From positions 1 to 33,779 of the IMG/VR virus record IMGVR_UViG_3300036804_000347: a stretch of 33,779 nucleotides of DNA. One strand, 5' to 3'. Numbering within the stretch: position 1 is the first letter of the stretch; each line of letters starts with the position of its first letter. The notes below the pieces were generated by a model that saw only the letters and a list, made by a program, of their open reading frames with translations, ran no database searches and was not told the origin of the DNA. Of this stretch, positions 1 to 33,779 are shown in pieces. The translations under genes were made by a program, and so were the position numbers. This DNA is from a virus.

Positions 1-942
1 TCACGTACTCCTCATCCCAGGACAAATAGCATCCAGCGCCTCCGCCTTTGCCGTGATCCTTATCCGTGAATAATACCTCGACATCTTAATCGACTGATGT
101 CCCGCAATCGACATAATCGTCTCATCGGGCGCTCCCGACTCAAACAGCTTCGTGATGATCTGGTTGCGAAAGTTTCTCGGCTGGAGCCATTCCAGTCCTG
201 TGGTGCGCCGCATGCTTCTAAACGCCGACCGTATAAAGTACGGCGAAGCCGGCCTGGCCACGTCATAGCTCCCGCGCTTAACCCGAAACGGAAATATATA
301 GTGCTCCGGACGCCACGCTCCCAGCCGCTTTGCCCGCTCCACGATCCTCCGTACCTGCTTTGCCGCTACTGCATTCAGCGGCACCACACGGGCTCGAAAT
401 TCGTTCTTCACCTTCGTATCTGGGATATGGATCGTTGGCGGCTCATTCTCCAGGAAGACATGCCTCAGTTGCAGATGCCACAGCTCAATTCCCATCGCCG
501 ACGTATTATTCGTCAGCGACACCGCCCAGTACGCCACGCTCCAATCCGGGTTCCCTGCCACCACGCGAAAAAATCTTTCTTCTTCTTCCGCCGTCAGCAC
601 CTTCGGAGGCGTCCAGTTCGGCAGCGGCAGCGGTTTGTAATGCTTCTCAACCAGGTCCCACAGCTCGGCCATCTTCAAGATCTGCGCCATCGTATTCAGC
701 TCATGGTTCACGCAAGAGGCGCCCGCGCCCAGCCGTCTCTGCTGCTGGTATTCCAGAAAATGTCCAATATGAATCTGTGACAGCAACACGCCTTCAAACA
801 CCTTCCGCAGATTTCGGATGTACCATTCATACATCTCAATCGTTCGCGGCTTCTTGCTGTGCATCTTCTTTATCTCCAGCCACTGCCGGGCTGCCTCCTC
901 AAATGGAAGTGTGTGAAACTGCAATGGGGTCATCACTCTCAT
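1..942 (-). CDS. Tyrosine recombinase / phage integrase, atypical active site
   Basis: This 313-aa protein has the layout of a tyrosine recombinase: an N-terminal SAM-like core-binding domain (about residues 10-105) and a C-terminal catalytic domain. Visible are the beta-hairpin lysine region TKVKNEFRARVVPL (176-189), the RNFR box (256-259) where HxxR is usual, GHQS (281-284) and the YYSRI end with the likely nucleophile Tyr291. The first catalytic arginine, expected in a G-[LM]-R-x-x-E-L motif, is replaced: the segment reads TSAMGIELWHL (147-157), with Met at the Arg position by my alignment. It would integrate and excise the prophage. An ATG at 933 is an alternative start; neither has a strong Shine-Dalgarno. 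The stop falls exactly at the window edge, so the gene is complete. Confidence 0.88.
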   Translation of the reverse strand: MRVMTPLQFHTLPFEEAARQWLEIKKMHSKKPRTIEMYEWYIRNLRKVFEGVLLSQIHIGHFLEYQQQRRLGAGASCVNHELNTMAQILKMAELWDLVEKHYKPLPLPNWTPPKVLTAEEEERFFRVVAGNPDWSVAYWAVSLTNNTSAMGIELWHLQLRHVFLENEPPTIHIPDTKVKNEFRARVVPLNAVAAKQVRRIVERAKRLGAWRPEHYIFPFRVKRGSYDVARPASPYFIRSAFRSMRRTTGLEWLQPRNFRNQIITKLFESGAPDETIMSIAGHQSIKMSRYYSRIRITAKAEALDAICPGMRST

Positions 943-1031
943 AGGTCCGTGCCTTGCTTCAGCGCTCCGGCCGTAGGGAAGTAGCCGGGTGCACCGTGTA
1001 CTTGGGTTCGAGAGCTATTCTATTTTATTCG

Positions 1032-1098
1032 TATTGTGTTCGCCACAACAAAATGTGCTCAAGCGAGAGGCCTAGGACAACTACATATTGTGTTCTCC
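1032..1098. promoter_or_regulatory. Direct repeats and dyad, possible integrase arm or operator sites
   Basis: TATTGTGTTCGCC (1032-1044) recurs as TATTGTGTTCTCC (1086-1098), one mismatch in 13, 54 bp apart. The first copy lies in a perfect dyad TTGTG-N5-CACAA (1034-1048). Pairs of short direct repeats next to an integrase gene are what arm-type integrase or excisionase sites look like, but a repressor operator for the integrase promoter would look the same. No function is shown by the sequence alone. Confidence 0.35.
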
Positions 1099-1317
1099 TG
1101 AAATCCATCTCGCCTTCAACCGGTCCTTCGCTACCGACAGCGGCCCTATGCTTGTATCCGCTCGCTTCTCGCCTCCGCCCCTTCAGTTCCGATATGGGCC
1201 TTGACGTGGTCTTCGCACTATTCCCCCTCGCACCTTATATTGCTCGACCGCCAGCGCCGGGTCTAAGCGTCGAAGGCGCGAAATTATTGAGTCCACCCTG
1301 GGGCGAGCGAACCGTTT

Positions 1318-1352
1318 CCCCACCACGCGCGTTTTTCGTGTGGTGGGGTGGG
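1318..1352. repeat. Inverted repeat with CCCCACCAC / GTGGTGGGG arms
   Basis: A 9-bp inverted repeat (1318-1326 with 1340-1348) surrounds a 13-base centre and is followed by TGGG. A similar motif pairing CCCACC and GGTGGG occurs near 24551-24592, and a CCCCGACACG/CGTGTCGGGG hairpin at 27097-27125 has the same style. These look like dispersed chromosomal hairpins rather than phage terminators, since no T-run follows on either strand. Confidence 0.5.
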
Positions 1353-1420
1353 AATGCAAAGCCATGAGGGAGGTAACAATAAATATTCGTAGCCCCTATC
1401 AGGGCGACATAACTGTGGTG

Positions 1421-1480
1421 CAAGAGCGGCCATTTATAGCTGCGTTAAGGCTTTTCTAAAGAAAGGACTTTAGCCCTGGA
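1421..1480. repeat. REP-like two-hairpin element, copy 1 (degenerate)
   Basis: This copy reads AGAGCGGCCATTTATAGCTG, then TTTCTAAAGAAA and GGACTTTAGCCCTGG. It matches the neighbour at 1491-1552 in order and spacing, but the first hairpin is imperfect (ATAGCTGCG instead of ATGGCCGCG). It lies in tandem with copy 2, about 70 bp away start to start. Confidence 0.75.
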
Positions 1481-1490
1481 TTCAACGGTG

Positions 1491-1552
1491 GAAGAGCGGC
1501 CATTTATGGCCGCGTTAAGAGTTTTTCTAAAGAAAAGGGCTTTAGCCCTGGA
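1491..1552. repeat. REP-like two-hairpin element, copy 2
   Basis: The element is GAAGAGCGGCCATTTATGGC-CGCG followed by TTTCTAAAGAAA and GGGCTTTAGCCCTGG. The first hairpin pairs GCGGCCAT with ATGGCCGC and the second pairs GGGC with GCCC around TTTA. It ends directly at the stop codon of the 92-aa gene (1553). Confidence 0.8.
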
Positions 1553-1831
1553 CTATTCGACGACCGATGACAACGGCGTACTCACCGGCATCAGCGCCAT
1601 AACGCTTTCCGGCGTCACTGCGTTGCCCGCGGCATCATGCGCCGCCTGGATCGCGATCGCCGCCAGATTCCCAAAAGCAGCCGTCACGCGCTCTGCCCCG
1701 GCTGCGTCGAATCCGTCCACGCCGCCGGCAGCAAGAATCTGCTCGATAAACAGCGCTGCATCGGTCACCGTTTTCAGCGCCTGTTTCAGTTTGTCAGCCG
1801 ATGAAATTGTTGTCACAGAATTTGTTGCCAT
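1553..1831 (-). CDS. Small phage protein of unknown function
   Basis: This 92-aa protein has no family I recognise. It is Ala-rich, soluble and probably helical (SADKLKQALKTVTDAALFIE at the N-terminus), with no signal peptide or membrane segment. The start is supported by GAGGTGCAATC just before the ATG. It lies between the integrase and the holin-like gene, so it may belong to the lysis or late-end module. A REP-like element touches its stop codon. Confidence 0.6.
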   Translation of the reverse strand: MATNSVTTISSADKLKQALKTVTDAALFIEQILAAGGVDGFDAAGAERVTAAFGNLAAIAIQAAHDAAGNAVTPESVMALMPVSTPLSSVVE

Positions 1832-2068
1832 GATTGCACCTCGTGAAAAATCAGTAGTGGTGATGGTAGTTAGCCATTGGTTCTTGGCTTTTTGGTTTTA
1901 GGTTTTTCATTGAAGAAAACTGGGTCGCGAAAACAGCGGTCCAAAATGATTCGTCATCACGAATCTCGTCTACGAGCGGCGCGTTTTCATCAGCGCCGGA
2001 GTAGGGGTGAGGACCTTGCGCTTCAGCACGAGCGGTTGGAAGAGCGGCCATGGCCGCGTAAATGACTT
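1832..2068. other. Non-coding spacer with repeats
   Basis: This spacer contains the phrase ATTGGTTCTTGGC, which belongs to the heptad repeat family, and the start of REP-like copy 3. The open frame across it on the minus strand is repeat-derived and not credible as a gene. Confidence 0.5.
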
Positions 2069-2094
2069 TCAAAAGAAACCGGCTTTAGCCCCTG
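2038..2094. repeat. REP-like two-hairpin element, copy 3, overlapping a gene end
   Basis: The core is GGAAGAGCGGCCATGGCCGC, then CTTTCAAAAGAAA and GGCTTTAGCCCC. The loop of the first hairpin lacks the central TTAT seen in copies 2 and 4. The right part lies inside the 3' end of the holin-like gene and encodes its last residues GAKAGFF and stop. Confidence 0.8.
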
Positions 2095-2818
2095 AGGTCG
2101 CCGGCCGCAACGCCGCTATCGCCATCACCGGGTCCCGCACCATCACCGGACGCACAACACTCACCGGCTGTTTCCCCATCAATCCGCGCACTGCGCTCAA
2201 CAACGTGGGAAACTGCGCCAGATACCCGATCACCGCTGCCTGCTTTTCCTGTACCGTTGCCGTGCTGTCTTTCGCTACTTTGGCCACGGCATACGCGGCA
2301 AATGCTTCCACCGCCGCCACCTGTGCCTGCCGGGCTTTCTCCACTGCCTGCTGCGCCTCGCGCGTCTGCGGCAGATAAAACGTCTGCGGATCAAACGCTG
2401 CATCCTGCGGATCGGCAGCGCAGTCATGCCGGATATCGGCGTCAAAGTGGTTATAACCGGCCACGGCGCAATCAATCAGCGCCTTGCTCGCCGCCAGTGA
2501 CGCATAGGTTGTCTGGTCCCATGAGCTTATGCATCCGCTCAGCAGCGCGGTCGCCGGAATGATTACGCAAAATGCCAGCACGCTGGTGATCTTCGTCCAG
2601 TCGGCGATTCGGGCCGGCTGGTTTCCAGGTAACGGTGACTGCTTCAGATACAGCAGCACGGCCTTCACCCCGATAATGACCGCGGCAGTTCCGACTTTCG
2701 TCAGTCCCGCGCGGGAAAAGTTAAAACTTGCCGGATCAATCGTCATGGTGGCGAGTGCAGTAACAAAGGAGCTCAGCACAAACACACTCAGCCCCTTGAA
2801 CCAGGTTTGCAGGTTCAT
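2069..2818 (-). CDS. Holin-like membrane protein with internal lipobox
   Basis: This 249-aa protein has three hydrophobic segments at about residues 8-25, 43-58 and 79-95. The third ends in ALLSGC (91-96), a good lipobox with Cys96. The rest is soluble, Cys-containing, and has an Ala-rich heptad-like helix (REAQQAVEKARQAQVAAVEA, 153-172). Position next to the endolysin gene and the small hydrophobic N-terminus suggest a holin. The lipobox plus helical region resembles an outer-membrane spanin, so this may be a natural holin-spanin fusion. The start has GAGGACACC upstream. The last seven residues come from a REP-like repeat. Holin is an inference from context; no specific family motif was identified. 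Confidence 0.6.
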   Translation of the reverse strand: MNLQTWFKGLSVFVLSSFVTALATMTIDPASFNFSRAGLTKVGTAAVIIGVKAVLLYLKQSPLPGNQPARIADWTKITSVLAFCVIIPATALLSGCISSWDQTTYASLAASKALIDCAVAGYNHFDADIRHDCAADPQDAAFDPQTFYLPQTREAQQAVEKARQAQVAAVEAFAAYAVAKVAKDSTATVQEKQAAVIGYLAQFPTLLSAVRGLMGKQPVSVVRPVMVRDPVMAIAALRPATSGAKAGFF

Positions 2819-2866
2819 GGTGTCCTCTTTTCTGTGTGGGATAAAATGCTATTTGTTTCTTAGCCA

Positions 2867-2920
2867 CAAGCCTTAGCTCTTGCCTTTGGCTCTTGGCCTT
2901 TGGCTCTTGGCCTTTTGGTG
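2867..2920. repeat. Heptad repeat tract (GGCTCTTGGCCTTT type)
   Basis: The tract TTAGCTCTTGCCTTTGGCTC continues with TTGGCCTTTGGCTCTTGGCC, a 7/14-base periodicity. The complementary words GCCAAGA/GCTAAGA occur at 2984-3012, 3650-3752 and 14747-14800. This looks like a short tandem heptamer family. Confidence 0.75.
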
Positions 2921-2979
2921 GAAGAGCGGCCATTTATGGCCGCGTAACGCTCTTCAGAAGAGGGGCTTCAGCCCCGGCA
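2921..2979. repeat. REP-like two-hairpin element, copy 4
   Basis: The element starts GAAGAGCGGCCATTTATGGC-CGCG and ends with GGGGCTTCAGCCCC. The middle hairpin is CTCTTCAGAAGAG instead of TTTCTAAAGAAA, so the stem sequence has changed on both sides while pairing is kept. It is flanked on both sides by heptad repeats. Confidence 0.8.
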
Positions 2980-3020
2980 TGCGCAAGAGCAAAGAGCTAA
3001 TGGCTAAGAGCTGCTCTTCC

Positions 3021-3539
3021 TCATCCTTCCGCCCTTTTCAGCCATCCTTTTAAATTCACCGCCTGCGCGGGATTCACCGCCGCCACGTGTCGGTAATGTT
3101 CCGCGCTGAGTTCGCACAGCATTTGATACAGAGCTATCGGCTGCGCGGCATTGATCGCCGCCAGTGTCTGGCCGCCAATCGCGCCGTCTTCCACCAATCG
3201 CGCACCAACGCCCGGTAGAGCATTCAATGCGCGCTGGGCGTAAATCGATGCCTGGCGCACGCCCATGTTCACGGCCATGTCAAAAAGTTTGTTGACCACG
3301 GTCTGGTTTTCCACTTCGGCCAGGCGCATGGGTTGCCAGTATTCATGCTCTTCAATCTGCTGCGCCTGGGCCAGCGCGTCTTCAGCGGGTCCATCAAAGA
3401 ATTCCTGTGGCAAATCAGGATGGAATTTTGCCGCGATGCCAAACTGCGTGCGCCTGCCGGCATCCACGGTGACCTTGCCGGAAAGGGTTGGATCTTCATG
3501 CTGCATCGTAAAGTCAAACGCCGCCTTAAAATCGGCCAT
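3021..3539 (-). CDS. Endolysin, glycoside hydrolase family 108 (lysozyme-like)
   Basis: The 172-aa protein resembles GH108 phage lysozymes (N-acetylmuramidases) with a C-terminal predicted peptidoglycan-binding domain (PF09374 type). Near the N-terminus MQHEDPTLSG and RRTQFGI (about 12-35) match the family's E-G-G...D..GG.T.YGI region; Glu15 is the likely catalytic acid, although the usual GG after it is changed. The C-terminal part contains DGAIGGQTLAAIN, a typical binding-domain signature. The start at 3539 was chosen over an upstream ATG at 3611 because AGGAGG lies six bases before it. It should cut the cell wall at the end of the lytic cycle, working with the holin-like protein just downstream in the transcript. 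Confidence 0.85.
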   Translation of the reverse strand: MADFKAAFDFTMQHEDPTLSGKVTVDAGRRTQFGIAAKFHPDLPQEFFDGPAEDALAQAQQIEEHEYWQPMRLAEVENQTVVNKLFDMAVNMGVRQASIYAQRALNALPGVGARLVEDGAIGGQTLAAINAAQPIALYQMLCELSAEHYRHVAAVNPAQAVNLKGWLKRAEG

Positions 3540-3639
3540 GAATTGCCTCCTTGGATTGAATGGATCAAAGAATTTAAGTTTCTCGGCAGGATTGATGTCC
3601 GCGTGTTGCACTTTTAAGGGTGGACGTTGTGTCCTAAGC

Positions 3640-3755
3640 TCAATGCAGAAAAGCTAAGAGCTAATGGCCAAAAGCTAAGAGCCATTTGTTTTTGCCAATT
3701 GCCATTTGCTAAGAGCCAATGGCCAAGAGCTAAGAGCTAACGGCTAAGACCTGTT
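3640..3755. repeat. Heptad repeat tract (GCTAAGA / GCCAAGA)
   Basis: Repeated words GCTAAGAGCTAATGGCCAAA, AGCTAAGAGCCA and CCAATGGCCAAGAGCTAAGA fill this spacer between the HNH and endolysin genes. The period is seven bases with T/C and G/T variation. There is no open frame of interest here. Confidence 0.75.
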
Positions 3756-4205
3756 CTTCCACGTCTTCCCTACCTTGATCGCCCGCACCGTAGTCACAGA
3801 CACGCCAAATTCCCGGGCAATCTCACTCATGTACAGCCGGTCTTCCATCAGCATCTGTTTAATCTTGCCCACCTGCTCCTCCGTCAGCTTGGACGACCCA
3901 TGTTTCTCGCCGCGCGGGCTTCTGCATTTTTCTGTCATGTCGCGCGCATTGTCTGCCGCGGAGCCAACAAACAAATGCTCGGGATTCACACAGCGACGCA
4001 CATCGCATTTGTGGCATACCACCATCCCCGGCGCAATCGCGCTTCGAAACAGCATCCAGGCTACCCGGTGCGCGCCATGCTCTTTCCCGTCAAAACGCGT
4101 TGCTCCGTATCCATCCGGACGCACCAACCCTTGCCACAGCCAGCATCCGCTTGCCGGGTCCGGGCAGACCTTGGCCAGAAACCTTTCACGTTGAGTGAGT
4201 TTCAT
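3744..4205 (-). CDS. HNH endonuclease with C-terminal helix-turn-helix
   Basis: The 153-aa protein contains the HNH-type core GAHRVAW (about 44-50), VVCHKCDVRRCVNPEHLFVG (62-81), with the paired Cys of a zinc-ribbon variant and NPEHL carrying the catalytic His/Asn. The C-terminal part LTEEQVGKIKQMLME...MSEIAREFGVSVTTVRAI (about 107-145) is a helix-turn-helix, as in free-standing phage HNH homing enzymes. AGGTG eight bases before the ATG supports the start. HNH genes are often mobile in phages and some assist DNA packaging, but this one lies far from the terminase, so a homing role is likelier. Confidence 0.85.
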   Translation of the reverse strand: MKLTQRERFLAKVCPDPASGCWLWQGLVRPDGYGATRFDGKEHGAHRVAWMLFRSAIAPGMVVCHKCDVRRCVNPEHLFVGSAADNARDMTEKCRSPRGEKHGSSKLTEEQVGKIKQMLMEDRLYMSEIAREFGVSVTTVRAIKVGKTWKNRS

Positions 4206-4247
4206 TGGAGTACACCTGAAAGCAGGGTTAAAAGCAGAGTGTGATTG

Positions 4248-4412
4248 TTAAAGGCTGGCCGCGGACTTGCCGTTGGCGCTGATGCCCTTGCGCTCGGCAA
4301 AGTCGCTCCACATGAGCTTGTGCTGATACACGATGATGGACATCTTGCGGTAGATCCCCAGCAACACAAACAAATTGGCGGCAGTAAGGAATTCAGTAAA
4401 GTGGATTTGCAT
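4248..4412 (-). CDS. Small membrane protein (54 aa)
   Basis: A 54-aa frame begins MQIHFTEFLTAANLFVLLGI and continues YRKMSIIVYQHKLMWSDFAE. It has one hydrophobic segment (about 8-20, with a second weak one at 24-30) and a basic, hydrophilic tail. The ATG is preceded by AGGGGAATCT, a plausible ribosome-binding site. It lies between the HNH gene and the methyltransferase cargo in the lysis-side region, so it could be a second holin or accessory lysis protein. I do not recognise a family. Confidence 0.6.
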   Translation of the reverse strand: MQIHFTEFLTAANLFVLLGIYRKMSIIVYQHKLMWSDFAERKGISANGKSAASL

Positions 4413-4652
4413 AGATTCCCCTGTGAATGGATCTGGAATGAAGTCTCGGCTGTGCGCGGGGCTGGCTTGCTAACTGGTATTGCAGCTTACCTTAACCGTG
4501 TTCTTGCCCTATCCAAGTCATGGCCGACCCTGACGTGGCAAACTTTTCTGACTTTGCTTTATTTAGTCTGTGATGGATTACGCGAATCGCGTTCGCTTTT
4601 CAAGGCAACTTAGATGAGTGACATTTTCATTTCACAAATTTCAGTAACACGG
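4413..4652. other. Spacer with a short palindrome
   Basis: No gene is visible here on either strand. GCGAA-TCGCG-TTCGC (4582-4596) is a perfect 5-bp-arm dyad. A TTGAAA box lies on one side on the minus strand, but the matching -10 is poor, so a promoter is not claimed. The spacer marks the left edge of the methyltransferase cargo. Confidence 0.35.
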
Positions 4653-5333
4653 CTATTGCTTTACTGCTGCGAAGAATAGATTGGAGGATTTGCCGTGTGC
4701 ACCGACACATGAGAGGGCAAGCAACGCTGCATTCAGCGCTTTGCCCTTCCAGTTCGTCTGCCATACCGGGAAGAACCTGGGGCCTATCCGCTTCACCTCT
4801 AAATACCTGCTGATTGCTTGTCTCATGCTCACTTCATCAAAAGACTGCTGATGTCCCCAGCGGTGGAATATCGTCTTGCAATGCGGACAGAATATCTCAA
4901 GATCTTTCAAGTTTTCACGGTAAGGAGTGGTGCCAATTAAGACTCCTTTTGGTCTTAGCACTCGCTGTATTTCCTTCAGCCCATCTTCCATTACCTCTTG
5001 TGAAAGATGCTCTAAGACCTCGCTGCATATGACGACATCAGCACTATTGGAATCGAGTGGCAACGCTTCGATCATGCCGCAATGAGCTTCCACTCCCTGG
5101 CTTCGCAGCCTTTCAACTGCTCTAGGGTCAGGGTCCACAGATATCGAAACCCATCCGCGCTGTTTTGCTGTCAACTCAAGATACCCATTGCCGCACCCAA
5201 TGTTCAGCAGTACCCCGCGTTCGTGGCGCTGTGATTCAGCATAGCTCAATAACGAGCTTAGGCGTCCACCTGCCAAACTGAAAGCTTCAACGCCTTTATT
5301 TTGAAAATGTTCCCATAGGTCCTCTTGCGACAT
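4653..5333 (-). CDS. Class I SAM-dependent methyltransferase (Methyltransf_11 type)
   Basis: The 226-aa protein shows motif I NIGCGNGYLE (44-53), an acidic strand-2 end SVDPDPRAVERL, motif IV ICSEVLEHL (about 101-109) and the post-motif KGVLIGTTPY. A small Cys/His insertion FCPHCKTIFHRWGHQQSF (about 143-160) resembles that of methyltransferases in O-antigen or glycan gene clusters. It probably methylates a sugar or other small surface moiety, not DNA, as there is no DPPY or target-recognition domain. Its start codon faces that of the next methyltransferase across a perfect inverted repeat. No good Shine-Dalgarno is seen. Confidence 0.8.
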   Translation of the reverse strand: MSQEDLWEHFQNKGVEAFSLAGGRLSSLLSYAESQRHERGVLLNIGCGNGYLELTAKQRGWVSISVDPDPRAVERLRSQGVEAHCGMIEALPLDSNSADVVICSEVLEHLSQEVMEDGLKEIQRVLRPKGVLIGTTPYRENLKDLEIFCPHCKTIFHRWGHQQSFDEVSMRQAISRYLEVKRIGPRFFPVWQTNWKGKALNAALLALSCVGAHGKSSNLFFAAVKQ

Positions 5334-5337
5334 GGAA

Positions 5338-5395
5338 AAAAGTTTATCACTGAATCAATTCAAACGAGTGTTCACGCCTTCAGTGATAAACTTTT
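5338..5395. repeat. Perfect 17-bp inverted repeat between divergent genes
   Basis: AAAAGTTTATCACTGAA (5338-5354) and its exact complement TTCAGTGATAAACTTTT (5379-5395) enclose 24 bases. The repeat fills almost the whole interval between the two divergent methyltransferase starts (5333 and 5400). The inner 44 bp (5347-5390) recur, slightly changed, at 6335-6377. It may be an operator, a bidirectional transcript hairpin or a small insertion. Confidence 0.8.
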
Positions 5396-5399
5396 GCCG

Positions 5400-6341
5400 A
5401 TGAACGAGAGAATTGAAGCACTGCTAAAGGTTCGCTCTGAAATGGAGGTGTGGAGCACATTCGACCGGGCGAACCTTAATTTTTATATAACCACTTTCCG
5501 ACGCCTGCACGGAGAGGGCAAGTCCATTCTCGAAGTTGGTTCTGGCTACGGGTTTACTTCCCTGCTGTTTGCCCTGCTCGGCGCACGGGAAGTCCAGGGC
5601 ATAGAACTTATCCCGGAAGCCTTCAGGAGATCACTCGAAATAAAGGCAGCGTTCGATCCCACGTTGCCGGTTCATTTCACTGCTGGCGATGCAGCGAACG
5701 GTCTTCCTTATCCGGATTCCTCTTTCGACTGCCTGACATTGGTAGAGGTCATTTCGCATGTAGTCTGCGCTGATTTCAAAGCTTTCATGGCTGAGATGGC
5801 GAGAGTGCTTAAGCCTGGTGGCATTCTGTTCATCTCAGATGGCAACAATGCGCGATCTCCAATCCGAAGAAAATTCAACCAAGACATTTGGAATAGATTT
5901 GAAAACGGGCCGCCAACGGCCCCGGGGGAAACGGTCCACGGTCACAGCGTAATTAATCCATTCTCTGATTCCCGCAAGAAGATCGCCGCCGCTGCGGTTC
6001 CCACTCTGACGCCAGAAGAATGCGAGATGATAGCCCGTGGGACCTTCTGTTTTTCGGATGAACAAGTCGAGACCGCTGCCAGATGGTACGCAGAGAGCCA
6101 CCAAGCTCCAGCCTCATTTTATCGGCCTGGCGTCTGCCCAATCGAACCCATCCAGCATATCTACATCGAACAACTTTTTGATCCAATTGCATTGCGGGAG
6201 ATGTTGAAAGAGATCAGACTACAAACCGAACTTATCACCACGCGCCGCAGACTGCCCTTGCAAAAGTTCTGGGACGCATGGCCGCGCTTGACAATGCTTG
6301 CGGCCAATGGTTTTGTGCTCCAAGCGCGGAAGATTCACTGA
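5400..6341 (+). CDS. Class I SAM-dependent methyltransferase
   Basis: The protein is 313 aa from the ATG at 5400. It has motif I ILEVGSGYGF (43-52), a strand-2 acidic residue in VQGIELIPEA, the motif AGDAANGLPYPDSSFDCLTL (about 102-121) and the post-motif LKPGGILFISDGNN. The C-terminal half is unassigned. The start is chosen at 5400 because the in-frame ATG at 5325 would overlap the divergent neighbour and run through the inverted repeat; neither start has a clear ribosome-binding site. The gene is opposite to the late operon, which marks it as cargo (a moron). The substrate is unknown; a surface glycan or lipid is an inference from its neighbours. Confidence 0.8.
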   Translation: MNERIEALLKVRSEMEVWSTFDRANLNFYITTFRRLHGEGKSILEVGSGYGFTSLLFALLGAREVQGIELIPEAFRRSLEIKAAFDPTLPVHFTAGDAANGLPYPDSSFDCLTLVEVISHVVCADFKAFMAEMARVLKPGGILFISDGNNARSPIRRKFNQDIWNRFENGPPTAPGETVHGHSVINPFSDSRKKIAAAAVPTLTPEECEMIARGTFCFSDEQVETAARWYAESHQAPASFYRPGVCPIEPIQHIYIEQLFDPIALREMLKEIRLQTELITTRRRLPLQKFWDAWPRLTMLAANGFVLQARKIH

Positions 6342-6377
6342 ACCAATTCAATGGAGAGTTCACGCTTCAGTGATAAA
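6335..6377. repeat. Second copy of the methyltransferase-flanking repeat
   Basis: TCACTGAA...TTCAGTGATAAA here matches 5347-5390 with about 37 of 43 positions identical and the same order of words (CAATTCA, GTTCACGC or GAGTTCACGC). The left arm is shortened, so only about 8 bp of the inverted repeat remain. It overlaps the stop codon of the 5400-6341 gene. The two copies thus bracket that methyltransferase as direct repeats. Confidence 0.75.
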
Positions 6378-6561
6378 ATCCATTCCAATGATACTTTTGC
6401 TCTCATTTCGTTGATGGGCGTGGCTGATTGCCGCTTCTTTCATCATTCTGTAGGGCTCTTCTTTTCCGCTCTTGGTATCTACGCTTCAAGCGGCAACATT
6501 ACCGAAGAAGGCCCGCCGCCCGGAACACGCTATTAAATCCGGTAAGGTAAACTAACCTCGC

Positions 6562-7296
6562 ATGTTGCGAGGTCTATTTGATGTCATTACCAAGCCCGCT
6601 ATGCGCCACGACTGGCGCTGGCGGGTGGTTTGCAGACTAACCAAATGGTTACTGCCAAATTACCGCCTTCCCTGGCCTAACCTGCTTTGGTGGGAAGATG
6701 AAGAGTTTAATGCGTTCCTGACGCGGTTTGGCGAACTCCACGGGTTCAATTCTGACAGGCGCTGGATGCTTTACCAACTGGCGCTGATCGCGAATGACGT
6801 GCCGGGCAATACGGCAGAATGCGGAGCGTACCAAGGCGCAGGGTCATACCTGATATGTAAAGCCACTCAAGGCACCCCGCGCACGCATTTTATCTTTGAC
6901 TCTTTCGAGGGCATATCCAGCCCAGACAAACACGATGGAAGCTACTGGCATAAAGGCGATCTCAGTTGCTCCCTGGAAAACTTTCAGCGGCCTGCAGGGA
7001 ACATCAGCATCCACAAAGGCTGGATTCCAGATCGCTTTGAGGATGTAGCAGACCGTCGTTTTTCATTTGTACATATCGACGTTGATTTGCATCAGCCCAC
7101 GGCCGACAGCATCGAGTTCTTCTACCCGCGCATGAATCCTGGCGGTATGATTGTTTTCGATGACTACGGTTTCAGCAGTTGCCCCGGCGCAAAAAAAGCA
7201 GTGGACGATTTTCTTAGCGATAAGGCTGAAAAGATCACCATGCTGTCATGTGGAAGCGGGTTGCTAATCAAGCCATCGATTTCCCAATACAAATAA
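6562..7296 (+). CDS. TylF/MycF-family O-methyltransferase
   Basis: This 244-aa protein fits the macrocin O-methyltransferase (TylF, PF05711) family. The SAM-binding motif is AECGAYQGAGSYL (85-97). HFIFDSFEGIS (109-119) is a family hallmark, and the metal-binding acidic residues lie in FVHIDVDLHQPT (169-180) and VFDDYG (198-203). Such enzymes are Mg-dependent and methylate sugar hydroxyls. It lies 220 bp after the previous methyltransferase on the same strand. A 61-codon frame in the gap has no protein-like content. With its neighbours it forms a glycan-modification cargo, which could alter host surface receptors in the lysogen; that role is an inference. Confidence 0.85.
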   Translation: MLRGLFDVITKPAMRHDWRWRVVCRLTKWLLPNYRLPWPNLLWWEDEEFNAFLTRFGELHGFNSDRRWMLYQLALIANDVPGNTAECGAYQGAGSYLICKATQGTPRTHFIFDSFEGISSPDKHDGSYWHKGDLSCSLENFQRPAGNISIHKGWIPDRFEDVADRRFSFVHIDVDLHQPTADSIEFFYPRMNPGGMIVFDDYGFSSCPGAKKAVDDFLSDKAEKITMLSCGSGLLIKPSISQYK

Positions 7297-7375
7297 CGTT
7301 CACTACATACGACAAAGTTGCGACCGGAGTGCCGGAAAAATCAAAGGTAACAACACAAAATCCAGTGATAGTAGA

Positions 7376-7630
7376 ATGAGTGTTGCAATGGAAAACACAT
7401 TTAATCATTGGGAAGAACACGGGGGCCGCTTTATAGCCCTCGTGTTCAATTTCCCCAATCCTCAAGGATATTCTTTGCTAATCGCAGACTTTAACAGGAA
7501 GTCAGAAAATGGAGATATTGTTCTTCGGCGAATTGGCGAATCACTTGAATTTAGGTGCGATGTCTGCCAGGAAAAAATTGTGGTAGCCAATTCCGATGAC
7601 ATCACTACCACCGCTAAAGATCATGCGTAA
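7376..7630 (+). CDS. Small hypothetical protein with a CxxC pair
   Basis: The 84-aa product has no recognised family. It shows one CxxC (FRCDVCQEKIVV, about residues 59-70) and no membrane segment. A second in-frame ATG at 7388 is possible. It ends four bases from the convergent end of the tail-fibre-like gene, closing the plus-strand cargo block of two methyltransferases and this gene. Codon use looks ordinary. Confidence 0.5.
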   Translation: MSVAMENTFNHWEEHGGRFIALVFNFPNPQGYSLLIADFNRKSENGDIVLRRIGESLEFRCDVCQEKIVVANSDDITTTAKDHA

Positions 7631-7633
7631 GCA

Positions 7634-9172
7634 TTACTTGCCTACACAGATAACCTGCGCACCATAAGCGACACCCGCAGTAGGCGTAAAATTCGCAAAA
7701 ACCACCAACTGCGTTGCGCTTATTGAACTGACAATCCAAATCGGGTTTAGTCCGCCGATTGGCCCTGGTGATGCGACGCAGACGGGCGGGTTCGTCCATG
7801 TGCCATCCGCAAAAGTGAGCGTGATTGTCGGATTCACTGCTTGACCGGTACCATTGCTGGTCATCGCGAAAGTGAAAGCCGAATCAGTGCCAGCAATCGA
7901 ACCGATGGATGCAGTCGTTCCCCATCCTGCTGAAAATACAAAGTTGCCCGAAGCCAGCGCCGTTCCCTGATTGGCTCGAAGTCGGTTGAATGGCGTAGTG
8001 CCCGCCAGCGTCTTGTTGCTCATGGTCTGCGTGAGCGTGTCGCCCAACACGTTATAGGTTCCGGCTTTGACGGCGACATTTCCAGAGGCAACTGCGTCTG
8101 TGCCTATAGTCGTAAACCCAGAGGTATTGCCAAACATCAAGAGAGAGCCACCCTGGCCGATATAGAGGCTGCCCCCAGAATCAATGATGCGAGTTTGCTT
8201 TCCCGAACTGTTTGTGGCCACAATTCCACCTGCCGTGTCGTTTGTGATGGTGGCCGGCAAAGTTCCGGTAGCGGTCTTGAAAGTAATACCGGATGAGCTC
8301 AATGAAGCGAGTTCAGCTCCAGCCAGGAATCCGGCACTTACAGCTCGCACTGACAGAGCCCCAACCCTGAACGCAGCAGATGAACCATCAGCAGGAACAA
8401 TCGCTGCACGTTCGGTTGATGCCCCCAAGGCTCCTATAGCTATGCTCATTCCGCCTGTAGTGGTTGATGTTCCACCTACGGTAAGCGCAGCCCCAGTGGC
8501 CGTAGAAACAGGATTCACTATCACGTTGCTGGTATTCGTAATTCCGGCCAGCGTCAAGCCGGAAGCCAGATCAGCCGAGCCCACCGTGTTGCAAGTGGGA
8601 GGCGCTGCTGTGTTCAAAGCCCTGACAAACTGGTTTGTACACGCCCCCGCGCCCGGAATGCTGCCCGGAATATTCGATCCCGTGACTGTCCCTGTAAATG
8701 CGCCGTTCCCTGTGACGCTCAGGTTTCCGCTGACGCTGTTTCCCGTCAATGGCGCGAGCGATGCCCCGCTGATTACCGGCGTGTAATTATCAAAATTGAA
8801 GGTCGCTCCGGCAAAGGTCACACCCTGGTACCGCAACACTTCCTGCCCGGTGCTGGAATCCACTACGCGCACCCGGTAATAAATCCCCGTGGGATTCGTG
8901 GTTGCCGGGTTCGGAACGGTGAATGAAGTCACCACGCCTGCGGTCACAGCGGAGCAGTATTGCCGCTTCAAAGCCTGCCCGCCGCCGCCGATCCCGAAGG
9001 CGATAGGATTGTCGCTTTGGTCTGTACCCTGAAAGCAAAGTTGTCCGATGGCAAGCTTGGCTCCGTTCAAGTCCGTTATGTTTGACCCTGAAACCGTGGT
9101 GAGGTTTTGAGCAAAGCCTTGACCACAGAGGGCGCAGAGGAACACAGAGAGAAGCAGAATCTTCTTCAACAT
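7634..9172 (-). CDS. Secreted tail-fibre-like protein
   Basis: The 512-aa protein begins with a clear Sec signal peptide (MLKKILLLSVFLCALCGQGFAQ), then Ser/Thr/Gly-rich beta-repeat sequence typical of fibres. The middle region ACTNQFVRALNTAAPPTCNT and SDLASGLTLAGI-like text (about 170-210) is a motif seen in tail-fibre and surface proteins. The C-terminal part (about 400-512, FNRLRANQGTALASGNFVFS onward) resembles a receptor-binding or trimerising knob. GGAG before the ATG supports this start. A signal peptide on a virion fibre is unusual because fibres assemble in the cytoplasm. It may instead be a surface-exported protein borrowed from the host. It sits directly downstream of the tail-tip gene. 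Confidence 0.7.
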   Translation of the reverse strand: MLKKILLLSVFLCALCGQGFAQNLTTVSGSNITDLNGAKLAIGQLCFQGTDQSDNPIAFGIGGGGQALKRQYCSAVTAGVVTSFTVPNPATTNPTGIYYRVRVVDSSTGQEVLRYQGVTFAGATFNFDNYTPVISGASLAPLTGNSVSGNLSVTGNGAFTGTVTGSNIPGSIPGAGACTNQFVRALNTAAPPTCNTVGSADLASGLTLAGITNTSNVIVNPVSTATGAALTVGGTSTTTGGMSIAIGALGASTERAAIVPADGSSAAFRVGALSVRAVSAGFLAGAELASLSSSGITFKTATGTLPATITNDTAGGIVATNSSGKQTRIIDSGGSLYIGQGGSLLMFGNTSGFTTIGTDAVASGNVAVKAGTYNVLGDTLTQTMSNKTLAGTTPFNRLRANQGTALASGNFVFSAGWGTTASIGSIAGTDSAFTFAMTSNGTGQAVNPTITLTFADGTWTNPPVCVASPGPIGGLNPIWIVSSISATQLVVFANFTPTAGVAYGAQVICVGK

Positions 9173-9217
9173 GAAAATCTCCAGAATATTTTTGGAATAA
9201 TTTGCGCTGCTTTTAAA

Positions 9218-12200
9218 TCAGGTTGCCTGCAATGCGGGGCCGCCCTTACCACCACCACCGCCATGGAATGCCCCACCGCCAGAGGTACCGCCACCGCCGC
9301 CCGCCGCAATGGTGGTAATCACGCCCACGCGCATTTCGCCATTCGCTGCACCGGCAATGAAATCCGAATAAGCCAGATAGGCCCGATGCGTCAGCCTGAC
9401 TGGTGAATAGGTGACGTAATACTGAGTTGAAAAACTCAGCGCTGCCCCAAAGGCGTCAACCGTAAGCGACTGCCCGGCAATTGTCCTCACGGTGCCATCC
9501 GGCTTATAGGCGTGGTACGAGGTCCCAGGTGTAGGTGAAAGATAGGCCCGGATATTGCACGCCCCGGCATTGTTGATGGAATCCACGGCGGCATCATTCG
9601 ATGCAAACCCGCCATTGTTGTAATTGCCGTTAAATACGAATGGGTAATCTGTGGCGTTGGCCAGCGATTGTTCCATCAGGCCGAAGACATTGAAGCTGGT
9701 GAACTTAAAATGCAGCGTTTTTCCTACCAGCGTTGGATCAATTTCGTAAATGAACACTGCCTCATCCAGACGCAAAAAGCTGGTGGGAGCGCCATGCACG
9801 TTCAGGATTGATCCGAAAGCCCCGCGGCGAAGGTAGGTGAGGGAATAAGTATTCGTACCCGTGAGCGTGGCCACCTGATAGGCAATCAACTCAAACGCGG
9901 TGCCCACATCCATGGCGCATATCGTACGGAAATTGTCCGCATCCGCCTGCGTTCCTGAACTTAATATCCCGCCCGATTGCGTGAGATCCACTTTGAGTAC
10001 TTCCTGGACCAGCCCTCCGCTTGAACTTGCGGTTGGCCCAGCCTGACTGTATGTGAACTGCGTAGACGTGAGAAAAGTGGCAATAATGAAGGTCCCATTG
10101 AAGCTTGGGTCCGTGACGCCTGAAATCTGTACAGTGGGGTTGGCGACAAAGCCACCGGGAAGGGCTGCTGAACTCAGATTAACGGTTACCACTCCACCAC
10201 TGCGGGAAATAGAACTGATCGTGATCTGATCGGGGTCAGCCAGCACGCCTATTGGATTGGTGCATGTGCCCATGCGGGCCGGTCCGGCAACGCGCCCAAT
10301 TTCGCGGTAATTGGGAGTAATAGGATCGACGGAGAGCCACACGCGGCAACCGCCCCAATCAGTATTCAGTACCAGGCCGCCGGAGGTATAGGCCCCATTT
10401 CCTGTAGAGCCGTTCAGGGTAATGTTATTAGCATCCACCACCGTAACCAGCCATGTACCGTTGGCAGCGGTGTTGCCCAACACTCCTACAATATCGACGA
10501 TTTGCCCGGTCTTGAACTTGTGTCCCACGGCTGTGATTTGGATAGGTGATGCATTGCTGGCCGCAGTAATAGCGGTATTGCCGCCGCAGATTCCCATCCA
10601 GCTTTCGTACTGGCCGGAAGCAGAGAGGCGGTCAGGCGCTTCAAAGATAATCGGGGCAGCTACCGAACCTGGGTCATTGTTTGCCGCCGCCGGAGAGACA
10701 TTTGGGAGCTGGTGTGGATACAGGGTTGCCGTAGCGGTGCCGAAGGGGAAATCTTCAGCGTCAATTTCCAGTTGTCCGGTATCGTCTTCGCGAATCGCGG
10801 TGATTCGGACTGGCTTCTTCACGTATCCCAATTCAGGAATGGTGAGTGTTACCAGGTCCATGCATTCCAGCAGAATGAATTGCCAGCCCAGCTTGGTGGT
10901 GTAAGTTGCGCGTATTTCCACTTCCCGCTTGCGCAGCAGGTTGGCAACGAACTTTGCTACGGTGGGAGTGGTGATGTGATGGGCCTGCAAAGGCGAAGCT
11001 TTCCTTAGCCCATAGACCGCGATCATGGCGTCATCTTTGTCTTCCGCTATCTCCACGTTGTAATCATTGGCCCGGTTGACGAATTCAACAGAGGTGGAGT
11101 TCATCACGTCCGCTACCGATGGCCGCTTGATCAGCACGGGAGCCAGCAGATCAGAGGTGGTCAGGTCATAGATTGGGGCTGTATTAGGCAGGAACGTTGC
11201 CCCGTTGCCGACGGCAGTCGTATCGCCATAAGGAATAATCTTTAGGATGCCTTCACTCCAGACGGCTGCTGCGTTGGTGATATCAAGTATTTCCTGTATC
11301 CATGCTGCCGCTGTTTTCTGGGAATCGAGCATCGGCGAAAGAAAAATTCCGCTGGCGGTGCAGTAATTCCGGTACTGCGTAAGGTCGCCAAGAGTCAGGA
11401 CGCCGGCCATCCCATAGAACTGGTTGGTGATCAGGTCATTGATGACGGCTGATGGTTCCGCGTCCGTGATGCCGCCGCCAAAAGGCAGGATCCCAAGCAC
11501 TTCAAAGCTGAGATTCGGCAAAGTCCCTGAAGTCCCAAGGTCCATGGCCGATGCCGCAACGTAAGCGATCCCGTTGTAGCCAAGGTCTTGACCGGGATGG
11601 GCTGAGGTCAGATAAGTCCAGGGAGTCTGCGGACGTGAGCCCAGAAAAAGCGTCAGGCTCAATTTCTGCTGCGGCTGGCCGTTGGAATTTGAGTCTGGAA
11701 AAGAATAGGTGTAAGTGATGGTCATCACCTTACCAGCATCCGCAGATGAGAAAGCATGCACTCCGGTGCTTGCATTTAACGTGTACTGCCCTGCTCCCGG
11801 CGAACTTCCTACCAGAGCCATTGGCGTCTGGTTGGTGCCTGAAAGAGAGATCGCGCCATCAGAGCCGTAATCATTGGCCAGTAAACTGAAAGAATCACCG
11901 CGCGCAACCCCGCGTCCGGAGTGAAATACTCTGCCATCAATCGGCGGAGTAAACGAACCGCCGCCACCGGGAACGGTAAAAGTTGTGACCGTAGTTACCA
12001 ACGTCAGCCGGCCTTTGGTATCCCAGACGTTGTGAATATTTTGAATTGGCCCGGTACACAAACCCATGGCTACGGCTGTCTGGTAGGTGTAGGTCGTGTT
12101 TGTAATTGCGTTGCCACCGCCTGATCCCAGCCCCTTACCGCCAACTTTTTGTGTACTGGTGTGCGGAATGGCAGTAAAATCTCCTGCCCAGAGCAGACGT

Positions 12201-12337
12201 GCTGCGATGCGGTTCTGCCCATAAATAATAGGGATGACCTGACCGTAAGAGCTGGTTTGGACCCTGAGCGCACTCAGCAGATTGGGCTTGGACGCGAGCG
12301 CCGAACTGCCGCCGTTTTTGCCGCCTGCTAGACCCAT
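9218..12337 (-). CDS. Phage tail-tip protein (gpJ/Phage-tail_3-like)
   Basis: At 1039 aa this is the largest gene in the window. The N-terminal part (RVQTSSYGQVIPIIYGQNRI, about 28-47) and AAVWSEGILKIIPYGD (about 356-371) are characteristic of tip-attachment proteins that close the tail and host receptor contacts. Inserted beta modules include GQYTLNASTGVHAFSSADAG (about 180-200) and two FCCH-like modules at roughly 590-650 (GNTAANGTWLVTVVDANNIT) and 700-775. The C-terminus is Gly-rich. GAGGTAAATGC precedes the ATG, and the gene overlaps the end of the NlpC/P60 gene by ten bases. Order DUF2460, DUF2163, peptidase, tip is the standard cassette. Confidence 0.85.
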   Translation of the reverse strand: MGLAGGKNGGSSALASKPNLLSALRVQTSSYGQVIPIIYGQNRIAARLLWAGDFTAIPHTSTQKVGGKGLGSGGGNAITNTTYTYQTAVAMGLCTGPIQNIHNVWDTKGRLTLVTTVTTFTVPGGGGSFTPPIDGRVFHSGRGVARGDSFSLLANDYGSDGAISLSGTNQTPMALVGSSPGAGQYTLNASTGVHAFSSADAGKVMTITYTYSFPDSNSNGQPQQKLSLTLFLGSRPQTPWTYLTSAHPGQDLGYNGIAYVAASAMDLGTSGTLPNLSFEVLGILPFGGGITDAEPSAVINDLITNQFYGMAGVLTLGDLTQYRNYCTASGIFLSPMLDSQKTAAAWIQEILDITNAAAVWSEGILKIIPYGDTTAVGNGATFLPNTAPIYDLTTSDLLAPVLIKRPSVADVMNSTSVEFVNRANDYNVEIAEDKDDAMIAVYGLRKASPLQAHHITTPTVAKFVANLLRKREVEIRATYTTKLGWQFILLECMDLVTLTIPELGYVKKPVRITAIREDDTGQLEIDAEDFPFGTATATLYPHQLPNVSPAAANNDPGSVAAPIIFEAPDRLSASGQYESWMGICGGNTAITAASNASPIQITAVGHKFKTGQIVDIVGVLGNTAANGTWLVTVVDANNITLNGSTGNGAYTSGGLVLNTDWGGCRVWLSVDPITPNYREIGRVAGPARMGTCTNPIGVLADPDQITISSISRSGGVVTVNLSSAALPGGFVANPTVQISGVTDPSFNGTFIIATFLTSTQFTYSQAGPTASSSGGLVQEVLKVDLTQSGGILSSGTQADADNFRTICAMDVGTAFELIAYQVATLTGTNTYSLTYLRRGAFGSILNVHGAPTSFLRLDEAVFIYEIDPTLVGKTLHFKFTSFNVFGLMEQSLANATDYPFVFNGNYNNGGFASNDAAVDSINNAGACNIRAYLSPTPGTSYHAYKPDGTVRTIAGQSLTVDAFGAALSFSTQYYVTYSPVRLTHRAYLAYSDFIAGAANGEMRVGVITTIAAGGGGGTSGGGAFHGGGGGKGGPALQAT

Positions 12338-12810
12338 GCATTTACCTCAAAGAATTTCTTTTCTCTGCCAATTAATTCGCCGTCACGTTCCGCATCACTC
12401 AGCATGACTCCGTGCGGGATGTAGGAGTGAATAATCAGTGGCCAGTCAATCACGATGGCTCCATGGCTGAAGGCGCGGCCAAACTTGAAGATCACGAAAT
12501 CGGCCGGTTGCGGAATCGGCGTCCATGTCGCAGTTCCATCATGGTTCTTCCATGCTTCGTGCGGTCTCAGCTCGCGCATGACCGGCGCAAGCGCTTCCAG
12601 ATATTTCTCTTCTGAACGGTGCAGATGCCATTGCACGGAATATTCAGGAGGTTGAAAGTCCAGCGGCACTACTCCACATTCCTGATAAACCGCAAGAGGA
12701 AACATGGCGCAATCCGTTCCCACCCCTTTCACACTGGCCTGATGGTGATAGGGAGTGCGAAGCCATTCTTTGGCCTTGCGGACAATTTCAGCCCGCTTTT
12801 CCGGCGTCAT
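12328..12810 (-). CDS. NlpC/P60-type phage cell-wall peptidase
   Basis: The 160-aa protein has the papain-like triad of phage NlpC/P60 peptidases: Cys34 in GTDCAMF, His116 in FSHGAIVID and a third polar residue, probably His128 in LIIHSYIPHG. Such proteins ride in the tail tip and cleave peptidoglycan peptides to help DNA entry. The length is close to the family's usual 140-150 aa. Its start overlaps the previous stop (ATGA at 12807-12810), indicating translational coupling, and its end overlaps the tip gene. Confidence 0.88.
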   Translation of the reverse strand: MTPEKRAEIVRKAKEWLRTPYHHQASVKGVGTDCAMFPLAVYQECGVVPLDFQPPEYSVQWHLHRSEEKYLEALAPVMRELRPHEAWKNHDGTATWTPIPQPADFVIFKFGRAFSHGAIVIDWPLIIHSYIPHGVMLSDAERDGELIGREKKFFEVNAWV

Positions 12811-13028
12811 TGCGCAAGCTCCGCAAGCTGGGTCTGAGTGATACGAAGCCGCTTGAGCACCCGCGTTTCATAGATCACCTGTCCGTTGTGCGGTTCGTGG
12901 AAAGTAACGATTGAAGGTTCACGCTGGCCGCTCATAAAAGTTCGGGTCGAACCCTTCCGGTTGATGATCCGATAACCAAGTTTCTGCGTAACTCGGAGCA
13001 CATCGCTCCAGTCAATCATGCGTGACAT
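12807..13028 (-). CDS. HicA-fold small protein lacking the catalytic histidine
   Basis: The 73-aa product fits the HicA/YcfA dsRBD-like fold: DVLRVTQKLGYRIINRKGST (9-28), then a beta-hairpin ending IVTFHEPH and the closing helix TRVLKRLRITQTQLAEL. In HicA toxins the catalytic His follows KGS (KGSH); here it is Thr28. There is no HicB antitoxin next to it. The gene is embedded and coupled in the tail operon, so a structural or RNA-binding role in tail assembly is more likely than a toxin. AAGGAC lies nine bases before the ATG. The fold assignment is by eye. Confidence 0.6.
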   Translation of the reverse strand: MSRMIDWSDVLRVTQKLGYRIINRKGSTRTFMSGQREPSIVTFHEPHNGQVIYETRVLKRLRITQTQLAELAQ

Positions 13029-13057
13029 ATTTGATTGTCCTTTTTTACCGCGTCGGG

Positions 13058-13231
13058 CTATGCCGCACGGCTCTGTGGCTTACGTATGGCCAGGATTTGC
13101 CCACTGCCTCTGCACGTCCTACAGGTAACGGTGGAAGCGGCAAGGGTGCGCTTGTTCAGCCCGGTGGTTTTCCCTGATCCGGCACAGGTTCCGCACGTCA
13201 CCTTTACCGCTTTGCAGCCACGGGCGCTCAT
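13058..13231 (-). CDS. Small DnaJ-type zinc-finger protein (57 aa)
   Basis: A 57-aa frame contains two CxxCxGxG motifs, VTCGTCAGSGK (11-21) and VTCRTCRGSGQI (35-46), the zinc-binding signature of the DnaJ cysteine-rich domain. One pair of motifs is enough for a single zinc site. The ATG overlaps the stop of the DUF2163 gene (ATGA, 13228-13231), strong evidence that it is translated. It ends 29 bases before the HicA-fold gene. It may act as a small chaperone or scaffold for tail-tip proteins, but this is only inferred from its place. Confidence 0.75.
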   Translation of the reverse strand: MSARGCKAVKVTCGTCAGSGKTTGLNKRTLAASTVTCRTCRGSGQILAIRKPQSRAA

Positions 13232-14094
13232 ATTGCTGTTTCCGGTACTGGCACGTAAGGGAAGCCTTCAAAGTTCACCAGGTTGGCAAATTTGTTGGTG
13301 CAGGTGGCCTGGGTTTTGTCGCATCCGGGATAAGCCGTGAATGCATCGCCAGCATTCGGGGCAAAGGGCAGCGGAGAGTTGAAAAAAAACCTTTGCCCAA
13401 CATACGACCGTACGGCCTTTACCAGTCCGTTATTTGCGCCAGACGTGAAAATGAGCTGTCCATTGTCAAAATAGCCATCGGCTTTGGGGGAAAGCGAGAT
13501 GAGCTTATTGACCGTGCTTCCGGCCTGCACAATGTTGAAATCGGCGAAGCTGGCTTTGTTCAATCCACAGCGCGCGTCAAAGAGAGTGTTGGTGCAGCCC
13601 GGCTGCAAAATGATTTGCGGAAGCTGCATGGAAAGAAGATCAGTTCCGGAGTTGGCTGTAAACTTCACATAGTTGCGCGATAGCTCATCCACCGGGCCTA
13701 TGAAACCTGAGAACCTGATCACAGTCCCAATCTGATTGCCGCTGGAGTCCATAAACAGCCGGTCAATCCGGAAAGCCGCGCCATCCCACAATCCCAGACC
13801 AATGGCCTGAAGGATAGGAACGCCGTTCACTAAATCCGTGAGATTGGCTTGCAGCGTGACTTCAATGGTGCTTACGTCCATGCCCAAAGTTTCTTCAATG
13901 GCGGTCCTTTGAATACTGGGCGAGCCGGTAAGGAATGTGTTGCCCAGAACCGTGAGCGAGGTATCCCAGGTGGTATAGCGCAGCACTGTTCCGCTTTTGA
14001 GCGTGATGGTGTAGAGGTCGGCCATTCTTAATGCCGTGTTGTTGGCGAGGAAAGTAATCAGGTTGTTGCCGCCGATATTGGTAGGTGTTTTCAT
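13228..14094 (-). CDS. DUF2163 / phage BR0599 family tail protein
   Basis: This 288-aa protein matches the family found beside DUF2460 in siphophage and GTA tail cassettes. The N-terminal DUF2163 part contains LYTITLKSGTVLRYTTWDTS, and the C-terminal BR0599 part has QPGCTNTLFDARCGLN, YPGCDKTQATCTNKFANLVN and the ending GFPYVPVPE. The Cys pairs of the C-terminal domain are conserved in the family and could bind metal or form a disulfide. The ATG at 14094 was chosen: the upstream ATG at 14175 would add 27 residues with no family match. It probably forms part of the hub below the tail tube. Confidence 0.88.
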   Translation of the reverse strand: MKTPTNIGGNNLITFLANNTALRMADLYTITLKSGTVLRYTTWDTSLTVLGNTFLTGSPSIQRTAIEETLGMDVSTIEVTLQANLTDLVNGVPILQAIGLGLWDGAAFRIDRLFMDSSGNQIGTVIRFSGFIGPVDELSRNYVKFTANSGTDLLSMQLPQIILQPGCTNTLFDARCGLNKASFADFNIVQAGSTVNKLISLSPKADGYFDNGQLIFTSGANNGLVKAVRSYVGQRFFFNSPLPFAPNAGDAFTAYPGCDKTQATCTNKFANLVNFEGFPYVPVPETAI

Positions 14095-14189
14095 ATCGTT
14101 TTCCAAAGCCTCGAAGCGAAGCGAGAGGTCTCTATACCCGGGAATGGACGAAGGCCAGAAGCCGAGGCATGACAAGAACTTTTTAAAGC

Positions 14190-14219
14190 AAATAAAAAAG
14201 CAGCCCCGTAAGGCTGCTT
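14190..14219 (-). terminator. Rho-independent terminator after the tiny-gene moron
   Basis: On the minus strand AAGCAGCC-TTACGG-GGCTGCTT is followed by TTTTATT. The stem is eight base pairs (14198-14205 with 14212-14219). It lies just below the end of the 77-aa gene (14242) and would isolate that unit from the tail operon. Confidence 0.85.
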
Positions 14220-14241
14220 GGTCTGATTAATGTTTGATTGA

Positions 14242-14475
14242 TTATTTCAAATCGACATCTCCCCAGACATACCAGGGGCGATGGTCAATCTCCTCATTCA
14301 GGACTTGTAAATCTACGGTCAGCTTCTCCAAACAGGGAAGGGTCCTGCAGTTTGGCACTTGTGATGTTAGCTCCTTAAATCGCTCACGTTTACCGTGCAG
14401 CCACAATTGTCGCGGCACGATCAGTAATGCGACTAGAAGCACGATGCCTCCTGCTAATAATTCCCAACGCTTCAT
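14242..14475 (-). CDS. Small membrane protein (77 aa)
   Basis: The protein has a single N-terminal membrane segment (LLAGGIVLLVALLIV, about 6-20) and a charged tail with two Cys (NCRTLPCLEKL, 42-52), probably facing the periplasm. No family is recognised. Its ATG overlaps the stop of a 31-codon frame (ATGA, 14472-14475), and a rho-independent terminator follows. This gives a compact unit of three tiny genes inserted between two tail genes, as expected for a moron. Confidence 0.65.
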   Translation of the reverse strand: MKRWELLAGGIVLLVALLIVPRQLWLHGKRERFKELTSQVPNCRTLPCLEKLTVDLQVLNEEIDHRPWYVWGDVDLK

Positions 14476-14567
14476 AAGCCTAGCGGACCGCTTCCGCTTT
14501 TGGCCGCCGAAGCCGCACTATCAGCACTTTCTCTACTGCTGCATATATGTTCTCGAATCGCCTTCAC
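14472..14567 (-). CDS. Possible 31-aa peptide, GTG start
   Basis: A 31-codon frame starting GTG (14567) reads MKAIREHICSSRESADSAAS then AAKSGSGPLGL. It begins just after the stop of the 35-aa membrane frame (the two lie in TGATGTG) and ends inside the ATGA that starts the 77-aa gene. The stop/start packing on both sides suggests translational coupling. The peptide is Ser/Ala-rich and has no recognised function. It may be only a coupling reading frame. Confidence 0.4.
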   Translation of the reverse strand: MKAIREHICSSRESADSAASAAKSGSGPLGL

Positions 14568-14568
14568 A

Positions 14569-14676
14569 TCATTTGAAAATGCTGAATAATCGTAACAGCG
14601 CAAATAAGGCCACTATCGCAATCAGCAGTTCCAAAACATACACAACCCGTCCATGATGCCCTCCAAAGTCCAGCAT
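14569..14676 (-). CDS. Possible 35-aa membrane peptide
   Basis: The frame MLDFGGHHGRVVYVLELLIA-IVALFALLRLFSIFK is a single membrane helix (about 11-30) with a short N-terminus rich in Gly/His. It lies directly above the coupled 31-codon frame. The upstream ribosome-binding site is weak (CTGGTGTAAG before ATG). Length, hydrophobicity and packing argue for a real small membrane peptide, but no homology can be claimed. Confidence 0.45.
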   Translation of the reverse strand: MLDFGGHHGRVVYVLELLIAIVALFALLRLFSIFK

Positions 14677-14746
14677 CTTACACCAGAGCAGCGGCTTTTA
14701 AAGAAAAATTATTTTGAACCACCCAATGTCGCCCAAGCTCTCCGCA

Positions 14747-14800
14747 TTAATAGCTAAGCCAATGCCACAAGCTAAGGGCCAAGAGCTGACGGCTAAAGGC
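14747..14800. repeat. Heptad repeat tract
   Basis: ATAGCTAAGCCAATGCCACA followed by AGCTAAGGGCCAAGAGCTGA belongs to the same seven-base family as the tracts at 2867, 2984 and 3640. It fills the space below the DUF2460 stop. Confidence 0.65.
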
Positions 14801-14805
14801 TCGGT

Positions 14806-15483
14806 TTATTTCCTTACCGTAATCAACTGCACTTCCTTGCACTCGTACAGGTTGAAATAAAAGTTTCCAAATTCAATGCCTTCCCTGGTCCCGCTGGCAT
14901 TCGATGAATTGCTGCGCGCTGTTCCCAGGTCAAAGCGCACCCGATGCAAAAAGATGAAATCTGCCGTAATGGCTGCATTTACCGCTGGAGCTGCGGTAAA
15001 GGTCACCAGCCCCAGAGACACGGTGTAGTCCGTTCCCTGAATTTTCCTGACTCCGTTTACGTACACCGTGGCGCTTTGGTTTGCGGGGTTCTGGCAGGCT
15101 TCCAGAAACCCGCCTATGTTCCGGACAAGCTGAAAGTTGACGGTTACGCCATCACCAGTCCCGATGGGTTGACCGGAATAGACCGAATCTTCCAGGCGTT
15201 GCGTAAGATCGCTTTCGTTCAACAGGAAATCGTCAAACTGGCCGCCGCGCGAGAGAAAGAAGCCAATCAATTGTTCCAGGGGCGTGGAATCGGTTTCATC
15301 TCTCGATTTCGGATCGTTCAGAAGATACTCATAGGTAAGCGTAAATTCCCAGATCGGGTTCTGGTAATTTTGGATTCGCACTTCACGCCCAGCAAGTGAG
15401 GTCTGAATATCAGTAGAGAGCGTGGGATTTTTGGTTACGGTCCAGCCCAGCCCGCGGATTTTGGGAAAAACAATATTGCTCAT
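14806..15483 (-). CDS. DUF2460 family tail protein (distal tail)
   Basis: The 225-aa protein matches DUF2460 (TIGR02217), a distal-tail component. The family start SNIVFPKIRGLGWTVTKNPT, the inner text REVRIQNYQNPIWEFTLTYE (33-52) and the region FFLSRGGQFDDFLL (74-87) are all recognisable. A beta insertion YVNGVRKIQGTDYTVSLGLV (about 141-160) is a common phage carbohydrate-like module. The start overlaps the stop of the tape-measure gene (ATGA, 15480-15483). It probably forms the ring joining tube and tip. Confidence 0.9.
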   Translation of the reverse strand: MSNIVFPKIRGLGWTVTKNPTLSTDIQTSLAGREVRIQNYQNPIWEFTLTYEYLLNDPKSRDETDSTPLEQLIGFFLSRGGQFDDFLLNESDLTQRLEDSVYSGQPIGTGDGVTVNFQLVRNIGGFLEACQNPANQSATVYVNGVRKIQGTDYTVSLGLVTFTAAPAVNAAITADFIFLHRVRFDLGTARSNSSNASGTREGIEFGNFYFNLYECKEVQLITVRK

Positions 15484-17366
15484 GGGGTGACTCCTTTCCG
15501 CTTCAGGGCCCGCGTGACTTCATTGGCAATCATGTTGCTGTGCCGCCGTATGTGTCCCTGAAAGGACGACGCATCGACGGCGCTGACGGAGTGATTGACG
15601 ACAACCGTCACTCCGCTCCCGCCGGTCCCACCGCCTCCGATCACGCTCCGCATCTGATTGGCGATTCCAGCCGGCAAGACCATCTCCTGCGGGTGAAGCA
15701 TGGTGAGCTGATTATTTGGAACGATGTATTGGCCACCTTCGGCGGAGGCCATGGCCCCAAAGCCCAGCACAGCGGTATAAGTTCCAGCCGCCAACAGCCC
15801 AGCGATAACAGGTCCAAGATAGGCTTCAGCGTCATATACGCGCCCCGCTGCTGAAGCGGCTGAGTGGTGAATCTTGGCGAGTGAATCGGCCAAGCTGATG
15901 CTCTTGGACTGGGCTGAAGCGGCAGCTTCCGTGGCAACCTCATTTTCCTTTTCCGTGGTATGAATCACCAGCAGAGCAACGTGGTGCTCAATCCACTTGA
16001 GCAGCATGTCCGCCAGCTTTTCTGCCATTGAAACCACCATGCCTGACCACAAGTTTTGCCACGCCTTGCTGAAGCTTTCTGTGCCCGTAAGAAATCCTTT
16101 AATAGATTGGTCCATTGCGCTCTTGACCTTGGAAAAGAACTGGTCAAGGTTTTTCTCCTGCAGCTTCAGACTATCGGTTTGCCCTTTGGCGGCCACCAAC
16201 TCACTCTGGGCCTTAATTTTGTTGATTTCGTTCTGGATTTCCTGGACCTTCTTGGGATCTTTATCCCAGAGTGCCTGACGCTGCTGTTGGTAGAAAATCT
16301 CCAGGGCCAGTTCATTCTCTTTAGCTTTGGCCACTAGAGCAACTTCCTGCTGCTGGGTAATCTGCCCTTTTGCCAATTGCTGTTCAATCAACTGGATGTC
16401 GGTTTCGTTCCTTACTTTCGCAACTTCAATCTGGCCTTTATACGATTCATCCCATGCTTTCAGCTGGTCATCGGCAGCTTTGATGGCGGCATCGTTCTCC
16501 GCTTTTGCCGACTGCATGATCTCCTGATTTTGTCTGGCTAGTTCCGCTTGCTGGCCATTCTGCTCCTTCTTGCGGGCCTGGTCTCCCTCAATTTTGATCC
16601 TCGTGAGTGCAGCCTCGTGACCCTTTGCCAGAGCTTCAATATCCCGGTTGAGAGTCGCAATCTGTGCGCCATTGCGTTCGGGGTCGAGCTTCATCAATCC
16701 CAGACGTTCGCTTAATGCTTCGCGCTTCACCTGATATAAACGGTTCTCAAATCCGGTCTCCACCGAAACGTTTTCGTCGGCGGTCGTATGAGTCAGCTCT
16801 TTGATCCGGTCCCATTTTGTTTTTTCCGCATTTACTGAGGCTTCCTGCACACGGAGCCGTCCGGAGATCTCAGCCTCGGCAATTGCCAGCAATTCCGCGT
16901 TTTGTTGTTCTTTGAAGGTTTCGGTAAGGTTCCGCATCTGGTCAAAGATCACCTTCTGCAGCTGCTGGGCTTTTCCCAACTGATCGTTTAAGCCAGGAAG
17001 AGCCATTGCATTACCGATCGCGTTGATGTTGTTTGGATCGGCTGCTTTTTCTTTGGCCTCTTTAACGTCGCCCGTTAAGCGGTACACTGCCTCGTTCGCG
17101 GCGTTCAGCTGGACCTGGAGTTTTCCGATGTCGATGGCAGTCTGCTGTGAGGCGGTTTTGCCCATCTTTGCGTAAGCATCGTCCAACTGCATTATCTGGG
17201 CGGCATAAGCGGCAATGACCTGGTTTGATGATTTGATCTGAGCATCCAGAGCCTTTTGCTCGTCCGTATAAATGAAAGTGTCGCCAATCAGCGTGCTGAC
17301 CTTGTCGGTCACGTCAGCAATTACTTTGAAAAGCAATAACCTCCAGAGGACTAAAGGCCAGGTCAA
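15480..17366 (-). CDS. Tape measure protein, main part (out of frame with its start)
   Basis: This frame encodes the body of the tail tape measure: long Gln/Glu/Lys-rich coiled coil (about 30-420), a membrane-active stretch (about 505-545) and the C-terminal signature TMLHPQEMVLPAGI with VVVNHSVSAVDAS. The assigned ATG (MTWPLVLWRL) is artificial; true tape-measure sequence begins with FKVIADVTDKVSTLIGDTFI. The matching N-terminus is in another frame (17314-17553), joined at a TTTT run (17329-17332). With a +1 or -2 shift the whole protein would be about 690 aa, which sets tail length. Either a decay mutation, sequence error or recoding is possible. Confidence 0.85.
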   Translation of the reverse strand: MTWPLVLWRLLLFKVIADVTDKVSTLIGDTFIYTDEQKALDAQIKSSNQVIAAYAAQIMQLDDAYAKMGKTASQQTAIDIGKLQVQLNAANEAVYRLTGDVKEAKEKAADPNNINAIGNAMALPGLNDQLGKAQQLQKVIFDQMRNLTETFKEQQNAELLAIAEAEISGRLRVQEASVNAEKTKWDRIKELTHTTADENVSVETGFENRLYQVKREALSERLGLMKLDPERNGAQIATLNRDIEALAKGHEAALTRIKIEGDQARKKEQNGQQAELARQNQEIMQSAKAENDAAIKAADDQLKAWDESYKGQIEVAKVRNETDIQLIEQQLAKGQITQQQEVALVAKAKENELALEIFYQQQRQALWDKDPKKVQEIQNEINKIKAQSELVAAKGQTDSLKLQEKNLDQFFSKVKSAMDQSIKGFLTGTESFSKAWQNLWSGMVVSMAEKLADMLLKWIEHHVALLVIHTTEKENEVATEAAASAQSKSISLADSLAKIHHSAASAAGRVYDAEAYLGPVIAGLLAAGTYTAVLGFGAMASAEGGQYIVPNNQLTMLHPQEMVLPAGIANQMRSVIGGGGTGGSGVTVVVNHSVSAVDASSFQGHIRRHSNMIANEVTRALKRKGVTP

Positions 17367-17553
17367 GACTGATGCCTAGAGTCTTGCCCAGTTCACCCAA
17401 AGACTTGAAGGCCTCTGAAAGGTCACCGTCAAGAACATGACCCAGGGCCGTAGCGGATTCCTTGCCCACATCGAGCCCCTGCTTGAGCTGTTTGAGCGCT
17501 TCTTCTGCGCCTGAACTATCTGCCTGTAGATTGAAACTAAAATTGTCAGCCAT
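17314..17553 (-). CDS. Tape measure protein, N-terminal part (frameshift)
   Basis: The frame ADNFSFNLQADSSGAEEALK through LGKTLGISLDLAFSPLEVIA is the normal N-terminus of this tape-measure type (helical, Ala/Leu-rich, with a hydrophobic end). It stops soon after the TTTT run with an off-frame tail FQSNC. Continuing at +1 or -2 joins it to FKVIADVTDK of the main frame without loss. The start codon has only a weak GAGCAC upstream. Confidence 0.75.
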   Translation of the reverse strand: MADNFSFNLQADSSGAEEALKQLKQGLDVGKESATALGHVLDGDLSEAFKSLGELGKTLGISLDLAFSPLEVIAFQSNC

Positions 17554-17608
17554 TTTTGTGCTCGATTCTCAGATTTTGCAGCCGCTGAACCCGGACAGAT
17601 GAGCAATA

Positions 17609-17634
17609 AAAAGGCAGCCTGCGGGCTGCCTTTT
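17609..17634. terminator. Bidirectional rho-independent terminator
   Basis: AAAAGGCAGCC-TGCG-GGCTGCCTTTT pairs over eleven positions (17609-17619 with 17624-17634) and has T-runs on both strands. It lies between the lipoprotein moron and the tape-measure gene. Confidence 0.85.
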
Positions 17635-17662
17635 GAGGAGAGAACTAACTATTATCGCCATG

Positions 17663-18367
17663 TCACTTTAGCAGTACGTGCCAGCCGTCTGGGCCTTTTC
17701 TGGCCTGAATGCTGCCGTTCTGAGTAAAGTCTTCTGGAGGCACGGGAAGCGAAACCTTTTGAAATCCTCCCCGGATTTGTTTTTTCAGGGTTTCACGCTG
17801 GAGCGGAGTCAACATCGTATAAAGCTTTCCGTCCTCGCGCAACCCGCGTCCCAGTTCCGTGGTCTTCCACTTCCAGATATAGTCAATTTCAGTGGTCTTT
17901 TCGCCAGGATTAACCGCGGCTATCTTTACAAGGTCGGCGCTCGCAAGATCGAGAACAAATATCTGATAATCACATCCATTCAGAGCGGCATTACTCTGGG
18001 GCTGATGCCCGGCGGCGTTAACCGCGTTCTGCCCTTTATCAGTAAAAGCTGACTTCCAGTACCCATCGCCGTCAGGAGTTACGGTGACGTAGCCTGCCAA
18101 CTGAGCGAATACCATAGAGAAGTCTGCTTCCGGATTTAAATTCAGGAGTATATCCTCCGCACCCACCTTGGTATTCAAGAAGGGACATGCGGTCCCAATC
18201 CTGCCGATATTCACAAAAATTCTGCTGGTCCCATCGGTGAAATAGTACTTAACCAGGCCTTCGGCGGTACTCATGTCCATTTTGTTGCCGGAACAACCGA
18301 GGAAAACACATAGTAAAAAGATTCCACTTTTTTGAATGAGTGACATTCTCTTTTTCCCACGAACCAT
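17663..18367 (-). CDS. Predicted lipoprotein, prophage moron
   Basis: From the ATG at 18367 this gives a 234-aa product with a lipoprotein signal: basic start VRGKKR, hydrophobic core SGIFLLCVFLG and Cys25 in FLGC followed by SGNKMDMST. GGAGG ten bases upstream supports this start; 18346 is an alternative. The mature part has paired Cys (GTACPF, NGCDYQIF) and no known fold. It sits between the chaperone and tape-measure genes but is followed by its own bidirectional terminator, as morons are. Lipoprotein morons of prophages often block superinfection (for example Cor-like or Llp-like proteins), an inference only here. Confidence 0.65.
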   Translation of the reverse strand: MVRGKKRMSLIQKSGIFLLCVFLGCSGNKMDMSTAEGLVKYYFTDGTSRIFVNIGRIGTACPFLNTKVGAEDILLNLNPEADFSMVFAQLAGYVTVTPDGDGYWKSAFTDKGQNAVNAAGHQPQSNAALNGCDYQIFVLDLASADLVKIAAVNPGEKTTEIDYIWKWKTTELGRGLREDGKLYTMLTPLQRETLKKQIRGGFQKVSLPVPPEDFTQNGSIQARKGPDGWHVLLK

Positions 18368-18428
18368 AGCTGTATTGCCTCCAAAGGGCGAAAGTGTAGC
18401 AAAGCAGCTTTTAGTGTGCAAGGAATTT

Positions 18429-18767
18429 CTAACTGAGCCGATAAATTTCAGGCAACTTGTGGGTTACCGTGCCCCCAGCAAATGCAACTTCGCGAATGAG
18501 GTCATTGAAATTGAAGCCGGCGTTAGCCTTTTCATTTACCCCAATTTTACCCGGGCGATGCCTGCCAGAAGACTTTTTGTTTCCGCCCATCAGATAGGCC
18601 GCAACAAGTACGTGCGTGGGCGGATAGTCCCGCCAGTAAGACATGAGATCGTTGAGGTCCCAGAGAGTAAGCTGCTCGATGTCAGGCAGAGTCCATCCGG
18701 TAGCGGTGGCGACGTGGCCAAAAACGAACGGCCAATCGACTATACCGGTACCGGAGTCGGTTCCCCC
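18429..18767 (-). CDS. Tail assembly chaperone T part, read by -1 frameshift from G
   Basis: In the -1 frame relative to the G gene the translation is continuous from the slip site: VDWPFVFGHVATATGWTLPD, then QLTLWDLNDLMSYWRDYPPT and HVLVAAYLMGGNKK. No in-frame ATG precedes WTLPDIEQL, so it must be made as a fusion with G, as in phage lambda gpGT and many siphophages. The only inner ATG (18644) would yield 71 aa and lacks the front half. The fusion would be about 207 aa. It binds the tape measure and tail tube subunits during assembly. Confidence 0.78.
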   Translation of the reverse strand, partial: GGTDSGTGIVDWPFVFGHVATATGWTLPDIEQLTLWDLNDLMSYWRDYPPTHVLVAAYLMGGNKKSSGRHRPGKIGVNEKANAGFNFNDLIREVAFAGGTVTHKLPEIYRLS

Positions 18768-19051
18768 GCGGCCGCCTTCTTCAAGCCGGAAACCTCGAGG
18801 ACAGCGTTGAACAATGCGTGAAAGTCATCGAAGATCAAACCGTTTTCAAGCTGCTCCGCCGTCAAATCCTGATGAACTTTCCTGATGGCATTCAGGATCA
18901 CCGGCAGATATCGGAGTGACGAGGTAAAGCCCGAGACTTCGGGAGAGACCTTTTCCTGAAATAGAGTGTCCAATTGGCGCAATTCTCCGAGAGTGAGAGA
19001 GGAGACCGTAAGCTGTCCTAAAGAAGTAGATACCGTTTGCTGCTTAAGCAT
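18740..19051 (-). CDS. Tail assembly chaperone (gpG-like)
   Basis: The 103-aa protein lies between the major tail protein and tape measure, the fixed place of the G chaperone. It is acidic and helical (GELRQLDTLFQEKV, SLRYLPVILNAIRKVHQDLT) and ends GEPTPVPV. AGGAG before the ATG supports the start. Near its end G-GGG-GAA (18767-18761 on the minus strand) is a plausible -1 slip site leading into the T frame. Confidence 0.78.
   Translation of the reverse strand: MLKQQTVSTSLGQLTVSSLTLGELRQLDTLFQEKVSPEVSGFTSSLRYLPVILNAIRKVHQDLTAEQLENGLIFDDFHALFNAVLEVSGLKKAAAGEPTPVPV
18761..18767 (-). promoter_or_regulatory. Putative -1 ribosomal slippery site for G/GT
   Basis: On the transcript the sequence is G-GGG-GAA. 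In the zero frame it reads GGG GAA, and after a -1 slip GGG GGA. The Gly tRNA re-pairs fully. It lies eight codons before the G stop, and the -1 frame is open from here to 18429. Confidence 0.6.
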
Positions 19052-19129
19052 GATTTCTCCTGAATGAAATGTTGATTGTGGCCGGACAAAAATGGGCCCA
19101 GCAGCGCCAGGCCCTATTTGGAGGAAGAG

Positions 19130-19290
19130 CTATTCGTTGGAATAGACGTCGATTACCTGGCCGGCCGCATTGGCAAAAGCTTCAAAATCAAACTCAGGGA
19201 TAATGAAGTCTTCCTGCTTGGTGGCGAAGGTCAGCTTGGACGCGACAACCGAATACAACAAGACGGAAAACTGGTTGGTGTTGTAAAACG
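19130..19290 (-). other. Out-of-frame C-terminus of the major tail protein
   Basis: In the frame +1 (or -2) from the annotated one, the sequence FYNTNQFSVLLYSVVASKLT continues with FATKQEDFIIPEFDFEAFAN and ends AGQVIDVYSNE with TAG at 19130. This is typical of the last segment of this tail-tube type. The in-frame version instead ends in the unrelated tail QHQPVFRLVVFGCR. The switch lies at ACC GTT TTA C (19284-19290). The product would be about 247-248 aa. Confidence 0.75.
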
Positions 19291-19874
19291 GTCTCCAACA
19301 GAATCTGGATGGTGGGAGCGAAGCCCATCAACTGGTTGGTGATGTTGAGTTGAGTGCCGGTAGCGGCTGAGACAAAGGTGTACGAGATCAGGACAGCGGC
19401 GCCCGTGTCGGCGGCGGCAAATGTGTACACGCCAGTAGTAGTGTTGACGCTGTACTGCCCCAGAGTTGGCGCTGAGGCCACGCGCGTGAGCGGCACGCCG
19501 GTGGCCGTATAGCGCACGCCCCAGTCCTGCTTGAACTGAGCGGCATTGGTAACGGTAATGGTAAAGGGCGTTGTGGGGACCGTGGCAGCTTCATCGAGGG
19601 CGGTTTTGATCATCCCGCTGCCCATGGCCTGGCCGAAGAAAAGGTCATTGAGCATCTTACCGTTGATGGAAGCAAACTTGGATTTGCCGGTGATCTTGCA
19701 CTTTCCCCGGGCAACGGCCTCAGGAAATTGCTTTTGTCCGTAAAGCTGCTTGACGTCGCCCGAGATATCGAGCGAAACGTCCTGCAGCGTACCGAATTTC
19801 ATGGGAGTGGGGTTTGCGGCGGTGTTTCCGCCAACCGGAAAGCCCCACAGGGTGCCTGCGCCAAATTCAAACAT
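19194..19874 (-). CDS. Major tail (tube) protein, frame-broken near the end
   Basis: The frame from ATG 19874 gives 226 aa beginning MFEFGAGTLWGFPVGG; AGGAG nine bases upstream decides this start over 19940. The body KFGTLQDVSLDISGDVKQLY and GKCKITGKSKFASINGKMLN is a tube subunit. A module GQYSVNTTTGVYTFAAADTG (about 138-157) is shared with the tail-tip protein. The last 30 or so residues are in the wrong frame because of a shift at a four-T run (19285-19288); the correct C-terminus is encoded down to 19130. A programmed longer form, as in Listeria phage PSA, or a mutation can both explain this. Confidence 0.85.
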   Translation of the reverse strand: MFEFGAGTLWGFPVGGNTAANPTPMKFGTLQDVSLDISGDVKQLYGQKQFPEAVARGKCKITGKSKFASINGKMLNDLFFGQAMGSGMIKTALDEAATVPTTPFTITVTNAAQFKQDWGVRYTATGVPLTRVASAPTLGQYSVNTTTGVYTFAAADTGAAVLISYTFVSAATGTQLNITNQLMGFAPTIQILLETVLQHQPVFRLVVFGCRVQADLRHQAGRLHYP

Positions 19875-19957
19875 TTCTTCTTTCTCCTTTTGGGGAGTCC
19901 ACGCTGCACTCCCATAGATTGAAGCGGCCAAGGCCGCCAAATTGAAAATTGAACTTC

Positions 19958-20410
19958 CTATGCGGTGGTGAGAATTTCTACCGGCACAACGGCCAAGGCC
20001 ATGGATCCCAGCACGTTTTCAATGACTTCGATCTTTCCCTCAATGCGGCAGTGCGATACTTTGCCGCCCAGGGACTGGGAAAGTCCTGGTGTCGCGCTGC
20101 AAATGGCAGCCTCTACTGCATCCAGCAGTGAGTTGAGTTCTGTGGAAGGAACTGAATTCGGCTCGCTGTCGCCTGCGGTGTATAGAACAAGATCGACTGT
20201 CATTTTTGCGTGGATCGGCAGGCCGTTGACGCTGGTAGCGACGAGTTCATCTTTTTGCACCTGGTACAGTGATGGACGGTCGGCGGGTGAAGTCTGTGAC
20301 GGATCCTGCCAACGCCGGCTAACCGTCTTGAACGGTCCCACCGGCGAAAGCAGTGCGGCCTGTAACGTGGCAAACAGCGCAGAGTAAATTTGTTCGCGAG
20401 GAAAAATCAT
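19958..20410 (-). CDS. Tail terminator / tail completion protein
   Basis: The 150-aa protein lies between the gp10-like neck protein and the tail tube, where the tail terminator (gpU-like) is found. Its start REQIYSALFATLQAALLSPV and the later TVDLVLYTAG fit this alpha/beta fold. The ATGA overlap with the gene above (20407-20410) shows coupling. The name is based mainly on gene order. Confidence 0.7.
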   Translation of the reverse strand: MIFPREQIYSALFATLQAALLSPVGPFKTVSRRWQDPSQTSPADRPSLYQVQKDELVATSVNGLPIHAKMTVDLVLYTAGDSEPNSVPSTELNSLLDAVEAAICSATPGLSQSLGGKVSHCRIEGKIEVIENVLGSMALAVVPVEILTTA

Positions 20411-20871
20411 TGCGCCACCTGCACCTGCTGGATTGCCTGCTCAAGCAGATCAGGCAAAGCCTGTTGAAGATCGTTGATCGCTGGCTGGAGATATGGACGT
20501 GGACGCAAGTAGGGCCGCTGTCCGTCTTTCTTTTTAAATGGAGGCCGACGACCGGCATATCCGCCATATTCGTGGATGGCGGCATAAGGCAGATCTGATC
20601 CGATACTTACTGTTAGCGTTTCTCCGTCTGTGGTGGCCTGGATGGATTGCAGGACAGAATTCATGAGATTGCCGCTGCGGGAAGCCAGGACGCTCGACGT
20701 GGAATTTTTATCGCCTGAGCCAGAAAAATATTTTGGAATTGCGCTCTGCAGCGACTGATAGATCAGTGGCTGAAGCGCCTTATAAACATCAGCAATCAGC
20801 CGAGGCGGCAAATCACTAAGACGTTGCTGAAGCTGTTCTAAAGCTGAGTCGTCAATCTGTACGGAAATCAC
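20407..20871 (-). CDS. HK97 gp10-like neck protein
   Basis: The 154-aa protein has the features of HK97 gp10 neck proteins: an N-terminal DSALEQLQQRLSDLPPRL helix, an inner helix, and the hallmark YAAIHEYGGYAGRRP with the ending GQRPYLRPRPYLQPAI. It begins with GTG inside GTGA (20868-20871), overlapping the stop of the connector gene. It would join connector and tail. Confidence 0.82.
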   Translation of the reverse strand: MISVQIDDSALEQLQQRLSDLPPRLIADVYKALQPLIYQSLQSAIPKYFSGSGDKNSTSSVLASRSGNLMNSVLQSIQATTDGETLTVSIGSDLPYAAIHEYGGYAGRRPPFKKKDGQRPYLRPRPYLQPAINDLQQALPDLLEQAIQQVQVAQ

Positions 20872-21440
20872 AGGGCCAACCTCCGGTACTGACTGAAAAT
20901 GGACATGGAGCGCGGAGGAACATCGCTCATGTCAAAGGCGATGGTTACCTGGCCGCTCATGCTGTTGGACTTTTCACCGATGCGAACCCGCTGCCGATAA
21001 GAAAGGGCAAAGGCTTCAATCGCGGCTTGCTTCAGATCAAGCGGGACAGCGGAATAACCAGCGGTGTAAGAAACCTGCACGTTCTGCAAGCCATGGCAGA
21101 AGCGGAAGCCGCGGAGAAGAATGCGGCGCGCGTCCCAAAGAAAGCCAGCTAAAGTTGGGCCGGTGCTTTGCTGCACAGGAATGTTATCAATGCTGAGGTT
21201 GGTGACCGCGATGATCGGAAATTGGTGCGGGAGCAGCCGGTCAGAATCGTTTCCATCATAGGTCTCAGTTAAATTGCCCAGCACTCCGGCCAGAAGGTGT
21301 GGGCGATCAATGTACTGCAAAACCTGCAGGCTGGCATTGGAAATGAGGCTTTGCAGAGTGACATCGTCATTGTTGCCCTGGTTGGGCAACCATGCTTTGA
21401 GTTCTGCCACGGTGCAAAGATCGTCAGGTGCGGCGGCCAT
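20868..21440 (-). CDS. Head-tail connector protein (gp6-like)
   Basis: The 190-aa protein starts DLCTVAELKAWLPNQGNNDD, the usual beginning of gp6-type connectors, followed by a beta region and FCHGLQNVQVSYTAGYSAVP with LKQAAIEAFALSYRQR, the family's conserved helix. AGGAGGTAACC before the ATG is a strong ribosome-binding site. It forms the ring beneath the portal. The following neck gene is coupled to it. Confidence 0.85.
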   Translation of the reverse strand: MAAAPDDLCTVAELKAWLPNQGNNDDVTLQSLISNASLQVLQYIDRPHLLAGVLGNLTETYDGNDSDRLLPHQFPIIAVTNLSIDNIPVQQSTGPTLAGFLWDARRILLRGFRFCHGLQNVQVSYTAGYSAVPLDLKQAAIEAFALSYRQRVRIGEKSNSMSGQVTIAFDMSDVPPRSMSIFSQYRRLAL

Positions 21441-21570
21441 TGGTTACCTCCTAGAAGGAATTAGTAATTGAGTAATTTGGTAATTGGGTAAATTGAAAAC
21501 CAACTGGCAATTGGGCCTCGGTACGCAATGTGCACTTTGGGAATTTTTAGCCCTGCTGGTGCGGCCAAGT

Positions 21571-21605
21571 AAAAGGCAGCCCGGGCGGGGACCTAAGGCT
21601 GCCTT
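21571..21605 (-). terminator. Terminator after the capsid gene (GGCAGCC hairpin)
   Basis: AAGGCAGCC (21573-21581) pairs with GGCTGCCTT (21597-21605) over a 15-base loop, followed on the minus strand by TTTTACTT. It would stop or attenuate transcription after the capsid gene. Confidence 0.75.
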
Positions 21606-21608
21606 CCA

Positions 21609-21640
21609 GCTCCCTTGTCTGCTTTTTTTCAGACGGGAGC
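21609..21640 (-). terminator. Second strong hairpin after the capsid gene
   Basis: GCTCCC-TT-GTCTG pairs with CAGAC-GGGAGC around a CTTTTTTT loop (11 bp with a two-base bulge). It lies directly in front of the GGCAGCC hairpin in the transcript. It may protect the capsid mRNA end or act as a double terminator. Confidence 0.6.
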
Positions 21641-21682
21641 GTCAGCGGCGATTGGCCGGCAATCGAGCCACTGACAATGTGG

Positions 21683-23176
21683 TTATCCGTTGGCTACATT
21701 TGCGATCACGCCGAGCGAGAACGGTGCGCGGCAGACGAGGACTTCGTCGGCATACACACCATAGACATATTGGCGAGAAACCACCGGCCACTCAATCTGG
21801 TAATAATCACGGCGGCAGCGGACAAAAGAAACGTTGTCCACGCCGGAGAGCGGGTAAGGAATCTCCGAGCTGTTAAAGAAAATGGTGCCCGGAGCAAGAT
21901 TGGGATGGATGCGGATGTCCAGAAACTGCTGGGTGAATTTGTTCCAGTACTTGGCAATGCTTGCGCCACCCAACAGAGCGGGCTTGTCATCGTCCGATCC
22001 GGTACCACCCGGCAAGGTGAAGCGGAAGAGCGGAACGCCGCCGGAGGCGACGATCTTTTTGTTGATATTGCGCGCTTCCTGCGAGTTCACCCAGATTTCC
22101 GTGGGGCTGAGGCGCTTATTGTCCCAGAACCATTGGAGCGCAATGTCGATTTCAACGATGCCGTTGGCCTGATCAGCGGTAAGAACGTTACCGTCGAGCG
22201 AGGCGAAATAGCCGGCATTGGACTTCAATGCCTGAGTGAGAAAGCCATCGAACACCAGCGTGTTGGCGGAGCCGTCTGTGTTTGAGTTGGCGGCATTGGC
22301 CAATTGAGTTCCGGCAACAGGAGCACTGATAGTGGCTTTATTGACGGTGGTAATGGTGTTCAACGTAGCAGTAGCTGCACTGGTGCCGATGTACCATGCG
22401 TATCCGGCTGCGCCTTTTACGGCGGGAACGGTAGCCACAACCGTCTGTTGACCGGCGGTGGTGACCGCAGCGGAAGAAGCAGCGCTGATGGTGCTGGCGC
22501 CAGCTCCGTATTGAGTGGATGTGCCGTCAATGTTGACGCGGGTAACCTGGCCGTAAGGCACGCCGCTGGCGGAGACCGTGGAATTCGCCAAAGCACGGGC
22601 GGTAAGCGCAGTAACAAAGACCAAGAGGCTGAGTCCGGAGCCCAGTGTGCCACCGTTGGCAAGAGCAACAGTTGGAGCCGTTGGCGTACCGAGCGGCATG
22701 GATGCATTGCCATTGAGCAGCACGTTTTCTTCACCGATCATGACTGCGCGCAGCAATGACTGGACCAGTGTGGCTTTGTTATCGAATTCCTTGCCGCCGG
22801 ACCAAACAGCTTCCCAGTCGATGGAAGCTTCGAGTCCAAGACCTGCATAAGATGCGACATAATCCTGCTCAGTGACGCTCATTTCCGCCGAGCGCCGGCC
22901 CGGAGCAACGCCAAGCTCAAAGCCCTGAGTATTGACGCCCGTAATGGCTTTCCAGCGGGTGGCCAGATCGCCACGGTCGCTGAGTTGACGCGGCAAGCGG
23001 TTGCGCAACGGAGTGATGACCGGATAAAGCTGAAGCGCTGGGCCGCGAAGATCAAATGCGTTTAAGTTGCCAGCCACGCCGCTGATGAGCGACTGGCTGA
23101 TGGTGGTTTTATTCAACGGAGAGAGCTCCGCCTTGTTGAGCAGATCAAATGTCTGCTGACTGAGATCGCCAAACAT
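21683..23176 (-). CDS. Major capsid protein (HK97-fold) with inserted domain
   Basis: The 497-aa protein is long for a HK97-type capsid (usually 300-400). Conserved segments are the N-terminal GDLATRWKAITGVN-like region, the P-domain WEAVWSGGKEFDNKATLVQS, NGIVEIDIALQWFWDNKRLS with the ILVNSQEARN-like WVNSQEARNINKKI, and the C-terminal APGTIFFNSSEIPYPLSGVD. Residues about 190-300 (ARALANSTVS to VAGTQL) are Ala/Ser/Thr-rich and look like an Ig or fibronectin-type surface insert. GGAACCAGAAT precedes the ATG. There is no N-terminal scaffold domain; this function is probably in the protease gene upstream. Confidence 0.85.
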   Translation of the reverse strand: MFGDLSQQTFDLLNKAELSPLNKTTISQSLISGVAGNLNAFDLRGPALQLYPVITPLRNRLPRQLSDRGDLATRWKAITGVNTQGFELGVAPGRRSAEMSVTEQDYVASYAGLGLEASIDWEAVWSGGKEFDNKATLVQSLLRAVMIGEENVLLNGNASMPLGTPTAPTVALANGGTLGSGLSLLVFVTALTARALANSTVSASGVPYGQVTRVNIDGTSTQYGAGASTISAASSAAVTTAGQQTVVATVPAVKGAAGYAWYIGTSAATATLNTITTVNKATISAPVAGTQLANAANSNTDGSANTLVFDGFLTQALKSNAGYFASLDGNVLTADQANGIVEIDIALQWFWDNKRLSPTEIWVNSQEARNINKKIVASGGVPLFRFTLPGGTGSDDDKPALLGGASIAKYWNKFTQQFLDIRIHPNLAPGTIFFNSSEIPYPLSGVDNVSFVRCRRDYYQIEWPVVSRQYVYGVYADEVLVCRAPFSLGVIANVANG

Positions 23177-23332
23177 ATTCTGGTTCCTTTTCTCCGCGTG
23201 GAGACTGCGGGATTGAATGATTCATTAACCTCAGCGGCTAAAGCCGGCTAAGTTCAAGCGATAACCGCCAGGCATAAATGCCTGCTCCACCCCGTGGGGA
23301 TACGCACGGAGAGGGGGGTTTAGAAAACAGCG
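23177..23332. repeat. Spacer with chromosomal repeat fragments
   Basis: The spacer contains CCTCAGCGGCTAAAGCCGG, which resembles the second hairpin of the REP-like elements, GGCAT-AA-ATGCC (near 23271) and CCACCCCGTGGGG. No gene is seen. Confidence 0.45.
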
Positions 23333-24469
23333 CTATCGCAGGTAAACGGAGGCCGGTTGCGGCTTTTGCAGCGTTCGTTTGAGCAACTCATGGACGCTGG
23401 GTTCACCGGCGGACTTGGCCAGCGCAGGACGAGCATCGTCCTCTTTGGTTACGGAGTGTGTTGGTACGCCGGTGCGCGCCACGCGGCTGCGCTCCGCCAG
23501 AGACCCTGATTCCTGGGGCGCTACAAACTTTTCCATCAGTGACAGAAGATTGTTCAGCGACCGCTGGATCTCCTGGTTATTGCTTTCCATTTCGCTGCGC
23601 AAGCCAGCCACTTCCTGCTCCACTTCAGCCAGCTTGGCGAGCGCAGACGCGGAACTGGTCCGCGCCTTTTCTAATTGCGCTTTGTCATTTGCTTCCAGCA
23701 TTGTGTTTTGCTCTCCTGTCTTTCTTCCGGGATTTTGATTGCCGGGAATTTTTTGTACTTCTGCCGATGCCGACATTTTGGTTTCGTCAGAATCGGCTGG
23801 ACCAAGAAGTGCCTCCATGTGGTCGTCGGCTTCCTGATGGCTTTGGAACATTGAATCCATACAGGCTTTAATTGCGGCGAGATGCGCCAGAGTTTCTTTG
23901 GAGTGACGCGCGCCAACTTTGGCGACGCCGGAATTATGAGTGCCGACCCTGGCGGCATGGCCGGGAGCGGCGGTCCGCGTAAATTTGCGGACTTCGCAGG
24001 TGCCATCCGCTTTTACGGCGGTAAAGTGAGCGCCGGGAACGCAGGGGTTATCGACCACGCTGATTTCCACCGGGTTGGCGGTAAAGCGCAGGTACTCGCC
24101 ATCCTTCCAGGACTTTACATACGCACCGCCAATGCTGAAGCCGGTATAGACGCCGAGCATGCACTTCTGCCAGGCGACGGAATCAACAATGCGGGCACCG
24201 ACGCGGATTTGCTTGAGGTCGTCATCAAAAGCAATGGCGACGAGCTTGCCGACAGCGCTGGGCGCGTGCATCTCGCGGACATTGCCCAGGCTTTTCCCTT
24301 CCGTGGCCTTGGCGATTTCATCGCTCCAGTTCTTGAAATAGGGCTTGGAGGATTGATAGTCGAAGATTTCGCCTTCTTTGTCGACAACTTCGGCGGTGGC
24401 AAGACCCCAGACTTCGTGCTTTGACTCGTCAATCTTGGCGATCTGGGCGAAGAGATTTAAAGATTTCAT
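23333..24469 (-). CDS. Prohead protease (XkdF-type) with scaffold domain
   Basis: The 378-aa protein begins MKSLNLFAQIAKIDESKHEV. The N-terminal part resembles XkdF/Peptidase U35: GNVREMH (62-68, likely catalytic His68) and TGFSIGGAYVKS (109-120, likely Ser112). From about 255 a coiled coil NDKAQLEKARTSSASALAKL through EVEQEVAGLRSEMESNNQEI acts as the scaffold, so protease and scaffold are fused, as in several siphophages. The start at 24469 has GGAGCCAAC upstream; an upstream ATG at 24556 would place a terminator hairpin inside the coding region. Confidence 0.82.
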   Translation of the reverse strand: MKSLNLFAQIAKIDESKHEVWGLATAEVVDKEGEIFDYQSSKPYFKNWSDEIAKATEGKSLGNVREMHAPSAVGKLVAIAFDDDLKQIRVGARIVDSVAWQKCMLGVYTGFSIGGAYVKSWKDGEYLRFTANPVEISVVDNPCVPGAHFTAVKADGTCEVRKFTRTAAPGHAARVGTHNSGVAKVGARHSKETLAHLAAIKACMDSMFQSHQEADDHMEALLGPADSDETKMSASAEVQKIPGNQNPGRKTGEQNTMLEANDKAQLEKARTSSASALAKLAEVEQEVAGLRSEMESNNQEIQRSLNNLLSLMEKFVAPQESGSLAERSRVARTGVPTHSVTKEDDARPALAKSAGEPSVHELLKRTLQKPQPASVYLR

Positions 24470-24489
24470 GTTGGCTCCAAAATGGAAAA

Positions 24490-24507
24490 GGCAGCCGGTG
24501 GGCTGCC
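24490..24507 (-). terminator. GGCAGCC hairpin upstream of the protease gene
   Basis: GGCAGCC-GGTG-GGCTGCC pairs over seven bases and is followed on the minus strand by TTTTCC. It is the fourth hairpin with this stem in the window. It lies 20 bases before the protease start, so it might attenuate or end transcripts coming from the portal. Confidence 0.6.
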
Positions 24508-24955
24508 AGTATGCCGCCCCTAAAAGGGGCTTGAATTTATTTTGCTGTGCACCCACCCTTCCCGGCTCGCTTGCGCTCGCCTTCAGGGTGGGCTAACTTC
24601 GCATCGCGCCTAACGGCGCTGGGCAATCAGGGCTGATCAATCTCAAAGAAATGGCCGTTCGCTAATCACAGGTAAGACGAAGTACCAAAACGTGTTAAGC
24701 ACAAGGTCCCTCACCCCCACTCACGCGCTGAAGAAAACGCGCGTTCGCTAACGGGGATTCGGGATGACGAGTTGGTGGAGATGAAAGTGATTCTATATCC
24801 AGCGATTCAATATCCATTCATCTGGGATTCGGTAGTGGCTCAGGTCGCGCTTCTTTAACTGAGCCACTCCCAGAGTTCCCTAATGCCGTGTTCTCATTGC
24901 ATGCAGTTTCGAGATCCTTCGGTTGTCCTGATCCCGCGCGGAACTCGGATTTTGC
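24508..24955. other. Non-coding region between portal and protease
   Basis: No coding frame is credible here. A CCCACCC/GGGTGGG inverted repeat (24552-24592) surrounds GGCTCGCTTGCGCTCGCC, and GATTCGGGATGAC occurs at about 24769 and again at 27035. These are bacterial intergenic repeat phrases, not phage control sites. Confidence 0.55.
24552..24592. repeat. CCCACCC / GGGTGGG inverted repeat
   Basis: CCCACCC (24552-24558) is answered by GGGTGGG (24586-24592) with self-complementary GGCTCGC...GCGCTCGCC inside. No T-run follows. It is similar in style to the hairpins at 1318 and 27097. Confidence 0.5.
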
Positions 24956-26431
24956 TCACGACGGCAACGGTTGAGGGTTTGGCGCATCTGAGGTGATTGG
25001 CTGGTCTTTCGCAGACGATCCGCCATTTTGCGGCGATGCTTTGCTTTGTAGAGGAAAAATTCCTCTTGTAGTAATTACGGCGTTGGCGGCACCGATGGGA
25101 TGCTTGCCCAGGCTTTCACGAACTTCGTCGATGGAGAGAACGCCGGCGCGGACATAAATGTCATCGATTTTTGCCTGCTCAAGAGCGTTCAGAGTGCGGT
25201 CCTGCTCCCAGACAAATTCAATGTCGGTGAAGCCGAAGTGGCGGTTCACGATGAAATTGATGGTATCAGCCAGATAACCGAGGATCGGGACGAGACCTTC
25301 CGCGGCGGCCTGCTCCACACTGGTTTCAGCGGTGGCACGGTTCATGACGCTGACAAACTGCTGCGGTGAGAGACCGAAAGCGTAACAGACGATGCGGGTA
25401 ATCCATTCATCGAGTGCATCCTTGAGCATGGGATCGCGGGTGAACTGGAGATTGCCGCACTCAGGAACAAAGGTGATGCGGCGGCGACGAGCGGAGTTTC
25501 CGGCCAACGCACTATCAAACCACTCTTGAAATTCACTGATCTGGTCAGCCGACCACTCTTTGGGGACCTGCGCAACGGCCTCCGGCACATTGCCTTCTGT
25601 GTAGTAATTGAGAAGATGAATCTGGCGGCGCAGACCAATGTTGATGGTAAGAATAATTTGCTCAACCGGCGAGAAGCCGAAGAACTTGTGCGCCCGCACG
25701 TTACGAGGACGATAAATGAGTTGCTCTGAGGTGAAGTCAACCGTCGGCAGTCCCTTAAGAATCTGCTGGTAGGCAACTGAGGGAGGCGCGGGGGTGCGTC
25801 CCATGGCGTCAATCTTGCGCGTGATAGTTGAGCCATCGATCACTTCCAGCGCGTAAAGCGTTTTGCCCTGAGACCAAAGCTCGCCCTCCTGAGAGACGAT
25901 GGGTACGAGAACCGGGGCATCAAGGACAAGCAAGTCTTCCAAAAGCAGCCGCACCCATTGCTGCCATGTGTGCTCGCGGTCAGGATAAGAAAAAAAATCA
26001 GTCAACTGGGTGAGACGCGGATCCTGCTCTTCATTATCATCGCCACTGATGGCGCTGTTGCTGGTGTTCACGGCATGCTTGCGCTGACCTGGCGGGGACT
26101 TAAGCCGAAACGCCCAGGGCATGCGGCTGACCTGGTCTTTGCGCGTTTCAATGCAGAGACGGACAAGATCAAACGAGTCAGCCAGCGAACGCATTTGATG
26201 AAAGGAAATAGGCTCAAGGTTGCGCGGCTGAATGTTGATGTTGTAGCCGACAGGATAATCAAGCGTGCGCGGCGGAGTACCGGCCGGAGCGCTGGGCGGC
26301 ATGGGAAGATCGGGGCCAAACCAGACATCGAACGCGTTGCGCAGCCGGCGGCCGACGCGGGCCACGAACCCAAGTTCCGCAAGACCAGGTTCCAGTGCAG
26401 TGAGTTTTCCGCCATTAACAGTTTCAGCCAT
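24956..26431 (-). CDS. Phage portal protein (HK97/SPP1-type)
   Basis: The 491-aa protein shows the portal layout: LVRLCIETRKDQVSRMPWAF (about 89-108), YALEVIDGSTITRKIDAMGR (about 191-210), EQLIYRPRNVRAHKFFGFSP (about 236-255) with VEQIILTINIGLRRQ, and the helical crown segment YYTEGNVPEAVAQVP. ARRRRITFVPE and YAFGLSPQQFVSVMNRATAE are family-typical. It would form the twelve-subunit DNA gate. It starts two bases after the stop of a small 55-aa gene. A 2.9-kb gap separates it from the terminase, unusual for these usually adjacent genes. Confidence 0.9.
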   Translation of the reverse strand: MAETVNGGKLTALEPGLAELGFVARVGRRLRNAFDVWFGPDLPMPPSAPAGTPPRTLDYPVGYNINIQPRNLEPISFHQMRSLADSFDLVRLCIETRKDQVSRMPWAFRLKSPPGQRKHAVNTSNSAISGDDNEEQDPRLTQLTDFFSYPDREHTWQQWVRLLLEDLLVLDAPVLVPIVSQEGELWSQGKTLYALEVIDGSTITRKIDAMGRTPAPPSVAYQQILKGLPTVDFTSEQLIYRPRNVRAHKFFGFSPVEQIILTINIGLRRQIHLLNYYTEGNVPEAVAQVPKEWSADQISEFQEWFDSALAGNSARRRRITFVPECGNLQFTRDPMLKDALDEWITRIVCYAFGLSPQQFVSVMNRATAETSVEQAAAEGLVPILGYLADTINFIVNRHFGFTDIEFVWEQDRTLNALEQAKIDDIYVRAGVLSIDEVRESLGKHPIGAANAVITTRGIFPLQSKASPQNGGSSAKDQPITSDAPNPQPLPS

Positions 26432-26433
26432 AA

Positions 26434-26601
26434 CTAAGCAATCCCCACTTTCACGCCCATGATGGCGGAAGTTTCAATGATGAATTCAACCAGAACGTTT
26501 TTGCGATAAGCAGATTTCATGTGCTCATCGTAGATGCGCAGGCCCTCATGCCAGCGGCATTGGCCTGCGTCATCGATGATGTATTCGCCAGTCCATTTCA
26601 T
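26434..26601 (-). CDS. Small head-region protein (55 aa)
   Basis: The frame MKWTGEYIIDDAGQCRWHEG continues LRIYDEHMKSAYRKNVLVEF and ends IIETSAIMGVKVGIA. GGAGCGACAT precedes the ATG, and the stop lies two bases before the portal start, so it is probably translationally linked with the portal. There is no membrane segment or known family. Its 5' end borders the 111-bp tandem repeat, which even shares the GGAGCGACAT ribosome-site sequence. Confidence 0.65.
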   Translation of the reverse strand: MKWTGEYIIDDAGQCRWHEGLRIYDEHMKSAYRKNVLVEFIIETSAIMGVKVGIA

Positions 26602-26625
26602 ATGTCGCTCCGCCCCATTTCATTC

Positions 26626-26880
26626 TGTCGCTTCGCTCCAAACCGCTGTGGCAGTTCTTTTGTGGTGATGAAGTATTCAGCCTTGCGGCAGGCAGCTCGG
26701 CGCGTGGTCGGCCTCGCTGCCCGGTGTCCTCTTACATGTCGCTTCGCTCCAAACCGCTGTGGCAGTTCTTTTGTGTGATGAAGTATTCAGCCTTGCGGCA
26801 GGCAGCTCGGCGCGTGGTCGGCCTCGCTGCCCGATGCCCTCTTACATGTCGCTCCGCTCCAAACCGTTTTGGCAGCGTGG
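26626..26880. repeat. Tandem repeat, 110-111 bp unit, about 2.3 copies
   Basis: Copy 1 (26626-26736) and copy 2 (26737-26846) are almost identical, differing by one deleted G in TTTTGTGGTGATGAAG and two changes near the end. A partial third copy starts at 26847 with TGTCGCTCCGCTCCAAACCG. The unit includes CTTGCGGCAGGCAGCTCGGC and ends CTTACATGTCGCTTCGCTCC. A partial relative follows at 27071. Confidence 0.9.
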
Positions 26881-27070
26881 AAGGTAAACTCGTGCCTGAA
26901 ATTTGTCTCGTTCACGGACACGGATCTCGTTCAGGACGCTTTTGTCGAATTGAAAGTTGGGTTCTGGCTCACGCGATGCGGCAGCAGAGCCGTTCCCTCA
27001 CCTACTCGGTCTCACCTAAGGCTCGACCTCGGGTTCGGGATGACGGATCGAGAGGGACGGTTTATAGGAG

Positions 27071-27195
27071 CAGCTCGGCGCGTTGTCGGCGTCCCACCCC
27101 GACACGCCAAGAACACGTGTCGGGGGCTCTGGCCTCGCTGCCCGGTGTCCTCTTACATGTCGCTCCGCTTTAAACCGCTTTTGCAGCGTTGAAAG
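27071..27195. repeat. Diverged copy of the 111-bp unit with inserted hairpin
   Basis: CAGCTCGGCGCGTTGTCGGC and later CCTCGCTGCCCGGTGTCCTC TTACATGTCGCTCCGC match the tandem unit. Between them lies a foreign 40-base piece with a perfect CCCCGACACG / CGTGTCGGGG hairpin (27097-27125). Confidence 0.75.
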
Positions 27196-27199
27196 GACT

Positions 27200-27736
27200 T
27201 TAGTAGCCGACGATCACGCGATCGGTGCAGACTCCTGCTGTGGCTACATCATTCTTCTCAAAGAAAGAGACAGCCAGTTGCGGCAAGCGCACCGGCGCAC
27301 CCAGAGTGCCGCTGGTAACTGTGGGAGCAAGTTCACTGGCGACAAATGCCTGTTGCGCGCCGGAGGCCATGTTGGTGGCAATGACGTAACTGTTATAGAA
27401 GGTGAAATTCGGACTGGACTGGCTTTGATCGTCAGCAGTATAGACGTTCATGACCAAATCAGAGTTCTGGGTGCAAGATACGAATACAGTCATTTTAGTG
27501 GCGTCACCAAGGCGAATGATGTTCGTGCCGGGAGTAGCTCCGCCGACCGATGCTGGAAGGACCACGGCATTGTGGCCGAGATCAGCCGGCGAATACACCA
27601 GATGCGGCATGGGCCGAGGCTGCAAGGGCTTACCATTTTTATCCAGCTCAGGAAACTGACTGGAGGTTTGAGAAAAGACGAGCAAGGTGGTGAGGGACAG
27701 GCCGATCAAGGCGAATATCAACGTCTTCTTATTCAT
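27200..27736 (-). CDS. Exported protein of unknown function
   Basis: The 178-aa protein has a clear N-terminal signal sequence (NKKTLIFALIGLSLTTLLVF, cleavage probably near residue 23-26). The mature part, rich in Ser, Thr and Val, contains two Cys (VSCTQNSD and AGVCTDRV) that could form a disulfide. AGGAGACAGCTC precedes the ATG. It lies between terminase and portal, where no exported protein is expected, and is surrounded by chromosomal repeats. It could be a moron that modifies the cell surface, or a host gene carried in. Confidence 0.6.
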   Translation of the reverse strand: MNKKTLIFALIGLSLTTLLVFSQTSSQFPELDKNGKPLQPRPMPHLVYSPADLGHNAVVLPASVGGATPGTNIIRLGDATKMTVFVSCTQNSDLVMNVYTADDQSQSSPNFTFYNSYVIATNMASGAQQAFVASELAPTVTSGTLGAPVRLPQLAVSFFEKNDVATAGVCTDRVIVGY

Positions 27737-27864
27737 GAGCTGTCTCCTAAAGTTGTATCGTAAGAATGCTTTGGTGCAGCATGGTGCAGTGAGGCATCCC
27801 TAGGGGGTCCTTGGACTCTGTGCTACACGTTTTGGGCAATGAATCTGCCGTCGAGGCGCTCCGC

Positions 27865-28083
27865 TCAGGATGACAGCGGTTCACAAGTGCGCCCGACTTG
27901 AGAGAGTTTCCGTATCCTATTTATCTTTATTTTTTGCTTGAGAAAAGGATTGAGCGCGAACTGGCAATCCAAACAAAGAGAGCGGGCGAATTCCGAATGG
28001 GAACGCCGCTCATCTGAGTGGATGGAGGCATTACACTCTTCACAGCGCGGCGGACCGACACGGCCGTTATGATCGTGTGCCAT
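27865..28083 (-). CDS. Small zinc-ribbon protein
   Basis: The 72-aa protein has two Cys pairs, RCEECNAS (14-21) and LCLDCQFA (36-43), spaced as in a treble-clef or zinc ribbon, and a basic C-terminal half (KQKIKINRIRKL). GAGG eight bases before the ATG supports the start. It is one of several small zinc-binding candidates around the terminase. DNA or RNA binding is likely; the role is unknown. Confidence 0.6.
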   Translation of the reverse strand: MAHDHNGRVGPPRCEECNASIHSDERRSHSEFARSLCLDCQFALNPFLKQKIKINRIRKLSQVGRTCEPLSS

Positions 28084-28537
28084 GGAAAGACCTCGACGCC
28101 AGGCGCAGGCCGGTGAAATAAGGAGCGGCCTGAGCAGCGTCAGCTTTTGATTATTTTTTGACGGTTTTTGGGAACCTAGTCATTCTGCGATGGAGGACGG
28201 ACCAACAGCATCCGTTTGTCTCTGCTACCCGGTGCGAGCGCCGGCTCCTGCCGAGGCAGTGAGTGAAGCTGCACGCGAGTGCCCAGAATGAGGTTCCCGC
28301 AGCAGACGCGAACGATGCGCCGGCCTTGGAAAGGTTGCAGGCCGTTTGATTAAGCCGGCGCCGCTCCCGGCTATGCAAGACCAACTACCGCCCTGCATAG
28401 ACATCTTATACGACAGTTTAGGTTTTAAAGTCAAGAGAAAAAATGATTATTTCTGGTTTATATCCGAATATTCCTCTATTATCGGACACTGTCAACTATT
28501 GACATCCGTTTAGACATTATTTAGACTTGCGACACTT
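28084..28537. other. Divergent control region between zinc-ribbon and winged-helix genes
   Basis: The last 150 bases are A/T-rich and hold a promoter with operator-like repeats (28490-28527). The left part is G/C-rich with no coding frame I trust on either strand. Confidence 0.6.
28490..28527 (+). promoter_or_regulatory. Promoter with operator-like repeats, near-leaderless
   Basis: A perfect -35 TTGACA (28499-28504) and a -10 TAGACT (28522-28527) are separated by 17 bp. A perfect dyad TGTCAA-CTA-TTGACA (28490-28504) overlaps the -35, and TTTAGAC is repeated at 28509 and 28520, one helical turn apart. Transcription would start a few bases before the ATG at 28538, giving an almost leaderless mRNA. 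Confidence 0.6.
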
Positions 28538-28942
28538 ATGGCGCGAGAGACCTACAAACAGGCATACGCGACAGCAAAGCTGGATCTGCTGCAACAACTA
28601 CAAAAGCGCCATGATCTGGACCAGAAGATCCGCAAATTAAAGCAGACTGTGAAGGCACTGGGCGAACAGTGCGGCGCTGCCCCGGAAGAGATCGACAAGC
28701 TATTGCTGGTCGAGGGCTTTTCCATGGATGCCAAGCCGGGGTTCACGGAATCCATTCGAAGACTGTTTCGTATCCACCAGACCCCACTCAGCCCGACAGA
28801 CATCCGCGAGGACCTTTTGAAAATGGGAGTCGGTGAGGGTCAGGTGAATCTGTTGTCGTCCATTCATACGGTGTTGCGCCGCATGGCTGAAGGCGGTGAA
28901 ATTGAAAAGACGGATGATGGGAAGTTCATGTTGCCGGGTTGA
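28538..28942 (+). CDS. Winged-helix DNA-binding protein with N-terminal coiled coil
   Basis: The 134-aa protein has an N-terminal helix LQKRHDLDQKIRKLKQTVKA (about 21-40) and a C-terminal winged-helix-like unit FTESIRRLFRIHQTPLSPTD, then LSSIHTVLRRMAEGGEIEKT ending KFMLPG. It is the only plus-strand gene in the head region and sits next to an operator-rich promoter, so autoregulation is likely. It could be a repressor or late regulator; proteins of this sort are also seen elsewhere as short transcription factors. No ribosome-binding site is seen, in keeping with a leaderless start. Confidence 0.65.
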   Translation: MARETYKQAYATAKLDLLQQLQKRHDLDQKIRKLKQTVKALGEQCGAAPEEIDKLLLVEGFSMDAKPGFTESIRRLFRIHQTPLSPTDIREDLLKMGVGEGQVNLLSSIHTVLRRMAEGGEIEKTDDGKFMLPG

Positions 28943-29301
28943 AAGAACCCAGCTCCCCCCAGTTTTCCCAGCGCTGACGCGCTGGGCTCAAGAATTTCGC
29001 GCCTTCGGCGCTAGTTTCGAAGGACAGGTTTCTGCACACCGGGGGCGGCTGTGCCACATGAGTTTCGCTCGTTCTATCAAGCCGGTTTGGTTAACTCTTT
29101 CGTGAGAACGCCTTAATGCTGCAATGCAGAAGACGTATTCTCGCGATCCTTCGACTACGCGCCAATCGGGTTCTTCAGAATGTGACGCCCAAGCGGCGCT
29201 CCGCTCACGATGACAAGCTTTACTGCGTTCACGTATGACTGCGCTGTAGATTTATGTCTTCAGCCATGGAGGCGGTCGCAATCCTGATATTCGTTCGGCA
29301 T
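28943..29301. other. Non-coding repeat region downstream of terminase
   Basis: The stretch contains CCCAGCGC-TGAC-GCGCTGGG (28967-28986), GCGCC-TTC-GGCGC near 28999, and the phrase TCGCGATCCTTCGACTACGC with CGCTCCGCTCACGATGACA. These look like host intergenic elements. No gene is supported. Confidence 0.6.
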
Positions 29302-31182
29302 CTACTCGTTAATCTGTGGCGTCCAATCGAATAGCTGATCGAGTCTTTCAATTTCACTGAGGGCAAGCGCCAGGCGAGCCTCATCTTCAGAACCAATCCA
29401 GCTTTTTGCAGCACGGTCGAGAGCGTCACGGATTTCCGGATACTGCTTGATATTGCATTGGATATGAGTTCCCTGCTCAATGGCTTCGATGACTCTGCGC
29501 TTAAGCGCTGTTTCGGAGGCCGAAAGGCGTCCCTTCGCAGGCGAGGGCACCTCCACCCCAGCGCGCGCAAAACCAGCGCGCTCTGGGGACCCCGGCGCGT
29601 GCGATCCACGAGTGTGGTTTGGATCCAAGGCCTGCTGGCGGTAAAAATCGACAATGCCGCCGCCGAGGCGGCCGCGCATATAAATGAGGGCCTGGGAAGT
29701 TGAGTCCATGTCATCGTCATGCGCGGCCTTGGGAAACGCGCAGATGTTGTGGAGGTAGTCTTCCATCCATGGAAGGCCGAAGACTTGGGGATCAGGAAGA
29801 TCAATGCTGCCGGATTCCCAGAGCGGCGCGGTGGCCTGGGCGCGGGCGATTTTGCCTCCTTCTGGATTGACGGCAACGATGCCGGGAATTTCTTTGCGCA
29901 GCTCACTAATAATTGCAGGGCCGTTGGCCTTATCTTCAATCAGCACAGCGTGCGCCTGCGGAAAATGGGCATGGCAGGTTTTGATGGCCGCCATGGTTGG
30001 GCCAAAGTCAAGCCGCTCATAGGTGCGGTACGGCAGCATGAAATATTTTCCGCCGGAGCGCGCCCAGACCTGGCCGGCGACAAAGTCATTATCAGAGCCG
30101 CCGGAGAAAGTGCAGTCCCAGGATTGGACCATGAACTCAAAATTTTTCGGAAGCTGGCGATAGAAACGCACCCACTGGCGCTTGACGATACCACCATCAA
30201 GCGGCGCGGGGCTTTGCTGATACTGTCCGTTAAAGGCCCAGCTGCCCATGCCGACGCGCTGGCTATCGAGAAAAGATCGCGGCAGACGCTCAGGCCAGAG
30301 CAGGTCACCGGGTTGGCGCGGTTGAACTCGCTTTGTATCAGGGAATTCCACGGACTCAGCTTTTTCAGCGGTTGCCGGCAGGCTGATGTGTTTCCAACGG
30401 CTGCTCTCACGGGCAAGCACGTGGCCGGTGAGATCAAGCTCATGCAGGCGCTGCATGATGATGATTTTTACGCCAGTCGCGGGATCATTGATGCGGCTGC
30501 GAAACGTGGTATCAAAACGGACGTTGACCGCTTCCCTTTCCAACTGACTGATGGCCTGCTCGGGGTTCAGAGGATCATCAAATATAAGAATGTCGCCGCC
30601 CATGCCTGTGGCAGTGGCCTGCATGCCGGTTGAAAACATGGTGCCACGCCTGGAGTTTTCATAGTGACTCTTAACGTTCTGATCACGCGAAAGGGAGAAA
30701 ACCGTGCTCCACCTTTCCTGATACCAATGCGACTCAATGAGGCTGCGGCGGAAGACGCTATGCTGCGTGCTTAACTTCTCAGAATAAGAAACAAACATGA
30801 AGCGGCGTTCCGGATATTTGGCCCAGACCCAGATAGGAAAGAAAACAGAGATGAGAAGGCTTTTCATGGTCCGTGGAGGAACGTTGAAGATGATGCCTTC
30901 CAGTTCCAGGCCGCAGGTGGACTTGAAATTGCCCTCACGAACAAGCGTCAGGTATTCACAAATTAGATCGAGATGCCAATTCCATACGAGAGTGCTGACA
31001 GGCTCGAGGAACTTCCATGCTTCATGGACAAAGGTTTTCAAGGGCATGTCAGAAATAGCGGGCGGAGACTTTACAACGAGATTGGCGGCGGAGTCGCCGG
31101 CAGGAGCAGGCGCGTGTTCGGCTTTGACGATGGAAGATTGCGGCAATGTAGTATCCGATGGTTTCATCATGGCGACAGGCAT
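29302..31182 (-). CDS. Terminase large subunit
   Basis: The 626-aa enzyme packages DNA into the head. Its ATPase domain has Walker A VPPRTMKS (101-108), Walker B DILIFDDP (197-204) and MQRLHELD (243-250) as coupling motif. The RNase H-like nuclease has Asp356 in VQSWDCTFSGGSDNDF, Glu417/Asp418 in VLIEDKANG and acidic residues in HDDDMDSTSQAL (488-499). This is the TIGR01630-like group (psiM2 ORF9 type). The C-terminal 130 residues are an extra region. No small subunit is recognisable beside it; the zinc-rich genes upstream may substitute. The start at 31182 has weak support, with MMKPSD five residues in as an alternative. Confidence 0.93.
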   Translation of the reverse strand: MPVAMMKPSDTTLPQSSIVKAEHAPAPAGDSAANLVVKSPPAISDMPLKTFVHEAWKFLEPVSTLVWNWHLDLICEYLTLVREGNFKSTCGLELEGIIFNVPPRTMKSLLISVFFPIWVWAKYPERRFMFVSYSEKLSTQHSVFRRSLIESHWYQERWSTVFSLSRDQNVKSHYENSRRGTMFSTGMQATATGMGGDILIFDDPLNPEQAISQLEREAVNVRFDTTFRSRINDPATGVKIIIMQRLHELDLTGHVLARESSRWKHISLPATAEKAESVEFPDTKRVQPRQPGDLLWPERLPRSFLDSQRVGMGSWAFNGQYQQSPAPLDGGIVKRQWVRFYRQLPKNFEFMVQSWDCTFSGGSDNDFVAGQVWARSGGKYFMLPYRTYERLDFGPTMAAIKTCHAHFPQAHAVLIEDKANGPAIISELRKEIPGIVAVNPEGGKIARAQATAPLWESGSIDLPDPQVFGLPWMEDYLHNICAFPKAAHDDDMDSTSQALIYMRGRLGGGIVDFYRQQALDPNHTRGSHAPGSPERAGFARAGVEVPSPAKGRLSASETALKRRVIEAIEQGTHIQCNIKQYPEIRDALDRAAKSWIGSEDEARLALALSEIERLDQLFDWTPQINE

Positions 31183-31227
31183 AATTTCCGGCGATCAGCG
31201 GGCTGAAAAGCATTTATGAAGCACGCT

Positions 31228-31764
31228 CTAGGTCCACAGTTCAGACCGGCTGACTGGTTCGGAAATGAAATTGTCAGGCCCATCTGCGATTGCCTCCCCA
31301 TGTGGCTCCGACGTGGCTGAGGCTTCGTCCTGACTTTCAGGTTCGCTTGAGGAAGTGACGATACTGGCGATGGGAACAGCCCAAGCCATATCGACGGTGA
31401 GACGAACTATGCGCGGGCCCACAATGTATTGCCAGATAACATTTCCATTTACGTGGGCGCTCATATCCCGCAGATCAGTAAGCCGGGAGAAATTCAATTG
31501 CAAAGCGCTGTTGCGATGGATGAAGTTTGCCATTCCGTCCCGGATGAACTGCATGGCCACCTGTATTTTGACCATGAACGCAGGAGCGCTGGGATGGGCA
31601 CGCTCACATTCGTAAGCCTTACCCTGGCGGCAGCCGGTGCACGGGCTAGATTGACAAAGTGCATGAAGGACACAGATGCGACACGGATCCCCCAAAATGC
31701 AGGGAGAGACCATGATGGGCTGATGCATTCGATAAACCGGAATCAATGGTTGCGGCTCTGACAC
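31228..31764 (-). CDS. Cys-rich protein of unknown function upstream of terminase
   Basis: The GTG at 31764 with AGGAG upstream gives a 178-aa protein. The N-terminal part has a Cys cluster: VSPCILGDPCRICVLHALCQ then SSPCTGCRQGKAYECERAHP (about 17-56), likely binding one or two metal ions. A helical middle MVKIQVAMQFIRDGMANFIH and a Ser/Glu-rich tail follow. It lies 45 bases from the terminase start. It may act in packaging or gene control; nothing more can be claimed. Confidence 0.6.
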   Translation of the reverse strand: MSEPQPLIPVYRMHQPIMVSPCILGDPCRICVLHALCQSSPCTGCRQGKAYECERAHPSAPAFMVKIQVAMQFIRDGMANFIHRNSALQLNFSRLTDLRDMSAHVNGNVIWQYIVGPRIVRLTVDMAWAVPIASIVTSSSEPESQDEASATSEPHGEAIADGPDNFISEPVSRSELWT

Positions 31765-31948
31765 GCTTCTCCTCACAATTTGAAAACAGGCGACGGCCGG
31801 CAATTCAGCCGGCACGGATTGCTGGATTTGGCTCCGCTACGCAGATTTCTTGAGCTGGTTGCGCAGCAGGGTTGTGGTAATTGATAACTTCAAGGGCTTA
31901 CCTGCGATGAGCGTGGGTCTTCACTGGCGACCCGTGGCAGGCCGAACT

Positions 31949-32413
31949 TTATGAACTATCAACGGAGTCATCGATCCGGCGCGCCCACTGGGTTTGTTCA
32001 TTGGGATAAAGCTCATGGAATGGAAGCTGCTTTTGGGTGAGTCCGGAGCCCAGGTAAACGAAGTTGCACGGCTGCGAACATTCAGGACAGACGTGGCTTT
32101 CAGCCGGGGGAATTTTGGCGAGAGCCTGCCTGATATCGCCGCAATGGCGGCACCGCAACGCGACATAGACGCAGGAGTTGAAAGAGCTTTGCGCGGGACG
32201 GAGAACGCCCTGAGAGACACCTAAAGACGCTGTGCCACGAGGCGGATGGGCATGAGACGAATTCAGAACTTCAAGCCCAGCTTGCCGCTGGTGATCGACT
32301 GCCGATGGACTTAATGTTGGACGGTCTGCTCTCTGCGATGAAACGGTGCATGCTGACGGATTGACGATGCGAAGCTTAGCGGCAATTGGATCCGGCTTAG
32401 GTTCCAGAGGCAT
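31949..32413 (-). CDS. Zinc-ribbon protein of unknown function
   Basis: The 154-aa protein (ATG 32413, GGAG six bases before) has an unstructured first half and a zinc ribbon: LRCRHCGD (about 85-92) and HVCPECSQPC (about 106-115), followed by NFVYLGSGLTQKQLPFHELY. It is part of the Cys-rich run that precedes the terminase. A role as a small packaging or regulatory protein is possible. Confidence 0.6.
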   Translation of the reverse strand: MPLEPKPDPIAAKLRIVNPSACTVSSQRADRPTLSPSAVDHQRQAGLEVLNSSHAHPPRGTASLGVSQGVLRPAQSSFNSCVYVALRCRHCGDIRQALAKIPPAESHVCPECSQPCNFVYLGSGLTQKQLPFHELYPNEQTQWARRIDDSVDSS

Positions 32414-32521
32414 GTTCATCTCCAGCGTTGCGGTTAAGTGGCTTTTGGTTCGGCAGTATGTCTACTTTTGGTTTGGCAGTATGTGGCGTTGGCATCAAGG
32501 CGCATGCCTAATGGTTATTGG

Positions 32522-32770
32522 CTATGGCGGAAACGGCGGCGACGCCGACCTGGCCAAATATCGTTCGAAGAGTTTTTGAGCGCATGCCTGGCCGCATGCC
32601 GGCACATCAGAGGCGCGGAGAGCGGTGGCGGGCAGATAATGACAACAGGTGAACCTTCCTTGCTCTATGGAGATTACGAACCAGTGATTGGCTTCACGCC
32701 GGACACTGGTGCAGCCCGGAGCAGCGCATTTAACAGTGACAACTAAATAAGGATTACGCAGCTTGTTCAT
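32522..32770 (-). CDS. Small Cys-rich protein (82 aa)
   Basis: From ATG 32770 the product is MNKLRNPYLVVTVKCAAPGC, then TSVRREANHWFVISIEQGRF and a C-terminal part PACGQACAQKLFERYL. The Cys spacing and REANHWFV are typical of small zinc-binding phage proteins I have seen in acidobacterial genomes. GGAGG eight bases upstream supports the start rather than the long upstream frame, which is a low-complexity extension. Its ATG overlaps the stop of the next gene (ATGA, 32767-32770). Confidence 0.65.
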   Translation of the reverse strand: MNKLRNPYLVVTVKCAAPGCTSVRREANHWFVISIEQGRFTCCHYLPATALRASDVPACGQACAQKLFERYLARSASPPFPP

Positions 32771-33678
32771 AAACATGCCTCCGTTGAAATGAAGACACGC
32801 CGCGAACATGAAAAAGTTATGAGCGAATTGAATGCGATAAGGAGCGTGCGCCATGGAGATGGAGCGGGTTGGATCTCCGGAGGGAATATACGGCCGGCTG
32901 TTGTTGTGTCGCGTGAGAGTGGTGCGCTGGCTACGGCCGGTGTCTTGAGCGGGTTGCTGAGTGTGGGTGTGGTGCTGAGCGTTGGCATGTTGTGCTGTGT
33001 AGAGGCATCGCACTGTGCAGATGTGTTGCCGGGCGCGGGCGTGCTGCTGAGTGTTGGTGTGCTGTGCTGTGTGGGTGTGCTGTGCTGTGTGGACGCATCG
33101 CCGCATTCGGATTCTTTGCAAGCCGGAGAGGTTGATCCGCTGAGATGGCGTCGAAAAGTGAGTGATGCTTGACCGGCTTGTGCGTGACCCAGTTCAGCGG
33201 CGGTGTCGGAGTCGGCCCAGTGGCCATCGGCATGATGGGCATCAAGACATTCGCCGCAACAGTGGATGTCACAGTCAACGCAAGAATAAATGTGCCTGCC
33301 ACAGAAATACTGGTCGCAGCAGGAGCATTGATGGGTGGACGTTACAGCACAAACTGGACAGGGACTCGGCGATCCATAATGCGGAGCAGAGGGCGATGCG
33401 ACTGTGCAACGGCCGGGCGGTAAATCTTTGTTAACGAATGCCGGGAATGCGGTGGTCGAGGGAGGCTTGATGTGGCTCAATGATGAGCGCGGGATGGAGA
33501 GTTTAGCATCGCCAAAAAAGTGTGGTGCGGGGAGGCGGGGTGCGGAGGGGCGGAGGCGTGGCGTGGAGCGGCGCAGCCGGGGTGTGGAGCGGCGGAGGCG
33601 TGGTGTGGAGCGGCGGAGGCGTGGTGTGGAGGGGAGAGGGCGTGGTGAGCGGCGAAGATTTGTCTGCGCGGCGGACAA
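32767..33678 (-). CDS. B-box-like zinc protein with repeat-rich flanks (5' end uncertain)
   Basis: The frame is 303 codons from a TTG start but is open to the window edge, so it may begin outside. The recognisable part is a B-box/RING-like zinc region: CPVCAVTSTHQCSCCDQYFC, then GRHIYSCVDCDIHCCGECLD and AHHADGHW (about 107-154). The N-terminus consists of seven-residue PRLRRST repeats encoded by a 21-bp minisatellite; the C-terminus has Thr/Ser/Pro-rich repeats (DASTQHSTPT type). The stop overlaps the next start (ATGA). The zinc region is credible; the flanks may not be protein in life. Confidence 0.5.
   Translation of the reverse strand: MSAAQTNLRRSPRPLPSTPRLRRSTPRLRRSTPRLRRSTPRLRPSAPRLPAPHFFGDAKLSIPRSSLSHIKPPSTTAFPAFVNKDLPPGRCTVASPSAPHYGSPSPCPVCAVTSTHQCSCCDQYFCGRHIYSCVDCDIHCCGECLDAHHADGHWADSDTAAELGHAQAGQASLTFRRHLSGSTSPACKESECGDASTQHSTPTQHSTPTLSSTPAPGNTSAQCDASTQHNMPTLSTTPTLSNPLKTPAVASAPLSRDTTTAGRIFPPEIQPAPSPWRTLLIAFNSLITFSCSRRVFISTEACL
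32940..33110. repeat. GT-rich low-complexity repeats inside the zinc protein gene
   Basis: GGTGTGCTGTGCTGTGTG is repeated with GCTGAGTGTTGGTG words, giving duplicated peptide units (DASTQHSTPT and DASTQHNMPT). Period is about 18 bases in the middle and about 80 overall. Confidence 0.65.
33531..33654. repeat. 21-bp minisatellite, about 5.9 copies
   Basis: Units begin GGAGGCGTGGTGTGGAGCGG-C at 33531, 33552, 33573, 33594 and 33615, with a partial copy at 33636. The unit is a multiple of three, so on the minus strand it encodes the heptapeptide PRLRRST. Copies 2 and 4 are closest. Confidence 0.85.
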
Positions 33679-33779
33679 GAAGCAGCCGGGGAGAGGGGCT
33701 GCGGTGGGGGCTGAAGAGTTTCGTGCAGGAGAAAGGGCAGATGTGGCGATCGCACGAGTGCTGGAATGAAGATGCTTAG

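Follow-up and report, generated by a model that had tools for sequence, protein, structure and literature searches.

The accessory loci of temperate phages are often highly expressed in lysogens (PMC7067206). The locus described here resembles such phage morons, or lysogenic-conversion cargo, in that foreign genes lie between late phage genes, are missing in some relatives, and have a promoter-like start sequence of their own. It differs in that two back-to-back genes share a predicted palindromic promoter, of which a further copy stands before the next gene, and in that methyltransferases fill the slot repeatedly. A second comparison is with leaderless bacterial genes, in which TANNNT lies about 12 bp upstream of the start codon (PMC3160421). 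At two of the genes considered here, MT1 and MT2, the first T of a TAAACT stands 13 nt upstream of the ATG, and neither has a Shine-Dalgarno sequence. In 20 sampled contigs of the likely host class, however, such starts are no general feature, near-leaderless starts being without excess and a general leaderless signal not being found. Integron cassettes with attC offer a third comparison, since there too an imperfect inverted repeat stands at the stop codon of a gene. Here, in contrast, RYYYAAC and GTTRRRY core sites are lacking (none in 5300-5430 or 6300-6410), MT1 is divergent, and no further array units follow.

A cargo slot filled by methyltransferases

The window, by which we mean the whole 33.8-kb stretch of a virus record that was analysed, includes genes for an integrase, an endolysin, an HNH endonuclease and a tail tip, and a tail-fibre-like gene that is named by its position and has no family match. 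It is a fragment from the genome of a temperate, tailed phage. Relatives of its tail-tip protein are encoded in 24 viral contigs, referred to below by L numbers where they must be told apart. The host is probably a member of the Acidobacteriaceae, a lead that comes from one record, a relative in an Acidobacteriaceae MAG. The features of the slot are as follows.

4413 to 7633, no strand: variable cargo slot, between a small conserved ORF (4248-4412, minus strand) and the tail-fibre-like gene (7634-9172, minus strand)
4653 to 5333, minus strand: MT1, SAM-dependent methyltransferase, 226 aa (Pfam Methyltransf_11, E 5e-19)
5400 to 6341, plus strand: MT2, SAM-dependent methyltransferase, 313 aa from the ATG at 5400 (Pfam Methyltransf_11, E 2e-17)
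6562 to 7296, plus strand: MT3, TylF/macrocin O-methyltransferase-like, 244 aa (relative in L027, 62-64% identity)

Among relatives that hold both flanks, the slot measures 87 bp in L029, where it is empty, and 0.6 to 2.8 kb in most others; it reaches 3.2 kb in the window and also in L050, a more distant relative. As with morons, then, extra genes stand between conserved phage genes and are absent or replaced in relatives. The slot genes of relatives are mostly SAM-methyltransferases of several families, differing from one relative to another, and L036 has a GDSL-type hydrolase and a 155-aa protein along with its methyltransferase cargo. An empty slot in L029 and a gene content that differs among the other relatives are what would be expected of independently transcribed cargo. 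Refilling with different SAM-methyltransferases is seen in L018, L019, L023, L025, L026, L027, L030, L036 and L049.

L027 is the only viral contig in which a relative of MT3 was found, and neither MT1 nor MT2 was found in it. No viral contig yielded a relative of MT1. For MT2, the viral contigs, phages and relatives gave no orthologue, and Acidobacteriota and plasmids gave domain-level matches only. This points to a family of phages, with soil Acidobacteriaceae as their probable hosts, in which different methyltransferases fill the slot repeatedly. The slot genes could alter host surface sugars, and lysogenic conversion in a poorly cultured phylum could then be studied there. Though the layout is unusual, the cargo itself is most likely of the ordinary phage kind and not a mobile element.

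Two small minus-strand ORFs of the window may be mentioned here. The 54-aa ORF at 4248-4412, at the edge of the slot, is 81-92% identical in nearly all the close relatives that hold it and has no PHROGs match. A 73-aa ORF at 12807-13028, between tail genes, has a weak HicA-toxin match that falls below the Pfam cut-off.

The palindrome between two divergent starts

What fills the short interval between MT1 and MT2? The sequence-only reading had described the spacer between the two divergent methyltransferases as almost wholly a perfect 17-bp inverted repeat with a 24-base loop, and this description is correct. The interval between the start codons is 66 bp (5334-5399), and nearly all of it is taken up by the arms AAAAGTTTATCACTGAA (5338-5354) and TTCAGTGATAAACTTTT (5379-5395) and the loop between them. 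The repeat, its later copy and their candidate promoter elements are located as follows.

5338 to 5395, no strand: unit copy 1, perfect 17-bp inverted repeat with two predicted divergent promoter cores head to head
5341 to 5346, minus strand: -10-like hexamer TAAACT, with TG-A in front of it and 7 nt between it and the MT1 ATG
5387 to 5392, plus strand: -10-like hexamer TAAACT, with TG-A in front of it (extended -10) and 7 nt between it and the MT2 ATG
6335 to 6377, plus strand: direct copy of the unit, with an intact right arm and a degenerate left arm that overlaps the MT2 stop
6374 to 6379, plus strand: -10-like hexamer TAAAAT of the downstream copy, likewise with TG-A in front of it

With loops of up to 60 allowed, the arms of copy 1 are the longest perfect inverted repeat of the window; the next perfect arms are of 11 bp or less, and the longest in 60 dinucleotide shuffles was 13 bp. 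If mismatches are allowed, the arms extend to 24 nt at 88% (5331-5354/5379-5402). Folded as single-stranded DNA, copy 1 has a z of -5.5.

The start codons of MT1 (CAT 5331-5333) and MT2 (ATG 5400-5402) are exactly symmetrical with respect to the midpoint of the repeat (5331+5402 = 5338+5395 = 10733), each arm being read as TTCAGTGATAAACT, 7 bases, ATG. The likeness of the arms stops at the start codons, and beyond them the two sides differ. A start further upstream is impossible for MT1, because an in-frame stop lies inside the unit. The sequence TGATAAACT at the arm ends reads as an extended -10 promoter core. The distance of 7 nt from TANNNT to each start codon lies within the 6-8 nt required of leaderless-gene promoters; Shine-Dalgarno sequences, missing at MT1 and MT2, are a common feature of the relatives and of host-class contigs.

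We think it rather probable that the repeat serves as a divergent promoter of palindromic form, and perhaps also as an operator, for the methyltransferase cargo genes of a temperate phage. From the extended -10 in each arm, RNA polymerase would begin transcription at the ATG or very close to it, leftward for MT1 and rightward for MT2, so that both messages would be nearly leaderless; expression in the lysogen may be supposed. So viewed, the striking repeat would be accounted for by the geometry of the genes, and not by a new element. Copy 1 has no -35 box, and a consensus promoter scan calls nothing there; in the downstream copy the scan gives one 9/12 match, total matches being no more than in shuffles. 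One would also think that perfect symmetry over 17 bp is more than is needed, and indeed a promoter alone does not require it, which counts against our proposal.

Is the proposed promoter core found at cargo genes of the relatives? In 427 kb of their DNA, exact TGATAAACT occurs at two sites, both at cargo gene starts (L036 20579; L049 6236). With one mismatch allowed, 4 of the 18 start regions of cargo genes contain it. The mean for permuted 9-mers is 0.26, and 2 of 400 permutations reach 4; two of the four matches sit in homologous genes. Taking the slot as a whole, 8 of 49 one-mismatch sites fall within it where 5.2% would be expected (p = 0.003), a modest excess. As the enrichment was tested after the motif had been seen, these figures are support and not proof. 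L036 also matches the arm over 18 nt, with 2 mismatches, before the gene for its 155-aa cargo protein. At other cargo genes, TANNNT lies 6-8 nt before the start in L023, L025, L026, L027 and L049, and several others are without it.

A separate observation on L036 concerns positions 22012-22028, where TATCAGTGATAGACTTTTG stands ahead of a cargo gene and includes the palindrome TATCAGTGATA (up to the central base). We take this palindrome to resemble a TetR-type operator core, tetO-like; no regulator for it was traced in L036.

The downstream copy and competing explanations

The sequence-only reading had also noticed that the repeat recurs as a direct copy at the MT2 stop codon, and this too was borne out: the 43 bp at 6335-6377 match copy 1 at 89% (E = 1e-10, one 1-nt gap), and the TGA stop of MT2 (6339-6341) falls inside the left end. 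The strong palindrome is that of copy 1 only, the hairpin of the downstream copy being weak (8-bp outer stem, z = -1.4). The rightward core TGATAAAAT is present in the downstream copy and the leftward core is absent, which fits a promoter because there is no leftward gene there to serve. The downstream unit stands before the MT3 transcription unit. It counts against a promoter here that the ATG following this copy opens just 8 codons, and that the start of MT3 is about 170 nt beyond, with its own TAAACT 8 nt upstream. Since the 43-bp likeness covers the loop as well as the arms, duplication of the unit would be the simplest origin of this copy. Such a duplication would have come later, plausibly as MT2 or the gene next to it entered the slot. 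Coding readings of the repeat (peptides SLNQF...FT in another frame; a 61-aa ORF at 6351-6536) gave no convincing homologue in relatives.

Might the palindrome instead be an operator, binding a repressor, in dimeric or tetrameric form, that governs MT1 and MT2 jointly, with the downstream copy as a weaker site? The perfection of the 17-bp symmetry would be explained, the arm centres are 41 bp apart, or about four helical turns, the arms cover the -10 cores, and the loop is kept between both copies. We nevertheless consider this unlikely as the whole explanation: none of the slot genes was recognised as coding for a regulator, the downstream copy has a degraded left arm, and the likeness spans the whole 43 bp and not the arms alone, as plain duplication would give. 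An operator is compatible with a divergent promoter as a possible added layer. Because both -10 elements lie inside the arms, one arm-binding protein could conceivably switch MT1 and MT2 together. The earlier suggestion of an operator repeated before each plus-strand gene comes close to the divergent promoter that we favour, except that the unit would also serve MT1, on the minus strand.

It was likewise suggested that the repeats mark a cassette boundary, MT2 being mobile or recombinable between 43-bp direct repeats in an integron-like manner or through a site of homologous or site-specific exchange. MT2 is indeed flanked exactly by direct repeats, slot content differs between relatives, and MT2 has no close relative within the phage family. 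We regard a cassette as doubtful, for the unit is absent from the scanned viral contigs, from the slot edges of relatives, and from 299 genomes of the class to which the host probably belongs, which gave one unrelated palindrome only, and attC core sites are absent. Moreover, the stretch that is extra to L027, the nearest comparable relative, is not bounded by the repeats but runs well beyond them; the repeats bracket MT2 only. A recombination footprint finds no support for the same reasons, and neither does a small mobile element, no unit copies beyond the window's own having been found in the same or related genomes. Twelve viral palindromes with the same arms were rejected, as their loop and context differ. 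A check for a relative with the segment missing and one repeat left found none, nor was any relative holding MT2 found. The cassette proposal had been tied to finding the repeat elsewhere or the segment varying between relatives; the repeat was not found elsewhere and no variation of this very segment was seen, so the proposal is not upheld, though the slot as a whole varies strongly. Likewise doubtful is a palindromic promoter that doubles as a recombination joint, such that the slot gains and loses cargo genes through exchange between promoter units, each incomer bringing a promoter or finding one ready.

An RNA hairpin acting as terminator or attenuator between or after the genes is very improbable: the copy 1 stem is strong as RNA (-22.7 kcal/mol) and the downstream copy is located at the MT2 stop, but the loop is of 24 nt and the stem A+T-rich, copy 1 lies between divergent starts where no message ends, the weak downstream hairpin has no T run, a terminator scan does not call the repeat, and Rfam gives no match to known RNA families.

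With regard to a terminator of the cargo's own, as morons have, terminator-like sites number 8, against 4.2 (sd 2.2) in shuffles. Downstream of MT3, at 7413-7445 and inside a doubtful 84-aa ORF, lies an imperfect inverted repeat, GAACACGGGGGC/GCCCTCGTGTTC, which is perhaps a terminator.
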